From assembly GCA_016201285.1 (NCBI GenBank), contig JACQDE010000052.1:1-64000 (forward strand): DNA of 64,000 bases, in the 5' to 3' direction. The DNA comes from Acidobacteriota bacterium (GTDB lineage: Bacteria > Acidobacteriota > Terriglobia > Acidiferrales > UBA7541). Under the pieces are notes generated by a model, which searched no databases, was not told the DNA's origin, and worked only from the letters and a program-made list of their open reading frames with translations. This document shows, piece after piece, positions 1-64,000 of this stretch (its first letter is position 1; each line of letters opens with the position of its first letter). A program made the position numbers and the translations under genes.

Positions 1-1
1 G

Positions 2-562
2 GTGCTGGACTTGTGCTGCGGCACGGGCGATCTAACATTGGCGCTGTGGAAGGAAGCGCGGCGGAGCGGCAGGGAAGGGGCGCAGGTGTGGGGCAGTGAT
101 TTTGCGCACCCCATGCTGTGTCTGGCGCGGAAGAAACATTCCGGGGCAGGGCCGCAACAGTACGTCGAAGCGGATGCGCTGAATCTGCCCTTTCCGGATG
201 GGAGCTGCGACCTGGTGACCGCGGCGTTTGGATTCCGCAATCTTGCGAACTATGAGGCGGGGTTACGAGAGATGTTTCGGGTGCTGAAGCCGGGCGGGGA
301 AGCGGGCATTCTGGAGTTTTCCGAGCCGAGGCCCCTGCTCATCCGGCCGCTCTATCGATTCTATTTCCGGCACATTCTCCCGCGAATCGGAGGCGCGATC
401 TCCGGAAGCAATGCAGCGTATTCGTATCTGCCTGCATCGGTATTGAAATTTCCGTCGCATGAAGAACTGGCGGCGTTGATGACGCGCTGCGGCTTCGTGG
501 ACGCGCGCTTTATGCTGTGGACCGCGGGAATCGTTGCATTACACACGGCACGCAAAATGTAG
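2..562 (+). CDS. ubiE: UbiE/MenG demethylmenaquinone methyltransferase (5' truncated)
   Basis: The 3' part of a class I SAM-dependent methyltransferase; the true start lies left of the window. The frame opens directly on the glycine-rich SAM site (LDLCCGTGDL), followed by an acidic motif II region and the family block AFGFRNLANYEAGLREMFRVLKPGG-like around residues 75-100, typical of UbiE/MenG/COQ5. About 50-60 N-terminal residues are missing relative to the usual 230-250. It would methylate the quinone ring in menaquinone (or ubiquinone) synthesis at the membrane face. It ends 44 bases before a convergent gene. Confidence 0.85.
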   Translation: MLDLCCGTGDLTLALWKEARRSGREGAQVWGSDFAHPMLCLARKKHSGAGPQQYVEADALNLPFPDGSCDLVTAAFGFRNLANYEAGLREMFRVLKPGGEAGILEFSEPRPLLIRPLYRFYFRHILPRIGGAISGSNAAYSYLPASVLKFPSHEELAALMTRCGFVDARFMLWTAGIVALHTARKM

Positions 563-606
563 AGGTGGCTCATTATGCCGAAGTCCGCATATGGTGGGAG
601 CAGCAA

Positions 607-1968
607 TTATCTGCGACCGGCGTTTGGGTGGATTTCGATCCAGCCGTGCTGCGGGTCCCAGGAGCGAATCAGCCGGGGGCCAAAGCGGTCAGGACACTTT
701 TCCCAGGGGTGGTTTATCTTTCCTTCGCGTTCCCATTTCTTGTGCAACTCCCGATAACCGTCGCTGTAGCTCGCACGCTGTAATCGAAAGTCCGGCGAGA
801 ACTCAAAGATGCCATCCGCCACTATTTTCCCTCGCGCGGCGGGAACATCGCTGGCTTCGGCAGACCTCGCCGTGACTCCTCCTTCTGAAGGCGAAATGAG
901 TACCACAGGGTTGTACCCGTTCGGGTCTAGCCTGTTCAATTCTGAGCGAGGGAAGACGAAATAGTGCAAGGGCCGCTCGGGAGGGCACGACTTGCACTCG
1001 AAGCCCGATCCTGGCTGCTCGGGGGAACTGCCAGTAACGTGATTGCCGTCCAGCACGGCGAGCATACCGGAAACCTCATCCTCGTGGTTGCGCACGCCCC
1101 CGGCCAACAGGAGAGGCCCAGCAGGTGTATCCACGGAACTGAGCGCGAAGATGTTGCCAGAGTTCACAAACCTTCCCAGCTCGCGCGCTTGCCCGTCAAA
1201 CAGCCAGAGCACAGAAGGCCACCAAGTGTTGTGATGTACCACGATTGCGATGCGCGTGTGACCCGCAGCGTGATAGACCAGCCAAACGCGGATGGGCCAG
1301 GGCGGACCATAATCTCCAGAAGCAAAAGTGAGAATTTCCTTGGGCTGAAAATGCCACAACAATCGGCCCGTCTCGGTGAAAAAGTAGAGCTCGCGCTCGT
1401 TTGCCGGCATTTCGGACCGGAGGCCTCCGGGCATGGGGACGCTCACCAGCGTCTGTCGCCCACCGCTGGCTTGGAGGTCGCCAATGTAAGCAATTGCCGG
1501 TGGCCGGGTCGGCGGCGATTCGGCAAGCTCTGTCGGAAGCGAATATGTCCACAGCGTCTTGCCGCTCTTACTCACACCCAAAAACCTGTTGTCGCGCAGC
1601 GTAACGCTGGCCAGCGGCGCGGATGACGTCGCCTTCCAAATGAGCGCGGCGGAGGCGTAGAGGCCAATCGCAAGAGCTGCAAGGATACCGGCTTGGACAA
1701 TGCGCGGAATCCGCGCCAGCCAGCCTAACGCCGGGGCCGCCACGCTTTCGTGGTGCGTCGCGGAACTTGGCCCGGCAGGCTTCGCGCCTGCCAGCCAGGC
1801 GTCTATCTCCTGATTATAGGCGAACACCCTACCTCTCCCCCGGCCGCCCACGTGATGAACCGGCAGACCGTCCTCCTGCCAACGCATGGCGGTCCGCTCG
1901 TCACACCGCAAGTAGGCGGCGATTTCTTTCCACGAGTCCAGACGTTTATCGCCCACGGGATCACTCAT
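607..1968 (-). CDS. Membrane-anchored helix-turn-helix regulator with extracytoplasmic domain
   Basis: 453 residues. The N terminus (about 8-60) reads LDSWKEIAAYLRCDERTAMRWQ-like, a helix-turn-helix common in Acidobacteriota one-component regulators. A proline/alanine linker is followed by a single hydrophobic segment at about 88-110. The remaining ~340 residues contain scattered strands such as KSGKTLWTYSLP that resemble PQQ or beta-propeller blades, but no family is certain. The arrangement predicts a DNA-binding domain in the cytoplasm and a sensor domain outside. It is divergent from the Kelch-protein gene at 2178, its most plausible local target, though that link is inference. Confidence 0.7.
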   Translation of the reverse strand: MSDPVGDKRLDSWKEIAAYLRCDERTAMRWQEDGLPVHHVGGRGRGRVFAYNQEIDAWLAGAKPAGPSSATHHESVAAPALGWLARIPRIVQAGILAALAIGLYASAALIWKATSSAPLASVTLRDNRFLGVSKSGKTLWTYSLPTELAESPPTRPPAIAYIGDLQASGGRQTLVSVPMPGGLRSEMPANERELYFFTETGRLLWHFQPKEILTFASGDYGPPWPIRVWLVYHAAGHTRIAIVVHHNTWWPSVLWLFDGQARELGRFVNSGNIFALSSVDTPAGPLLLAGGVRNHEDEVSGMLAVLDGNHVTGSSPEQPGSGFECKSCPPERPLHYFVFPRSELNRLDPNGYNPVVLISPSEGGVTARSAEASDVPAARGKIVADGIFEFSPDFRLQRASYSDGYRELHKKWEREGKINHPWEKCPDRFGPRLIRSWDPQHGWIEIHPNAGRR

Positions 1969-2177
1969 TGCCGATATCCGCTTTCCGGCGACGTGCTACC
2001 TGGGTTTCCGGCAATTGTCGGCTTTTGTCGCGCGTCGTCGCACTTTGCCTGTTTACAAGAACCTAATCGAAGTGTATCGCGAGTGCAAGGTCGAAACAGT
2101 AGTGAGCTACGTCCGAGGTTCTGTTTGGATGCTCTGCAGCTCGGCTGGTGGCTCACAGAAAAGCGAGGTGGACGGAA

Positions 2178-3485
2178 ATGCGATTTTCGAAACTCCTGAG
2201 CACGTCTGTTATTGGCCTCACATTCGCTCTGCCGGTGCCGGCGCAGGAGCCGACCTGGACGCAGAAACTCCCTGCGGCAAGTCCTCAAGGGAGATATGCA
2301 CACCATATGGCGTACGATGCTGCACGGGGTCAAGTGGTGCTGTTTGGTGGCGCCGATACCATCACCGGCACCAATTTCCACGACACCTGGGTGTGGGACG
2401 GGGCAAATTGGACCCAGAAGTCCCCTTCTACAAGTCCTTCGGGAACGGGCTCGCAAGCGATGGCGTACGATGCCGCCCGGCAGCAGGTCGTGATGTTTGG
2501 TGGCGCCGTTGGTGACAATGTCTTCAACACCGTCATTTCGTCCGATACTTGGGTGTGGGATGGCACGACGTGGACCCAGAGGTTCCCCGCGAACAGCCCT
2601 TCGCCTCGACTGGGCGCGGCAATGGTGTACGATCCCGTCCGCCAACAGGTGGTGCTGTTCGGGGGCGGACCTGGTTCTCCGGAGTCCTTCGGAGATACCT
2701 GGGTCTGGGATGGAAACAATTGGACGCAGAAGTTCCCGGCGACCAGTCCACCGGCACGGAGTAACTTCGGCTTCGCTTTCGATGTTGCTCGCGGACAGGC
2801 AGTGTTGTATGCCGGCAGGGGGGATGGCGACACCTGGTTGAATGATACATGGGTTTGGGATGGCACAAACTGGACGCAGAAATTCCCGGCAACGATCCCG
2901 ACGACACCGAGAGCTCTGCACCGCATGGCTTACGACGCTTCCCGGCAGCAGGTGGTGCTCTTCGGCGGACATGGACCCAGCAACGATCCCCTCTATGACG
3001 ACACATGGGTGTGGGATGGGGTTAATTGGACACAGAAGTTCCCGGCGAGCAGTCCCTCGGGCAGAACTGGGCACACTTTGGCCTTCGATGAAGCGTGCGC
3101 GGAGATTGTACTCTTCGGTGGCTTCACTGGTTCTTTCGCCGACGACACCTGGGTGTGGGGCGTCCCGAGCACCGACCCTTGCGTTATCAGAGTTGAAATC
3201 GACATCAAACCAGATAGCTTCCCCAATTCGATAAACCTCGGCTCGGGCGGAACCGTCCCCGTTGCCATCTTTAGCAGCCCATCCTTCGATGCCCGGACCA
3301 TTGATCCCCTCACAGTAAGTTTGGCGGGGGGGGGACACAATTGCAGTCTTGCGAGGGAAAACCTTTGGCAGAATCTCCGTCCGCGGGGAGGACTCCGTTT
3401 GAATAGTCCCGTGATTGGCCGTGTTTCGAAAGGCTCTCAGTCTTCGGCGCCCAGCGTCTTCATTTTGGAGAGCAGAGTTTTGTAG
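2178..3485 (+). CDS. Secreted Kelch-repeat protein with decayed C terminus
   Basis: The start chosen is ATG 2178, ten codons inside the longest frame, because it is preceded by GAGGTGGACGG and begins a signal peptide ending near PVPAQ. The body is five to six Kelch-like repeats with the pattern DTWVWDG..NWTQK...SP..R...MAYD..RQQVVLFGG, predicted to form a beta-propeller outside the cytoplasm. After repeat 6 comes the head of a module (EIDIKP.SFPNSINLGSGGTVPVAIFSS) known at the end of many secreted proteins, but the frame breaks at a run of nine G (3326-3334). Beyond that the listed reading frame is not convincing and it overlaps the 3' end of the convergent regulator gene. See the separate entry on the tail. 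Confidence 0.7.
   Translation: MRFSKLLSTSVIGLTFALPVPAQEPTWTQKLPAASPQGRYAHHMAYDAARGQVVLFGGADTITGTNFHDTWVWDGANWTQKSPSTSPSGTGSQAMAYDAARQQVVMFGGAVGDNVFNTVISSDTWVWDGTTWTQRFPANSPSPRLGAAMVYDPVRQQVVLFGGGPGSPESFGDTWVWDGNNWTQKFPATSPPARSNFGFAFDVARGQAVLYAGRGDGDTWLNDTWVWDGTNWTQKFPATIPTTPRALHRMAYDASRQQVVLFGGHGPSNDPLYDDTWVWDGVNWTQKFPASSPSGRTGHTLAFDEACAEIVLFGGFTGSFADDTWVWGVPSTDPCVIRVEIDIKPDSFPNSINLGSGGTVPVAIFSSPSFDARTIDPLTVSLAGGGHNCSLARENLWQNLRPRGGLRLNSPVIGRVSKGSQSSAPSVFILESRVL
3190..3414 (+). pseudogene. Decayed C-terminal module of the Kelch protein
   Basis: Removing one G from the nine-G run at 3326-3334 restores a reading DTIAVLRGKTFG..SVRGEDSV, which is the recognisable end of the IDIKP...SIRGTDSVRIVP module. 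Between the LAGG and DTIAV parts about 35-40 residues expected in the family are absent. The last residues are interrupted by TGA at 3400-3402 in place of an expected CGA (Arg); the next codons ATA GTC CCG TGA spell the usual IVP-stop. Three independent lesions (deletion, frameshift, nonsense) argue for decay rather than one sequencing error. Confidence 0.65.
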
Positions 3486-4825
3486 GAGACGCCGAGCTTT
3501 TCGGCGGCGCGGGTCTTGTTCCATTTACATTCGCGGAGGGCGGCTTCGATAAGGAAGCGCTCGATGTGCTGAGTGGCGCGGGAGGTGACTTCCTCGAGAG
3601 TGCCTTCCCAAGAAAAGGATTCGTCCAACATGCCGGCGGGGATCTGCGCGGCGGTGGGACGCGCGGCGGGGAGTTGGAGGGCCGCGGCGTCGAGTGCATC
3701 GCTGTCGGCGAGGATGGCGGCGCGCTCGATGGTGTTCTGCAATTCGCGGACGTTGCCGGGCCAGGGATAGGACTGGAGCTGCGCGCGGGCGTCGCCGGTG
3801 AAGGAGAGCGCGGGCTTGCCGAACTCGCGCCGGTAGCGCTCGAGGAAATGCTCGGCGAGGAGCAGGACATCATCGCCGCGGTCACGCAGCGGGGGAATTT
3901 CAATGGGCACGGCGGAGACGCGGAAATAGAGATCTTCGCGGAACTGTTTTTGCGCGACCGCATCACGGAGATTTTTATTGGTCGCCGTGATGATGCGGAC
4001 ATCCACGTCAATTTCCTGGGTGCCGCCGACACGCTCGAAGCGGCGCTCCTCGAGGACGCGGAGGAGCTTGGCCTGGATGGCGGGAGGCAGGTCGCCGATT
4101 TCGTCGAGGAAAAAGGTGCCGCCCTGGGCGAGCTCGAGCTTGCCGATTTTGCGCGCGCCGGCGCCGGTGTAGGCGCCCTTCTCGTGGCCGAAGAGCTCGT
4201 TTTCGACCAGACCTTCGGGAATGGCGGCGCAGTTGAGTGCGACAAACGGCTTATCGCGGCGGCGGCTCAAGTGGTGAATGGCGCGGGCGAAAAGTTCCTT
4301 GCCGGTGCCGCTCTCGCCGAGCAGCAGGACGGTGGAATCGGTGGCGGCGACGCGCTGCACCTGCTGGCTGGTCTGCTTCATGGACTCATGCTCGCCGACG
4401 ATGCGCGGGAAGCCGTAGCGGGCGGCGTACTCCTCGCGGAGGATGAGGTTTTCGCGGAGCAGCTCCTGCTGGCGGGCGGCGCGCTCCATCAACAGCTTCA
4501 GGTGGTCGAGGTCCACGGGCTTCTGGATAAAATCGAAGGCGCCTTCCTTCATGGCGGTGACGGCTTCCTCGATGGAGCCGTAGGCGGTCATGAGGATGAC
4601 GGGGATCCCGCTGTCGGCGTCTTTCACTTCGCGGAGGACGTCAATGCCGGAGAGGCCGGGGAGCTTGAGGTCGGTGAGGACGACGAGGAAGCGGCGGGCC
4701 CGGATCTTCGTGACCGCGCTGTTGCCGTCGGGGGAGTCCTCGACGGCATAGCCCATGCGCTCGAGAGCTTTCCGGAGCATGGCGCGAAGCTCGGCCTTGT
4801 CTTCGACGAGGAGAACGGGTTCCAT
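3437..4825 (-). CDS. Sigma-54-dependent NtrC-family response regulator
   Basis: 462 residues in three parts. The receiver domain (1-120) has the acidic pocket E8/D9, phospho-acceptor D52 (LTDLKLPG), T80 and K102. The AAA+ domain has Walker A GESGTGKE at 170-177, the sigma-54 contact loop GAYTGA at 217-222, Walker B GTFFLDEIG near 236-244 and an arginine-finger region. The C-terminal Fis-type helix-turn-helix is at about 425-455. It activates RNA polymerase-sigma54 after phosphorylation. The probable partner kinase is at 5632-7041 with one small gene between. Adjacent prepilin peptidase makes a PilR-like role attractive but unproven. Confidence 0.93.
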   Translation of the reverse strand: MEPVLLVEDKAELRAMLRKALERMGYAVEDSPDGNSAVTKIRARRFLVVLTDLKLPGLSGIDVLREVKDADSGIPVILMTAYGSIEEAVTAMKEGAFDFIQKPVDLDHLKLLMERAARQQELLRENLILREEYAARYGFPRIVGEHESMKQTSQQVQRVAATDSTVLLLGESGTGKELFARAIHHLSRRRDKPFVALNCAAIPEGLVENELFGHEKGAYTGAGARKIGKLELAQGGTFFLDEIGDLPPAIQAKLLRVLEERRFERVGGTQEIDVDVRIITATNKNLRDAVAQKQFREDLYFRVSAVPIEIPPLRDRGDDVLLLAEHFLERYRREFGKPALSFTGDARAQLQSYPWPGNVRELQNTIERAAILADSDALDAAALQLPAARPTAAQIPAGMLDESFSWEGTLEEVTSRATQHIERFLIEAALRECKWNKTRAAEKLGVSYKTLLSKMKTLGAED

Positions 4826-5030
4826 GGGGTCTTTTGTAGCACAGATTTACGGCCGTGGATGAGTGGTCGGAGCGGGATGTTTCCGGAAGTGAAAGAAGAA
4901 AGGGAATAAGGAGGAAGGGAGGTAAGGAAGTCAGGAGGTCGAGAGGCGCGAGCGCCGAAAAGCAGGGCGGCGCTGTCCCTCGGGTTCGCTCGGGATAAAA
5001 AGCGCCGGGACCCGCCTCTACAGACCGGGG
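4826..5030. other. Intergenic region with purine-rich and degenerate family-1 repeats
   Basis: Between the regulator and the coiled-coil gene. It holds a purine-rich stretch around 4905-4940 (GGTAAGGAAGTCAGGAGGTC) related to a segment inside the HMG-CoA lyase gene near 14316-14346. It is followed at about 4957-4997 by a weak copy of the family-1 palindromic repeat (TCCCTCGGGTTCGCTCGGGAT). No gene is seen. Confidence 0.5.
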
Positions 5031-5588
5031 CTAGGGCCGGGCCCAGGATGGGGGGCCGCCTGCGCGGCGGAGCTCGTCTTCGAGATCGGCGAGAGCGCGG
5101 CGGAGTTGCTCGACTTCCTGCTTCTTGGCATCAATGTTGGCGCGGCCCTTGTTGATCTCGCCGCGGGTGTACTGCTCGCGCATGGCCTTGTTGGGGTCGC
5201 TGTAGTACTGCTGCTGGTTGAGGTTCAACTCGCGCTGGAGGATGTCGAGCTCTTTTTCGGCGGAAGCAAGCTTGCCGCGGGCTTCGGAGAAACGCTTGCG
5301 CCAGTCAGCTCCGTCGAGTCCTTTTTTCTCCTCACCAGAAGCAGCGGCTGATGCCTTCGAGGAGGCATCGGCGGGAGCGGCGGCGGTGTCAGGGGCGGTG
5401 GTGGTAGCATCCGGAGTTGTCGGGATATTGTCGTTGGTGAAGACGAGCTTCGCCTTGGGGGCACTCTTTTTGGCTTCGCGGGCCTTGCGGGCCGCCTCAA
5501 CAAGATTGGGCTCCTGCTGTTGTGCGGCGAGGGCCACAGGGAAGGCCAGCAAAAGGCCCAACAGCGCGGGAATCACTCTGCGCATCAC
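5031..5588 (-). CDS. Exported coiled-coil protein of unknown function
   Basis: 185 residues. The N-terminal signal peptide ends near ALAAQQQ. A low-complexity Ala/Pro/Thr linker spans about 50-85, and a charged helical region from about 95 to 178 is rich in heptad-like E/K/L/Q (WRKRFSEARGKLASAEKELD, YYSDPNKAMREQYTRGEI). It ends DELRRAGGPPSWARP. Proteins of this build are common in Acidobacteriota but I know no function. Its position between the kinase and the regulator genes on the same strand suggests co-transcription with them; 43 bases separate it from the kinase stop. Confidence 0.75.
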   Translation of the reverse strand: MMRRVIPALLGLLLAFPVALAAQQQEPNLVEAARKAREAKKSAPKAKLVFTNDNIPTTPDATTTAPDTAAAPADASSKASAAASGEEKKGLDGADWRKRFSEARGKLASAEKELDILQRELNLNQQQYYSDPNKAMREQYTRGEINKGRANIDAKKQEVEQLRRALADLEDELRRAGGPPSWARP

Positions 5589-5631
5589 GCACCTCTCCGG
5601 AGAGACTCAGCGGAATCTGCTCCTATTGAGT

Positions 5632-7041
5632 TTAGATGCTCCCCACGGGGGAATCAACTGCCTGGGAGTTGAGGGCTTGCTGGATGGGTAACGTCAGGAC
5701 GAACTCGGCGCCGCCCTCGGGGAGGTTGCGCGCGGTGACGGCGCCGCCGTGCTGGACGGCGATTTTCTGAACAATGGCGAGACCGAGGCCGGTGCCGTCA
5801 ACTTTGGTGGTGTAGAAGGGCAGGAAGATTCTGGTGAGATCGGCGGGAGCGATGCCCGGGCCGTTGTCTATGATGGCGATGCGCTGCGTGGGACCGGCGG
5901 CGGCGTGTTCGAGCGAGCCGCGGAGAGTGACGCGGACGTCAGCGCCGGACTCGGCCGCAGCCTGGGCGCCATTGCGGGCAAGATTGAGCAGGGCCTGGCG
6001 GAGGAGTCCGTCATCGCCGGGGATGAGGCCGAATTCGCCCTCGGTGAAGAACATGACGCCGGGCATCTCCTCGCGGAGCTCGGCGACAGTGCGGGCGACG
6101 AGCGCTTGCAAATCCACTGGCGAGGGAGTGAACTCGAAGGGGCGGGCGAAGCGCAGGAATTCGGTGACGAGATGAGTGAGCGCGCGCGTCTCCTGGACGA
6201 TTTTTTCGGCGCACTCGGCCTGCTCGCCCGCGGCGGCTTCGCTCTTGAGCAATTGGGCGTAGCCGGAGATGGTGGCGAGCGCGCTCTTAAATTCGTGGGC
6301 GATGCCGGCGGAAAGCTCGCCAAGAAGCGCCAGGCTTTCTTTCAGGCGCACCTGTTTCTGGAGGGCGGTGAGCTCGGTGAGGTCACTGAGGAGGCAGAGC
6401 GCGCCGGCGATCTTGCCGGGAACGGATTCAGGCGCCTGGCCGCGGAGATGCGGCAGTGGAGCGAGGACGGGGGAGATGGTGACGCCGAGGTGGCGGACGT
6501 CGCCGGCGGGCGTGGAGTGCTCGACTTCCTCGCGCTGGAAAGTGCGGGCGTCACGGAGGCACTCGGTCAACAGACGCGACAAGGGTGAATCGGGGCCGAG
6601 GGCCTCGTCGTAGCGGCGGTAGCTGAGCGTGGCCGCGCCGAGGGCGGCCTGCGCGGCGGGATTGGCGAGGGTAATGAGGCCGTGCGAGTTGATGAGCAGC
6701 AGGCCGGTGGGCATGTTGCGGGTGACGGCTTCGCTCAAACGCTCGGTCTGGAGTGCGCGCTGCTTTTCTTCGCGGTGCAGTCGCTCGAGTTCCTTCTCCT
6801 GCGTCTTGAGGCGCTGGATAACGCCTTGCATCGAGGCGCTGAGAAAGGCCGGCTGGTCGGCGGGGCTGGGAGCGGCGGGGTCGAATTCCTTGCGCGTGGG
6901 GCCGGATTCGCGGCGCAGATATTTGCGCAGGGAAACAGAGACCAGAAAAACAATCAAGAGGACGAGCAGGATGAAGACAAAACCGGCGGCGAGCCAGAGC
7001 GGCTGGTTGGCGGGTAATTGAATGGCGAGCAGCGGGGTCAT
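5632..7041 (-). CDS. PAS-containing sensor histidine kinase
   Basis: Start placed at ATG 7041 (MTPLLAIQLPANQ), 7 bases after the prepilin peptidase stop; longer upstream frames read through that gene. A single transmembrane segment lies at about 14-36, followed by a coiled coil, then a PAS-like domain (MPTGLLLINSHGLITLANPAA). Next come the HisKA H-box (GELSAGIAHEFKSALATISG) and an ATP-binding domain with N box (LLNLARNGAQAA), DNGPGIAP and GTGLGLAIVQKI. With only one membrane pass and no large outside loop, it probably senses a membrane or cytoplasmic cue. The sigma-54 regulator at 3437-4825 is its likely partner, as in NtrB/NtrC or PilS/PilR. Confidence 0.9.
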   Translation of the reverse strand: MTPLLAIQLPANQPLWLAAGFVFILLVLLIVFLVSVSLRKYLRRESGPTRKEFDPAAPSPADQPAFLSASMQGVIQRLKTQEKELERLHREEKQRALQTERLSEAVTRNMPTGLLLINSHGLITLANPAAQAALGAATLSYRRYDEALGPDSPLSRLLTECLRDARTFQREEVEHSTPAGDVRHLGVTISPVLAPLPHLRGQAPESVPGKIAGALCLLSDLTELTALQKQVRLKESLALLGELSAGIAHEFKSALATISGYAQLLKSEAAAGEQAECAEKIVQETRALTHLVTEFLRFARPFEFTPSPVDLQALVARTVAELREEMPGVMFFTEGEFGLIPGDDGLLRQALLNLARNGAQAAAESGADVRVTLRGSLEHAAAGPTQRIAIIDNGPGIAPADLTRIFLPFYTTKVDGTGLGLAIVQKIAVQHGGAVTARNLPEGGAEFVLTLPIQQALNSQAVDSPVGSI

Positions 7042-7048
7042 GCGTGTT

Positions 7049-7993
7049 CTACCGAATGCCGGAGATGCGGAGATACCATTCGAGCACCGGCGTGCCGAAA
7101 AAGACGACGAGAAGCGCGGCGATACCGAGAAAGCTGCCGAAGGGCAACTCGTAGTCGGCGCCCTTGCGCCGGACGAGAATGAAAAGCAATCCGAGAATAC
7201 TGCCAAGCAGCGAGCCGACAAGAATTGTGAGAAAGGTGCGTTGCGGGCCGAGAAATGCGCCGACCAGGGTCATCATTTTGACGTCACCGAAGCCCATGCC
7301 TTCGCGGCCGCGCATCTTGAAATAGACCTCGCCAACAAGCCAGAGCAGGCCGCCGCCGAGGGCGGCGCCGAAGAGGGTATCCGCCAAAGAGAGGACGGGA
7401 GCGGGCGGCGGGAAGTCGAACAGGCGGCGGCTGAGCCACGCCGCGGCGCCGTCCTCGGGGACAGAGAAGAACGCGAGCACAAGCCCCGCGGCCAGGCCAC
7501 CAAACGTGATGGGGTCGGGCAGAATGCGAGCGATGATGTCGGTGAAGACGAGAACGATCATCAGGCAAGCGAAGATGGTCCACTTGAGCGCGATGAAGGT
7601 AAGTCCGAAGACGGCAGCACTGGCGAGGAAGAGCAGAGCGGTGATCAGTTCCACAACGGGATAGAGAGCGGAGATGGGCATTTTGCACGAGCGGCACTTG
7701 CCCGCGAGCAGGAGGTAGCTCAGGAGCGGAATGTTGTCGTACCAATCGATGGGCGCCTTGCAGTGGGGACAATGTGAGCGCGGGTGGACGATGCTGCGCT
7801 CCTCGGGCTGCTCGGCGGGAAGGCGGCGGATGCAGACGTTGAGGAAGCTGCCGATCAGCAGACCGAAGATGAAGACCATCGTGAGCACGACGCCTGGGGG
7901 AAGGCCGGGGAAGGAGCTGAAGCTTATGGTCACAAGGGAAATGTGCCACAAGCGGGATGGGCGCTCAAGGTGCAACGGGGCGGAAGTGTCCAA
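7049..7993 (-). CDS. Prepilin leader peptidase/N-methyltransferase
   Basis: 314 residues in the longest frame; the true start may be an internal Met just before MVFIFGLLIGSFLNVCIRRLP, which is where the conserved family sequence begins. Two CxxC pairs (CPHCK and CRSCK) form the zinc-type cytoplasmic domain. The catalytic aspartates of the GXGD family are visible in FTDIIARILPD and GFGDVKMM, and there are about eight hydrophobic segments. It cleaves and N-methylates type IV pilins or pseudopilins at the inner membrane. It is the first gene of the group followed by the kinase. Confidence 0.92.
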   Translation of the reverse strand: MDTSAPLHLERPSRLWHISLVTISFSSFPGLPPGVVLTMVFIFGLLIGSFLNVCIRRLPAEQPEERSIVHPRSHCPHCKAPIDWYDNIPLLSYLLLAGKCRSCKMPISALYPVVELITALLFLASAAVFGLTFIALKWTIFACLMIVLVFTDIIARILPDPITFGGLAAGLVLAFFSVPEDGAAAWLSRRLFDFPPPAPVLSLADTLFGAALGGGLLWLVGEVYFKMRGREGMGFGDVKMMTLVGAFLGPQRTFLTILVGSLLGSILGLLFILVRRKGADYELPFGSFLGIAALLVVFFGTPVLEWYLRISGIR

Positions 7994-8085
7994 TCAGGTT
8001 GCAGGGGAGTAACAAGCAGGGTGTGTTGGGTGTAGGGTGCAGAAAACCGATAGCTCGTTTGCGGATGGGATTGTGATTGCATGCA

Positions 8086-8165
8086 GCGGGCGCGACCCTT
8101 TACACGTCCACGTATTTGGGTGAAATGGTGGGGACAGGCATAACGACCTGCCACGTGTGGGAGCG
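8086..8165 (+). pseudogene. Relic fragment of an alpha/beta hydrolase paralogue
   Basis: About 80 bases translate to a peptide containing STYLGEMVGTGITT and CHVWE, matching STYFGDVVRTGMTT and NHVWE at about residues 213-240 of the intact hydrolase encoded just downstream (8299-9312). Both start with an AGA dipeptide context. No homology to the rest of that protein is evident around it. It is best read as the last remnant of a duplicated or earlier copy. Confidence 0.6.
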
Positions 8166-8251
8166 TTACGCTCTGCTGGGCACGACATCAACAGCACAAC
8201 ATGCACAGGGAGCAACCCAACCCTCGATTTATGCGGTTCGGCGGGGGGAAA

Positions 8252-8281
8252 TTGACACTTCGGCGCAGAGGCCTGGATAAT
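8252..8281 (+). promoter_or_regulatory. Sigma-70-type promoter for the hydrolase gene
   Basis: TTGACA at 8252-8257, an 18-base spacer, and GATAAT at 8276-8281. Predicted start of transcription is near 8288, only about 11 bases before ATG 8299. That argues against the alternative TTG start at 8290 and predicts a very short leader. Confidence 0.6.
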
Positions 8282-8298
8282 AAAATGGTTTGAGTATC

Positions 8299-9312
8299 AT
8301 GTCCTGGCTCGAACAAAAAATTCGGCGTTACGAACATGCCCGCTGGACCAGCGACGACAACCGGCAGGTGCTGCCGTTTGCGTGGGGGTTGGAGCACATC
8401 GGCGGGCGCGCCGACGAGCCGGACCCGCGCGGATTTCTGCGGCGTTTTTCTGCGGAAACGATTGCCCATAGCGACGCATGGTATGCGACCGAGCCGGCCA
8501 CGGACTACCGGCTGGAGGGCGACCGGCTGACGTTCACGAGCGCGATGGAGTCGCCGTGGGCGGAAAACAATCTGGTGCGGGCGCGATTTTTCCAGGCGAA
8601 GAAGTCCGGGCCGGCCGTGGTGGTGATGCCCAACTGGAACGCGAAGGCGGACAACCACGTCCCGATCTGCCGGTGGCTGAACACGCTGGGCATCACGGCG
8701 CTGCGGCTGGTGCTGCCGTACCATGAGGAGCGCAACGCGCCGGGGCACGAGCGCGCGGACCATCTGGTGGGGCCAAACATCGGACTAACCATCCAGGCGA
8801 ACCGGCAGGCGGTGATGGATGTGCGGCGGTGCCTGCGGTGGCTCGAGCAGATGGGTTATGGAAAGCTCGGGCTGCTGGGGACGAGCATCGGGTCGTCCAT
8901 TGCGTTCATTACGATGGCGCACGACCGCGCGGTGCGCGCCGGCGCGTACCTGCACGTGTCCACGTACTTCGGCGACGTGGTGCGCACAGGGATGACGACC
9001 AACCATGTGTGGGAAGGATTGCGCGCAAAGGTGTCAGCGGATGAACTCCGCGAGTACTGGGCGCCGGTCAGCCCGTTCCCTTACATCCACCGCGTGCACG
9101 GCACCGGCCAGCGCTGCCTGATGATTACCGGCAAGTACGACCCCACGTTTATTTCCGAGCTGTCCGAAGAGATTATCGGGTCGCTGCACTCGAACGGAGT
9201 GCGGCACGAAGTGCTGCGCTTGCCGTGCGGACATTATTCGCTGGGAGAATTTCCGTTCAGTTGGGCCGCGGGCGGGCGCTTCGCGGCGTTTTTTTTCCAA
9301 TACCTGACTTAG
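8299..9312 (+). CDS. Alpha/beta hydrolase family protein
   Basis: 337 residues from ATG 8299. The nucleophile elbow GTSIGSS is at about 194-200 (Ser196) after LGLL. A later GKYDPTF supplies a probable acid residue and CGHYSLG the histidine. A conserved strand VVVMPNWNAKAD precedes an oxyanion-hole region. No signal peptide. The family is related to uncharacterised bacterial hydrolases; substrate unknown. It stands alone between divergent and convergent neighbours with its own promoter. A fragment of a related gene lies in the upstream region. Confidence 0.8.
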   Translation: MSWLEQKIRRYEHARWTSDDNRQVLPFAWGLEHIGGRADEPDPRGFLRRFSAETIAHSDAWYATEPATDYRLEGDRLTFTSAMESPWAENNLVRARFFQAKKSGPAVVVMPNWNAKADNHVPICRWLNTLGITALRLVLPYHEERNAPGHERADHLVGPNIGLTIQANRQAVMDVRRCLRWLEQMGYGKLGLLGTSIGSSIAFITMAHDRAVRAGAYLHVSTYFGDVVRTGMTTNHVWEGLRAKVSADELREYWAPVSPFPYIHRVHGTGQRCLMITGKYDPTFISELSEEIIGSLHSNGVRHEVLRLPCGHYSLGEFPFSWAAGGRFAAFFFQYLT

Positions 9313-9350
9313 ACGAGTCACACGTTAGTTCTGAAACCACGAACAACCCC

Positions 9351-9400
9351 AAAAGCAGATCCCTCGCCCCGATAACGAACATCGGGACTCGGGATGACGA
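9351..9400 (+). repeat. Family-1 palindromic repeat
   Basis: Begins AAAAGCAGATCCCTCG and ends GGGACTCGGGATGACGA, with an inner insert that is itself self-complementary (CCCGATA...ATCGGG). It sits between convergent genes. Confidence 0.75.
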
Positions 9401-9421
9401 AGTAAGCTTTGTTATCGCCCG

Positions 9422-9449
9422 CAAAAAATAAAACGGCCATCTTATGGCC
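9422..9449 (-). terminator. Rho-independent terminator of the hutH operon
   Basis: On the minus strand GGCCAT-AAG-ATGGCC forms a six-pair stem followed by GTTTTATTTTTTGC. It lies 47 bases downstream of the hutH stop and closes the long minus-strand series. Confidence 0.75.
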
Positions 9450-9495
9450 CTGCGAAAGCGCGGGACTATTGTTGGCGTCTCAACGGGAAACCGCG

Positions 9496-11022
9496 TTAGC
9501 GCAAAATCGCCTGAAAATCGCCGTCTGAAATGATACTGCCGACCGCTTCAATTTCTTTCGCGAGCGGGCGGTCTTCGTCCAGCCTTTTCGCCACGGAGCG
9601 GACGCGGGCGTGGGCCTTGTGGGCGAGGGCGCCGGTGCGGAGCGGTGCGAGGAGGTCTATCCCCTGACAGGCGGCGAGGAGCTCAATGGCGAGGATGTGG
9701 CGCACATTGCCCAGCATGGGGCGGAGACGCCGCGCGGCGCTCATGCCCATGGAGACGTAGTCTTCCTGGTTGCCGGAAGTAGGAATGGAGTCCACCGAGT
9801 GCGGCGCGGCAAGAGCCTTGTTTTCGCTGGCCAGCGCAGCAGCGGTGACGTGGGCAATCATAAAGCCAGAGTTGAGGCCGGGCTGCGTGGTGAGGAACGC
9901 GGGGAGAAGACTGGTGTGCGGGTTGGTCATGTGCTCGATGCGGCGCTCGCTGATGCCTCCGAGAGTCGCGAGAGCCACGGCGAGTTGGTCGGCGGCCATG
10001 GCGAGCGGCTGGCCGTGGAAATTTCCGCCGCTGATCACCTCGCCGCCGCCTTTTCCGTCTGCAAACACCAGCGGGTTATCGGTGGCGCTGTTCAGCTCGA
10101 CGTCAAGAGTAGCGCGCACGCGGGCAAGGGCGTCGCGCACGGCGCCATGGACCTGCGGGGTGCAGCGAAGGCTGTAGGCGTCTTGCACGCGGGGGTCGCG
10201 CTCGGCGGCGCGGTGGGACTCGCGAATCTCACTGCCCTGATTGAGGCGGACGAGATTGCGGGCGGTGGCGGCGGCGCCGGGAAAGGGACGGGCTTCGGCA
10301 ATGCGCGGATCGAAAGCGGCCGGGCTGCCGCGCAAGGCGTCGAGTGAAAGCGATGTGGCGACGTCGGCTGTATCCACCAGGATTTCCGCTTCGCGCAACG
10401 CGAGCGAGGCGAGAGCCAGCATGCCCTGAGTGCCGTTGAGGAGCGAGAGGCCTTCTTTTGCTTCGAGAGAAAGCGGGGCGATTCCTGCTCGGCGCAGGGC
10501 GTCGCCGCCGGAGAGGCGCTCGCCGCTGCAGAGGGCTTCGCCTTCGCCAATCACAACCTGAGCGAGATGGGCGAGCGGCGCGAGGTCACCCGAGGCGCCG
10601 ACGGAGCCTTGCGAGGGAATCACCGGGTGGACGCCGTGCTTGAGCATGGCGCAGAGCGTTTCGACCACGACCGGGCGAACACCACTGAAGCCCTTGGCGA
10701 GAGCGTTGGCGCGGAGGAGCATGATGGCGCGGGTTTCGGATTCGCTGAGTGGAGCGCCGACACCGCAGGCGTGGCTACGGACGAGGTTGAGCTGCAACTG
10801 GAGGATTTGGTCGCGGGAGATGCGGACCTCGGCGAGGTCGCCGAATCCGGTGTTGACACCGTACACGGCGGTTTCGGAGGCGATCAGGCGGTCAATCACC
10901 GCACGGGAGGCTTCCATGCGCTTGTGCGCGTCGGGCGTGAGGGCGGCTTCGGCGCCGCCGAGGGCGACGGCGTAGAGGTTTTCAAACGCCAGGTCATTGC
11001 CGTTGATGTTCACGATTGTCAT
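9496..11022 (-). CDS. hutH: Histidine ammonia-lyase
   Basis: 508 residues, the normal family length. The self-forming MIO cofactor triad Ala143-Ser144-Gly145 is in GSVGASGDLAPL. The active-site tyrosine is in TAVYGVNTGFG near residue 54, and the substrate-binding segments RSHACGVG and SATDNPLVF are present. It deaminates histidine to urocanate in the cytoplasm. Start codon overlaps the upstream methyltransferase stop by four bases (ATGA), so the two are translationally coupled. No hutU, hutI or hutG is in the window, so the rest of histidine breakdown must be encoded elsewhere. Confidence 0.95.
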   Translation of the reverse strand: MTIVNINGNDLAFENLYAVALGGAEAALTPDAHKRMEASRAVIDRLIASETAVYGVNTGFGDLAEVRISRDQILQLQLNLVRSHACGVGAPLSESETRAIMLLRANALAKGFSGVRPVVVETLCAMLKHGVHPVIPSQGSVGASGDLAPLAHLAQVVIGEGEALCSGERLSGGDALRRAGIAPLSLEAKEGLSLLNGTQGMLALASLALREAEILVDTADVATSLSLDALRGSPAAFDPRIAEARPFPGAAATARNLVRLNQGSEIRESHRAAERDPRVQDAYSLRCTPQVHGAVRDALARVRATLDVELNSATDNPLVFADGKGGGEVISGGNFHGQPLAMAADQLAVALATLGGISERRIEHMTNPHTSLLPAFLTTQPGLNSGFMIAHVTAAALASENKALAAPHSVDSIPTSGNQEDYVSMGMSAARRLRPMLGNVRHILAIELLAACQGIDLLAPLRTGALAHKAHARVRSVAKRLDEDRPLAKEIEAVGSIISDGDFQAILR

Positions 11023-11888
11023 GCGCGCATCCCCGTGACCAGCACGATGCTGGCGGGCAAGGTGACATGCCCGCCCCTGCAGTAGGGCTGCAGGGCGGCC
11101 AGAACCTCTGCGGACATCCGCTGGTACGAATCGGGGGCAAGGGCTTGGATGAACGGGCGAAACGGCGCCGCGATTTCCTGGAAGTGTTCCCAGAATAACT
11201 CGGGCGAACCCGGCCAGGTCAGGGTGATGCTGAGCGCTTCTTCGCGCACGGCGGAGAATCCGGCCTGCTCCATCGCGGCGCGCAACGTGCCCGGGGCGGC
11301 GAACCGGAAGACGTGAGGAGCACCGGGCTCGGGCGGCGGGATTTCCGCGTACTTTTTCAGGATGCCCGCGGTGCAGGAGAAGAAGGGCTGCTCGGGCGAA
11401 CCCCAGGCGACGAAGACGGCACGACCGCCCGGATTGAGCACGCGGCGGGATTCCCGCAAGGCGCGGACGTGGTCGGGGAAGAACATGACGCCGAAGCGGC
11501 AGGTGACGCGGTCAAAGGCAGCGTCGGGAAAGGAAAGAGACTCGGCATTGGCCTGGCGGAAGGTCATGTTGTGGAGAGCTTTCTGGGTGGCGTGATGCTG
11601 GGCGGTGGCGAGCATCTCGGAGCCGAGATCGGTGGCGGTGACGTGACCCTCCGGGCCGACGGCCTCGGCGAGGGCCAGAGCCGGCTCGCCGCTTCCGCTG
11701 GCCAAATCCAGAACGTGGTGCCCAGGGGTGAGCATCGCAGCGTGGAGGATCGCGTCGGTAACGCCGCGGGTACATTCCGCAAACGGGGCGTGCCACTTGC
11801 GCCAGGCCGCCACGGTGGGCTCGCTGGTCCATTCGCGACGCATCTTCTCCAGGTGGAGGTTTTGCTGGGCTGGCTCTGCGTTGTTCAT
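11019..11888 (-). CDS. Class I SAM-dependent methyltransferase
   Basis: 289 residues from ATG 11888 (MNNAEPAQQN), preceded by GGGGAG; longer upstream frames run through the thioesterase gene and are rejected. SAM motif I is HVLDLASGSGEPALALAEAVG. Motif II follows as VTATDLGSEML, then an acidic AESLSFPDAAFDRVTCRFGVMFF block, as in UbiE/Coq5-type Methyltransf_11 enzymes. Substrate not predictable. Lies between thioesterase (64 bases upstream) and hutH (4-base overlap). Confidence 0.85.
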   Translation of the reverse strand: MNNAEPAQQNLHLEKMRREWTSEPTVAAWRKWHAPFAECTRGVTDAILHAAMLTPGHHVLDLASGSGEPALALAEAVGPEGHVTATDLGSEMLATAQHHATQKALHNMTFRQANAESLSFPDAAFDRVTCRFGVMFFPDHVRALRESRRVLNPGGRAVFVAWGSPEQPFFSCTAGILKKYAEIPPPEPGAPHVFRFAAPGTLRAAMEQAGFSAVREEALSITLTWPGSPELFWEHFQEIAAPFRPFIQALAPDSYQRMSAEVLAALQPYCRGGHVTLPASIVLVTGMRA

Positions 11889-11952
11889 TCCGTACTCCCC
11901 ATCGAATGAATTTCCTGTGCCGCTAGTGCGGCGGCCTTGATGTTCAGGAGCG

Positions 11953-12399
11953 TCATGGCGAATCCCCGTAACGAGGAGTACTCCCGCGGAGAGTGGCGGA
12001 GAAAACGTTGACGTACTTTTCTGGGAGCGATCTGGGGCGGCCGCTCCTGTTGCAGATGACGTGGAGAGTCTCGCCGGTGGCGAGGAGCTGGCCGCTGGAG
12101 TCGCGGATGACTTCGTAGCCGAAGCGGATGGTTCGCCGGCGGACCTGGAGGATGCGTGCGCGAATACGCAGGAGGTCGTCGTACCGCGCAGGCTTTTTGT
12201 AGCTGCATTTGGCTTCGGCGACGACGATGTGGCTGTCGTCGAGCTTTTCCATGTCGTGGTAGGAAAAGCCGAGGGCGCGAAGCAGCTCGACGCGGCCGAC
12301 TTCGAACCAGATGAAGAAATTGGAGTGATACACGACGCCCATCTGGTCGGTTTCGGCGTAGCGCACGCGCAACGTGGTTTCGTGAACGGGAGCAGCCAT
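11953..12399 (-). CDS. YbgC/FadM-type acyl-CoA thioesterase
   Basis: 148 residues from ATG 12399 (MAAPVHETTLRVRYAETDQMG). It has the single hot-dog fold with the family signature RYAETDQMGVVYHSNFFIWFE, in which the Asp is catalytic. The rest aligns well with 4-hydroxybenzoyl-CoA thioesterase relatives of about 135-150 residues. It hydrolyses acyl-CoA thioesters; in this degradative operon it may release CoA from stalled branched intermediates (inference). Confidence 0.87.
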   Translation of the reverse strand: MAAPVHETTLRVRYAETDQMGVVYHSNFFIWFEVGRVELLRALGFSYHDMEKLDDSHIVVAEAKCSYKKPARYDDLLRIRARILQVRRRTIRFGYEVIRDSSGQLLATGETLHVICNRSGRPRSLPEKYVNVFSATLRGSTPRYGDSP

Positions 12400-12450
12400 C
12401 CGGATGGAGAAGTGTAGCAGGGGCGAGAGCGGAAGGAAACTTTGGAGGGG

Positions 12451-12552
12451 GTTGGGGGGTACAGCGTGGAGTTCAAGAAGGATGATTCCGGGAAGATTGT
12501 GGAGGCGGTGTTCTTCCAGCCGAACGGGGCGTTTGCGGCAAAGAGGAAGTAG
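12451..12552 (+). pseudogene. C-terminal relic of a DUF3471/beta-lactamase-like protein
   Basis: In frame with TAG 12550-12552 the sequence reads YSVEFKKDDSGKIVEAVFFQ then PNGAFAAKRK. This resembles the last strands of proteins ending F.F..D.GKV..L.F.QNG...AKR, such as the DUF3471 tail of many beta-lactamase-related hydrolases. Upstream nothing in the frame is recognisable, so only the tail survives. Confidence 0.45.
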
Positions 12553-12596
12553 CCGGGCGTTGAGGGAATCCTGCACGTTGCCCACAAAACGAGAAG

Positions 12597-12647
12597 AAAA
12601 AGCAGATCCCTCGTCCCGGTCAAAACCATCGGGACTCGGGATGACAG
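12597..12647 (+). repeat. Family-1 palindromic repeat
   Basis: AAAGCAGATCCCTCGTCCC ... GGGACTCGGGATGACAG. It has a longer inner loop than the core copies, as at 9351, 23258 and 57335. Confidence 0.75.
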
Positions 12648-12669
12648 TTCAGCGTTTTGCCGGTTTTCC

Positions 12670-12716
12670 TTAACGCAGAGACGCAAAGGCCGCAGAGGAA
12701 CACAGAGAAAGACAGA
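12670..12716 (+). repeat. Family-2 CGCAGAG repeat
   Basis: TTAACGCAGAGACGCAAAGG continues into CGCAGAGGAACACAGAGAAA. Same family as the copies around the GxxExxY gene at 24.3-25.0 kb. Confidence 0.7.
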
Positions 12717-12777
12717 AAAGAGAATTAACTGGAGTTTTTCTCCGTGTTTCAGTGGCGAGGGTAGTCGGGAAGCATAG

Positions 12778-13557
12778 TCAGTGGTCCAGCCACTTAGGCG
12801 GGCGTTTTTCCAGAAACGAAGAAAGACCTTCCTTGAAATTCGGGGTGGAGCGGATGGCGGCGTTTTCCTGGATGGCCAGCTCGATCTCGCCGTCGATTTC
12901 CGCCTCGGCGCAGCGGCGGAGGAGCAACTTGGTGCGGACCAGGCTGGTGGGGCTCGCGGAGAGCAGTGAAGTGGCGAGTTCGCGGGCACGGGACATCAGG
13001 ACGTCCGCCGGGATGATCTCGGTCACCAGGCCGAGTGCGTGGGCTTCGGCGGCATCGAAGATTCTTCCGGTGAGCAGCAGACCGCGAGCGCGCTTCTCGC
13101 CAATTTGTCGGCGCAGAAACACGGAAACGAGGGCGGGGATAAAACCGATTTTGACTTCGGTGTAACCGAATGTTGCTTCGGGGACGGCGAGGGTGAAGTC
13201 GCACATGGTGGCGATGCCGGCGCCGCCGGCAATCGCCGGGCCGTTGACGGCGGCGATGAGGGGCTTGGGGAAAAAATAAAGGCGGCGGAAGAGGCGCGCC
13301 ATGTGGCGGGAGTCCTCGATGTTCTGCTCGGGAGAATAGGCGGCGAGGGCGGAGAGGGCTTCGATGTCCATGCCGGCGCAGAAGGCTTTTCCCGCGCCGG
13401 TGATGATGGCGACGCGTGCCGAGCCGGATTCGATTTCGTCGAGGGTGGCGAGCAGTTCGTCGATCATCAGCGGGGAAATGGCGTTGCGCTTTTCGGAGCG
13501 CGCGAGAGTGAGCGTGGCGATGGCGGCATCGAAGGCGAGGGTGAGAGTCGTGGGCAT
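12778..13557 (-). CDS. Enoyl-CoA hydratase, probably methylglutaconyl-CoA hydratase
   Basis: 259 residues from ATG 13557 (MPTTLTLAFDAAIATLTL). Crotonase fold with oxyanion-hole segments GAGKAFCAGMDIEALSAL and AAVNGPAIAGGAGIATMCDF. The run ATFGYTEVKIGFIPALVSVF fits the LiuC-like hydratase group rather than a classic fatty-acid hydratase. It converts methylglutaconyl-CoA to HMG-CoA if the assignment is right. Context supports it: the HMG-CoA lyase and a methylcrotonyl-CoA carboxylase-like subunit lie directly upstream on the same strand, giving three consecutive leucine-degradation steps. Confidence 0.82.
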   Translation of the reverse strand: MPTTLTLAFDAAIATLTLARSEKRNAISPLMIDELLATLDEIESGSARVAIITGAGKAFCAGMDIEALSALAAYSPEQNIEDSRHMARLFRRLYFFPKPLIAAVNGPAIAGGAGIATMCDFTLAVPEATFGYTEVKIGFIPALVSVFLRRQIGEKRARGLLLTGRIFDAAEAHALGLVTEIIPADVLMSRARELATSLLSASPTSLVRTKLLLRRCAEAEIDGEIELAIQENAAIRSTPNFKEGLSSFLEKRPPKWLDH

Positions 13558-13610
13558 AGGCGGAAAGAATAGAGGGAAAGAGGCAGAGAGGCAAGAAACC
13601 CTAACGACTG

Positions 13611-13643
13611 AAAAGCAGATTCCTCGTTTCGTGCGGAATGACA
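13611..13643 (+). repeat. Family-1 repeat, short form
   Basis: AAAAGCAGATTCCTCGTTTC then GTGCGGAATGACA. A short copy between the hydratase and lyase genes. Confidence 0.65.
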
Positions 13644-13660
13644 AGTCCCGAGAGCGGGTG

Positions 13661-14542
13661 TTAGTGGGCGTACTTGGTTCGGATTTCGTGGGTGAGAGCG
13701 AGCACGGGTCCGAGTGACTGCGGGGCGATGCCGGTGTCCACGCCTTTCTTCGCCAGCGTGTGGACGACGATTTCGGTGGGGATGTTGCCGACGAGGTCGT
13801 CGCCGGCAAAGGGGCAGCCGCCGAGGCCGGTGAGAGCGCTATCGAAGCGGCGGCAGCCGGCTTCATAAGCGGCGAGAACTCTTTCGGCGGCGCCATCCGG
13901 GCGGCTGTGAAGATGCACGCCGAGCTCGATGCCGGCGACGCAGTTCTTCACGGCATTAAAAACGCTGCCGACCAGGTTGGGGGAGGCGGTGCCGATGGTG
14001 TCGGCGAGAGAGACGGTGCGCACGCCGATGTCTTTCAGCCAGATGAGCGTGTCTTCGATGATCTCGGGGCCCCAGGGTTCGCCGTAGTTGTTGCCGAAGG
14101 CCATGGAAATGTAGACGACAAGGCTGCGGCCGGCGGCTTTTGTGGCGGCGCGCAAACGCTCGACCAGCGCGCGAGATTCGGCGCGGGTCATGCGAGCGTT
14201 GGCCTGGCGAAAATGCGCGGAGATGGAATACGGATAGCCGAGCGTGGTGACGCCGGGAGTGGCCAGAGCCCGCTCCATGCCTTTCTCATTCACAACAATG
14301 CCGATTATTTCAGAAAGTAAGGAAGTCGGAGGTAAGGAGGTCTGAAGGAGACCCATGACTTCTTCGCTGTCGGCCATTTGCGGGACATATTTCGGCGAGA
14401 CGAAGCTGACCGCATCAATGTGGCCGAAGCCAGCGGCGATGAGCGCGCGATGGTAGGCGACTTTTTCTTCAGCAGGGATTACTTGCGTCAGGCCTTGCCA
14501 AGCGTCGCGCGGACACTCGATCAGCTTAGTTGGTGTTGTCAT
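13661..14542 (-). CDS. Hydroxymethylglutaryl-CoA lyase
   Basis: 293 residues from ATG 14542 (MTTPTKLIECPRDAWQG). DRE-TIM barrel with the N-terminal metal/catalytic block in the variant form ECPRDAWQGL. Also present are the HLHSRPDGA metal histidines and the lyase signature ALTGLGGCPFAGDDLVGN, whose Cys is the catalytic loop residue. Cleaves HMG-CoA to acetoacetate and acetyl-CoA. Unusual: between EEVMGLL and EIIGIVVNEKG there is an extra stretch QTSLPPTSLLS, encoded by a purine-rich repeat-like sequence (14316-14346) that also occurs at about 4919-4939. It looks like an in-frame insertion. Confidence 0.85.
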   Translation of the reverse strand: MTTPTKLIECPRDAWQGLTQVIPAEEKVAYHRALIAAGFGHIDAVSFVSPKYVPQMADSEEVMGLLQTSLPPTSLLSEIIGIVVNEKGMERALATPGVTTLGYPYSISAHFRQANARMTRAESRALVERLRAATKAAGRSLVVYISMAFGNNYGEPWGPEIIEDTLIWLKDIGVRTVSLADTIGTASPNLVGSVFNAVKNCVAGIELGVHLHSRPDGAAERVLAAYEAGCRRFDSALTGLGGCPFAGDDLVGNIPTEIVVHTLAKKGVDTGIAPQSLGPVLALTHEIRTKYAH

Positions 14543-14771
14543 GACGCTTTTTTCGAATCCACTCAAAGAGCTCAACAGCAAAGAGAGCCAGCCCGACCGA
14601 CGTAAGAATAATCGCAATTAGCGAAATGATCCGCAAAAGGGGCGGAATTGGATATGCAATCGAACCAAATTCATAGCCGAACGGACCTTTCAGTGCTGCG
14701 TAGTAGGAGCGTATGGAATAGATCCATGCAGGTACCGCCGCCAGAAGTAAGATCGCTCCGCGTTTCTTCAT
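14526..14771 (-). CDS. Small membrane protein of unknown function
   Basis: 81 residues, too short to be noticed inside the longer out-of-start frame. MKKRGAILLLAAVPAWIYSI begins the first hydrophobic segment; a second segment at about 46-68 (LLRIISLIAIILTSVG) is followed by a basic tail RKKRHDNTN. ATG overlaps the last base of the upstream carboxylase stop (TGATG), and its 3' end overlaps the lyase start by 17 bases. This tight packing favours real, coupled translation. No family recognised. Confidence 0.6.
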   Translation of the reverse strand: MKKRGAILLLAAVPAWIYSIRSYYAALKGPFGYEFGSIAYPIPPLLRIISLIAIILTSVGLALFAVELFEWIRKKRHDNTN

Positions 14772-16450
14772 CAGGTTTGCAGGACTCCCGTCTTGAACTC
14801 GCGCACGTCGGGATTCAACGCAGCGGCTTCGAGCGCCCAGATGAGGGCGTCGCGAGTCTGGGCGGGATCGATGATGGCGTCCACCCAGAGGCGGGCGGCA
14901 GCGTAGCGCGGGTCGGTCTGGTGCTCGTAGGTGGCTTTCACCGACTCGAAGAGTTCCTTCTTGTCCTTGTCGGTGAGCTTCTTGCCCTCGCGTTCGAGTT
15001 GCTTGATCTTGATTTCGACAAGAGTACCGGCGGCGGCATCGCCGCCCATGACCGCGTAACGCGCGGTGGGCCAGGCGAAAATGAAGCGCGGGTCGTAGGC
15101 CTTGCCGCACATGGCGTAGTGGCCGGCGCCAAAGCTACCGCCGCAGATGACGGAGATTTTCGGCACCACGCTGTTGGCCACGGCGTTGACCATTTTCGCG
15201 CCGGCGCGGATGATCCCGGTCCACTCGGCTTCCTTTCCGACCATGAAGCCGTTGACGTCGTGAAGGAAGACGAGCGGAACAAGGCTCTGATTGCAGTCGA
15301 GGATGAAGCGCGCGGCCTTATCCGCGGATTCGCTGTAGATGACGCCGCCGAATTCGACGCGCTTTTCGCCGGTGCCGGGCGCATGCGTGTGGACGTGCTT
15401 CTTCTGGTTGGCGACGATGCCGACGGAAAAGCCGCCGATGCGGGCATAGCCGCAGAGCAGCGTCTTGCCGAAGTCGGGGCGATATTCCTCGAAGACGCTC
15501 GAGTCCACGGTGCGGGCGATGAGTTCGCGCATGTCGTACTGCTTGGCGGCGTCGCTGGAGAAGACGCCGTAGATTTCGTCAGCAGGGTAGGCGGGCGGCG
15601 CGGAGGCTTTGCGGTCGAAGCGCGAGGCGGGCGGGTGGCCGAGCTTGTCGAGGAGCGCGCGAATGCGGGCGATGCAAGCGTCGTCGTTAGGCTCGTGGAA
15701 GTCCACGGTCCCGCTGATCTGCGCGTGCATCTTCGCGCCGCCGAGTTCTTCCGCGGAAACCTTCTGGCCGATGGCGGCCTGCACCAGCGCGGGGCCAGCG
15801 AGAAACAGGCCGGAGCCCTCGGTCATCAGGATGTGGTCGCACATGACCGGAAGATAGGCGCCACCGGCCACGCACATGCCCATGATGGCGGTGGTCTGCG
15901 GGATTCCCATCGCGCTCATGACGGCATTGTTGCGAAAAACGCGGCCGAAGTCGTCGGTATCCGGAAAAACGTCTTCTTGCAACGGGAGGAAAACGCCAGC
16001 GGAGTCCACGAGGTAGATGGTGGGGAGGCGATTCTCGATGGCGATGTTCTGCGCGCGGATAACTTTCTTCGCGGTCATGGGGAAAAAAGCGCCGGCTTTG
16101 ACGGTGGCGTCGTTGGCGATGATCATCACCAGGCGGCCAGAGACACGAGCGAGGCCGGTGAGCGTGCCGGCGGCGGGCGCGCCACCCCACTCCTCATACA
16201 TTTCCCAGGCGGCGTAGATGCCGAGCTCGAAGAAGGAGCTGCCGGGGTCAATCAGTTTGGCGATGCGTTCGCGGGCGGTGAGGCGGCCTTTCTTTTGCTG
16301 CGCTTCGATGGCTTTCGCGCCGCCGCCCTGGCGGATGCGCTCCTCTTCCGTTTTGATTTCGGTGAGGAGGTCCACCATACGGCGGGTGTGCTTCTCGAAT
16401 TCGTGGGAATGTGGGTGGTGAACGTGAGTCTTCAAGACAGACGTGGACAC
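14771..16450 (-). CDS. Methylcrotonyl-CoA carboxylase-type carboxyltransferase (beta) subunit
   Basis: 559 residues from GTG 16450; upstream parts of the longer frame translate antisense or relic sequence. Both halves of the carboxyltransferase fold are present. The N half includes GRLTARERIAKLIDPGSSF and DSAGVFLPLQEDVFPD; the C half includes ICGGSFGAGHYAMCGKAYDP and PTARYAVMGGDAAAG, close to MccB. It transfers CO2 from biotin to 3-methylcrotonyl-CoA (or a similar acyl-CoA). With HMG-CoA lyase and a hydratase next door, the leucine route is most likely. The biotin carboxylase partner is not in the window. Confidence 0.88.
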   Translation of the reverse strand: MSTSVLKTHVHHPHSHEFEKHTRRMVDLLTEIKTEEERIRQGGGAKAIEAQQKKGRLTARERIAKLIDPGSSFFELGIYAAWEMYEEWGGAPAAGTLTGLARVSGRLVMIIANDATVKAGAFFPMTAKKVIRAQNIAIENRLPTIYLVDSAGVFLPLQEDVFPDTDDFGRVFRNNAVMSAMGIPQTTAIMGMCVAGGAYLPVMCDHILMTEGSGLFLAGPALVQAAIGQKVSAEELGGAKMHAQISGTVDFHEPNDDACIARIRALLDKLGHPPASRFDRKASAPPAYPADEIYGVFSSDAAKQYDMRELIARTVDSSVFEEYRPDFGKTLLCGYARIGGFSVGIVANQKKHVHTHAPGTGEKRVEFGGVIYSESADKAARFILDCNQSLVPLVFLHDVNGFMVGKEAEWTGIIRAGAKMVNAVANSVVPKISVICGGSFGAGHYAMCGKAYDPRFIFAWPTARYAVMGGDAAAGTLVEIKIKQLEREGKKLTDKDKKELFESVKATYEHQTDPRYAAARLWVDAIIDPAQTRDALIWALEAAALNPDVREFKTGVLQT

Positions 16451-16506
16451 TCCGCTACCTCGTGCGTCGTGAATTGAGCCGCGAAGAGCGCCGAAGCGCT
16501 GACGGC

Positions 16507-16575
16507 TTATGCCTTCTCGGCCGGCACAAAGTATACGTCGGTCGGCTTGAATTGCGCGAGTCTGCGGAATCCGGC
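16507..16575 (-). pseudogene. Duplicated 3' tail of the DUF35 gene
   Basis: On the minus strand this reads FRRLAQFKPTDVYFVPAEKA then TAA, identical at protein level to the last 20 residues of the intact DUF35 protein at 17142-17708, with silent or near-silent base changes. It lies 22 bases past the DinB stop, so the DinB gene is bracketed by the true and the relic DUF35 ends. Confidence 0.75.
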
Positions 16576-16596
16576 TTCGCAGCGGTCCGCCAAAGC

Positions 16597-17088
16597 CTAT
16601 TCCAGCTTTTCGTCCGCCGACGAGCCGTAGATGGGAGGTACTTTCCCGCCGGTGAGCCGGATGTAGAGGCTGAGCTGCCCGCGATGGTGGATGGCATCGA
16701 ACATCACGGCCCACAGCATTTCCCCCAGGGGCAACTCATAGAAACCAGGTGCCACGCCGACGTTCAGCCGTACGTTCTTGTTTTCCCAAGTTTCATCGTC
16801 AAGCGCCTTGAGCCCGGGCTCAAAATCGGCATGTGCTTTCTGGTAGGCCGCGATGATTTTTTCAAGGCTCTTCGGCGGCGGCGTCTCTTTCCACTGGACG
16901 TCTTTGCCACTGGCCCAAGCCACGCATGCTTGTTCTTCCAGGACCAGCAACCACACCAGTGCCGCCGCCGTACGAGAGACAGGATGAGGCCGGAACTCTG
17001 GGTTGTCCGTGGGGAGGGCTCGGAACACCTTGAGAAACGTCGGGTACTCCTCCGCCCAACGCTTGATGAAAAACTCCCGGTTCGTCAT
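16597..17088 (-). CDS. DinB/YfiT-family putative metalloprotein
   Basis: 163 residues. Four-helix-bundle DinB-like protein: the first conserved histidine is in RPHPVSRTAAALVWLL near residue 35 and the His pair in FDAIHHRGQLSLYIRLTGGK near 137-138, the usual metal ligands. Such proteins include thiol-dependent transferases, but the function of most is unknown. It sits inside the thiolase/carboxylase operon and is flanked by a duplicate of the neighbouring gene's end, which suggests it was inserted there. Confidence 0.8.
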   Translation of the reverse strand: MTNREFFIKRWAEEYPTFLKVFRALPTDNPEFRPHPVSRTAAALVWLLVLEEQACVAWASGKDVQWKETPPPKSLEKIIAAYQKAHADFEPGLKALDDETWENKNVRLNVGVAPGFYELPLGEMLWAVMFDAIHHRGQLSLYIRLTGGKVPPIYGSSADEKLE

Positions 17089-17141
17089 GGCTCACCTTTT
17101 TATCCCCGCTCCGTCCACCAGCGCGGAATCGCTCGCGCCCT

Positions 17142-17708
17142 TCAGGCCTTCTCCGCAGGGACAAAATAAACATCCGTGGGCTTGAATTGCGCGAGTCTCC
17201 GGAACTTGGCCTTCACCGGCATGCCCACACGAATATCTTTTTCGGTGGCGCCGATGAGCCGTGAGAGGAAGAGGGTGTTGACGCCGTCGAATTCGATGAG
17301 CGCCAGGTTGAAGGGTGCCTCCTTGAGAAACGCCTCGGAGCCGAAATAACAGGTGGTCCAGGTATGGACGCGGCCGTTGAGCGGCAGGTCGAACCACTTC
17401 GTGGGCGCGCCACATTCCATGCAGTAGGCGCGCGGCGTGGCGAAGCGGTAGCCGCATTTGGTGCACTCGCTGCCGCAGAGCTTGCCTTCGGCGAGGCCGC
17501 GGAAGAAGGGCGAGTCCTCGGCGTAGCTGTGGATGTAATCAATTTCGTAGTGGCTCTTCACGGTCAGCGGGTCGGTGCAGAACACCACCGCGCCCTCGTC
17601 CGATTCCGGCAGGCGCACCTTGTCGTATTTGGGCTTCGGGCCGCCGGCTTTCGCGGGGCTGGCCTGCGCGCGCTTTGAGGATTTCTTGTTCGCAATTGTT
17701 TTGGCCAT
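17142..17708 (-). CDS. DUF35 zinc-ribbon/OB-fold acyl-CoA-binding partner protein
   Basis: 188 residues. A basic N-terminal tail precedes the zinc-ribbon cysteines (CGSECTKCGYR and AYCMECGAP), then an OB-fold (GRVHTWTTCYFG to VGMPVKAKFRRLAQF). DUF35 proteins bind acyl-CoA and pair with thiolase-like enzymes, either in thiolase/HMG-CoA synthase complexes or in steroid aldolases. The gene follows the thiolase-like gene by 33 bases, the standard pair arrangement. Confidence 0.87.
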   Translation of the reverse strand: MAKTIANKKSSKRAQASPAKAGGPKPKYDKVRLPESDEGAVVFCTDPLTVKSHYEIDYIHSYAEDSPFFRGLAEGKLCGSECTKCGYRFATPRAYCMECGAPTKWFDLPLNGRVHTWTTCYFGSEAFLKEAPFNLALIEFDGVNTLFLSRLIGATEKDIRVGMPVKAKFRRLAQFKPTDVYFVPAEKA

Positions 17709-17741
17709 GACAGTTTCCTCCTTTTCTGTACAGGCGCGCGG

Positions 17742-19019
17742 CTAGCGCGTGCTCTCGAGAATACTGACGGTGACGTAGGTGCCCGTCCCGGCGTGGCTGT
17801 GAATGGCGCCGCGCATCTTGCGGCGTCCGAGACCCCGTTTCTGTTTCACCTGGATGAAGCCGTCGCCGTCATTGTGCTTGGCGATGGCGCCCTGGAGCTG
17901 CCAAAACGCGAAGACGGCCTGCATCAGACCGGTGGCGCCGACGGGATGGCCGCAGGCAATCAGTCCGCCGGAAGGATTGACCGGGATCCGGCCGGTCAAC
18001 TCCGGATGGCCCTGCTCGATAAACTTGCCGCCGTCGCCGTACTTGCACAGCCCCATGTCCTCGTAGGTCTGGATTTCGCTGGAGGTGTAGGCGTCGTGCA
18101 GCTCGACAAAGTCAATGTCCTCGCGGGGGTCTTCGATGCCGGATTTCTCATAGGCCAGCTTGCTGGCCATGCGTCCGGCACGGAAGCTGTGCACGCCGGG
18201 ATACTTAAGGTTCTTGTACCAACTCGCGTCTTCATGCTTGAGCAGGATGACGTTGCCGTGCGGGCGGTCGGCCATGCGCATGGCGTCCGAACCCTGACCG
18301 ACGCCGAGGACGCGCACGGGGTTGTCGCAAAGCTTTTCGGCGACCTCTTCGCTGCAGAGGATGGCCACCGCAGCGCCGTCGGACATGGTGCAGATGTCAA
18401 GCATGGTAAGCGGGTAAGCCACCATGGGCGAGCGGCGCACGTCCTCGACGGTGAGGTCGTAGTGGTGCTGCGCCCATTTGTTGTGCAGGGCGTTTTTGTG
18501 GTTTTTGACGCTGACCTGAGCCATCTGCTCGACGGTGGTGCCGAACTCGTGCATGTGGCGGACGACCATCATGGCGTAGTAGCCGGAGTAGAAACCACCG
18601 ACGGGATAGTCGAAGTTGGTGTCGCTGGCGAGAGCGATAAATTCGTTGCCCTTCCAGGTGTTGACGTGGGACATGGTCTCGAAACCCATAGCCACAACGC
18701 AGTCCATCCAGCCGGACGCGATGTGGCGCCAGGCTTCCTGGAAGCAGAGGCCGCCGGTGGAGCCGCCGCCCTCGACGCGGATGGTCGGCTTGGGCACCAG
18801 GCCGCACATGTCCGCAGCCATGATGCCGGCCATGAGCTGGCGGGTGAAGTGGTCGCTGAAGTAGCTCAGCACACTGCCGTCAATGCGCTCGCGTGTGAGC
18901 CGGGGGCAGTCCCGCATTGCGTAGTCGAACGCTTCCTTCACCATCACGCGGAAGGATTTCCGCGGCTCTCCCTTGGCGAATTTGGTGATACCCCCGGAAA
19001 TCATGTAGACAGGGCGCAT
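17742..19019 (-). CDS. Thiolase-fold protein lacking the usual nucleophilic cysteine
   Basis: 425 residues from ATG 19019 (MRPVYMISGG). Full thiolase/SCP-x-like fold: VEGGGSTGG at about 82-90 stands where active thiolases have VE.ACASGG, so the nucleophile position (residue 86) is Gly. The later blocks ELHDAYTSSEIQTYEDMGL and NPSGGLIACGHPVGATG are intact. Loss of the Cys together with a DUF35 partner is the pattern of Ltp2-type retro-aldolases, so an aldolase or other C-C lyase is at least as likely as a thiolase. Cys92 two residues after the GG motif is not in the expected place. Confidence 0.8.
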   Translation of the reverse strand: MRPVYMISGGITKFAKGEPRKSFRVMVKEAFDYAMRDCPRLTRERIDGSVLSYFSDHFTRQLMAGIMAADMCGLVPKPTIRVEGGGSTGGLCFQEAWRHIASGWMDCVVAMGFETMSHVNTWKGNEFIALASDTNFDYPVGGFYSGYYAMMVVRHMHEFGTTVEQMAQVSVKNHKNALHNKWAQHHYDLTVEDVRRSPMVAYPLTMLDICTMSDGAAVAILCSEEVAEKLCDNPVRVLGVGQGSDAMRMADRPHGNVILLKHEDASWYKNLKYPGVHSFRAGRMASKLAYEKSGIEDPREDIDFVELHDAYTSSEIQTYEDMGLCKYGDGGKFIEQGHPELTGRIPVNPSGGLIACGHPVGATGLMQAVFAFWQLQGAIAKHNDGDGFIQVKQKRGLGRRKMRGAIHSHAGTGTYVTVSILESTR

Positions 19020-19213
19020 GGAAGACTCCTGGCGGGCGCTGGCCCCGATGTGTCGGGGCTGGCTCCGCAGAGCATACGCTTCCGCGGGTGGCTTGGGTAG
19101 TGCGGTGTGTTTTACGGGGAGTCGTGGCAAAATGTGGGGCCGCCTGTGGCGGGCCGTCCCATGAATCTGATGGGAGCCGGGCGCGCCACAAAACTTTCAC
19201 ACCGGCGTTTGCG

Positions 19214-19219
19214 TATAAT
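19214..19219 (+). promoter_or_regulatory. Possible -10 element for the M16 peptidase gene
   Basis: A perfect TATAAT lies 17 bases before ATG 19237; the -35 region is weak (AAACTT at 19191-19196 with a 17-base spacer). If used, the leader is about 11 bases and barely includes the AAGGAG ribosome site. Confidence 0.35.
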
Positions 19220-19236
19220 TCGGCAAGGAGAATTCG

Positions 19237-22095
19237 ATGACCAAACGGTTGATTGCACTTGTGCTTGTCTGCATGCTCGCTGTGTGCGCGGGGCCGCTCG
19301 AGGCGCAAACGTCAAAGGCGCCGGCCAAAGCGCCGCAGAAGGCAGCGGCACAAACCGCGTCCAAGGCGGCGCCGCCGGACCTTCCGAAGCTGGCGTTTGA
19401 GACGTACACGCTGGCGAACGGGCTGAAGGTGATCCTGCACCAGGACCACCGGCTGCCGATGGTGGCGGTGAACCTGTGGTACCACGTTGGGCCGGCCAAC
19501 GAAGAGGCGGGGCGGACGGGATTCGCGCACCTGTTCGAGCACATGATGTTTCAGGGCTCGAAGTATGTTCCGGGGGACGCGCACTTCAAGCTATTGGAAG
19601 CGGCGGGGGCCAGCGACATCAACGGGACGACGGACTTCGACCGCACGAACTATTTTGAGACGCTGCCCGCGAACCAGCTCGAGATGGCACTGTGGCTGGA
19701 GTCGAGCCGCATGGGGTGGCTGCTGGACAAGCTGGACCAGGCCAACCTGACCAACCAACAAGACGTGGTGCGGAACGAGCGGCGGCAGGGCGTGGAGAAC
19801 CAGCCGTACGGCATCGTGGAGGAGGCGCTCTATCATGCGCTCTATCCCAAGGGCCATCCGTACTACGCGAGCGTGATCGGGTCGCACGAGGATATCCAGG
19901 CGGCGAAACTCGAGGACGTGAAGAAATTTTTCAAGCTGTATTACGCGCCGAATAACGCGAGCCTGGCGATTGTCGGGGACTTCGATGCGGCGGCGACGAA
20001 GAAGCTGGTGGAGAAATACTTCGGGACGCTGAAGCGCGGAGCGCCGGCGCCGCCGATCCAGGCGACAACGCCGCCGATTGCCAGCGAGCGGCGCGCCGTG
20101 GTGACCGACCGCATTGAGCTGCCGCGGGTGTACATGGCCTGGTTCACGCTGCCGATTTACAAGGCGGGCGACGCGGATGCTGACGCGGCGGCGGAAATCC
20201 TCGGCGGCGGGAAGTCGGGACGGCTCTACAAGAAGCTGATCTACGAAAAGCAGATCGCGCAGGACGTGAGCGTGCAAAACCAGTCGCTGATTCTCGGCTC
20301 GATCTTCCAGATTACGGCCACGGCGCGGCCCGGGAAGTCGATTGCGGAAATCGAAGCGGCGATTGACGAGGAACTGGCGAAGTTCCGCGCCGATGGACCG
20401 GCGCCGGAAGAAGTCGAGCGGGCGCGGAACCGGATCGAGACGCGCATCATTCAGGGGTTGGAGACGCTGGGGGGATTCGGCGGCGTAGCTGACCTGCTGA
20501 ACCGGTACAACCACTACCTGGGCACGCCGGATTTTCTTTCGATGGACATTCAGCGGTATCGGGACGTGTCGCCGGAGTCGGTAAGAAAGATTGCGCAGCA
20601 GTATTTGAAAACGAATACGCGCGTGGTGGTGCACGGCATTCCGGGCGCGCAGCAACTGGGGCCGGAGGTGCCGACGCCAAAGGCGGAGAGTGCCGCCGGA
20701 ATGGGCGCGGAGTCCATCAACGCAGCGGAGCCGTGGCGGGAGCAGACGCCAAAGGCCGGAGCAGCGCGGGCACTACAGCTTCCGGTGCCGCAGACGTTCG
20801 CGCTGTCGAATGGTTTGACGGTGATTCTGAGCGAGCGGCCGGGGCTGCCGGTGGTGGCCGCGAACCTGGTGGTGCGGAGCGGGAGCGACTCAAACCCGCC
20901 GGAGAAACCGGGGCTGGCGAATTTCGCGGCGGCGATGTTGGATGAAGGCACGGCCACGCGCAACGCACTGCAAATCGCGGACGAAGTGGCGGGACTGGGC
21001 GGCACGCTGGGCACGAGCTCGAGCATGGACGCGGCGTTCGTGACGGCACGGTCGCTGAAGAAGAACTTCGCGGCCATGCTGGACCTGATGGCGGACGTGG
21101 TCCTGCGGCCGAGTTTCCCCCCCGCGGAGATCGAGCGGGAACGGAAAATCCGGCTGGGGGCGCTGGTGCAGGAGAGCGATAACCCGGGGATCGTGGCGGG
21201 CCGGGTGACGGCGTCGGCGCTCTACGGGCCGCAGCATCCCTACGGCTACCGCGAAATCGGCACGGAGCAGGGAATCAAGACGATTTCGCGCGAAGACATG
21301 ACGGCGTTCTGGAAGCAAAACTTCGTGCCCAACAACGCCGCGCTGGTGGTGGCGGGCAACATCAGGGCCGCAGAGCTGAAGGTGCTGGCCGAGAGAGCGT
21401 TTGCAGGCTGGCCACGCGGCGCGCCGGCACGACCCACGCTGGGGAACCCGGCGACGACGAAGGCGCGACTCATTCTGGTGGACAAGCCCGCAGCGGCGCA
21501 GACGGAGATCCGCGTGGTGCGGATCGGCGCGGCGCGGTCAACGCCGGATTACCCGGCGATGATCGTGATGAACAACATCCTGGGCGGGCTGTTCAGCAGC
21601 CGGATCAACATGAACCTGCGCGAGGAGCACGGGTACACGTACGGCGCGTTTTCCACGTTTGTCTTCCGGCGATCCGCCGGGCCGTTCCTGATCGGCTCGG
21701 GTGTGCGCACGGACGTGACCGGGCCGTCTGTGAGCGAAGTGCTCAAGGAAATCCGCGGGATGGCGGAGGGGCAGGCGACCGCGGAGGAGATGAACCGTTC
21801 GCGGGACTCGCTGGTGCGCTCGATCCCGGGCGACTTCGAGACGAGCGGCAGCGCCGCCGGAAGTTTTTCCAACATCTACGTGTATGACCTGGGCCTGGAC
21901 TACTACTCGAAGTATCCGGCGCGGATCATGGGCGTCACGCCGGGCGACGTGCAGGCGGTGGCGAAAAAATATCTGGCGCCGGGAGAGATGATCGTAATCG
22001 CCGTCGGCGACCGCGCAAGAATCGAGCCGGAACTGGCGAAGTTGAACCTGGGGCCGGTGGAGATCCGCGACGCGGATGGGAACGTGAAGAAGTAA
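19237..22095 (+). CDS. Exported M16-family zinc metalloprotease, two-domain
   Basis: 952 residues starting at ATG 19237 behind AAGGAG. Signal peptide ends near LEAQ; an Ala/Lys/Pro linker follows. Domain 1 contains the inverted zinc motif HLFEH (His98, Glu101, His102) and the third ligand Glu in NERRQGVEN. Domain 2, from about residue 510, repeats the fold (FALSNGLTVILSERPGLPVV) without the zinc motif and has the R/Y pair region (NMNLREEHGYTYGAFSTF). It would degrade peptides in the periplasm as a clam-shell enzyme. A strong terminator follows 12 bases after the stop. Confidence 0.93.
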   Translation: MTKRLIALVLVCMLAVCAGPLEAQTSKAPAKAPQKAAAQTASKAAPPDLPKLAFETYTLANGLKVILHQDHRLPMVAVNLWYHVGPANEEAGRTGFAHLFEHMMFQGSKYVPGDAHFKLLEAAGASDINGTTDFDRTNYFETLPANQLEMALWLESSRMGWLLDKLDQANLTNQQDVVRNERRQGVENQPYGIVEEALYHALYPKGHPYYASVIGSHEDIQAAKLEDVKKFFKLYYAPNNASLAIVGDFDAAATKKLVEKYFGTLKRGAPAPPIQATTPPIASERRAVVTDRIELPRVYMAWFTLPIYKAGDADADAAAEILGGGKSGRLYKKLIYEKQIAQDVSVQNQSLILGSIFQITATARPGKSIAEIEAAIDEELAKFRADGPAPEEVERARNRIETRIIQGLETLGGFGGVADLLNRYNHYLGTPDFLSMDIQRYRDVSPESVRKIAQQYLKTNTRVVVHGIPGAQQLGPEVPTPKAESAAGMGAESINAAEPWREQTPKAGAARALQLPVPQTFALSNGLTVILSERPGLPVVAANLVVRSGSDSNPPEKPGLANFAAAMLDEGTATRNALQIADEVAGLGGTLGTSSSMDAAFVTARSLKKNFAAMLDLMADVVLRPSFPPAEIERERKIRLGALVQESDNPGIVAGRVTASALYGPQHPYGYREIGTEQGIKTISREDMTAFWKQNFVPNNAALVVAGNIRAAELKVLAERAFAGWPRGAPARPTLGNPATTKARLILVDKPAAAQTEIRVVRIGAARSTPDYPAMIVMNNILGGLFSSRINMNLREEHGYTYGAFSTFVFRRSAGPFLIGSGVRTDVTGPSVSEVLKEIRGMAEGQATAEEMNRSRDSLVRSIPGDFETSGSAAGSFSNIYVYDLGLDYYSKYPARIMGVTPGDVQAVAKKYLAPGEMIVIAVGDRARIEPELAKLNLGPVEIRDADGNVKK

Positions 22096-22107
22096 GAGAG
22101 CCAAGGG

Positions 22108-22136
22108 CAGGGGCGCAACAGTGTGCGCCCCTGTTT
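22108..22136 (+). terminator. Rho-independent terminator after the M16 gene
   Basis: CAGGGGCGCA (22108-22117), loop ACAGTG, TGCGCCCCTG (22124-22133), then TTTCTG. A ten-pair GC-rich stem. Confidence 0.7.
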
Positions 22137-22168
22137 CTGAAGTGGCGCACGCGGCGAAAAAGGACTCT

Positions 22169-22197
22169 TTGACCGGCGCGCGCGCATTCGTTACACT
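22169..22197 (+). promoter_or_regulatory. Promoter of the GNAT gene
   Basis: TTGACC at 22169-22174, 17-base spacer, TACACT at 22192-22197. Transcription would begin near 22204, giving a leader of about 217 bases. Confidence 0.55.
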
Positions 22198-22204
22198 GGT
22201 TTGC

Positions 22205-22420
22205 GTCCCGCTCTGCGGGACCATCCCCAACGGAGGTAGGCCTGTGAATATCCTTGCCGAGAATGCGAAGGATTGGTCTGTCTCCGCTCTCCTGAGATAA
22301 GCTCATAGCGGTCGCAGTGCCTTCCTTCGTCTCCTGAGTTTTCCAATGCATCCATGAACTTGCGTGTCCGGCTGCCGCCGGACGGGTCGAACCGCGCGCG
22401 CGGCGCGCCAAGGAGCACAC
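22205..22420 (+). promoter_or_regulatory. Structured leader with a possible 18-codon upstream ORF
   Basis: Directly at the predicted RNA 5' end GTCCCGC-TCT-GCGGGAC (22205-22221) forms a seven-pair hairpin. GGAGG at 22232-22236 precedes GTG 22244, which opens an 18-codon reading frame (VNILAENAKDWSVSALLR) ending at TAA 22298-22300. A second hairpin GTCCGGC-TGCC-GCCGGAC lies at 22366-22383, just before the GNAT ribosome site. No known riboswitch is recognised; the short ORF could also be the head of a lost gene. Confidence 0.35.
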
Positions 22421-23227
22421 ATGATCTTCGCGGACCTGGGACTTGCACAACGTTTGGAGGGAGTGGATGCGGCCGGAGGCGCTGCCTCTGCGACGGCGGA
22501 GGCGCAACTGAGGCCGCTGTCGGGCGCCACATCGCTCACGATCGCTGGCGGGCAAGCGATGTTTGTGGGCGTGGGATCGCCCATTACGCAGGCATTTGCC
22601 CTCGGCCTGCACGGGCCGATGAGCGACATGGAAATGGACGCCTTGGAGGATTTCTTCCGCAGCCGGGGCTCTGGAGTGTTCATTGAAGTCTGCCCGCTGG
22701 CGGACGTGACCCTCACCGAACATCTTAATCGTCGGGGCTATAGGGCAATCGAATTTTCCAACGTCCTGGTGCGCCAGCTCCCGGCCAGGAACGCAGATAG
22801 CCCATCAAGCGCCGTCGCCGTGAGGCGTGCGGGGAGCACGGAGGCGGAGTTATGGTCACGCGTTGTCGCGGAGGGTTTTCTGGGACCGGACTATCCGCCG
22901 GAAATGTTGGAGTTATTTCACGGATTGTTCCGGACGGAAACAGGTACGGCGTATCTCGCGTGGCTGGATGGGAAGGCCGTCGGAGGCGGCGGGATGATGG
23001 TCCACGAGGGTGTGGTGAATCTGTTTGGAGATGGCACGATTGCAGCGCATCGCGGGCGCGGAGTGCAGGCGGCGCTGATTGCGGCGCGGCTGGAAGCGGC
23101 GGCCGCGCTGGGATGCGACCTGGCCATGGCCAGCACGCAATGCGGGAGTACGTCGCAGCGCAATTACGAGCGGCAGGGATTTCGCGTGGCGTACACGCGC
23201 ACGAAGTGGCAGCGCGAGTGGGCGTAA
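22421..23227 (+). CDS. GNAT-family N-acetyltransferase
   Basis: 268 residues from ATG 22421, preceded by AAGGAG. The C-terminal half holds the GNAT core: strand TAYLAWLDGKAVGGGGMMVH, then the acetyl-CoA loop HRGRGVQAALIAARLEAAA and a C-terminal NYERQGFRVAYTR strand. The N-terminal half (1-130) is less conserved and may be a second, degenerate GNAT domain. Substrate unknown. It has its own promoter and long leader. Confidence 0.82.
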   Translation: MIFADLGLAQRLEGVDAAGGAASATAEAQLRPLSGATSLTIAGGQAMFVGVGSPITQAFALGLHGPMSDMEMDALEDFFRSRGSGVFIEVCPLADVTLTEHLNRRGYRAIEFSNVLVRQLPARNADSPSSAVAVRRAGSTEAELWSRVVAEGFLGPDYPPEMLELFHGLFRTETGTAYLAWLDGKAVGGGGMMVHEGVVNLFGDGTIAAHRGRGVQAALIAARLEAAAALGCDLAMASTQCGSTSQRNYERQGFRVAYTRTKWQREWA

Positions 23228-23257
23228 CCAATGCGGGGTTTCAAGCCGCGAGCGGAC

Positions 23258-23303
23258 AAAAGCAGATCCCACGTCCCGACCGATTCGGGACTCGGGATGA
23301 CAA
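23258..23303 (+). repeat. Family-1 palindromic repeat
   Basis: AAAAGCAGATCCCACGTCCC ... TCGGGACTCGGGATGACAA. It separates the GNAT gene from the convergent hydratase pseudogene. Confidence 0.75.
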
Positions 23304-23327
23304 CGACCCAGCTTTTTCGTTTTTCGA

Positions 23328-23939
23328 CTAACGCTCGGCGGAAAGACTTGCGCGGCTGGCGAAATCCAAAGAAACATTAAGAACATCATCAGAGGGGACG
23401 ACGCGGCTGACGAGCCGCCAGGCGTGCGCTTCGGCGGCGGTGATGATGTTTCCTGTGATCAACATCTAGTGAGCGCGAGCGTGCCCGATCAACCGCGGCA
23501 GGCGCGCGGTGCCGCCCCAACCGGTGATAATCCCCAGCGAACCCCCGGGATGGCCGAAGCGCGCGTCTTCTCCCGCGACGCGCAGGTGACACGCCATCGC
23601 GAGATCGAAGCCGCCGCCGAGGCAATAGCCGCGAATGGCGGCAACGATGGGCTTTGGACAGCTTTCGATCGCGCGCATCAACGATTGGCCGAGCGCAGAA
23701 AACCGCAGCGCTTCGACAGGCGTAAGGGCGCTGACTTCTTCAAGGTCGGCGCCGGCAGCAAACGACTGCGTTGTGCCAGTGATGAGGGCGGCGCGGACGG
23801 AGGTATCCGCTGCGAGGCTTTTGAAGCGATCGAGCAGTTGACTGAGGACGGAGTGGGTGAGGCGGGGGAACTGGTCGGGGCTTTCGAGAGAAATGAGCAG
23901 GACGGAGCCGCGCAGCTCGAATCGGACAGAGGAGTCCAC
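23328..23939 (-). pseudogene. Enoyl-CoA hydratase with internal amber codon and short C terminus
   Basis: The frame from ATG 23939 gives a normal crotonase N half, with oxyanion-hole segments TQSFAAGADLEEVSALTP and IRGYCLGGGFDLAMACHLRV. At 23468-23466 TAG interrupts GHARAH*MLITGNIITAAE, where the family has a residue such as Glu. The same frame then continues correctly (HAWRLVSRVVPSDDV) to TAG at 23328-23330. The total is 203 sense codons plus two stops, against about 260 in the family, so the tail is also lost. It starts 6 bases after the mutase small-subunit stop. Confidence 0.75.
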
Positions 23940-23945
23940 CGCGCT

Positions 23946-24356
23946 CTAGGCCTGCTGTCGCTGGGCCATGCGGTCCTGGATGAACTTCACGATGTCCTGC
24001 GTGGACGTGCCGGGAAGAAAAATTTCGGCGATGCCGGCCTTTTTGAGTGCGGCGATGTCCGCCTCGGGAATGATGCCGCCGATGAGGACGGTGACGTCGG
24101 TCATGCCCTTCTCGCGGAGGAGATCGAGGAGGCGGGGACAGAGTGTGTTGTGCGCGCCGGAGAGGATGGAGAGGCCGATGACATCCACGTCTTCCTGGAC
24201 GGCGGCGGCGGCGATCATCTCGGGGGTCTGGCGAAGGCCGGTGTAGATGACTTCCATGCCGGCATCACGGAGGGCGCGGGCGACAATTTTGGCGCCACGG
24301 TCGTGGCCGTCGAGGCCGGGCTTGGCAATCAGGACTCTGATTTTCTTCTCAGGCAT
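23946..24356 (-). CDS. B12-binding small subunit of an acyl-CoA mutase
   Basis: 136 residues from ATG 24356 ([19 protein letters not shown]). It has the cobalamin-binding signature DGHDRG with the lower-ligand histidine, then SGAHNTL (S.L/T block) and [11 protein letters not shown]. This is the separate small subunit type, partner of the large subunit at 26060-27769. It overlaps the GxxExxY stop by 8 bases, so its translation start now lies inside a family-2 repeat. The annotated longer start upstream translates the repeat and is rejected. Confidence 0.9.
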
Positions 24357-24792
24357 TCTCTGCGTTCCTCTGCGAACTCTGCGTCTTTGCGTTATCCTTT
24401 GATTCTTCTTTCGGCTGATAGTGCCACACAAAGCGCCGGATGCCATCTTTCAGGATGGGGGTGTGAAAATTGATCAGCAGCCCTAAATGGCATCCCGAAA
24501 GGCGCAGGTAAGTTAGCATGATTGCTTCGTGGATGGGAGCCAGGGCCTCAACCGCTTTGATCTCAACGACGATCCGGCCAGCGACCAGCAAATCCAAGCG
24601 ATATCCGCACTCGAGTTCAAGGCCCTTGTAGACGAGCGGCACGCCCCTCTGCCGTTCAAAAGAGATTCCGCGCAGCATTAGCTCGCGAACAAGACATTCT
24701 TCATAGACGGTCTCGAGTAAGCCGGGACCAAGCTCGCGATGAATCTCAATCGCAGCGCCAATTATCGCGTGGGTAAGCTCGTTGTCAGTCAT
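24349..24792 (-). CDS. GxxExxY-family protein (PD-(D/E)XK-like fold)
   Basis: 147 residues. The naming motif GLLETVY is at 24-30; the nuclease-like core is Asp67 (YRLDLLV) with Glu77-x-Lys79 (VVEIKA). The body after ~residue 130 ([16 protein letters not shown]) is translated from the family-2 repeat, so the gene ends inside that element. Inverted family-2 copies lie at both ends (24352-24398 and 24836-24988). Function of the family is not established. It splits the mutase operon. No good ribosome site is seen. Confidence 0.85.
24352..24398 (-). repeat. Family-2 repeat, inverted copy
   Basis: Minus strand: ATAACGCAAAGACGCAGAG followed by TTCGCAGAGGAACGCAGAGA. It forms the GxxExxY C terminus and includes the mutase small-subunit start. 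Confidence 0.75.
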
Positions 24793-24835
24793 TCGTGGGA
24801 CAATCCGGAAGAGTCAAGCAAGAATACCCCATGGA

Positions 24836-24988
24836 AAGTCAAAATCCAACGCAGAGACGCGGAGTTCGCGGAGGCACGCAGAGAAAGACAAGAACCGCTG
24901 CGCTATTCACGGCTTGCCAGTCCATGCAGAGTCAAAATCCAACGCAGAGACGCGGAGTTCGCGGAGGCACGCAGAGAAAGACAGGAAC
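24836..24988 (+). repeat. Family-2 repeat, two direct copies with 93-base period
   Basis: Copies at about 24836-24893 and 24929-24988 share GTCAAAATCC, AACGCAGAGACGCGGAGTTC and GCGGAGGCACGCAGAGAAAG almost base for base; the offset is 93. They are opposite in orientation to the copy at 24352-24398. The intervening 35 bases hold no gene. Confidence 0.8.
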
Positions 24989-25000
24989 GAACACCGCGAC

Positions 25001-25972
25001 TCATGGTTTTCGGATTCTTGTAATGAAGTCATCCAGCAAAGCGTTGAATTTGGCGGCGTCGTCGACGAAGAGGGCGTGGCCAGCGCCGTCGAACTTTTCA
25101 AGGCGGGAGCCGGGGGTTCGTTTCTGCATGTCGTCATAGAGCGCGTCCCAGGGGCCGCCCGGAGCGATGCAGATGAGTGCGGGCTTGTCGATTTTGGCGA
25201 GGGCGGGGCGATTGTCGGTGGTGAAGGCGCCGACGAAGAGCGCAACGCCAGCAGTAGTGAGCGTCTGTTTCGAAGCGGCGATGACTTTCTGGATGTACGG
25301 CTCCGTCTGTGGCTTCTTGTACATGCTGCGGACAAAGCCTTCGGTGAACTTTTCGCGCTCCTTGAGAAAATTCCCCGCGAAGGCCATGAGGGCGGACATC
25401 ATCTGCGGATTGGGGTCGGCACCGGCTATGCCGTCCACGAGCATGACGCCGGCGAGATCTTTCGTGCCGAACTGGTCCACGTAGGAGACCACTTCGCCGA
25501 CGCCCATGGACCAGCCGACGAGCACGACGGGAGCGAGCCTGAGCTGATCCATGACGGCCTTGATATCGCGGGCGCGGGCGGCGGGATAGTAGCCATCAGT
25601 GGGCTTGGAGGATTCACCCTGGCCGCGCGGATCTATGGCCACGACGCGGTGCGTCTTCGAGAAGTGGGAGATTTGGTGTTCCCAGATCCACGCGGGCATG
25701 GTCCAACCGGGGACAAACAGAATCGCGGGCGATGGCCAGGCCGTTCCCTTCACAGTTTTTCCGTCCTGTTGGATGAATCCCAGTTTCTGCCCTGCATGCA
25801 GGTAATGGATCTTGACGCCATCCGCTGTCGTTACGAACCCGCTCTTCGTCCCCGGAAGTGCGGCAGCGCTGCTTGCGGCGTTCTTGTCCGCGGGGAAGGC
25901 GGCCGGTACGAGCAGCACCACGCTGAACAGCACAACGGAAATGGCAGCCTTCAGGAGTTGTCTGGAATTCAT
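25001..25972 (-). CDS. Exported alpha/beta hydrolase
   Basis: 323 residues from ATG 25972, behind GGAGGAAAAG; the longer frame is rejected. Signal peptide ends near FPADK. Oxyanion region LFVPGWTMPAWIW, nucleophile elbow VGWSMGVG with Ser155, acid in the IDKPALICIAPGG region, and histidine GAGHALF. It resembles arylesterase/haloperoxidase-like hydrolases. Position between the two mutase subunit genes on the same strand suggests co-transcription, but substrate is unknown. Confidence 0.85.
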   Translation of the reverse strand: MNSRQLLKAAISVVLFSVVLLVPAAFPADKNAASSAAALPGTKSGFVTTADGVKIHYLHAGQKLGFIQQDGKTVKGTAWPSPAILFVPGWTMPAWIWEHQISHFSKTHRVVAIDPRGQGESSKPTDGYYPAARARDIKAVMDQLRLAPVVLVGWSMGVGEVVSYVDQFGTKDLAGVMLVDGIAGADPNPQMMSALMAFAGNFLKEREKFTEGFVRSMYKKPQTEPYIQKVIAASKQTLTTAGVALFVGAFTTDNRPALAKIDKPALICIAPGGPWDALYDDMQKRTPGSRLEKFDGAGHALFVDDAAKFNALLDDFITRIRKP

Positions 25973-26020
25973 CTTTTCCTCCGGAACGGATCTATTCTCA
26001 TGGCAGGCATGAGAGAACGA

Positions 26021-26053
26021 CAAGCAGATTCCTCGCTTCGCTCGGGATGACAG
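26021..26053 (+). repeat. Family-1 repeat, core form
   Basis: CAAGCAGATTCCTCG then CTTCGCTCGGGATGACAG. The core is nearly identical to the copies flanking the GIY-YIG gene. Confidence 0.8.
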
Positions 26054-26059
26054 CCAGGA

Positions 26060-27769
<1,710 letters not shown>

Positions 27770-27859
27770 CCGTCCGGCTCCTGGCGCCTGCGGGTTGCTG
27801 GCGCGTCACATTCGGATACGGTGCGTCATCGGAGTATTTATCTTACCTGAAAAGGGAAA

Positions 27860-27885
27860 GGCCCGGCGAGTGTCTTCGCCGGGCC
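27860..27885 (-). terminator. Rho-independent terminator of the TolC-like gene
   Basis: Minus strand: GGCCCGGCGA, loop AGACAC, TCGCCGGGCC, then TTTCCCTTTTC. Ten-pair stem, 53 bases after the stop at 27938. Confidence 0.75.
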
Positions 27886-27889
27886 GTTA

Positions 27890-27930
27890 GAGCAGATTCT
27901 TCGTCCGCCGCGGCAGACGCGGAGTGATAG
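27890..27930 (+). repeat. Family-1 repeat, degenerate
   Basis: AGAGCAGATTCTTCGTCCGC ... GCGGAGTGATAG. Same frame of AGCAGAT..CTTCG..GGA.TGA as the family but weakened. Confidence 0.45.
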
Positions 27931-27937
27931 TAACCTG

Positions 27938-29893
27938 TCAGAACTTGGCGGGCGCGCCGACGAGTTCGGCGGTGGGCGTGCCGGGAATGAGCGGATTCTG
28001 GTTCAATGCGCCGCCCTTGGCTTCGGCTAGGGTAATGTTGTTGACCTCGAGGGTGCGGCCCAGGGCGCGCTCGTATTCCACGTTGGACTTGGTGAGGGCC
28101 ACGAGGGCGCTGACTTCGGCGCTCTGTGCCGCCGCCAAGTCACGTTGCGCCTGGATGACAAAGAAGATGGTGGAGGCGCCGAGCTGGTATTTTTTCTGCT
28201 CGGCGTCCAGAGTGCGCTCGGCAAGCTCGCGGGACTTCTGAGCGGCTTCGACCCGGGCACGGTTCTGCTCGAGGGAGATCTGAGCGTTGCGGACTTCCAC
28301 AACGATGGTGTTCTGCTGCCGCCGGAAGCTGGTTTCCGCTTGGCTCTTCTCGAGCTGGGCGCGGGCGTTATCGGCCTGCGCAGCGCGGTTGAGGATGGGA
28401 ATGTTCAGGCTCAACTGCACGCTGTAGGTGGGAAAGTCGAAATTTTTCATGCGACCCAACGCGCCGCCCCATCCGGCCTCACCAAGCGTAGTGGTGGAGG
28501 TAGAGACCGGGCTGCCGAGGAACGCGGGAACGCCACCGATGAGCAGGGGCGCGCCGGCGCTGTCCACGATGGGCGTGCCCGTGCTGGTGAACGTGCCGGT
28601 GAGCGTTTTCGTCGTAGTGCGAGAATTGCCGGCGAGGCCGGTGCCGCCGTACTGGCCCGCCAGGGAGAGAGTGGGGAGCAGGGCGTTGCGCGTGGCTTTG
28701 ACGTTGATGTCGCGGTTCTGCAAGTCAATCTGGAGGCGGCGGAGTTCGGGGCGCTTCTCCCAGGCTTCCTTCACGGCCTGTTCCAGTGTTACCGGTTCGG
28801 TGACCGGGGGCTTGATGATGGCATCGGTGGGAACGACTTCGACGTTGATGATCCCCGGCGTGGCCGGGTTCTTGGTGAGGGCGTTCTTGATCAAGGTCTG
28901 CTGCTGGAGCAGGAAGGTCTGGGCAACGATGAAGTCCTGCCGAGTGCGGGCGACTTCCGCTTCAGCGCGGACGACTTCGATCGGGGCCAGCGTGCCGATT
29001 TCGACCTGGCGCTTGTTGTCGTTGTAGAGTTTTTCGGCGAGCTCAACCGAGCGCTGCTTGACCTTGACGTCCTCGCGGGCGAAGACGAGGTCCCAGTACA
29101 TGTTCTGCACCGAGGAGACGGTGGTGATGACCTGCTCGGAGAAGGCAAGATCGGCGATTTTCTTGCCGTTCTTCGCGCTGAGGATGAAGCGCGTGTTGGC
29201 CAGCAGGCCGAAGCCGTTGAGCAATTGCTGCGAGAAGGAGAAGAAGAGAGTGGACTGCACCGACGGATTCAGAAAGGTGCTGGGGTTGGTGCTGGAGGAA
29301 CGCGTGTTGTTCCAGGAGATAGCGTAGCCGGTGCCGGTATGGAAGCCCTGCGAGATCTGGTTGTTCCACTGCGTGCTGTAGTTCGTCAACGCGGAAAGGG
29401 CGACGCCGGTGCCGGCAAGGAACGGGTTGTTGATGGGGATGGAGCGCCGATCCCAAGAGAAGGAGGAAGTATAGGTGGGATCGAAACTGGTCGAGGGAAT
29501 GGTGCCCAGCACGGAAGCAGTGCCGGTGCCGGCGAGACCGCGGCCGGCGCCGCCGCTCTTGGTCCGCAGGACGTCCGTATCGGCAATCCACGGGGTAAAG
29601 CGGGCGACGCTGATGTCGAGGTTGTTCTCGAGCGCCAGGGCGATCGCGTCCTTCAGGGTCAGTTGGAGCTTGCCGTCCTTTACGAGCTGCTCGACGCGCG
29701 GCGAGTTCTGTAGCTGCGGAGTCTCCACGCGCAGCGGGGCATACACCGCGAGCGGGTTGGTTTTGCCCCTGGAGTAATCGGGGCCCTTCTCGATCTTGAA
29801 CTTGGGCTGCTCCTGGGCGTCCATCGGCGCGGCCACAAACAACACTGCCACCAAAGCCAGCGCCGCCATCCTGAGGAAAATCCTTCCAGTCAT
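27938..29893 (-). CDS. TolC-like outer-membrane efflux protein
   Basis: 651 residues from ATG 29893, preceded by GAAGGAGAAGG. Signal peptide ends near MDAQEQ. Two OEP repeats: the first opens LQLTLKDAIALALENNLDIS, and coiled coils around 320-380 (SVELAEKLYNDNKRQVEIGT) and 560-620 (RELAERTLDAEQKKYQLGAS) match TolC helices. About 200 residues longer than E. coli TolC because of a Thr/Gly/Ser-rich insert (residues ~120-230 and ~465-515), as in many Acidobacteriota. No pump genes are adjacent. Confidence 0.88.
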   Translation of the reverse strand: MTGRIFLRMAALALVAVLFVAAPMDAQEQPKFKIEKGPDYSRGKTNPLAVYAPLRVETPQLQNSPRVEQLVKDGKLQLTLKDAIALALENNLDISVARFTPWIADTDVLRTKSGGAGRGLAGTGTASVLGTIPSTSFDPTYTSSFSWDRRSIPINNPFLAGTGVALSALTNYSTQWNNQISQGFHTGTGYAISWNNTRSSSTNPSTFLNPSVQSTLFFSFSQQLLNGFGLLANTRFILSAKNGKKIADLAFSEQVITTVSSVQNMYWDLVFAREDVKVKQRSVELAEKLYNDNKRQVEIGTLAPIEVVRAEAEVARTRQDFIVAQTFLLQQQTLIKNALTKNPATPGIINVEVVPTDAIIKPPVTEPVTLEQAVKEAWEKRPELRRLQIDLQNRDINVKATRNALLPTLSLAGQYGGTGLAGNSRTTTKTLTGTFTSTGTPIVDSAGAPLLIGGVPAFLGSPVSTSTTTLGEAGWGGALGRMKNFDFPTYSVQLSLNIPILNRAAQADNARAQLEKSQAETSFRRQQNTIVVEVRNAQISLEQNRARVEAAQKSRELAERTLDAEQKKYQLGASTIFFVIQAQRDLAAAQSAEVSALVALTKSNVEYERALGRTLEVNNITLAEAKGGALNQNPLIPGTPTAELVGAPAKF

Positions 29894-30207
29894 GTTGACC
29901 TTCTCCTTCAGCGGAATCATCGGGCTCACTTGAATACCAAAACCCCCGTCATAGTGCTTAAACGTCTGAAACACGCAAATTGTTTCAATCTTTCTGGGAG
30001 CACGTCGTGTCCAGTCATTAGACGGACTTAGCAGACAATGGTCTGCCTGGGAATCTCAAAAGCGGGGCGCCGCTGTCCGTCTGTGAACAGTTCACGCGCC
30101 GCGGGAAGCGTGCCAGTGTAGCACCCGGCTGCTTTCCTTGACAATGAATGCCAGCGCGGATAGGCTTCGCCGCGATGTCTTGCGCCAGGAGTTCCCTGGA
30201 GAAACCG
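29894..30207. other. Divergent upstream region of the TolC-like gene and pyrE
   Basis: 314 bases with no gene. The pyrE promoter is at 30138-30166. For the TolC-like gene no confident promoter is seen, although an AT-rich stretch near 29950-29990 is a candidate. Confidence 0.4.
30138..30166 (+). promoter_or_regulatory. Promoter of pyrE
   Basis: TTGACA at 30138-30143, 17-base spacer, TAGGCT at 30161-30166. Perfect -35, weak -10; 41 bases before the pyrE ATG. Confidence 0.45.
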
Positions 30208-30795
30208 ATGCGGCCTGAAGAGCTTTTGAAGCTGTTTCAGAACGTGGGGGCCATCCGGCAGGGACATTTTGAGCTCTCCTCCGGCCGGCACAGCGCGACC
30301 TACGTGCAGTGCGCGCTGGTCTTGCAGTATCCGAAATATGCGGAGCAGCTCGGGCGGGCGCTGGCGGCGGAGTTTCACGACTTGAAGGTGGACGTGGTGG
30401 CGTCGCCGGCGCTCGGGGGCATCCTCCTGGGGCACGAGGTGGCGCGGGCCATCGGCTGTCGCGCCGTCTTCGTGGAGCGCGACTCGACGGGACGCATGGC
30501 GCTGCGGCGCGGGTTCGAATTGAGCCCGCAGGAATCGGTACTGGTGGTGGAAGACGTGTGGACGACGGGCGGGTCCACGTCGGAGACGATGAGGGTGATC
30601 GAGCAGGCCGGGGGCTGCGTCGTGGCCGTCGGAGCGCTGATTGACCGCAGCAACGGGCGACTCGAGTTCCCGGTGCGCGCGGAAGCGCTGCTCGAACTGA
30701 AGGCCGAAAGCTACGAGGCCGCACTGTGTCCGCAGTGCCGAGCGGGGAGCACAGCGGTGCGTCCCGGCAGCCGATCTACGCGCACGTCCGCCTGA
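30208..30795 (+). CDS. pyrE: Orotate phosphoribosyltransferase
   Basis: 195 residues from ATG 30208 (MRPEELLKLFQNVGAIRQGH). PRPP-binding motif VLVVEDVWTTGGSTSETM at about 112-129; orotate and magnesium contacts in the FELSSGRHSATYVQC segment and the catalytic-loop equivalent FVERDSTGRM. It makes OMP from orotate and PRPP in pyrimidine synthesis. The next gene, truA, follows 58 bases later and may be co-transcribed. carA/carB of the same pathway lie about 28 kb away. Confidence 0.92.
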   Translation: MRPEELLKLFQNVGAIRQGHFELSSGRHSATYVQCALVLQYPKYAEQLGRALAAEFHDLKVDVVASPALGGILLGHEVARAIGCRAVFVERDSTGRMALRRGFELSPQESVLVVEDVWTTGGSTSETMRVIEQAGGCVVAVGALIDRSNGRLEFPVRAEALLELKAESYEAALCPQCRAGSTAVRPGSRSTRTSA

Positions 30796-30853
30796 TCTGT
30801 GCGTTCCTCCTGAGCATTCCCATCCGAGAGTCTTAAGGGTTCATCACTCGCGC

Positions 30854-31621
30854 ATGCACAACATCAAGCTGACACTCGCGTACGACGGCACGGAGTTCCA
30901 CGGCTGGCAAATCCAGCCGGGCCAGCCCACGATTCAGGGTGCGCTGACGGAAGTTCTCCGGAAAGTCACGCAGGAGCGGCTGCAAGTGCACGCGGCGGGG
31001 CGGACCGATGCGGGCGTGCATGCGCTGGGACAAGTGGCGCACTTCAAGACACACTCCGAACTGACGGCGGGGGAATTCCAGCGGGCCTTCAACGCGCTGC
31101 TGCCGCCGACGATTCGCGTCGTGGCTGCCGAAGAAGTCGGGCCGGACTTTCATGCGCGGTGGAACGCGCAGGCGAAGACGTATGAATACCGGATCTACCG
31201 CGGGCGAGTAGCGCCGCCGTTTGAATGGCGCTTCGTGCTGCACTATCCGTTTCCACTCGACGAAGAGGCCATGATGAAGGCGGCGCGCGTGCTCGAGGGC
31301 GAGCACGACTTCACATCGTTTGCCGCGTCGAGCGGTTCGGAAGAAGAGGACAGGGACCGGACGACGGTGCGCGTGATCTATTCCTCGGAAATCCGGCGCG
31401 AAGGGGAGGAATTGATTTACCGGGTGCGGGGGAAATCGTTTCTGCGGTACATGGTGCGGAAGATCGTGGGCACGCTGATTGAAGTGGGGAAGGGGAAGTT
31501 GAAGCCGGAGGAGATCCCGGCGCTGTTTGAATTGCGGGACCGGTCGAAATCGGGGATGACCATGCCGCCGCAGGGGCTGTGCATGGTGGCGGTGGAGTAC
31601 CCGGAGCCGTGGAAGGGGTAA
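30854..31621 (+). CDS. truA: tRNA pseudouridine(38-40) synthase
   Basis: 255 residues. The catalytic Asp52 is in AAGRTDAGVHALGQ; the second-domain RNA-binding blocks HDFTSFAASSG and FLRYMVRKIVGTLIEVGKGK are present. Converts uridines 38-40 of the tRNA anticodon arm to pseudouridine. Ordinary in all respects. Confidence 0.94.
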   Translation: MHNIKLTLAYDGTEFHGWQIQPGQPTIQGALTEVLRKVTQERLQVHAAGRTDAGVHALGQVAHFKTHSELTAGEFQRAFNALLPPTIRVVAAEEVGPDFHARWNAQAKTYEYRIYRGRVAPPFEWRFVLHYPFPLDEEAMMKAARVLEGEHDFTSFAASSGSEEEDRDRTTVRVIYSSEIRREGEELIYRVRGKSFLRYMVRKIVGTLIEVGKGKLKPEEIPALFELRDRSKSGMTMPPQGLCMVAVEYPEPWKG

Positions 31622-31678
31622 GGCGGGCCCGCAATGGTTACTTTCGCAGAGGTTCTTCTCTGGTAGAATTGTCTTCCC

Positions 31679-33283
31679 ATGGTTGCCCCGTCCGTTTCAT
31701 CCAGTCCGGCAACGGCACGAACGCCCTCCGCCATAAACCATCTGGAATCCATTGATCCGGCCAGCGGAGAAGTAATCGCGCGGTTTGAAATGACGCCGCC
31801 GGGCGAAGTGGCACGGGTGCTTGAACGCGCGCGGCAGGCGCAGGCGGAGTGGGCGCAGAAGCCGCTGCGGGAGCGGTGCGCGCTGCTGCGGCGGCTACGC
31901 GAAGTAATGTTTGCGCGGCGGCAGGAGATTGCCGAGGTCATCACGCGCGAGGCGGGCAAGCCGCGGGTGGAATCCCTCCTTTCGGAAGTCATGCTCATCC
32001 TCGATACGGCGGATTACTACGCGCGCAAGGCGCCGAAGATGTTGCGGCCGGAGCGGGTGCCGCATCACAGCCTGGCGGTGAAGGCGAAGAGCGCCTGGCT
32101 GCAATATGAGCCGTGGGGCGTGCTGGGCGTCATCTCACCGTGGAACTATCCCATCAGCATTCCGATTGGCGTGCTCATTCCAGCCATTGTGGCGGGCAAC
32201 GCAGTGGTGCTGAAGCCGTCGGAGCTGACAGCGTGGTGCGGAGCGCTGGTGGGTGAGTTGTTCGAGCAGGCGGGGCTGCCGGCCGGCGTCCTGCAAATCA
32301 TCCAGGGAAAAGGCGACGTGGGCGCGGCGCTGATCGAAGGCGGGCCGGACAAAGTGATCTTTACCGGCAGCGTGGCCACGGGGCGGCGCGTAGCCGAAGC
32401 GTGCGCGCGGAAACTGATCCCGTGCGTGCTGGAACTGGGCGGCAAAGACGCGATGATCGTGCTGGCCGACGCGGACCTGGAGATTGCGTCGAGCGCGGCC
32501 GTGTGGGGCAGCTTCACGAATTGCGGGCAGGCGTGCCTTTCGGTGGAGCGGCTGTACGTAGAACAGAGCGTGGCGGAGAAATTCACGCAGATCTGCGTGG
32601 CGAAGACAAGAAAGTTGAAGGTCGGCCGCGGGCTCGACGGCGACACCGAAATCGGGCCCATGATCCGCGCGGGGCAGGTGACGCGCGTGGAGGAGCAGTT
32701 GCGCGATGCCGTGGCGCGCGGCGCGCGGGTGCGGACCGGCGGCGCGCGGCGCACAGAACTGGGCGATTGCTTCTTCGAGCCGACGGTGGTGACTGGAGTG
32801 GACCATTCGATGCTGCTGATGCAGGAGGAGACGTTCGGGCCGGTGATGGCGATTTGTCCGGTGGTGGACGCGGCCGAGGCGGTGCGGCTGGCGAACGATT
32901 CGGCGTTCGGGCTGGGCGCGACGGTGTGGACGCGGAGTGCGCGGCGCGGGCGGGAGATTGCGGGTCAACTCAAGGTCGGGACGGTGATGGTGAACGATGT
33001 GGCGAGCTACTTCGCCATCTGCGAAGCACCGCACGGCGGGCGCGGGGCGAGCGGCTGGGGCCGGACGCACTCGAAGCATGGCTTGCTGGAATTGGTTCAG
33101 GTAAAGTATGTGGATGTGGACCGGCTGCCGCGCGTTCCGAAGTCGTGGTGGTACGGCTACAGCGAAGAACTGGGCGTTGCCGCGGACCGTTTTCTAGAGA
33201 TGCTGTTTGCGCCGACATTCCGCGAGCGGCTGGGGAGCGCGCGCGGGGCGCTGAAAACGCTTTTCCGCGGACACCGCATTTGA
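31679..33283 (+). CDS. Aldehyde dehydrogenase family protein
   Basis: 534 residues. NAD(P)-binding block GVISPWNYPISIPIGVLIPA and KPSE, FTGSVATGRRVAEAC; catalytic Glu in LELGGKDAMIV (about 260); catalytic Cys in NCGQACLSVERLYV (about 294). The C terminus is about 40 residues longer than a typical ALDH and ends in a basic helix (GALKTLFRGHRI), a pattern of membrane-associated fatty-aldehyde or succinate-semialdehyde-like enzymes. Substrate not predictable. First of a run of plus-strand genes. Confidence 0.88.
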   Translation: MVAPSVSSSPATARTPSAINHLESIDPASGEVIARFEMTPPGEVARVLERARQAQAEWAQKPLRERCALLRRLREVMFARRQEIAEVITREAGKPRVESLLSEVMLILDTADYYARKAPKMLRPERVPHHSLAVKAKSAWLQYEPWGVLGVISPWNYPISIPIGVLIPAIVAGNAVVLKPSELTAWCGALVGELFEQAGLPAGVLQIIQGKGDVGAALIEGGPDKVIFTGSVATGRRVAEACARKLIPCVLELGGKDAMIVLADADLEIASSAAVWGSFTNCGQACLSVERLYVEQSVAEKFTQICVAKTRKLKVGRGLDGDTEIGPMIRAGQVTRVEEQLRDAVARGARVRTGGARRTELGDCFFEPTVVTGVDHSMLLMQEETFGPVMAICPVVDAAEAVRLANDSAFGLGATVWTRSARRGREIAGQLKVGTVMVNDVASYFAICEAPHGGRGASGWGRTHSKHGLLELVQVKYVDVDRLPRVPKSWWYGYSEELGVAADRFLEMLFAPTFRERLGSARGALKTLFRGHRI

Positions 33284-33328
33284 GAACGCAGGGGATGTCA
33301 AGGCGTGCCCATCGGGCGAGGTCAACGA

Positions 33329-33610
33329 ATGTCTGAAACTACCACTCCTGTCGCACCGGAAGCCGCTGCAGCGGCCGAGCCGCCGGCGGCGCCGAAAGTG
33401 AAAATCAAGAAACTCCGGCAGCGAGCCTGCGACGAAAAGGATGACAAGGGAAAGGTCTGCTGCGGGCACCTGAAGCGGTGGTACGACTACCCTCCCATGA
33501 TCGAAGCGCTGATTGGCAAGAAAGCGGAGATTTACCGCTGCGAGTTTTGCCGGACCCTCTACACGCCGGACCTGAGCGAATTGCCGCGAAGCTTTACGCT
33601 CCGCTATTAG
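33329..33610 (+). CDS. Small Cys-rich conserved protein
   Basis: 93 residues from ATG 33329 (MSETTTPVAPE). An Ala/Pro-rich N tail is followed by a compact domain with CDEKDDKGKVCCGHLKRWYD and CEFCRTLYTPD, four or five cysteines and a histidine able to bind zinc. It ends LPRSFTLRY. Spacing of 48 bases to the next gene. No family name known to me; the zinc-ribbon reading is inference. Confidence 0.6.
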   Translation: MSETTTPVAPEAAAAAEPPAAPKVKIKKLRQRACDEKDDKGKVCCGHLKRWYDYPPMIEALIGKKAEIYRCEFCRTLYTPDLSELPRSFTLRY

Positions 33611-33658
33611 TCGGGGAGAGGGCGGGCGCCGGGCGGCCTGGCCCGGTGGAGTGAAGCG

Positions 33659-34900
33659 ATGGATTACAGCGAATACATCCACGATTGGAACGTCTTCACC
33701 GGCCCGGAAATTCCCTCTGGACGCAAGGTGATGCTCGACGACGAGACGCTGCGCGACGGGCTGCAGAATCCCTCCGTTCACGACCCCACCATCGAAGAAA
33801 AAATTGAAATCCTGCACCTAATGGAAGCGCTGGGAATCGACACGGTGAACATCGGTCTACCCGGCGCGGGCCCGCGGGCGTACGCCGACACCGAATCACT
33901 GGCGAAGGAAATTGTGCGGGCGAAGATGAAGATCCGTCCGAACTGCGCGGCGCGCACGGTGGAGAGCGATATCCGTCCGATTGCGGAGATTTCCGAGCGC
34001 GCGGGGATCGCTATTGAGGCGGCGACGTTTCTGGGGTCAAGCCCCATCCGGCGGCTGGCAGAGGATTGGACAGTCGAACACCTGCAGCGCACCACGGAGA
34101 AAGCGGTGACCTTCGCCGTCGGGCAGGGGCTGCCGGTGATGTACGTCACCGAAGACACCATGCGCACCGACCCGGAAACGGTGAAGACGCTGTACACGAC
34201 AGCCATCCGGTGCGGGGCGAAGGCGGCGGTGCTGTGCGATACGGTGGGGCATGCGACGCCGCGCGGAGCGTACAACCTGGTGAAGTTTGTTCTTGAAGAA
34301 GTCATTAAGCCGGCAGGCGGCGGCATCCGCGTGGACTGGCACGGCCACTGCGACCGCGGGCTGGCGATCGCGAACTCACTGGCAGCGCTGGCGGGCGGCG
34401 CGGACCAGGTGCACGCGGCGGCAAATTCGCTGGGCGAGCGCGTGGGCAACACGCCGATGGAGCTGATGCTCGTCAACCTGAAGCTAATGGGCCTGATCGA
34501 GCGCGACCTTTCGCGGTTGAAGGAATACTGCGAGAAGGTGGCGCGGGCGACGCGCACGACGATTCCGCCGAACTATCCGGTGATCGGGCGGGATGCCTTC
34601 CGCACGGCGACGGGTGTGCACGCGGCGGCGATCATCAAGGCGTACAAGAAGAACGATCCGCTGCTGGCGAATCGTGTGTACAGCGGCGTACCCTCCAACC
34701 TGTTCGGGCTGGACCAGGTGATCGAAATCGGGCCGATGAGCGGGCGGTCAAACGTGATTTTCTGGCTCGAAAAGCGGGGCATCCCGGCGACCGACGACGT
34801 GGTGGACCGCATCTTCAGCGCCGCGAAAAAAGCCACGCGGGTGATGACGGAGGAAGAGATCCTGTCCGTTGCCGGGGCAAGCAACACCGCCAACCGGTGA
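33659..34900 (+). CDS. LeuA/HMG-CoA lyase superfamily enzyme without regulatory domain
   Basis: 413 residues. Catalytic block LDDETLRDGLQNPSV near 26-40, metal histidines in DWHGHCDRGLAIANSLAALA, NSLGERVGNTPME, and the isopropylmalate-synthase-like block NYPVIGRDAFRTATGVHAAA. The allosteric LeuA C-terminal domain is absent (full LeuA is about 510 residues). It could be a 2-isopropylmalate, homocitrate or similar Claisen-type synthase. leuC and leuD lie 12 kb downstream, which is compatible with a leucine role but does not prove it. Confidence 0.75.
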   Translation: MDYSEYIHDWNVFTGPEIPSGRKVMLDDETLRDGLQNPSVHDPTIEEKIEILHLMEALGIDTVNIGLPGAGPRAYADTESLAKEIVRAKMKIRPNCAARTVESDIRPIAEISERAGIAIEAATFLGSSPIRRLAEDWTVEHLQRTTEKAVTFAVGQGLPVMYVTEDTMRTDPETVKTLYTTAIRCGAKAAVLCDTVGHATPRGAYNLVKFVLEEVIKPAGGGIRVDWHGHCDRGLAIANSLAALAGGADQVHAAANSLGERVGNTPMELMLVNLKLMGLIERDLSRLKEYCEKVARATRTTIPPNYPVIGRDAFRTATGVHAAAIIKAYKKNDPLLANRVYSGVPSNLFGLDQVIEIGPMSGRSNVIFWLEKRGIPATDDVVDRIFSAAKKATRVMTEEEILSVAGASNTANR

Positions 34901-34945
34901 TCCGCCGCACTGCGCAACTCTTTAGGGAATGATTGATTCAAGACG

Positions 34946-36238
34946 GTGAGACTACTCTTTGTCTGGTTCTTCGCGTCCATGACCAGCCTCACGGCCCAAA
35001 CCGCCGCTGCCGTGCCCACGCCGGCGCCGCAACTCGCCCAGGAGCCGCGCGTGGCGCGGGCGCTCGCGTGGCTCGAGCGCAACGCGGATTGGGTCACAGA
35101 CCAGCACATTCGCATTACGGAAACGCCAGCGCCGCCATTTGAAGAAGCGCAGCGCGGGCTGCTGCTGAAGAAACTCCTGGAAGAAACTGGGATGAAGTGC
35201 CGCAGCGATGAACTGGGCAACGTGGTTTGCGAGCGCGGCGGCGCCGGCCGCGGGCGGCGGGATGCGAAGGATGTGGTGCTCCTCTCGGCGCATCTCGATA
35301 CGGTGTTTCCACGCGAGACGAACGTGCGCGTGCGCAAAGAGCGCGGGCGTTTGCTGGCACCGGGAATTTCGGACAACAGCAGCGGACTGGCGGCGCTGGT
35401 CGCGGTGGCGCGCGCGGTGCAGGAAGCCAAGATCCGCACGCGTGGAACGATTGTGTTTGCCGCCAACGTGGGAGAAGAAGGCGAGGGCAACCTGCGCGGG
35501 ATGCGCAAGCTGGTGGAGACGTACCGCGGGCGGCTGCGGGCGGTGATCGCCGTGGACGGCGCGTCGAGCGAGCACATCACGAACATGGGGCTGGCCTCGC
35601 GGCGGATCGAAGCGGCGGTGGAAGGCCCGGGCGGGCACAGTTGGGCGGATTTTGGATTGCCGAACCCGATCCACGCGCTCGGCCGGGGCATCGCGCGGTT
35701 TGTGAAAGTGAAAGTGCCGGAGAGCCCACGGACGAGCTTCAACGTGGGATTGATCGAAGGCGGCACGTCGGTGAACTCCATCCCGCACCACGCGACGATC
35801 AAGGTGGACCTGCGGTCGGAGTCGGATGCGGAACTCGACCGGCTGGAAAACATTCTGCGCGAGGCGATGCAGACCGGCATCGAGGAAGAGATGGCGGCGG
35901 CACGGGAGCGCGGAGCGATACACGGCGGCGAGGACAATCTCAAGTTGAAAGTGAGCGTGATCGGCGCGCGGCCGGGCGGGGAACTCCCCGCGGATTCGTT
36001 CCTGCTCGAAGCGGTGCGGAGCGCGGACCGCTACGTGGGGCAGAGGTCGCGGCTGGAGCGGTCTTCCACGGATGCGAATATTCCGCTGTCGCAGGGCATC
36101 CCGGCGATCGCGCTGGGGAGCGGCGGGCAGGGCGGCGCCGCACATTCGCTGAATGAATGGTACGACCCTTCGGGGCGGGAGATCGGCCTGAAACGTATTC
36201 TGCTGACATTACTCGCGGCGGCCGGAGTGGAAGAGTGA
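34946..36238 (+). CDS. Exported M20-family metallopeptidase
   Basis: 430 residues from GTG 34946. A short signal peptide ends near LTAQTAAA. Metal ligands in LLSAHLDTVFP and GISDNSSGLAAL (bridging Asp), catalytic GEEGEGN; the lid/dimerisation domain begins ITNMGLASRRIEAAVEGPGG; last ligand in SLNEWYDPS. Probable peptidase or aminoacylase acting outside the cytoplasm. Its stop overlaps the next start by four bases (GTGA), so the two are coupled. Confidence 0.87.
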   Translation: MRLLFVWFFASMTSLTAQTAAAVPTPAPQLAQEPRVARALAWLERNADWVTDQHIRITETPAPPFEEAQRGLLLKKLLEETGMKCRSDELGNVVCERGGAGRGRRDAKDVVLLSAHLDTVFPRETNVRVRKERGRLLAPGISDNSSGLAALVAVARAVQEAKIRTRGTIVFAANVGEEGEGNLRGMRKLVETYRGRLRAVIAVDGASSEHITNMGLASRRIEAAVEGPGGHSWADFGLPNPIHALGRGIARFVKVKVPESPRTSFNVGLIEGGTSVNSIPHHATIKVDLRSESDAELDRLENILREAMQTGIEEEMAAARERGAIHGGEDNLKLKVSVIGARPGGELPADSFLLEAVRSADRYVGQRSRLERSSTDANIPLSQGIPAIALGSGGQGGAAHSLNEWYDPSGREIGLKRILLTLLAAAGVEE

Positions 36239-38058
36239 ACAATACGAAACGATTCGCCGCTATGGTCTTTCTGTGCGGGTTGACAATTGCCGCCGCGCTT
36301 TCGGGGAGAAATGGCGGGAATTTCGCGGGCGCCGCCACGCGCGTGGTGGCGACAGCGAAAGGAGACGTGATTGTAGGGGCGTTCTGCTGGTTTGCGCCTT
36401 CGCCGCGAAGCGCGCTGGCCGCGGAGCCGCCGCAGGCGGCCAAGGAATTCGCGGACCTGGTCCTGACGGGCGGAATCATCTACACGGTGGACGCGGCGCG
36501 GCCACGCGTGGAGGCGGTGGCGGTGCGCGGGGAGCGCATCGTCGCGGTGGGAACGGCGAAGGAGATTCAATCGTGGGTCGGGCCGAATACGCGCGTCGTC
36601 GATTTGAAGGGGCGGTTCGCGATGCCCGGGTTCAACGATGCGCACGTGCATCTGGCGAACGGCGGGCAAGCCAAGCTCGCGGTGTCGCTCGAAGGCTCGC
36701 GGAGCGTTGGCGAGATGCAGCAGCGCATCCGCGACCGGCTGAAGGACTACCAGCCGGGCGAGTGGGTGACCGGGCGGGGCTGGGATCACACGCTTTGGCC
36801 GGAAAAGAAGTTTCCAACGCGCAGGGACCTGGACACTGTATCGAAAGAGCATCCGATGATTTTCGGCCGCGTGGACGGGCACGTGGCGATTGCCAACTCG
36901 CTGGCGCTGAAGCTGGCGGGAATCACGAAGGGAACGAAGAATCCCGAAGGCGGCGAGATTGAGCGGGACGCATCGGGCGAGCCGACCGGAATGTTGAAGG
37001 AAGGCCCGGCGCTGGGGATGGTCTTCCGGAAAGTGCCGGAACTCTCGGCGGAGCAGCGGCGGCGGGGAATTCAACTGGCGCTGGCGGAGGCGGCGCGCTT
37101 CGGGGTGACGTCCATCCAGGACAACTCCGGATGGAACGATTTTCTGCTTTACGAGGAGCTGAAGAGGGAAGGGAAGCTGACGGCGCGGATTTCGGAGTGG
37201 CTGCCGTTCGACGCGCCGCTGGAACGACTTGAAGAGCTGCGCAAGCACGGCGGAACGACCGACCCGTGGCTGCGCACGGCGGGGCTGAAGGGCGTGGTGG
37301 ACGGCGCGCTGGGCGTGCGGACGGCGGCGATGCTCGCGCCGTATTCGGACCAGGCGAACGCGAGCGGCATCCTGATCATTCCCGAAGAGCGGCTGAAGCA
37401 GATGGTGGTGGAGCGCGACGCCGCCGGCTTCCAGATCAACCTGCACGCCATCGGCGACCGGGCAAACCGGGCGGCGCTGGATGCGTTCGAGGCGGCAATG
37501 AAAGCGCGGCAGACGCGGGAGGCCGTAAAGGGATGGGACCCGCGGCACCGCATCGAGCACGCGCAGATTGTCGCCCCCGCAGATTTCCCGCGGTTTGCGG
37601 CGCTGAGCGTCATCGCGTCCATGCAGCCGTGCCACCAGACGACGGACAGCCGGTGGGCGGCCGAGCGCGTGGGGCCGGAGCGCGTGCAGGGCGCGTACGC
37701 ATGGAAGTGGATGCAGCGAGTGGGCGCGCGGCTGGCGTTCGGGACGGATTACCCGGTGGAGCCGATCACGCCGTTCCGCGGGCTCTATGCGTGCGTGACG
37801 CGCGAGGTCGACGGGCAGCCGGGGTCGAGCTGGCAGCCACAGGAAAAGATTCCGCTGGACGACTGCCTCCGCGGGTACACCGCCGATTCGGCGTACGCGG
37901 AGCACGCGGAGAAAGATAAGGGCCGCATCGCGGCGGGGCAACTGGCAGACATCATTGTACTGTCCAACGACCTGACGCAAATTCCGCCGCGGCAGATCCT
38001 GCGGACAGATGTGCTGATGACGATTGTGGGCGGGCGGCTGGTGTACGAAAAGAAGTAG
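36235..38058 (+). CDS. Exported amidohydrolase, YtcJ type
   Basis: 607 residues from GTG 36235. The hydrophobic N terminus acts as a signal; the sequence between residues about 30 and 60 is poorly conserved. Metal-dependent hydrolase fold: FAMPGFNDAHVHLAN (HxH), LHAIGDRANRAALDAFE, HRIEHAQIV and FGTDYPVEPITPF (metal Asp). The family acts on N-acyl amino acids or amides, substrate unknown. Co-translated with the M20 peptidase, which suggests joint peptide or amide breakdown. Confidence 0.85.
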   Translation: MNNTKRFAAMVFLCGLTIAAALSGRNGGNFAGAATRVVATAKGDVIVGAFCWFAPSPRSALAAEPPQAAKEFADLVLTGGIIYTVDAARPRVEAVAVRGERIVAVGTAKEIQSWVGPNTRVVDLKGRFAMPGFNDAHVHLANGGQAKLAVSLEGSRSVGEMQQRIRDRLKDYQPGEWVTGRGWDHTLWPEKKFPTRRDLDTVSKEHPMIFGRVDGHVAIANSLALKLAGITKGTKNPEGGEIERDASGEPTGMLKEGPALGMVFRKVPELSAEQRRRGIQLALAEAARFGVTSIQDNSGWNDFLLYEELKREGKLTARISEWLPFDAPLERLEELRKHGGTTDPWLRTAGLKGVVDGALGVRTAAMLAPYSDQANASGILIIPEERLKQMVVERDAAGFQINLHAIGDRANRAALDAFEAAMKARQTREAVKGWDPRHRIEHAQIVAPADFPRFAALSVIASMQPCHQTTDSRWAAERVGPERVQGAYAWKWMQRVGARLAFGTDYPVEPITPFRGLYACVTREVDGQPGSSWQPQEKIPLDDCLRGYTADSAYAEHAEKDKGRIAAGQLADIIVLSNDLTQIPPRQILRTDVLMTIVGGRLVYEKK

Positions 38059-38079
38059 GCGTGCGGTGGATGGCCTGGA

Positions 38080-38171
38080 TGAAAGTCAAGCAGTTCAAAG
38101 GCTAAAGAGAGAAAAAGTAAAGCATCAACGCAGAGAACGCGGGGAAGCACAGAGGACACAGAGACAGGGAG
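38080..38171 (+). repeat. 3' flank of gluzincin gene 1 with family-2 repeat
   Basis: GATGAAAGTCAAGCAGTTC...GAGAGAAAAAGTAAAGCATC then AACGCAGAGAACGCGGGG and GCACAGAGGACACAGAG. It resembles the sequence 3' of the paralogous gene at 40201-40270, so the flank was duplicated along with the gene. Confidence 0.6.
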
Positions 38172-38177
38172 ATTCCT

Positions 38178-40094
38178 CTACCGCTTCACTTCAATCGCGA
38201 GAATCTCTCCGACGTAGGGCTTTCCCTGCACGGCGTTATAGGCCACTTTCACCGCCAGGCCGCCGAGGTGCTGGCAAGGCTGGAAGTTGTCCGGGGGGCG
38301 CCAGTTTGTCGAATAGAACTCGATCTTGAAGTAGTTGTCCGCATGCAACAGCATGGCTGCGGAGCCGGTGCCAAGTGTGAGATCGATGGCCATGCCCGGC
38401 CCACACGTGACATTGGCCACTTTCCCTTCCATGGCCGCCGGCCGGCCGGCCGCGCGGCTCACGCCCGCAGGGGACTTTCCTGGCTTGCTCGCCTTCTGGG
38501 CGGCCGCCTCCTGTTGCCGGGCGATTTCCTCGGCTGCTTTCCTCTCCTGCTCGCGGCGGGCCTTTTCCACCTCCCCCTGTTTCTGAGCGGCGGCGGACTC
38601 TTCCTCATCGCGTTTTTTCTGCGCCAGACGACCCTGGACCTGCGTCGCATGAAGGAGGAAGGACTGGAGGGCGGCGCGCTGATCGTCGCTCCGCGCAGCC
38701 TTCAGAGCGCGTTGGGCGATGCCCACGGCCTCGTCGGCGCGCCCCATGTGCAGGAGAACACTCGCGACATTGATGTGGTGCGCCAGCTCGCCGGGTTCGA
38801 GCTGTGCGGCCTTTAAGGCGAGCTGGAGGGCCTCTTCCAGCTTGATTCCGCGGACCGCGTAGTGACTGGCCAGCGCCCAATAAGCGCGCGCGAACTCCGC
38901 ATTTAATTCAATGGCTTTGCGCAGGTGGATTTCGACAAGGTCGGTCCCCGCGGCATCCGGTTTGGCGGCGGAGAGCATCGCGTAGTGATAGTGCGCAAGG
39001 TAGTTGGCCGGATCGAAGCGTATCGCTTCGGCAAAGTGGCGGGCGGCCTCTTCGCGGTTGCCCTGGCGCAGATAATAGAATCCCAGGCCCTCGTGGGCGA
39101 GGCCCTGCTGGGGGTCCAGCCGCAGGGCTTCCTCGAGCATGGCGCGCGCTTCGGCGGTGCGGCTGTCGTGCAGGAGGAAATTGCCGCGAGCCGCGAGGGC
39201 TTCGGCCTCGGGCACTTCGCGCACCGCGTATTGCTTTTCGTCGCTGGCGGCGCCCAGCTTGACTCCGAGATAGAAATACTGCGCCAGGCGCACATAGCCC
39301 TCGAGTTGGTTGGCAAGATGTTTCAAATCCCCGAAGGTGCGCTGCGCGGCTTCGAGCTCGGGCACGCCCTGGTCCACCAGGGTCAGGTACTTCAGGAGTT
39401 GCGACTGTCGCGCGCCTTTGTCCCCCAGCATGAAGTAGTGGGTGAGCGCCCAGGACTGGGCGTAGAAGAGGGAAGTCTTGTCGGCCTCGTTGTAGTAGGG
39501 CGATTTCTTGTCCGCGGTGAGCAGCGTCTCGATCGGGAGCAAGTGTTTCGCCTGTAATAACCCGAGCTGGTAGGCGCTGGGGCGGCCCGTGCCAGCCTCC
39601 TTCTCGCCGATCTCGGCGTGCCCGAAGAATTCAGCCAGACCCTCGCCCACCCAGACCGGAAGCGTTCCGAAATTGAGCGCCATCAGGCTGTGGGTGTATT
39701 CGTGGTAGAGGACGTGGTAGGGATCCACGCCTTCCACGTCCAGCCGCAGGGCGACAAAGTCCTTTCCGGTGCTTCTGAGGAACACCCCGGCGGGGTGCGT
39801 GGAGCCTTTTGTTTTCCAGAATTCCGGGATTAAGGCCTTCAGGCTCTTTTCGTCCTTTACTGCGAGGATCAGCATCGGCGTGGCGGAGTCCACGCGGGCC
39901 TTGGGCAGCACGTGGTGCAGAACGTCGCGGAATCGCTCGAACTGTCCGGCCGCCCGGCGCGCCTGTTTTTCTCCGGCATTGCTGATCACGCGGAAGTGCG
40001 GGCTGCACGCCTCGACCCAGGTCTCCGGCTTTTCGGCTGCGGTGGCCGTCCCGGCCGCGAGCACGAAGGCGAGTGCGAGTGTGCGCGTTAACAT
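38178..40094 (-). CDS. Exported HExxH peptidase-like protein with TPR repeats (paralogue 1)
   Basis: 638 residues. Signal peptide ends near TATAAEK. Gluzincin-like domain (about 25-280) with HEYTHS (His131, Glu132, His135) and the downstream EGLAEFF giving a third ligand. Tetratricopeptide repeats at about 305-460, a Lys/Glu/Gln-rich coiled coil 475-525, and a C-terminal beta domain with TCGPGMAIDLTLGTG and WRPPDNFQPCQHL. Probably a periplasmic or surface protease of unknown substrate. It is a close relative of the next gene at 40322. Confidence 0.8.
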   Translation of the reverse strand: MLTRTLALAFVLAAGTATAAEKPETWVEACSPHFRVISNAGEKQARRAAGQFERFRDVLHHVLPKARVDSATPMLILAVKDEKSLKALIPEFWKTKGSTHPAGVFLRSTGKDFVALRLDVEGVDPYHVLYHEYTHSLMALNFGTLPVWVGEGLAEFFGHAEIGEKEAGTGRPSAYQLGLLQAKHLLPIETLLTADKKSPYYNEADKTSLFYAQSWALTHYFMLGDKGARQSQLLKYLTLVDQGVPELEAAQRTFGDLKHLANQLEGYVRLAQYFYLGVKLGAASDEKQYAVREVPEAEALAARGNFLLHDSRTAEARAMLEEALRLDPQQGLAHEGLGFYYLRQGNREEAARHFAEAIRFDPANYLAHYHYAMLSAAKPDAAGTDLVEIHLRKAIELNAEFARAYWALASHYAVRGIKLEEALQLALKAAQLEPGELAHHINVASVLLHMGRADEAVGIAQRALKAARSDDQRAALQSFLLHATQVQGRLAQKKRDEEESAAAQKQGEVEKARREQERKAAEEIARQQEAAAQKASKPGKSPAGVSRAAGRPAAMEGKVANVTCGPGMAIDLTLGTGSAAMLLHADNYFKIEFYSTNWRPPDNFQPCQHLGGLAVKVAYNAVQGKPYVGEILAIEVKR

Positions 40095-40200
40095 AGAAGC
40101 CTATGTAACGCATCAGGACACGTTCGTCAACCGCGTTGTCACCCTGCAAGTTCGTATGTCTTGGCGGATTTGCGGCCGGTGAATGAGAAGAAGCAGGCAC

Positions 40201-40303
40201 GATGAAAATTCAAGAGTTCGGAAGAGAGAAAGCAAAACATCAACACCGAAATCGCAGAGAGGCACAGAGATTCTTCGTCCCGATGAAGAACTCAGGATGA
40301 CGT
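40201..40303 (+). repeat. 3' flank of gluzincin gene 2 with family-2 and family-1 repeat traces
   Basis: GATGAAAATTCAAGAGTTCG, GAGAGAAAGCAAAACATCAA, then ATCGCAGAGAGGCACAGAG (family 2) directly joined to AGATTCTTCGTCCCGATGAA and CTCAGGATGACG (family 1). The two repeat families are fused here. Confidence 0.55.
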
Positions 40304-40321
40304 CGTGCGCCAGGGGGTGAG

Positions 40322-42187
40322 TTACTTTTTGACCTCGATGGCGAGGATTTCGCCAGCAAAGGGTTGGCCAGGGGTAATGCGATAGGTGATTTTGACGCGC
40401 AGGCCGGTGAGGTGCTTGCAGGGTTGGAAGTCTTTGGGCGGCTGCCAGTCGGCACCGTAGTACTCAATCCTGAGGAAGTTTTCCGAGTGCAGGATGGCTG
40501 TTCCGGCGGCATTCTCGACCGTGAGATCGAGCGCAGAGGAATCGGAACAGGCGGCGGCAACGATGGCGCCCTCGATGGCGGTGTTGACGCCGGCGGGCGC
40601 CGGCGCGGAGGCTTGCGGCGCATTCGTGGCAGCCGCGGAGCGCTGAAGGCGGCGCTCTTCGAGGAATTTTTGCTCGGCGGCAACCTGATCCTCGTATTTC
40701 TTCCTCTGCGCCAGGAATTCCTGAAACTTGCGGATATGCTCGAAGAAATCGGTGGCAGCGGCGCGGTCTTCTTGGGTCTTGGCGGCGGCGCTGGCGCGCT
40801 GGGCGATGCGCTGCGCTTCGTCCACGCGCTCCATGCGAAGCAAGACACTGGCGACGCGGAGTTGGTGTTCAAGGTCGCCGGGCTCGAGTTCGACGGCGCG
40901 GCGGGCGAGCCAAAGAGCGTCCCCGAGGTGCGCATCCTGCGTGGCGTATGCGAGTGCGAGCATGGAGTAGGCGGGCGCGAAGTCGGGGTTGAGCGCGATG
41001 GCGCGGCGGAGGTGCTTCTCGGTGGCGTCGAAGTCGCCAATCTCTTCGCCTTCGCGGGCCAGGGCGAGGGCGTGGTAGTAGTGGGCGAGGGCGTTTTGCG
41101 AATCGAGTTCGACCGCGTTAGCGAACCACTTTTCGGCAGCGGCACGGTCGCCATGGCGGAAGAGGAGAAAGCCCATGCTCTCGTTGGCGAGGGCCAGGTC
41201 GGGATTGAGCCAGAGAGCGTCGGCAAGGAGCTTGTGGGCCTCGGCAAGGCGATCGTTGTGGAGAAGGAAATCGGCGCGAACGGCGAGCGATTCGGCGAGG
41301 GGCACGTCGCGGACGAGGTAGGAGGTTTCGTCAGGAGCGGCGCGCGGAGGAACCTTGAGCGAGGAGTAGGAGCCCTGGCGCACGTACTCGTCGAGTTGAC
41401 GGGCCAGCGCGGCGAGATCGCCGAAGGCGCGGGTGGCGGCCTCGGCGGCGGAGACGTCCTGCGCGAGCAGGTGCAGGAATTCAGGGATTTGCGGGCGACG
41501 CGCGCCCCGGCCGGACATCATCAGGTAGTGCGTGAGGGCCCAGGACTGGGCGTAGAAGATGGAGGCCTTGGTCTCCTCGCTGTAGTAGGGGGACATGTAG
41601 TCCACGGCGAAGAGGGTTTCGAGCGGAAGGATGTTCGTCTTGCGCAGCAGCCACAACTGACCGGAACTGGGAATGCCGATGCCGGCTTCACGGGCGTTGA
41701 TGACGGCGTGTCCGAAAAATTCGGCGAGGCCCTCCGCCAGCCACAATGGAACGACGGCGTAGTTCAGGCTCATCAGGTTGTGCGCGTACTCGTGATAGAT
41801 GACGTGGTAGGGGTTGTCGCCGACAGCGTCGAGGCGCAGGGCGACGTAATCCTTGCCGAGGCCGCGGAGGAAGTAGCCGGTGGGGCGCGCGGAGCCCTTA
41901 CGGTCCCAACGCTCGGGGAGGACGGCCTTGAGACTTTTTTCGTCTTTCACCGCGAGAATGACGAGGGGCGTGCCGGAATCGACGCGCCACTGGGGCATGA
42001 CCGCGCGGAAGACTTCGCGGAACTGCTCGAACTGAGCGGCGGCGCGGCGCGCGAGCTTTTCATCGGCGTTGCTGATAACGGAAAAGTGAGGGCTGCGGAC
42101 TTCGAGCCAGCGCTCGTCTTTCTCCGCGGCCAGGCAGAAGGGCGCAAAAGAGAGCAGCAAAGCGATGAATGTGGCCCGGCGTCGCAT
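40322..42187 (-). CDS. Exported HExxH peptidase-like protein with TPR repeats (paralogue 2)
   Basis: 621 residues. Signal peptide ends near FCLAAEK. The same domain order as its neighbour: HEYAHN (His132, Glu133, His136), EGLAEFFGHA, TPR repeats around 310-465, coiled coil with KKYEDQVAAEQKFLEERRLQ, and the beta tail DWQPPKDFQPCKHLTGLRVK. The conserved stretch SPYYSEETKASIFYAQSWAL matches the neighbour. It is a tandem duplicate with considerable divergence. Same strand, 227 bases apart. Confidence 0.8.
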   Translation of the reverse strand: MRRRATFIALLLSFAPFCLAAEKDERWLEVRSPHFSVISNADEKLARRAAAQFEQFREVFRAVMPQWRVDSGTPLVILAVKDEKSLKAVLPERWDRKGSARPTGYFLRGLGKDYVALRLDAVGDNPYHVIYHEYAHNLMSLNYAVVPLWLAEGLAEFFGHAVINAREAGIGIPSSGQLWLLRKTNILPLETLFAVDYMSPYYSEETKASIFYAQSWALTHYLMMSGRGARRPQIPEFLHLLAQDVSAAEAATRAFGDLAALARQLDEYVRQGSYSSLKVPPRAAPDETSYLVRDVPLAESLAVRADFLLHNDRLAEAHKLLADALWLNPDLALANESMGFLLFRHGDRAAAEKWFANAVELDSQNALAHYYHALALAREGEEIGDFDATEKHLRRAIALNPDFAPAYSMLALAYATQDAHLGDALWLARRAVELEPGDLEHQLRVASVLLRMERVDEAQRIAQRASAAAKTQEDRAAATDFFEHIRKFQEFLAQRKKYEDQVAAEQKFLEERRLQRSAAATNAPQASAPAPAGVNTAIEGAIVAAACSDSSALDLTVENAAGTAILHSENFLRIEYYGADWQPPKDFQPCKHLTGLRVKITYRITPGQPFAGEILAIEVKK

Positions 42188-42310
42188 AAGCGACTCTTAT
42201 CCCAAGACCCTGTATGCGTCAACTGAGCCAGAGGTTGCCTCCAGGGCGGCTTGCGGTCTTGCGCGGCGGCGGGCGGCAATCTAAACTCGCGGCGCGCACG
42301 AGGAGGGAAA

Positions 42311-42778
42311 ATGACCAAGCGGACGGCCTGGATTGTTGTTTGCGGGATACTGGTGGCGGTGGCCATTGCGATGGGGAGTGTGGCGTCCAGCGCGGCGCCG
42401 GAAAAGCGGCGAGTGATCAATCTGCCGAACCGGACCGTGCAGGCGCCGTTCAGCGATGGAGTTCTGTCGGGCGGCACGCTGTATCTCGCGGGGCGGATCG
42501 GCCTCGATCCGAAGACGAACAAGCCTCCGGAGGACGCCGAGCAGGAAGCGCGACTGGTGCTGGACGGGATGCAGGCGGTTCTGAAAGAGGCGGGAATGAC
42601 GATGGACGACCTGGCGACGGTGACGGTGTACTGCCCGGACGTGTCGCTGTTCAACAAGTTCAACGGCGTGTACCGGACGTACTTCAAGAAGGAATTTCCG
42701 GCGCGAGCGTTTGTCGGGTCGGGGCCACTGTTGTTTGGCGCGCGATTTGAAGTGCAGGCCATTGCCGTAAAGCAGTAA
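42311..42778 (+). CDS. RidA/YjgF-family protein with N-terminal membrane signal
   Basis: 155 residues from ATG 42311, preceded by AGGAGGG. An N-terminal hydrophobic segment (about 5-27) precedes a complete RidA fold: PFSDGVLSGGTLYLAGRIGL, LDGMQAVLKEAGMTMDDL and FPARAFVGSGPLLFGARFEV, with the family arginine. RidA enzymes hydrolyse reactive enamines in the cytoplasm, so export is uncommon. Next gene EamA starts 25 bases later. Confidence 0.85.
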   Translation: MTKRTAWIVVCGILVAVAIAMGSVASSAAPEKRRVINLPNRTVQAPFSDGVLSGGTLYLAGRIGLDPKTNKPPEDAEQEARLVLDGMQAVLKEAGMTMDDLATVTVYCPDVSLFNKFNGVYRTYFKKEFPARAFVGSGPLLFGARFEVQAIAVKQ

Positions 42779-42803
42779 CCGGAGGAACAGGGGCGACAGA
42801 AAC

Positions 42804-43796
42804 GTGTCCACGCGATTCAAGGCGGATCTGGCGCTGGCGTTCTGCGCAGCGATCTGGGGGGCGACGTTCCTGGTGGTGCAGGACGCGCTGCGCGACGCAT
42901 CGGTGCTGGCGTTCATCGCGTTGCGGTTTGCGCTGGGCGGCGCGCTGATGGCGGCGACCTTCCGCGAAGACCTGCGGCGCTTGAACTGCGCTGAAGTGCG
43001 CGCGGGAGTGTTGATCGGTGTGTTTCTTTTTCTGGGTTACCTGTTTCAGACGAATGGGCTGCGCTTCACCACGCCCTCGAAAGCGGGGTTCATCAACGGC
43101 ACGGGCGTGGTTCTGGTGCCGGTGCTGCTGGCGATGTTCTGGCGGAAGAGGATCAACGTCTGGGTGTGGGGCGGGGCGGTGGCCACATTCGTGGGGCTGT
43201 ACTTGTTGAGCGTGCCGGCCCATTCGGCGAGCTCAGGGCAAGCCCATTCGGCGGGCTCAGGGCAAGCGGGAGCGGCCGGGTGGGCGGCGCTGAATTTCGG
43301 CGACGTTCTGGTGTTCCTCGCGGCGATCATCTGGGCGCTGCACATTATTTTCACGGCGAAATACTCGCCGCGGCACTCGATCGGTGCGCTGAGTTTCTTG
43401 CAGGTGGCGACGACGGCGGTGCTGGCGGCGGTGGCGCTGCCGGTGTTTCACTTTGCCGGATGGGAAAGCTACCGGCTGGAATGGACCGGCGGTCTGGTCT
43501 GGCGGCTGCTGGTGACGGCGGTGGGCTGCACGGCGCTGGGGTTTTCGGTGCAGGTGTGGGCGCAGCGTCATACCACGCCGACGCACATCGCCATCCTATT
43601 CACGCTGGAGCCAGTTTTCGCTGCGCTCACTTCTTATATCGTGCTGCATGAGCGACTGGGGCCGCGAGGCTTGACCGGCGGCGGGCTGATCCTGTCTGGC
43701 ATCCTGATTTCTGAGCTCCTGGGCCCGGCGCAGGCGGCTCCGGAATCGCCCGGGCCGGTGGACGAGCGCGATACCCTGCACGAGCCGGCCAATTGA
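42804..43796 (+). CDS. EamA-type transporter with a repeat-encoded central loop
   Basis: 330 residues from GTG 42804. Ten hydrophobic segments in two EamA halves (1-140 and 168-315): FCAAIWGATFLVVQDAL opens the first and GDVLVFLAAIIWALHIIF the second. Between them two 24-base repeats (43218-43265) encode [16 protein letters not shown], a soft linker in the central loop absent from the family. Drug/metabolite exporter superfamily; substrate unknown. Confidence 0.85.
   Translation: MSTRFKADLALAFCAAIWGATFLVVQDALRDASVLAFIALRFALGGALMAATFREDLRRLNCAEVRAGVLIGVFLFLGYLFQTNGLRFTTPSKAGFINGTGVVLVPVLLAMFWRKRINVWVWGGAVATFVGLYLLSVPAHSASSGQAHSAGSGQAGAAGWAALNFGDVLVFLAAIIWALHIIFTAKYSPRHSIGALSFLQVATTAVLAAVALPVFHFAGWESYRLEWTGGLVWRLLVTAVGCTALGFSVQVWAQRHTTPTHIAILFTLEPVFAALTSYIVLHERLGPRGLTGGGLILSGILISELLGPAQAAPESPGPVDERDTLHEPAN
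43218..43265 (+). repeat. Family-3 repeat, two tandem 24-base units inside the EamA gene
   Basis: Units GCCCATTCGGCGAGCTCAGG-GCAA and GCCCATTCGGCGGGCTCAGG-GCAA, in frame, encoding AHSASSGQ and AHSAGSGQ. A third copy is in carA at 59470-59496 in the same translation frame. Confidence 0.85.
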
Positions 43797-43821
43797 CACG
43801 CCAGTAACACCGCGATAGATT
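43793..43821 (+). promoter_or_regulatory. Promoter of the M1 peptidase gene
   Basis: TTGACA at 43793-43798 (overlapping the EamA stop codon), 17-base spacer, TAGATT at 43816-43821. Confidence 0.5.
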
Positions 43822-43824
43822 CTC

Positions 43825-43838
43825 CAACCGTACGGTTG
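43825..43838. promoter_or_regulatory. Perfect palindrome at the predicted transcription start
   Basis: CAACCGTACGGTTG, a 14-base perfect dyad immediately downstream of the -10 element and 27 bases before the gene. Position and symmetry fit a repressor operator such as a TetR-type site; no regulator gene is adjacent. Confidence 0.4.
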
Positions 43839-43864
43839 ACCGACGCATCCTCTCGGAGGCACGC

Positions 43865-46084
43865 ATGCGGTTCTTCAAATGTAGATATTTCCGTTGTCTG
43901 CTGGCACTGGCCCTCGGCTTCCTGCTGTTGTTTGCCGGCGGCGCGGCGGCGCAGCAATCCGCGCCGGGCAATGCGATGGAGATTTACGCGGCGCTGAAGA
44001 AGGCCGAGCTGGTGAGTTTGATGCGGGCGGAAAACGTTGTGCTGAAGCGCGACCGGGGGGAAATGACGTTCAACGGAATGTTTTATTTTGGCGCACCAAT
44101 AGGGGGAAAGGTGCGCAGCGCGGTGTTTATCGGGAAAGGAACGTTCCGCGCGGAGCCGCCGGCGAGCCTCTTCGAGCGAGAAAACCTGCAGCGGCTGTTG
44201 AAAGCGGACAAGGTGGAATCGGATTTTCAGACCGCCGTATTGCGGTTCACCGACGATACGTACGAGATGCTGGCGAAAGGTGCTCCGCCCTCGGGCGGGG
44301 CGACGCCGGAGGCGATGAAGCTGGCGGCGGGGTTCGAGCCGCGGATGCTGAAGGAGACGGGCGCGAATATTTCCGCGCGGCAACTGGTGTCCATCGCCAA
44401 CCAGGAAACGCCGGGGTTCTTTGTCGCGCAGTTCGACAAGGGAGAGCGGGGGCGGTTCACGTTACTTCTGGATTACCAGACGCGAATGCCGGTGGCGAAT
44501 TTCGACATCAACGGCGGGGAGAAGGGACTGATTTTCGCGTACCGCAAAGAGATGTTCGGAAATGACGTCTGGCTGGCGTTTTACTCGCTGGAGGATTACC
44601 AGAAGCGAATAGTGAGCTATTCGGATGCGTTTGATCTCATCGCGATTTCGAAGTTCACGATGAACGCCGACGTGCGCGAGCCAAGGAAAACACTCCGGCT
44701 GACGGTGGGCATGGACATGGTATCAGCCGTGGACCACCTTCGCGTCATACCGCTGGTGATCAACGAGGGCCTCTCGGAGTACGACAACGATCGACTGAAG
44801 AAAGCTATGCGAGTGAAGTCAGCCAGTCTTGGCGGAGGGCCGCTGGATGTGATTCAGGAAGACTGGGAGGCCGGGCTGACGCTGGTGCTGCCAGCGGCGC
44901 GCAAGGCGGACGAGAAGTTTTCCGCCGAGCTTTTCCTGGAAGGGAATTTTCTCAGAGACGAGGCGGGGAATGTCATCTTGCGCGGTTTCAGCGTCGTCAG
45001 TCTGCCGGATTGCTTGTATCTGCGGTCCAACACTTCTTGGTATCCGCGGCACGGCTATCTGAAACGGTCAATTTTTCAAATGACCTTCCACCATCGCAAG
45101 CAGTACCGGATCGCTACGGTGGGCACGCGGGTCCGCGAGGAATTTGCAGGGGAGAATAAATCAGAGATGGTCACCGAGTACCGGATGGATCATCGCGTCG
45201 CGTTTGTGACCTTTGCGATGGGGCCGTTCGAGCGGTACGCGGAGAAGGCCAAACTCCAACAGGGAGGCGCGGAGATCCCCATCGAGTTCAATTCCCTCTC
45301 CGGTTCGGTCATGCCCATCAAAGAGGACTTCATCGTTGCGGAGATGACAAACGCACTGAATTTCTTCAGCGTCATGTTTGGCGCGTATCCCTACCCGACG
45401 TTCAGCGCCACGTTTCATCCGTTCGGGTTCGGGCAGGGCTTTCCGACGATGCTGATGATCCCGCCGACCGACCGGGCCAGCAAGTACACGTACGTATTTG
45501 TGGCGCACGAGACGGCGCACCAGTGGTGGGGCAACGTGGTGGCGTGGCGGTCGTACCGCGACCAGTGGCTGAGCGAGGGGTTTGCAGAGTATTCGGGGTT
45601 GCTTTACACCGCGCGGCGCGACAGGTACAGCAGCCAAGTGGAGCTGATGAAGTGGATGCGCGATCAACTGAACGCGCCGCCGGGCACGGAGCTGGGCATC
45701 GGCAAGGGCCGTGTTACGGACATCGGACCCCTCATTCTCGGTCAGCGGTTGTTCACCCGCGAGTCAGTGAACGCCTATTACGTGCTGACCTATTACAAGG
45801 GCGCACTGGTGCTGCGCATGTTGCACTTTCTGTTCACGAATCCTTCGACCGGAGACGGCCAGCCATTTTTCGACATGATGAGCGACTTCGTGAAGAGGCA
45901 CAAGGATGGTTGGGCGACGACGGAGAGCTTTATGCAGGTGGCCAGCGAGCACTTCGTGCGCACACCGAGACAACGCGCCGAACGATTGGTTCATGGTGCT
46001 GCCGCTGGTGGTGAGTTACGGCAAGGACAAGAAAGGGCGCGGGACGGTGTACGTGCAGGGCACGCAGACGCCGTTCAGCATTAA
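43865..46084 (+). CDS. M1-family metallopeptidase with rearranged 3' end
   Basis: 739 residues from ATG 43865. Signal peptide ends near GGAAAQQ. The M1 catalytic core has the gluzincin site VAHETAHQWWGN (His548, Glu549, His552), Glu of WLSEGFAEYSG about 19 residues later and the active-site tyrosine in YYVLTYYKGALVLRM. Sense homology stops at SEHFVRTP (45967); from there the frame is shifted and the last ~40 residues (RQRAERLVHG...) are nonsense. The correct tail sequence is present downstream but in a different order (see the next entry). The product as written would lack its C-terminal domain. Confidence 0.75.
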   Translation: MRFFKCRYFRCLLALALGFLLLFAGGAAAQQSAPGNAMEIYAALKKAELVSLMRAENVVLKRDRGEMTFNGMFYFGAPIGGKVRSAVFIGKGTFRAEPPASLFERENLQRLLKADKVESDFQTAVLRFTDDTYEMLAKGAPPSGGATPEAMKLAAGFEPRMLKETGANISARQLVSIANQETPGFFVAQFDKGERGRFTLLLDYQTRMPVANFDINGGEKGLIFAYRKEMFGNDVWLAFYSLEDYQKRIVSYSDAFDLIAISKFTMNADVREPRKTLRLTVGMDMVSAVDHLRVIPLVINEGLSEYDNDRLKKAMRVKSASLGGGPLDVIQEDWEAGLTLVLPAARKADEKFSAELFLEGNFLRDEAGNVILRGFSVVSLPDCLYLRSNTSWYPRHGYLKRSIFQMTFHHRKQYRIATVGTRVREEFAGENKSEMVTEYRMDHRVAFVTFAMGPFERYAEKAKLQQGGAEIPIEFNSLSGSVMPIKEDFIVAEMTNALNFFSVMFGAYPYPTFSATFHPFGFGQGFPTMLMIPPTDRASKYTYVFVAHETAHQWWGNVVAWRSYRDQWLSEGFAEYSGLLYTARRDRYSSQVELMKWMRDQLNAPPGTELGIGKGRVTDIGPLILGQRLFTRESVNAYYVLTYYKGALVLRMLHFLFTNPSTGDGQPFFDMMSDFVKRHKDGWATTESFMQVASEHFVRTPRQRAERLVHGAAAGGELRQGQERARDGVRAGHADAVQH

Positions 46085-46296
46085 AGTGCAGGGGCGGCCG
46101 GAGTCGGCGGAACTGGACCCGGATCAGTGGGTGCTCTCGGAAAAGACGACCACTTGGCGTATCAGATCCAGGACCAGCCGGACGGAAGCGCAATCATCCA
46201 GGGAACCGTGTACCAGTCGCGCAAAAGTACGGTCTGAAGGACCTGACATGGTTTTTCCGGCAGTGGGTGTTCCAGGCCCACCACCCGACGTACCGG
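45969..46296 (+). other. Permuted C-terminal segments of the M1 peptidase
   Basis: Family order after SEHFVRTP is B (AQKYGLKDLTWFFRQWVFQ), C (LAYQIQDQPDGSAIIQGTVY), D (DNAPNDWFMVLPLVVSYGKD ... WVLSEKT). Here D comes first (45969-46151, frame shifted by one), then C (46154-46216), then B (46216-46296). All three are in the same orientation, each nearly complete and each in a different frame. No inversion is seen. The remainder up to 46482 is repeats. Confidence 0.75.
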
Positions 46297-46309
46297 GAAG
46301 AAACAGTGA

Positions 46310-46462
46310 CAGAGAGATTCCTCGTCGACCTCTCCTCGGCTTCGCGTGGGACAAACGGCGGACTGGGGGCTGACAAGGACCGCACCTGTCGGAAACGTGC
46401 CCACGGGAAACGAGCGGTCAGCAGAGAGATCCTTCGCTCCTTCGTTGGGTTTCGGATGACAG
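46310..46462 (+). repeat. Two family-1 repeat copies
   Basis: Copy 1 at about 46310-46355 (AGAGAGATTCCTCGTCGACC ... GCTTCGCGTGGGACA). Copy 2 at about 46421-46462 (GCAGAGAGATCCTTCGCTCC ... TTTCGGATGACAGG). Both lie between the broken M1 tail and leuD and are somewhat degenerate. Confidence 0.6.
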
Positions 46463-46482
46463 GCGGAATCCTGGAGCGGGGG

Positions 46483-47118
46483 TTAGTTTTCGACTTTGTA
46501 AAGGTCCACCGGCTCGAACATCTCGGCGGTGGCGGGGTGCGACTTTTCGAAGGCGGAGATTTTCGCCTCGTGTTGCAGAGACATGCCGATATCGTCGAGG
46601 CCCTTGAGCAGGATTTCCTTGCGGAACGGATCAATCTCGAAGCGGAAGAGAAGGCCGTTGCCGTCGGAGACGGTCTGGTTCATGAGGTCGGCGGAAAGCT
46701 GGTAGCCCTCCTTCGCCTCGGTGCGGCGGAAGAGCTCATCCACCTGGTCGGGAGCGAGGGTGATGGGCAGGATGCCGTTCTTGAAGCAGTTGTTATAAAA
46801 GATGTCGGCGTAGCTGGGAGCGATGACGACGCGGAAGCCGTAGTCGAGCACGCCCCAGGGCGCGTGCTCGCGGCTGGAGCCGCAACCGAAGTTGTCGCGG
46901 GCAATCAGGACGGAAGCGCCGCGGTAGCGGGGCCAGTTGAGGATGAATTCGGGATTGGGCGCACCGCCGTCGAGATAGCGCCAGTCGAAGAAGAGCAGCT
47001 TGCCGTAGCCTTCGCGCGTGAGCAGCTTGCAGAACTGCTTGGGGATCATCTGGTCGGTGTCCACATTGACGCGGTCAATCGGGGCGACCAGTCCGGTGTG
47101 TTTGTCGAATGGCTGCAT
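46483..47118 (-). CDS. leuD: 3-isopropylmalate dehydratase small subunit
   Basis: 211 residues from ATG 47118. The swivelling aconitase domain is recognised by [39 protein letters not shown] and [20 protein letters not shown]. With leuC it isomerises 2-isopropylmalate in leucine synthesis. It follows leuC by 32 bases on the same strand; usual length. Confidence 0.95.
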
Positions 47119-47150
47119 GGGCTCCGTTCTGTACCGAGGGTCTGACTTTC

Positions 47151-48572
47151 TTACTCATTCCCGTCCACGTTCCAGTCGCGAATATCCACGAAGTGGCCAG
47201 CGATGGCCGCCGCGGCGGCCATGAGCGGACTCACGAGATGCGTGCGACTGCCGCGGCCCTGGCGGCCTTCGAAATTGCGGTTCGAGGTGCTGGCGGAACG
47301 CTCGCCGGGCGGCAGGATGTCGTCATTCATGCCGATGCACATGCTGCAACCGGCGTCGCGCCACTCGAAGCCGGCTTCGGTGAAGATGCGGTCGAGGCCT
47401 TCCTGCTCCGCCTGAACCTTGACGACGCGCGAGCCGGGCACGACGAGCGCCTGCTTGATGGTGCGCGAAACTTTTTTGCCGGCAACGACGCGTGCGGCGG
47501 CGCGGAGGTCTTCGATGCGGGAGTTGGTGCACGAACCAATGAAGACGCGGTCCACGGGGATGTCCACAATGGGCGTGCCGGGGCGCAGGGCCATGTACTC
47601 GAGCGCTTTTTCAGCGCCGCTGCGGAGCACGGGATCGGCAAACTGACCGGGATCCGGGACGCGGGCAGTGACGTCGGTAACCATGCCGGGATTGGTGCCC
47701 CAGGTGACCTGCGGCGCGATCCTGGCGGCGTCGAGTTCGACGACGGTGTCGAATTGCGCGTTGGGGTCGGAGACGAACGAGAGCCAGCGGTCTGCGGCGG
47801 CCTGGAAATTATTGCCGCGCGGGACGAAGGGCTTGCCTTCGAGGTAAGCGACGGTGGTCTGGTCGGGCGGCACCATGCCGGCGCGGGCACCGGCTTCAAT
47901 GGACATGTTGCAGACCGTCATGCGGCCTTCCATCGAGAGCGCGCGGATGGCCTCGCCGCCGTACTCGATGACGTGGCCGGTGCCGCCCGCGATGCCGATC
48001 TTGCCGATGATGGCGAGAATGATGTCCTTGGCGGTGATGCCACTGGGGCGCTTGCCGTCCACGCGGACGAGCATGGTCCGCGAGCGGAACTGCTGGAGGC
48101 ATTGGGTAGCGAGGACGTGCTCGATCTCGCTGGTACCGATGCCGAAGGCCAGCGCGCCGAGGGCGCCATGGGTGGAGGTGTGGCTGTCGCCGCAGACGAT
48201 GGTCTGGCCGGGCTGGGTGATGCCGAGTTCCGGGCCGACGACATGGACGATGCCCTGGTTGCGGCTGTGCATGTCGAAGAGGCGAATGCCGGTCTCGCGG
48301 GCGTTCTGCCAGAGCACGTCGAATTGGGCCTTCGCGGTTTCGTCCAGGATGGGCAGGTGGCGGTCCCTGGTGGGGACCGAGTGGTCCATCATGGCGAAGG
48401 TCAAGTCGGGACGGCGGACTTTGCGGCCAGCAGCCTTCAGGCCGGCAAAGGCCTGCGGCGAAGTGCCCTCATGGATGAAGTGGCGGTCAATGTAGATCAG
48501 CGCGGGCTGACCGGGTGCTTCGCGAACCAGATGAGCTTGCCAGATTTTTCCGTAGAGTGTACGCGGCGCCAT
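47151..48572 (-). CDS. leuC: 3-isopropylmalate dehydratase large subunit
   Basis: 473 residues from ATG 48572, preceded by GGGAGAAAA; the upstream longer start is rejected. The [4Fe-4S] cysteines are in [13 protein letters not shown] and [13 protein letters not shown]. Substrate and active-site blocks [20 protein letters not shown] and [10 protein letters not shown] are present. Pairs with leuD immediately downstream. It is divergent from degP. Confidence 0.95.
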
Positions 48573-48797
48573 TTTTCTCCCGCAATGTATTCTAACAATC
48601 CGCTCGGAATTCGCAACAGCCATGTGTCACTGATGCAACACGGCGCGGCCATTCCGGCGTCGAAGGATGTGAGGCGGCCAAGGGGATTTGCTGGCCGTGC
48701 TCACAAGCGCGGCAAGAGAGCGTCTAAGTGAAGCGACGCGCGGCAACAGTGTTATACTCGAATTACCTGAGCATCCAGAGAAAGAGGGAAGTGAAAG

Positions 48798-50351
48798 ATG
48801 GAAACGCGGAACTGGTTTGAATGGGCGAAGCAGAGGAAGCTGGGGGCTCTGATCCTGGTAACGCTGACGCTGGCCGTGGGGATCCTGATCGGCACGGTGG
48901 TGAGCGGGCGGGTGAGCGCGACGCGGAATCAGGGCGGGGACCCGGGCGCAGCACTGCTGGCGGTGCCGAGCCCGGTGCAGCTCTCGAGTGCCTTTGCGGC
49001 GATTGCCGACAAGGTGGAGCCGGCCGTAGTGAACATCTCGACGACGCAGGTGGTCGAACGCCGGCGCGCGCCGCAGCGCCGCCGCACGCCGCCGCAGCAA
49101 CAGGACCCCTTCCAAGACTTTTTCGACCGTTTTTTTGATGGCCAGGAAGCCGGGCCGCAACAGCCGGAGCGGAGCCTGGGCTCGGGTGTGGTGGTGGACA
49201 AGAAGGGCTACATCCTGACGAACAACCACGTGGTCGAGCGGGCGTCGAAAATCCAGGTGAAGCTGAACGGCGGCCGGACGGTCTATACGGCCAAGGTGGT
49301 CGGGACGGACGAAGAGACCGATCTGGCGATTATCAAGATTGAAGCCGACCATGACCTGCCGACGGCAAAGCTGGGGAATTCAGATGCGGTGAAGGTCGGC
49401 GACTGGGTGCTGGCGTTCGGCAGCCCGTTTGGCCTCGATGCCACGGTCACGGCGGGCATCGTCAGCGCGAAGGACCGCGCGAACATCGGGTTGCAGTTTC
49501 AGCGGTTCATTCAGACCGACGCGGCGATCAATCCGGGCAATTCGGGCGGGCCGCTGGTGAACATGGCCGGGGAGATCATCGGGATCAACACGGCGATCTA
49601 TACGATGAGCCGGGGCTTCGATGGCGTGGGATTTGCTATGCCGTCGAACACGGCGGTGAGCGTGTATAACCAATTGGTGCAGTTCGGGCGGGTGACGCGC
49701 GGGTCCATCGGCATCATCTTCACGGAAGAGCGGAGCACGAATCCGGTGACGCTGAAGGAACTGGGTGCGCCGCACGGGATCATTATCGAGTCGGTCGAGC
49801 CGGGTGCGCCGGCCGCGAAGGCGGGGCTGCAGCCAGGCGACGTGATTACCGAAGTGAACGGCCAGGCAGTGCGTACGGGCACGGACCTGGTTAATCCGAT
49901 TGCGCAGACACCGATCGGGCAGAAGGTGAAGCTGACGTATGTGCGCGACCGGCAGAAGCGCGAAGTGACCGTGGCGGTGGAAGACCGCACCAAGATTTTT
50001 CCGCGCGGGGCGGCCCGCGACGACCAGCCCGAGGAAGACGGGCCGGTGGAGTTCGGCCTGCGCGTCGAAGAGCTGACGCCGGAGCTGAGCCGGAAGTTGG
50101 GAATGGAGGATCGGCGCGGGGTGATCGTCGCGCAGGTGGAGCCGACGAGCTTTGCGGAAGACCTCGGCTTCCAGCCGCGAGACATTGTTGTGGAAGTGAA
50201 CCGCGAAGCGGTCACCAGTCTCGCGGAGTACCGCCGGGCGGTGGCCAGGGTCAAGCCCGGACAAAGCATCATGTTCAAGGTTCTGCGGCGCGCCGGGGAA
50301 GATCGTTACCTGACAATGTTCCTGTCCGGCGTGGTGCCGAACCCACAATAA
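48798..50351 (+). CDS. degP: Periplasmic serine protease, DegP/HtrA family
   Basis: 517 residues. Uncleaved-type N-terminal membrane anchor at about 14-35, then the Q-linker RRRAPQRRRTPPQQQ and trypsin-like domain with His144 (TNNHVVE), Asp175 (ETDLAIIKI) and Ser249 (NPGNSGGPL). PDZ1 at about 315-400 and PDZ2 at about 415-510. Degrades misfolded envelope proteins. A TATACT at 48753-48758 may be the -10 element, with no good -35. The next gene follows after 3 bases. Confidence 0.94.
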   Translation: METRNWFEWAKQRKLGALILVTLTLAVGILIGTVVSGRVSATRNQGGDPGAALLAVPSPVQLSSAFAAIADKVEPAVVNISTTQVVERRRAPQRRRTPPQQQDPFQDFFDRFFDGQEAGPQQPERSLGSGVVVDKKGYILTNNHVVERASKIQVKLNGGRTVYTAKVVGTDEETDLAIIKIEADHDLPTAKLGNSDAVKVGDWVLAFGSPFGLDATVTAGIVSAKDRANIGLQFQRFIQTDAAINPGNSGGPLVNMAGEIIGINTAIYTMSRGFDGVGFAMPSNTAVSVYNQLVQFGRVTRGSIGIIFTEERSTNPVTLKELGAPHGIIIESVEPGAPAAKAGLQPGDVITEVNGQAVRTGTDLVNPIAQTPIGQKVKLTYVRDRQKREVTVAVEDRTKIFPRGAARDDQPEEDGPVEFGLRVEELTPELSRKLGMEDRRGVIVAQVEPTSFAEDLGFQPRDIVVEVNREAVTSLAEYRRAVARVKPGQSIMFKVLRRAGEDRYLTMFLSGVVPNPQ

Positions 50352-50354
50352 CCT

Positions 50355-50807
50355 GTGCGAAAACAGCGCACGCGGTCGAAACTAGCTGTGATTCTGGGGG
50401 CGGCGCTCCTCGCGAGCGCTGCTCCCCTTTCTGCTTTTGCAGCTCCGCCGCAAACGAAGACCCCACCTTCAACAAAGCAGCCGGCACCGTCAAAGAAAAA
50501 AACCAGTAAATCCTCGAAGAAGAAGCCGGCGCGCGCGCGAGGACAGTCCGCGCCGACAACCGACCGGATCAAGGAAATACAAACAGCGCTGGCGCTGAGG
50601 GGTTTTTATGAAGGTGAGCCGACCGGGAAGTGGGACGCGCGGTCGGTGGAAGCGATGAAGAAGTTTCAGGGCGCGAATGGGCTGACCGAGACGGGGAAGT
50701 TCGACGCGAAATCGCTGCAGAAACTGGGGCTGGGCTCGGAAGTGGCGGGCTCCGCCGCGCCGCGCACGCCGGCGAACGGGACCAAACCGCAGCTCCCGCG
50801 GCCGTAA
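50355..50807 (+). CDS. Exported peptidoglycan-binding domain protein
   Basis: 150 residues from GTG 50355. Signal peptide ends near LSAFAAPP, then a Lys/Pro/Ser-rich tether (35-66) and one PG_binding_1 domain (DRIKEIQTALALRGFYEGEP, AMKKFQGANGLTETGKFDAK). A Pro/Gly tail ends the protein. It probably attaches to cell wall peptides. Only 3 bases after degP, so the two are likely one transcript in the envelope. Confidence 0.82.
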   Translation: MRKQRTRSKLAVILGAALLASAAPLSAFAAPPQTKTPPSTKQPAPSKKKTSKSSKKKPARARGQSAPTTDRIKEIQTALALRGFYEGEPTGKWDARSVEAMKKFQGANGLTETGKFDAKSLQKLGLGSEVAGSAAPRTPANGTKPQLPRP

Positions 50808-50854
50808 ACTCTCCGAAGAGTTCCTTCCAGAAAATCCGAAGAGAGCGGCGCCAG

Positions 50855-50918
50855 CAAAAGCAGATTCCTCACTTCGCCGTGTCCACCACGGCGGACAGGG
50901 CTTCGTCGGGATGACAAG
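50855..50918 (+). repeat. Family-1 palindromic repeat, long form
   Basis: CAAAAGCAGATTCCTCACTT, inner CCACCACGGCGG, and CTTCGTCGGGATGACAAG. It lies between the envelope genes and the next dehydrogenase. Confidence 0.7.
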
Positions 50919-51060
50919 TTAACTGGCGGACGGGCGAGCGGTGGCGGAAACAGGGAATTCTGCTAAACTGATGGGGCCGCGCACCGCAGACATCCCGCGG
51001 TACCAGCAATCCGCGGTTTGAAGTCACCGCAATCGTACAAGCCAATTCCGAGGAGGCAGT

Positions 51061-52584
51061 ATGGCCACGCTATCCATCCCCAAAGTCCACAAGAACTTCA
51101 TCAACGGCGAATGGGTCGAATCGCGCTCCGGCAAGGCGTTTGAGAACCGCAACCCGGCCAACACCGACGAATTGGTCGGGATGTTTCCGCTGGCCACCGA
51201 AGAGGACGTGAACGCCGCGGTGGAAGCGGCGAAGGAATCGTTCAAAAGCTGGCGGCTGGTGCCGGCGCCGAAGCGGGCGGAGATCCTGTTCCGTGCTGCC
51301 GAAATCCTGGTGCAGCGCAAGGAAGATTTCGCGCGGGACATGACGCGCGAAATGGGGAAAATCCTGGCGGAGACGCGCGGCGACGTCCAGGAAGCGATCG
51401 ACATGACGTACTACATGGCCGGGGAGGGCCGGCGTCAGTTCGGACAGACGACGCCCTCTGAGCTGCCCAACAAGTTCGCGATGTGCATCCGGCAGCCGAT
51501 CGGGGTGTGCTCGATGATCACGCCGTGGAACTTCCCGATGGCGATTCCTTCGTGGAAGATCATGCCGGCGCTGATCCTGGGCAATACGGTGCTGGTCAAA
51601 CCGGCCTCGGATACGCCGCTTTCGGCCTACAACCTGGTGCAGGCGCTGACCGAGGCGGGAATCCCGCGCGGGGTGGTGAACCTGGTGACGGGTTCGGGCG
51701 GCAAAGTGGGCAGCCCGATGATGGCGCACAAGGACGTGAAGCTGGTGAGCTTTACCGGCTCGACGGAAATCGGGCGGGTGGTGAGCCAGGCGTGCGCGAC
51801 GGACTTCAAACCGTGCCAGCTCGAAATGGGCGGCAAGAACATGATCATGGTGATGGACGACGCCAATCTGGACCTGGCGGTGGACGGCTGCATCTGGGGC
51901 GGATTCGGGACGACGGGGCAGCGCTGCACGGCCACGAGCCGCGTGGCAGTGCATAAGAAGGTGTACAAGGAGTTCGTCGAGCGGTATGCGGCGCGGGCCA
52001 AAGGGCTGAAGGTGGGCGACGGGCTCGACCCGACAACCGAGATGGGGCCGTGCGTGAGCGAGTCGCAGCTCAAGACGGTGATGGAATACGTCGAGATCGG
52101 GAGGAACGAGGGCGCGAAGCTGGCGGCGGGCGGGCATCGGTTGGAAGGCGGGAAGTACGCCAAGGGCTGGTTCCACGAGCCGACGATTTTCGTGGACTGC
52201 GACCCGAAGATGCGTCTGATGCAGGAGGAAATTTTCGGGCCGGTGGTGAGCGTGACCGCGGTGGACGATCTGGACCAGGCCATCGAAGTCTGCAACGGCA
52301 CGGTGTACGGGCTGTCGTCTTCGATTTACACGCGGAACGTGAACAACGCGTTCCGGGCGATGCGCGACGTGCACACCGGCATCGTCTATGTGAACGCGCC
52401 GACCATCGGCGCGGAGACGCACCTGCCGTTCGGCGGCGTCAAGCAGACCGGCAACGGACATCGCGAGGCCGCCGTCGCCTGTCTGGACTTCTACTCGGAA
52501 TGGAAGACGCTGTACATTGACTACTCCGACCGCCTGCAGCGTGCGCAGATCGACACCGGAGGGTTCGGGTCGAGCAACGACTGA
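51061..52584 (+). CDS. Aldehyde dehydrogenase, semialdehyde-type
   Basis: 507 residues; start supported by GAGGAGG seven bases upstream. Cofactor blocks [20 protein letters not shown] and [14 protein letters not shown], catalytic Glu in [12 protein letters not shown], Cys in [16 protein letters not shown] terminus [20 protein letters not shown] then [13 protein letters not shown], as in alpha-ketoglutarate semialdehyde and related dehydrogenases. Substrate not proven. Distinct from the ALDH at 31679. Confidence 0.9.
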
Positions 52585-52605
52585 GCCGATCACTTCTTGT
52601 GGATT

Positions 52606-52630
52606 TAGGGGCGTATGTCATACGCCCCTA
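52606..52630. repeat. Perfect 25-base palindrome
   Basis: TAGGGGCGTATG (52606-52617), one base, CATACGCCCCTA (52619-52630). It lies 21 bases past the dehydrogenase stop and 58 bases before the hrcA promoter. It may act as a terminator, a regulator site or a dispersed palindromic repeat. The terminator stem after the M16 gene (22108-22133) shares the AGGGGCG...CGCCCCT outer arms. Confidence 0.7.
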
Positions 52631-52687
52631 CGAATTTCCGGCTCCATTCAGCTCGTAACTCTCGCATCGCCGCGTTGTTCCATCCGG

Positions 52688-52716
52688 TTGACGACCCTGC
52701 AAGGCCCGATTACAAT
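52688..52716 (+). promoter_or_regulatory. Promoter of hrcA-grpE-dnaJ
   Basis: TTGACG at 52688-52693, 17-base spacer, TACAAT at 52711-52716; ATG hrcA at 52735. No CIRCE element (TTAGCACTC-N9-GAGTGCTAA) is seen near it, so HrcA control of this promoter is not supported here. Confidence 0.65.
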
Positions 52717-52734
52717 CAAATTTCGAGGCGATTG

Positions 52735-53787
52735 ATGCGTTCCGCAGCACTCAACGACAAACGCAACCGGCAAATCCTTGCAGACATCGTGCGCGCGTAC
52801 ATCGAGTCCGGCGAGCCGGTGTCGTCGCGGGCGATCTCGCGTCGCTCGCCGGAGTCGCTCAGCCCGGCGACGATCCGCAACGTGATGTCGGACCTCGAGG
52901 AAGAGGGATACCTCTTTCAGCCGCACACGTCGGCGGGGCGTGTGCCCACGGCTACGGCATACCGGTTTTTTGTGCAGGAAATTGGCACGCAAGCGACGCT
53001 GAGCCCGGAAGACCAGACGTACATCCGCAAGGAGCTGGACGCGGCGCAGACGCCGAGCGAAATCATGGAGCGAGCGAGCCACGTGCTGGCCACGATGTCG
53101 CACGGGCTGGGGATCGTTGTATCGCCGCCGCTGGCGCGGTCGGTGCTGGAGCACATCCGGTTCCTGGCGCTGCCCGAGGGCAGGCTGCTGGTGGTGCTGA
53201 TTTCCCAGGACGGCATGACGCGGGACAAGCTGGTCCGCCCGGAGCAGGCGTTCACACAGCAGGAACTGGATCGCACGGCAGAGTACCTGAATCAAAACTA
53301 CACCGGTTGGACGCTGGACGCCATCCGCGCGGAGCTGCTGGCCCGCCTCGCGCAGGAGCATGAGCGGTACGACCAACTCGCCAGCACGGCGCTGATGCTG
53401 TGTGAGACCAGCGTGCTGGGCGAGGACACGGGCGCGCAACTGTACGTGGATGGCGCCGCGCAAATCGCCACGGCGCCGGAGTTTGCCGACGCCGGGCAAC
53501 TGCGCGAGTTGCTGGGCGCCATCGAGGAGAAACGCAAGCTGGTGACGCTGCTGACCGGATGCATCGAGGGCCCGGAGCCGGTGCAGGTGCAAATTGGCAT
53601 CAAGGAGATTGAAAACGCAGGGGCGCACCTGGCGCTGATCAGCGCGCCGTATGCGGTGCACGACCGCGTGCAGGGATCGCTGGGCGTGCTGGGCCCGATG
53701 CGCATGCAGTACGAGCGGGCCATCACCGCCGTCGCGTACGTGGCCCAGCTCTTCAGCAAGCAGTTGAGCAGGAGCGACCGGCCTTGA
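52735..53787 (+). CDS. hrcA: Heat-inducible transcription repressor HrcA
   Basis: 350 residues from ATG 52735 (MRSAALNDKRNRQILADIVR). The winged-helix N terminus (YIESGEPVSSRAISRRSPES, TIRNVMSDLEEEGYLFQPHT, SAGRVPTATAYRFFV) is followed by the GAF-like dimer domain. Normally represses groE and dnaK through CIRCE. It is first of the hrcA-grpE-dnaJ operon and its stop overlaps the grpE start. dnaK is not in the window. Confidence 0.93.
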   Translation: MRSAALNDKRNRQILADIVRAYIESGEPVSSRAISRRSPESLSPATIRNVMSDLEEEGYLFQPHTSAGRVPTATAYRFFVQEIGTQATLSPEDQTYIRKELDAAQTPSEIMERASHVLATMSHGLGIVVSPPLARSVLEHIRFLALPEGRLLVVLISQDGMTRDKLVRPEQAFTQQELDRTAEYLNQNYTGWTLDAIRAELLARLAQEHERYDQLASTALMLCETSVLGEDTGAQLYVDGAAQIATAPEFADAGQLRELLGAIEEKRKLVTLLTGCIEGPEPVQVQIGIKEIENAGAHLALISAPYAVHDRVQGSLGVLGPMRMQYERAITAVAYVAQLFSKQLSRSDRP

Positions 53788-54401
53788 GCTTCCAGGACGA
53801 ACGCAAACCCAACCACAACCAGGAAACAGAACCGCCGGCCGAGACAGGCGCGACGGCAGCGGCGCAAGAAGCCGCGGTGGGCGGAGAAGCGGCGCCCGGA
53901 AACATGGAACTGCTCGTGCGGCTGCAAATGGAAAAGGACGAACTGGCGGCGAAGTACAACGCGGCGGTGCGTCATCTTGCCGACCTCGACAACGCGCGGA
54001 AGAGAATCGAGCGCGAGCGCCGGGAAGATGCGGCGAGGGCCATTGTCCACGTGATCGAGCCGATGCTGCCGGTGCTGGACGGGTTCGAGCGGGCGCTGGC
54101 GGCGCATTCCGATCCGGCGTACGAGGACTACCGCAAGGGCTTTGAACTGATCTACCGGCAACTGCTGGACGCACTGGGGCGGTTCGGCGTGGAGCGCATC
54201 GAAGCGCTGGGCAGGCCGTTCGACCCGCACGTGCACCAGGCCGTGGAGCGGGTGGAGTCGAACGAGCACGAGGACGGCACGGTGGTGGAAGATTTGCGGC
54301 ATGGTTACAAGCTGCGGGAGCGCGTGCTGCGGCCGGCGCTGGTGCGCGTGGCCTTCCGGCCGGCGCCCGAACCCGCCGACGCGGAACCCCGAGTGAACTG
54401 A
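53784..54401 (+). CDS. grpE: Nucleotide exchange factor GrpE
   Basis: 205 residues from TTG 53784, which overlaps the hrcA stop by 4 bases. Acidic disordered N tail, coiled coil (MEKDELAAKYNAAVRHLADL, NARKRIERERREDAARAIV), and the C-terminal beta wing with GVERIEALGRPFDPHVHQAV and EDLRHGYKLRERVLRPALV, the GrpE signature. Exchanges ADP for ATP on DnaK. 10 bases to dnaJ. Confidence 0.93.
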   Translation: MSFQDERKPNHNQETEPPAETGATAAAQEAAVGGEAAPGNMELLVRLQMEKDELAAKYNAAVRHLADLDNARKRIERERREDAARAIVHVIEPMLPVLDGFERALAAHSDPAYEDYRKGFELIYRQLLDALGRFGVERIEALGRPFDPHVHQAVERVESNEHEDGTVVEDLRHGYKLRERVLRPALVRVAFRPAPEPADAEPRVN

Positions 54402-54411
54402 GGACGCCGAC

Positions 54412-55557
54412 GTGGCCCATAAAAGGGATTTCTACGATGTCCTGGGCGTGAGCCGCTCGGCCGGCCCGGACGAAATCAAGAGCGCCTACCGCAAAGCGGC
54501 GCTGAAGTATCACCCCGACCGCAATCCCTCCGACAAATCCCACGCGGAAGAGAAATTCCGGGAGGCCACGGAAGCCTACGGCGTGCTCTCCGATGCGCAG
54601 AAGCGGGCGGCGTACGACCGCTACGGCCTGGCGGGCGTGACCGGCGGCGGGTTCGAACAGGCGGGCTTCGACCGATCCATCTTCGAGGAGTTCAACGACA
54701 TCTTTGGGGACTTCTTCGGCGTCGAAGACCTGTTCGGAGCGGGCGGCGGGCGCGGCGGGCGGCGCCGCACGCGTGCGCACCGCGGGAGCGATCTGCGGTA
54801 CGACATGACGCTGTCGTTCGAGGAAGCGGCGAACGGGCTACAGACGAAAGTCAAAATCCCGCGGACGGAGCTCTGCGAAACCTGCAAGGGCAGCGGCGCG
54901 AAGCCGGGCACGTCGCCGGTCGCGTGCCAGACCTGCGGCGGGCGCGGGCAGGTCCACTACCAGCAGGGATTCTTCACGATTACACGGACGTGTCCGAGTT
55001 GCCAGGGCGCGGGGCAGATCGTGCGTGAGCCGTGCAAGGCGTGTCAGGGTGACGGGCGCGTGGAGCGCGAGCGGACGCTGGAGCTTCGCATTCCCCCGGG
55101 TGTGGACTCGCAGACGCGGCTGCGCATCCCGGGCGAAGGTGAACCGGGCATTAACGGCGGGCCGCCCGGTGACCTCTATGTGATCCTCGCGGTGAAAGAG
55201 CACCCGTTCTTCGAGCGGCGCAATTCAGATCTCTACTGTACGATTCCGATTAACTTCGCGCAGGCGGCGCTGGGAGCGGAAATCGCAGTGCCGACGCTGG
55301 CCGGGGAAGAGAAACTCTCGATTCCCGAGGGCACGCAGACCGGGTCCATCTTCCGATTGAAAGGGAAGGGCCTGCCCGATCCGAACAGCGGCACGAAGGG
55401 CGATCTCTACGTGAACATCCGCGTGGTGACGCCGGCGAAGCTCTCCCGCGAGCAGAAGAGACTCCTGCAGGAACTGGCGCAGACGCTGCCGGAAGAAAGC
55501 CGGCCGGCGCAGCGCAATTCCTCGATCTTCGAAAAAGTGAAAGATATTTTTGGCTGA
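54412..55557 (+). CDS. dnaJ: Chaperone DnaJ
   Basis: 381 residues from GTG 54412. J domain with the HPD tripeptide (KYHPDRNPSD), G/F-like region (FGVEDLFGAGGGRGGR), and four CxxCxGxG zinc motifs (CETCKGSG, CQTCGGRG, CPSCQGAG, CKACQGDG), then the C-terminal substrate-binding domain (GDLYVILAVKEHPFFERR). Complete type I DnaJ and partner of DnaK, whose gene is elsewhere. Confidence 0.96.
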   Translation: MAHKRDFYDVLGVSRSAGPDEIKSAYRKAALKYHPDRNPSDKSHAEEKFREATEAYGVLSDAQKRAAYDRYGLAGVTGGGFEQAGFDRSIFEEFNDIFGDFFGVEDLFGAGGGRGGRRRTRAHRGSDLRYDMTLSFEEAANGLQTKVKIPRTELCETCKGSGAKPGTSPVACQTCGGRGQVHYQQGFFTITRTCPSCQGAGQIVREPCKACQGDGRVERERTLELRIPPGVDSQTRLRIPGEGEPGINGGPPGDLYVILAVKEHPFFERRNSDLYCTIPINFAQAALGAEIAVPTLAGEEKLSIPEGTQTGSIFRLKGKGLPDPNSGTKGDLYVNIRVVTPAKLSREQKRLLQELAQTLPEESRPAQRNSSIFEKVKDIFG

Positions 55558-55668
55558 AGGATGCGGTCAGCAGTCAGCGATCGACTTTCGGCAGATTACG
55601 GAAAAAAGCTGCCTGCAATCCTGCCTCTTAGTTCTCGCTGTTGTACACTTCGGGACGAGACCTCAACC

Positions 55669-56391
55669 ATGCGCCGAAGATTTTTTGTGGATGCCTTTTA
55701 CGGTGCGACGGCTTCGCTCGATGGCGAGGCAGCGCACCATCTTGGCCGTGTGCTGCGGGCCGAACCGGGGCAGATGGTCGAGTTGAGCGACGGGAAAGCG
55801 GTGTGGCTGGCGCGCGTCGAGCGGGTGGGGCGGGACGCAGTGGAATTTGCGCTGGTGGAGCAACTGCCGGCGCAGGCCACGCGGTTGCACTTGACGCTGC
55901 TGCTGGCCATCGTGAAGTTCGACCGCTTCGAGTGGGCCCTGGAGAAGGCGACGGAACTGGGCGCCGGAGAAATTGTTCCGCTGGCCGCGGCGCGAAGCGA
56001 AAAAGGGCTGATTGTGGCGGCGAGGAAGCGGTCACAGCGATGGGAAAGGATTCTGCTGGAGTCGGCGCAGCAATCGCGGCGGCTGGCGCCGCCGGTGCTT
56101 TGCCCAGCGGTGAGGCCCGCGGACGCTTTCCGTTCCGTTGGAAACGGAGGCGGCATTTCCGCGCTGCTCAGCGAGCGCGCCGATGCGCCGGCGCTGCGGA
56201 CGGTGCTGGTCGGAAAGAGCGCCACCGCGGCGGCGCTTGCCGTTGGACCGGAGGGCGGTTGGACGGACGAGGAATTGTCCGCGGCGCGCGCAGCGGGATT
56301 TCTGGAAGCGTCGCTGGGGCAGAATATCCTGCGCACGGAAACCGCGGTGGCCGCGGCGCTGGCGATTCTCAACTATGCGCTTGGCGAATAG
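55669..56391 (+). CDS. rsmE: 16S rRNA m3U1498 methyltransferase
   Basis: 240 residues from ATG 55669 (MRRRFFVDAFY); longer upstream frames are rejected. PUA-like N part (AAHHLGRVLRAEPGQMVELS), then the SPOUT knot with LAIVKFDRFEWALEKATELG, AVGPEGGWTDEE and SLGQNILRTETA. Methylates U1498 of 16S rRNA. It directly follows dnaJ, a common gene order. Confidence 0.94.
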   Translation: MRRRFFVDAFYGATASLDGEAAHHLGRVLRAEPGQMVELSDGKAVWLARVERVGRDAVEFALVEQLPAQATRLHLTLLLAIVKFDRFEWALEKATELGAGEIVPLAAARSEKGLIVAARKRSQRWERILLESAQQSRRLAPPVLCPAVRPADAFRSVGNGGGISALLSERADAPALRTVLVGKSATAAALAVGPEGGWTDEELSAARAAGFLEASLGQNILRTETAVAAALAILNYALGE

Positions 56392-56419
56392 GCTCCACTC
56401 AACTAGGATTAGCGGCGAT

Positions 56420-57271
56420 ATGCGGCGGTTCCTCAGCCTCGCCTTCTTTTTCTGCCTGATTTGTCTGCCTCTTTCCGCGCAGAACCGGCCGTTGCGCACG
56501 GTGGACGCGGAGACGCTGCCGGCGGGGACGGTGCGCGTACAGGCGGGCTTCGATTTCCTTCAGGACGTGGATTTCCCACTTTCCGGGCTTTCCGGCGACC
56601 TGACGTCCGTGGGCGTAGTGCAGATCCGCATGGGTGTGGGGAAAATGGTCGAGGTACAACTGGAAGGCGCGGTGCACCACTTCCTCGACGTGAAAAAGCA
56701 GGTGGGCTCGTTCGTGACGCCGGTGCTGACGGGGCCGGGTTCGACGCACGACGTGGGCGATTTTTCGATTGCCACGAAAATCCGGCTCATTTCGGAAACG
56801 AAGAAACGCCCGGCCGTCGGGTTCCGCTTCGGATACCAGATGCCGAACTCGGACCAGGCGCGCGGGATCGGCTCGAACACGTCCAATCTATTTGCCGAGT
56901 TCATCCTCCAAAAGCATTTTGGGAAGCTGAACCTGATGGGCAACGCTGGTGTGGCGATCCGGCAGGCGCCGGCGGTGAACTTCACGCAGAATGATGTGCT
57001 CACCTTTGGGGTCGGGTTCAGCTACGCGGCACACCCGCGCGTGAACGTGGTGGGTGAAGTGGCCGGCTACCAGAGCACGCGGAAGATGTCGCCGGGCCTG
57101 CTGGGGACGGAAAGCCGTTCGCAGGGGCGCTTTGGCTTGCAGATCTTGGCGGGAGGTTTCCAGTGGGACGTGGCCGGGATTGCAGGTCTGACCAAGAGCA
57201 GCCCGCGGAGCGGATTCACCTTCGGTATCAGCAGGGATTTCCGGCTGTTCGATTATGGTGCGGTGAAGTAG
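56420..57271 (+). CDS. Outer-membrane beta-barrel-like protein of unknown function
   Basis: 283 residues from ATG 56420. Signal peptide ends near LPLSAQN. The remainder has alternating hydrophobic strands (GVVQIRMGVGKMVEVQLEGA, PAVGFRFGYQMPNSD, FTFGISRDFRLFDYG), typical of a small outer-membrane barrel or transporter-type protein. It starts 28 bases after rsmE. Function not known. Confidence 0.7.
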   Translation: MRRFLSLAFFFCLICLPLSAQNRPLRTVDAETLPAGTVRVQAGFDFLQDVDFPLSGLSGDLTSVGVVQIRMGVGKMVEVQLEGAVHHFLDVKKQVGSFVTPVLTGPGSTHDVGDFSIATKIRLISETKKRPAVGFRFGYQMPNSDQARGIGSNTSNLFAEFILQKHFGKLNLMGNAGVAIRQAPAVNFTQNDVLTFGVGFSYAAHPRVNVVGEVAGYQSTRKMSPGLLGTESRSQGRFGLQILAGGFQWDVAGIAGLTKSSPRSGFTFGISRDFRLFDYGAVK

Positions 57272-57334
57272 AGGAGAGCGATCAGCTTCCAGCGGTCAGC
57301 AGGAAAACCTGCCATTCCATTCGATCATTCCACA

Positions 57335-57392
57335 GAAAAGCAGATCCCTCGTCCCGAATCCCGATGCTTCGGGATCGGTTCTCGGGATGACA
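57335..57392 (+). repeat. Family-1 palindromic repeat, long form
   Basis: GAAAAGCAGATCCCTCGTCC, inner hairpin CCCGATGCTTCGGG, and TTCTCGGGATGACAC. It lies between convergent genes. Confidence 0.78.
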
Positions 57393-57419
57393 CAGCGCAA
57401 TTTTTCAGCATCCTCCTAA

Positions 57420-58118
57420 TCAAGACTTTCCGCCGAATGAGTAGCGGAAGACAGTCCAGATGATCTTGGCGCCGGCGGAGAGGGTGCCGCGCAGAGTTCC
57501 GGAAATCTTGGATTCTCCGGCGCGGCGGCGGTGATAGCGGACGGGAATCTCGAGTACGCGGAGGCCCTCACGCGCGGCCTTGATTTGCATCTCGATGGTC
57601 CAGCCGAAATTGGGGTCAGACATGCGGAGGCGGTCGAATGCATCGCGGTGAAGGGCGCGGAATGGGCCGAGGTCGGTGTAGCGCGCGCCGTGGACAATGC
57701 GAAGCAGAAACGTTGCGAGCGCATTGCCGAAGCGCTGCTGCGGAGTGAGCGCGCCGGGCTCGCGCTGGCCGAGGACGCGGGAGCCGAGAACCATCTCGGC
57801 TTCGCCGCGGACAATCGGATCGAGCAGGCGCGGGAGATCGGCGGGATCGTCGCTGCCGTCGCCGTCCATGAAGCCGACGACCGTGATCTCGGGGCGAAGT
57901 GCGGCGATGCCGGCGAGACACGCGCGGCCGTACCCGCGGCGGGGTTCGGAGACAACCTGGGCACCGTGCGACCGGGCGACATCGGCGGTGCGGTCGGCGG
58001 AGCCGTTGTCCACGACGATGAGCTGGTCGAGCGCGGCCCTGGGGAGGGAGTCGAGGGTCGCGCCGATGGCGGCTTCTTCGTTGAGCGCGGGAATGATCAG
58101 AGCAAACCGTTCGGGCAT
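57420..58118 (-). CDS. Family 2 glycosyltransferase
   Basis: 232 residues. GT-A fold: FALIIPALNEEAAIGATLDS, VVDNGSADRTADVA and the metal-binding DxD in GFMDGDGSDDPAD. It resembles dolichyl/undecaprenyl phosphate sugar transferases (DPM1/GtrB-like) but lacks the C-terminal membrane helices. Probably transfers a sugar from UDP or GDP to a lipid carrier. Its ATG lies 103 bases from the divergent lepB start. Confidence 0.87.
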   Translation of the reverse strand: MPERFALIIPALNEEAAIGATLDSLPRAALDQLIVVDNGSADRTADVARSHGAQVVSEPRRGYGRACLAGIAALRPEITVVGFMDGDGSDDPADLPRLLDPIVRGEAEMVLGSRVLGQREPGALTPQQRFGNALATFLLRIVHGARYTDLGPFRALHRDAFDRLRMSDPNFGWTIEMQIKAAREGLRVLEIPVRYHRRRAGESKISGTLRGTLSAGAKIIWTVFRYSFGGKS

Positions 58119-58172
58119 CAGAGGGCATCCTACGATGCGGGGCGGCGCGCTGTCGAATGCCGATCACGGGCA

Positions 58173-58201
58173 TTGGCGGAGGCGCGCTCCTGTGGTATAA
58201 A
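58173..58201 (+). promoter_or_regulatory. Promoter of lepB and probably carA
   Basis: TTGGCG at 58173-58178, 17-base spacer, TATAAA at 58196-58201; 20 bases before the lepB ATG. Confidence 0.55.
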
Positions 58202-58221
58202 AGAACGAGCTTCTTCGCGCG

Positions 58222-58815
58222 ATGGAACAACCCGCCAACAGCACTCTACAACCCAAAGAGCAGGGCGCGTCTCTTTCCGCGGTGCGCGCGGCGGTGGTGA
58301 ACTGGACGCGCGACCTGCTAATCGCGCTGGGCCTGGCGGCGGTGATCATCGTCTTCCTGTACCAGCCGGTGAAGGTGGAAGGCACGAGCATGTCTCCGCT
58401 GCTGACCGACCAGGAGCGCATCTTCATCAACAAGTTTGTCTATCGCTTCGAGCCGATCCAGCGCGGAGACGTGGTGGTGTTCTGGTATCCGCTGGACCGC
58501 TCGAAATCGTTCATCAAGCGCGTCGTCGCGCTCTCCGGGGACACGGTGGAGATCCGGCAGGGCCGCGTGGTGGTGAACGGCAAGGAAGTGGACGAGCCGT
58601 ACGTGCCGGCGCAGTTCGCCGACCGCAACTCGCTCGCGCCGGCGCGCATCCCGGAAGGATCGTTTTTTGTGCTCGGCGACCACCGCAACAGCTCGAACGA
58701 TTCGCGCGTGTTCGGCGCGGTGCCGGGACAATTCATTTACGGAAAAGCGGTCTTCGTGTACTGGCCGGTGGAGCGCTTTGGCGCGCTGCCGGCGCACGAC
58801 AGCGATCAGCAATGA
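58222..58815 (+). CDS. lepB: Signal peptidase I
   Basis: 197 residues. One N-terminal transmembrane segment (about 30-48), nucleophile Ser56 in VEGTSMSPLL, general base Lys99 in SFIKRVVALSGD, and box E GDHRNSSNDSRVFG. Single-span, compact form as in Gram-positives and many Acidobacteriota. Removes signal peptides at the outer face of the inner membrane. Its stop is 18 bases upstream of the carA start. Confidence 0.94.
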   Translation: MEQPANSTLQPKEQGASLSAVRAAVVNWTRDLLIALGLAAVIIVFLYQPVKVEGTSMSPLLTDQERIFINKFVYRFEPIQRGDVVVFWYPLDRSKSFIKRVVALSGDTVEIRQGRVVVNGKEVDEPYVPAQFADRNSLAPARIPEGSFFVLGDHRNSSNDSRVFGAVPGQFIYGKAVFVYWPVERFGALPAHDSDQQ

Positions 58816-58833
58816 TGCGATTCGGAGGACAAC

Positions 58834-60099
58834 CTGAGGCTCAACGGAACCCCCGCGATTCTCGCGCTCGAGGACGGGCGCGTATTTAACGGGCGCGCGG
58901 CGGGCGCTCGCACCCGCCGGGGCGGCGAAGTTGTTTTCAACACCAGTCTCACCGGCTACCAGGAAGTTTTTACTGACCCCAGTTATTCCGGCCAGATTGT
59001 CTGCCTCACCTACCCGCACATCGGGAACGTCGGCACAAACGTAGGTGACGAAGAATCACCGCGGCCGTACATCGAGTCGCTGATCGTGCGCGAGTTTTCC
59101 CAGCTCGCGTCGAACTATCGCTCAACGGAAACGGCACAAAACTATCTCGAACGGCACGGCATTCCCGTGATCTGGGATCTGGACACGCGCGCGTTGGTGC
59201 GGCACCTGCGCACGGTGGGCGCGCTGCGCGGCGTGGTGTGCACCGACGGCACGCCAGCGGCCAAGCTGATCAAAGAGGCGCGGGCGCTGCCGACCATGGC
59301 CGGACTCGAACTCGCCAGCCGCGTAAGCTGCGACCAATCGTATGAATGGGCACGCGGCTCGGTGGAACTCGCAGCGGCGGCAGGGGCCGCGGCGGGGACG
59401 AGTGGAGGACTGACGCGAGCGTACCGCGCCGACCAGCCATCCCTGTTTACGGCAGTTTCTGCAGGGGCGACCCATTCGGCAAGCTCAGGGCAGGCCGGCA
59501 GGTCGCCCGACGCGGATGCGCGGCGATTCAGCGTGGTCGCTTACGACTTCGGCATTAAGCAAAACATTCTGCGGGTGCTGGTGGACCATCATTGCGACGT
59601 GCGCGTGGTGCCGGCGAAAACGTCTGCCGAGGACGTTCTGGCGCTGAAACCAGACGGCGTGTTTCTCTCCAACGGCCCGGGCGATCCCGAACCGGCCACG
59701 TTTGCCATCGAGAGCATTCGCAAGCTGCTGGGGCGCGTGCCGATGTTCGGCATCTGTCTGGGGCACCAGCTCTGCGGGCTGGCGCTGGGCGGGCGGACGT
59801 ACAAGCTGAAGTTCGGGCATCACGGGTCGAACCATCCGGTGAAAAACCTGCTGACGGAAAAGGTGGAGATCACGGCGCAAAATCACGGCTTCGTGGTGGA
59901 CCCGGAGTCGCTGCCATCAAGCGACGTGGAAATCACCCACGTCAACCTGAACGACCACACCAACGAAGGCATGCGCCACCGCACGCTGCCGCTGTTCAGC
60001 GTCCAGTACCACCCGGAGGCCTCGCCCGGACCGCACGATTCGCGCTACTTATTCCAGGAGTTTTTGGACCTAATGATGACGCAAGAGGGCCGCCCATGA
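58834..60099 (+). CDS. carA: Carbamoyl-phosphate synthase small subunit, likely CTG start
   Basis: 421 residues. No ATG, GTG or TTG lies between the in-frame stop at 58813 and the conserved start of the protein. CTG 58834, four bases after GGAGGA (58824-58829), is the likely start and yields [20 protein letters not shown], then [19 protein letters not shown] as in CarA. The glutaminase domain has the Cys308 elbow ([11 protein letters not shown]) and [11 protein letters not shown] histidine. Between the two domains a family-3 repeat at 59470-59496 encodes [10 protein letters not shown], an extra linker. It makes ammonia for carbamoyl phosphate. Confidence 0.9.
59470..59496 (+). repeat. Family-3 repeat inside carA
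   Basis: ACCCATTCGGCAAGCTCAGG-GCAGGCC, in frame, encoding THSASSGQA. Same unit and frame as the two copies in the EamA gene at 43218-43265. Confidence 0.85.
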
Positions 60100-60773
60100 A
60101 CTTCGAGCATTTTGCTGCGGCTGTCCGATTCTACGAAACGCTCCGATATGATTCCGTCTATTTCCGATTTGTCGATCTGGTGGACCGGGAGTGGCCCATT
60201 CCCTCTAGGCAATTGGCAAGGCACATCGTCCGTTTTCTTAACAAGTTTGGGATGCGGTTGCGCGAGAGCGATAAGCTTCTCGATGGAATTCAATCTGCAA
60301 TTTTGCAGGCGCTTCCCTATCTGCAACTGCTGAGAGGCTGGAAGATAGAAGATTGTGACCTTGATGCCACAATCCGAGTGGGCGGTGACGAGATCCCTGT
60401 TAGGAAGGCCGCACAAGATGTCTTCCGAATATTTTACAAAGTTGGGCAGGGCTTTGCGCTTGTTGCCCCAGCTAAGACAATGCATTTATTGGCGCCAAAT
60501 TTCTTCGTGATGTGGGACGACAGCACCTCGGGCAAGTTGACTCGCCGGCGATGGCCGTACTGGGAGAGTTACGCAAATGTATTTCTGCCGAAGGTGCAAG
60601 TAGACCTTGAAGGCCTTGTCAAGGAAACCATGGGGCGGTTTGCTCTCTCTAGTAGAAGGGACGCAATCGAAAACCTTCAATCCCTGCCAAAGCGTACAAA
60701 AACTATGGCCAAACTGGCTGACGAGTATTACTACTCGCGATTTACGCGAGATTTATTTCGGGCGAAAGCGTAG
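60096..60773 (+). CDS. Uncharacterised protein with lower GC than its neighbours
   Basis: 225 residues from ATG 60096, overlapping the carA stop by four bases (ATGA). Mixed alpha-helical sequence with [38 protein letters not shown] and [20 protein letters not shown]. No catalytic motif recognised. Its codons are visibly richer in A and T than carA or carB, suggesting recent acquisition. It separates carA from carB together with the GIY-YIG module. Function unknown. Confidence 0.7.
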
Positions 60774-60845
60774 ATGCCAAAGCGGACAGACATCCACAAA
60801 ATCTTAATCATCGGTTCGGGGCCGATCGCCATCGGACAAGGCCGC
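60774..60845 (+). pseudogene. Duplicated head of carB
   Basis: The first ~66 bases from ATG 60774 translate [20 protein letters not shown] then GQG, matching the carB start at 61351 ([20 protein letters not shown] then GQA) with about eight base differences. Homology then stops and the frame runs through unrelated sequence into the inverted family-1 repeat. Confidence 0.8.
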
Positions 60846-60892
60846 GAGCCGCGACGCAATTGGAAGGGGACCATTTCGTCCGCAGAAAAAGG

Positions 60893-60923
60893 TTGTCATC
60901 CCGAGCGAAGCGAGGGATCTGCT
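60893..60923 (-). repeat. Family-1 repeat, inverted copy upstream of the GIY-YIG gene
   Basis: Plus-strand TTGTCATCCCGAGCGAAGCG then AGGGATCTGCT; on the minus strand it is the standard core. Ends six bases before ATG 60929. The ribosome site, if any, would be GAGGGA inside the repeat. Confidence 0.85.
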
Positions 60924-60928
60924 CTTGC

Positions 60929-61312
60929 ATGAATGAGAGAAGCTATTTCGTGTACATCCTGGCGAGTCGTTCGAGAAACCTCTACACCGGAATTACGAAC
61001 CATCTCGAGCGCAGAGTGTATGAGCACAAAACGGGGAGGATCCCAGGTTTCACGACCCGCTACCGCATTCACCGACTGGTGTACTTTGAGACCTTTGGCG
61101 ACGTGAACGCCGCGATTGCACGCGAAAAGCAAGTCAAGTCATGGAGAAGAGAGAAGCGAGTGGCCTTGATTGAGAAGGGAAATCCGACTTGGCACGATTT
61201 AGCAGCGGAGTGGTACTCACCCCCTGTGAAATACAAGCCGTTGGGACAGGCACTGGAAGAAAAGCAGATCCCTCGCTTCGCTCGGGATGACAAACAGAAG
61301 CAGGCGAGATGA
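60929..61312 (+). CDS. GIY-YIG endonuclease-fold protein bracketed by inverted repeats
   Basis: 127 residues from ATG 60929 (MNERSYFVYILASRSRNLYT). GIY block YFVYIL near 6-11, YIG block LYTGIT at 18-23, conserved ERRVYEHKTG, AREKQVKSWRRE and NPTWHDL, the layout of small stand-alone GIY-YIG proteins related to the UvrC N domain. The last residues (EKQIPRFARDDKQ) are translated from the family-1 repeat at 61261-61293. Sequence to GxxExxY is unrelated, but both end in their own repeat family. Activity is not shown by sequence alone. Confidence 0.88.
   Translation: MNERSYFVYILASRSRNLYTGITNHLERRVYEHKTGRIPGFTTRYRIHRLVYFETFGDVNAAIAREKQVKSWRREKRVALIEKGNPTWHDLAAEWYSPPVKYKPLGQALEEKQIPRFARDDKQKQAR
61261..61293 (+). 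repeat. Family-1 repeat, direct copy at the GIY-YIG 3' end
   Basis: AAAGCAGATCCCTCGCTTCG then CTCGGGATGACAA; nearly perfect inverted partner of 60893-60923. It is translated as the last part of the GIY-YIG gene. Confidence 0.85.
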
Positions 61313-61350
61313 AAGGCAACTGCAATAGGGACGGGAATAGCAAGGACTAG

Positions 61351-64000
<2,650 letters not shown>

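Follow-up and report, generated by a model that had tools for sequence, protein, structure and literature searches.

Background

Genomic islands and small integrative elements that use tRNA genes as targets have the tRNA 3' end on both sides of the insert (attL and attR) and leave the target intact. In fungal mitochondria, free-standing ORFs for homing-type nucleases are found between two copies of a host-gene terminus, of which one completes a working gene and the other is displaced. Such mobile ORFs (mORFs) accompanied by a gene terminus have been described for atp6 in Allomyces and for atp9 (with a GIY-YIG nuclease), atp6, cox2, and nad3 in Glomus, and their mobility is stated to be driven by the nuclease (PMC3630166). 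As homing nucleases of group I introns, GIY-YIG proteins are tied to conserved genes including those for tRNAs, which are known to harbour introns in the anticodon region (PMC3984707). Small free-standing UPF0213-like GIY-YIG genes, whose role is unknown, occur in many bacteria. Our literature search, whose coverage excluded subscription papers and preprints, returned the fungal analogue and no report from bacteria.

The locus described here lies near the end of a 64,000-nt stretch of DNA from an Acidobacteriota bacterium (genome G000); this whole stretch is called the window. Here and at other places in this and related genomes, a small GIY-YIG gene separates an intact conserved gene, such as carB, kdsD, or one of many tRNA genes, from an incomplete copy of its terminus.

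The duplicated carB head

The carA reading frame (58816..60099, plus strand) ends with a TGA that overlaps the ATG of the next ORF (ATGA). This ORF (60096..60773, plus strand) encodes 225 residues and ends with a TAG directly ahead of the ATG of a detached carB head, copy 1 (60771..60848, plus strand), a remnant comprising the first 75 bases of carB. Because the TAG abuts this ATG, copy 1 is in the normal translational position of carB, and the ORF itself is apparently translationally coupled on both of its sides. The ORF is an orphan, for which neither a Pfam, NCBIfam, or PADLOC family nor a match in 199 other genomes of the class was found. The reading as a defence gene between carA and copy 1 was rejected for want of matches in the three collections. 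Relatives have different, unrelated ORFs at this place. Copy 1 is followed by the left REP-like inverted-repeat arm of a GIY-YIG cassette (60893..60926, plus strand), the gene of the 127-residue GIY-YIG nuclease (60929..61312, plus strand), whose 3' end runs through the right arm (61260..61293, minus strand), and copy 2 (61348..61425, plus strand), with which the intact carB opens (from 61351 to beyond the window end, plus strand).

The two heads form a direct repeat (60771-60848 and 61348-61425) of 78 nt with 86% identity and a start-to-start spacing of 577 nt. Its BLAST core comprises the first 68 nt at 89.7% identity (E 3e-21), and its score of 96 compares with a maximum of 32 in 200 shuffles of the spacer (z = 28). 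An earlier note on this DNA had described 66 duplicated bases, about 12% different and 577 apart, which is correct for the first 66 nt, where seven of the eight differences fall on third codon positions. Chance and gene-family repeats are ruled out as source of the duplication by the shuffles together with the control scans reported below.

The GIY-YIG nuclease and its REP-like arms

The GIY-YIG module that had been proposed to lie between the heads is confirmed by the catalytic domain of the nuclease (Pfam PF01541, 50.7 bits against a cut-off of 22.6, E 2e-13). The nearest solved structures are those of UPF0213 proteins with 1zg2 as the best one, and the named relatives belong to several Acidobacteriota, including the closest, as well as to Chloroflexi, Planctomycetota, and others. 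In other phyla, genes for nucleases closely related to the window type are accompanied by long repeats, none of which could be identified as a gene terminus, and by no tRNA copies.

The two arms have 34 nt each, are 97% complementary, and are members of a sequence family that occurs about 50 times in the own genome. The palindromic REP-like family (TCATCCCGAGCGAAGCGAGGGATCT and variants) is also present at 26026-26050 of the window and at about 50 places of the own genome. The cassette has REP-like ends but no Y1_Tnp, and by that test it is not a REP/RAYT element. An Rfam scan of 58800-62500 revealed neither an intron nor any other RNA family at carAB; group I and group II introns are ruled out, as Rfam detected no intron at carAB or at seven tRNA-type loci, where it found tRNAs only. 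No integrase is encoded inside the repeats, which in the window and at two tRNA loci of the own genome (L003, L004) leave room for the GIY-YIG gene only. The repeats measure 33-46 bp at the clearest tRNA loci and 68-78 bp for the window carB. They are too long for an ordinary DNA transposon, whose target duplication would be about 2-15 bp.

Detached carB heads in other genomes

The carB N-terminus was searched in 60 relatives and the first 32 carB residues in 299 genomes of the class, and the compared genomes included draft assemblies. Detached heads upstream of an intact carB were found in five other genomes of the class (G039, G040, G037, G237, and G002), and G038 has an additional 17-nt stub of the carB head. 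The layout of G039 is the same as in the window with a GIY-YIG gene between the heads. A GIY-YIG gene thus adjoins a carB-head remnant in G000, G039, and G038 (the stub). In G037, G040, and G237, the last belonging to another family, a RAYT transposase gene is located between the heads (Y1_Tnp was detected in G040, a homologue in G037), and the G037 head was read over a contig break at which the ends overlap by 26 nt. Nothing recognisable lies between the heads in G002, which is of the same genus as the window; its decayed head was spotted by eye and then scored z = 12. The duplicate without the module, which the earlier note had named as an observation against its reading, is thus present in these four genomes, which have heads without GIY-YIG.

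A carB-head profile detected the remnants in the spacers of G000, G002, G039, and G040 at E 1.1e-9 or better. The G038 stub reached E 0.03 and is found at the correct place, five bases before the REP end of the GIY-YIG cassette; its 7.6 bits compare with a maximum of 6.2 bits in 148 kb of control DNA. GIY-YIG or RAYT genes are present in 10 of 41 carA-carB gaps, some of which are cut by contig ends. A carB remnant occurs in 5 of these 10 gaps and in 1 of the 31 others (p 0.0018, kinship ignored); among gaps longer than 300 bp only, p is 0.14, again with kinship ignored. About 25 of the 29 REP-flanked GIY-YIG loci, which represent the carB type, have no gene-terminus copy. In the assembly G177 two contigs (L118 and L114) each contain carA followed by a carB start, with different spacers, and probably represent two strains in one assembly.

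Over the six pairs of head copies, 36 of 57 differences are at the third codon position. In five of the six genomes the remnant is closest to, or tied with, the carB of its own genome, so that any donor must have been close. Several histories were tried and rejected. A foreign carB head in G002 is not indicated because the divergence from the G000 carB is about the same in the head as in the body, leaving no hybrid signal. A shared ancestral insertion in G000 and G002 is not borne out by their spacers and upstream ORFs, which align no better than shuffles. A single homing lineage at carB is unsupported since a weakly resolved tree requires 5 changes for the carAB GIY-YIG genes, compared to 5.7 after shuffling.

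GIY-YIG genes at tRNA genes

GIY-YIG loci were compared with themselves to find repeats. Each of the four GIY-YIG genes that were detected first in the own genome was bracketed by copies of the neighbouring gene's terminus, namely the carB head, the 5' part of a tRNA-Trp, and the 3' parts of a tRNA-Val and a tRNA-Ala. A tRNA gene next to a GIY-YIG gene with a partial tRNA copy on its far side is found in the own genome for tRNA-Val (L003:1406-1803), tRNA-Ala (L004:1414-1794), tRNA-Trp (L002:424-901), and tRNA-Lys (L197:1536-1925). With the tRNA-Ala-linked protein as query, tRNA-type GIY-YIG genes were found in 27 of 61 relatives. The genes at 47 of the 54 tRNA-type loci lie at most 150 bp from a tRNA gene, and all 47 are on the same strand as the tRNA. 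A repeat spans the GIY-YIG gene in 41 of these 47 loci; the repeats, as far as they were classified, mostly start with tRNA sequence and are mostly partial tRNA copies. The tRNAs used are those for Val, Ala, Ile, Arg, Asn, Ser, Met, Trp, Lys, Leu, Pro, and Gly. Elsewhere in the phylum, a distant tRNA-type match in G431 adjoins a tRNA-Asn, and tRNA-type genes are present in only 2 of the 199 genomes of the sample that includes G431. The tRNA-type nucleases have the GIY-YIG domain in common with the window protein but share only about 30-40% identity with it.

At many Ala, Ile, and Val loci the repeat begins with AGGTC right after the anticodon arm and continues to or past the CCA. Several repeats are 100% identical, and a few extend 9-14 nt into the flanking DNA. 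Repeats reaching past the CCA fit a target duplication made at insertion. In front of the right repeat, a GC hairpin (e.g. TCCCGATAAGATCGGGA) replaces the anticodon arm, and its loop often contains the stop codon of the GIY-YIG gene. Such a hairpin with the stop in the loop was noted at the right ends of L194, L168, L170, and L004. Among genomes of a single genus, G018 and G034 carry an insert at a tRNA-Ala that is empty in G006, G109, G103, and G159. Because the flanking DNA is conserved only between some of these genomes (G018 and G006), the empty sites should be read as orthologous tRNAs and not as fully aligned loci. In G133 (L266, tRNA-Ala at 1503-1578, minus strand) the locus is a deletion derivative, in which the tRNA is accompanied by the 3' copy and by no more than the last part of the GIY-YIG gene.

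GIY-YIG genes at kdsD and a LysR-type gene, and controls

Protein genes other than carB are also affected. In G039 the order is kdsA, a copy of the kdsD head, the GIY-YIG gene, a second head copy, and the intact kdsD. In total, three copies of the kdsD start surround the GIY-YIG gene between kdsA and kdsD at L141:1364-2077. In G020 a LysR-type gene is intact, and a decayed GIY-YIG gene separates it from a 65-nt copy of its 3' end. The names kdsA, kdsD, and LysR are tentative ones from a reading of the translations.

Dummy positions in the window gave 5 hits in 209, which are the carB repeat itself and four in internally repetitive coding regions. Such regions with direct repeats of 60-143 nt are found at 2301-3061, 8086-9014, and 16487-17204 of the window. 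The own genome, a draft of 87 contigs, was sampled in 20-kb pieces. In 464 kb of this DNA there are 25 local repeat pairs, and gene-terminus copies around GIY-YIG genes are found only at carB and tRNA-Val. The same DNA contains no other comparable gene-head copies except for one tandem gene pair. The latter, two tandem genes with a common zinc-ribbon-like start (MFCPQCKSEYRKGFTRCKDC) at L255:12974-13490, was rejected as a gene-terminus scar. Partial tRNA copies accompany none of five tRNAs without GIY-YIG and both of the two tRNAs with GIY-YIG. RAYT insertions outside carAB are associated mainly with REP-type repeats and with no identifiable gene terminus, and RAYT was therefore rejected as a general cause of the duplications.

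Origin of the detached head

We favour, with a probability of roughly 0.6, the reading that copy 1 was left as a scar when a GIY-YIG cassette inserted into the 5' end of carB, and that the locus is an instance of a more general behaviour within this group of bacteria. The cassette, composed of the nuclease gene and the REP-like ends, would have broken into the original carB head, leaving the first 75 nt of carB behind attached to the upstream operon, and a second, complete head directly downstream would have kept carB functional. The nuclease may cut the empty gene terminus, and repair may then bring in the cassette along with a second terminus, either duplicated on the spot or taken from a related donor. 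Since carB and the tRNAs are needed, an insertion would persist only if it restored the gene. A RAYT gene at the same spot could be a secondary arrival in a REP-rich spacer or a second element that came by the same route. That copy 1 is the native head, now displaced, is no more than suggested by its position and by the third-position bias. Such a bias would fit a divergence that was partly under coding constraint, as for an imported head, but some of it would also be expected if the intact copy was constrained and the remnant beside it decayed neutrally.

The description of the locus in the earlier note as an insertion scar with an overlong duplication is thus supported, but detached heads also occur without GIY-YIG, and the homing it had suggested would be a hypothetical route. 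The same duplicate at other GIY-YIG insertions, which that note had regarded as informative, was found strongly at tRNAs and also at kdsD, the LysR gene, and the carB of G039. The link of the carB scar to GIY-YIG specifically is moderate, because the RAYT cases have the same scar and most REP-flanked GIY-YIG loci do not have one. Given the other cargo at carB and the scarless loci, the cause at carB could be a REP-bounded unit or a prior duplication.

The latter would mean that the carB head was duplicated first, by unequal exchange, by polymerase slippage at a GC hairpin of the carB start, or by import of a neighbour's carA-ORF-carB segment, and that the dead copy and the spacer offered free room to REP, GIY-YIG, and RAYT sequences. 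The decayed duplicate without a cassette in G002, the three genomes with RAYT in place of GIY-YIG, the often long carA-carB gaps with unrelated ORFs, and the end points of the remnants, which vary between about nt 17 and beyond nt 75 of the carB head, are all consistent with this order of events. However, it does not explain the tRNA, kdsD, and LysR cases, a remnant is found in only one of the element-free carAB gaps, and comparable gene-head copies other than the tandem pair are missing from the sampled own DNA, so that we regard a prior duplication as unlikely. Alternatively, REP/RAYT activity might have made the scar if a Y1 transposase moved REP-bounded DNA and took adjacent host DNA with it or duplicated it, the GIY-YIG gene being just cargo. 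The REP-like, multi-copy cassette ends and the RAYT genes between the carB heads of three genomes point in this direction, as does the G040 repeat, which reaches into REP sequence upstream of the head. Nevertheless, such activity is quite improbable as the source, since RAYT loci outside carAB show REP-type repeats only, the tRNA-type GIY-YIG elements have gene-terminus copies but mostly no REP ends, and a close RAYT homologue was not found in the own genome at E 1e-20.

The tRNA loci could also be viewed in terms of RNA processing. The tRNA, the nuclease mRNA, and the remnant would form one transcript of functional parts, which is cut out by tRNA-processing enzymes, and the partial tRNA copies would be kept for this purpose. 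Every tRNA-linked GIY-YIG gene is indeed co-oriented with its tRNA, the remnant retains the T arm and the CCA while a hairpin, often with the stop codon, replaces the anticodon arm, and one remnant folds well as RNA (z -2.8). This idea is inapplicable to the carB, kdsD, and LysR copies, some tRNA copies are 5' halves ahead of the gene (L002), and processing would be compatible with an origin by insertion; we regard it as rather improbable. A mis-join in a draft genome could mimic a duplicated head, and not only is the own assembly split into 87 contigs but contigs also break at or near the carA-carB spot in G037 and G033. This is very improbable because independent genomes have the same layout, the copies share a run with unusual codon choice (CACAAAATCTTAATCATC) despite a divergence of 10-14%, and the operon context is unbroken on either side.

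Returning to the insertion of a GIY-YIG cassette, its general form leans mostly on the tRNA subfamily, which is connected to the window protein by the GIY-YIG domain and about 30-40% identity. We are slightly more inclined to accept than to reject that minimal bacterial elements of about 300-600 bp exist, with a GIY-YIG nuclease as their only gene, that insert in tRNA and other conserved genes with duplications of about 33-78 bp and leave the target whole. In tRNAs they would use a fixed point immediately 3' of the anticodon arm, and in conserved genes such as carB and kdsD they would enter at the start or the end.

Comparison with known systems

The small GIY-YIG proteins of the UPF0213/YhbQ type (1zg2 and 1ywl) are sequence relatives of the window nuclease. 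Their structure entries are named hypothetical proteins, and these names carry no mobility, unlike the reading proposed here. If some of these genes were the sole genes of integrase-free elements that spare their target through a duplication of its end, this would explain their position beside tRNA and core genes in the genomes described here. REP/RAYT elements (TnpA-REP; PMC2817692, PMC8266576) resemble the window locus in that REP-like palindromes flank the cassette, and RAYT is found at the same carA-carB spot in relatives. In contrast to them, the cassette encodes a GIY-YIG protein and no Y1 transposase, and RAYT elsewhere is not accompanied by gene-terminus copies. The carA-carB junction would be a natural recording site for insertions of the kind proposed here, should the reading be true. 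With tRNA-integrating islands, the tRNA-type loci have the repeated tRNA 3' end and the intact target in common. However, the insert here is about 300 bp long and contains one GIY-YIG gene and no integrase, the repeats begin just after the anticodon arm with several continuing past the CCA, and 5' ends and heads of protein genes are also used. Group I introns differ in that the target is interrupted and spliced, whereas here it is duplicated at its end and no Rfam intron is present.

The architecture of the fungal mORFs is found at carB in G000 and G039, at kdsD, and at the tRNA genes. In contrast to the mitochondrial cases, these loci are on bacterial chromosomes, the 5' end and not the 3' end of carB and kdsD is duplicated, tRNA genes are the main targets, the nucleases have only 80-130 residues, the cassette at carB has REP-like ends, and nuclease-driven mobility would be a prediction. 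If the reading is true, it would provide a compact testable model, in which a nuclease alone spreads through essential genes, and the mechanism of the fungal mitochondrial mobile ORFs would extend to bacteria.
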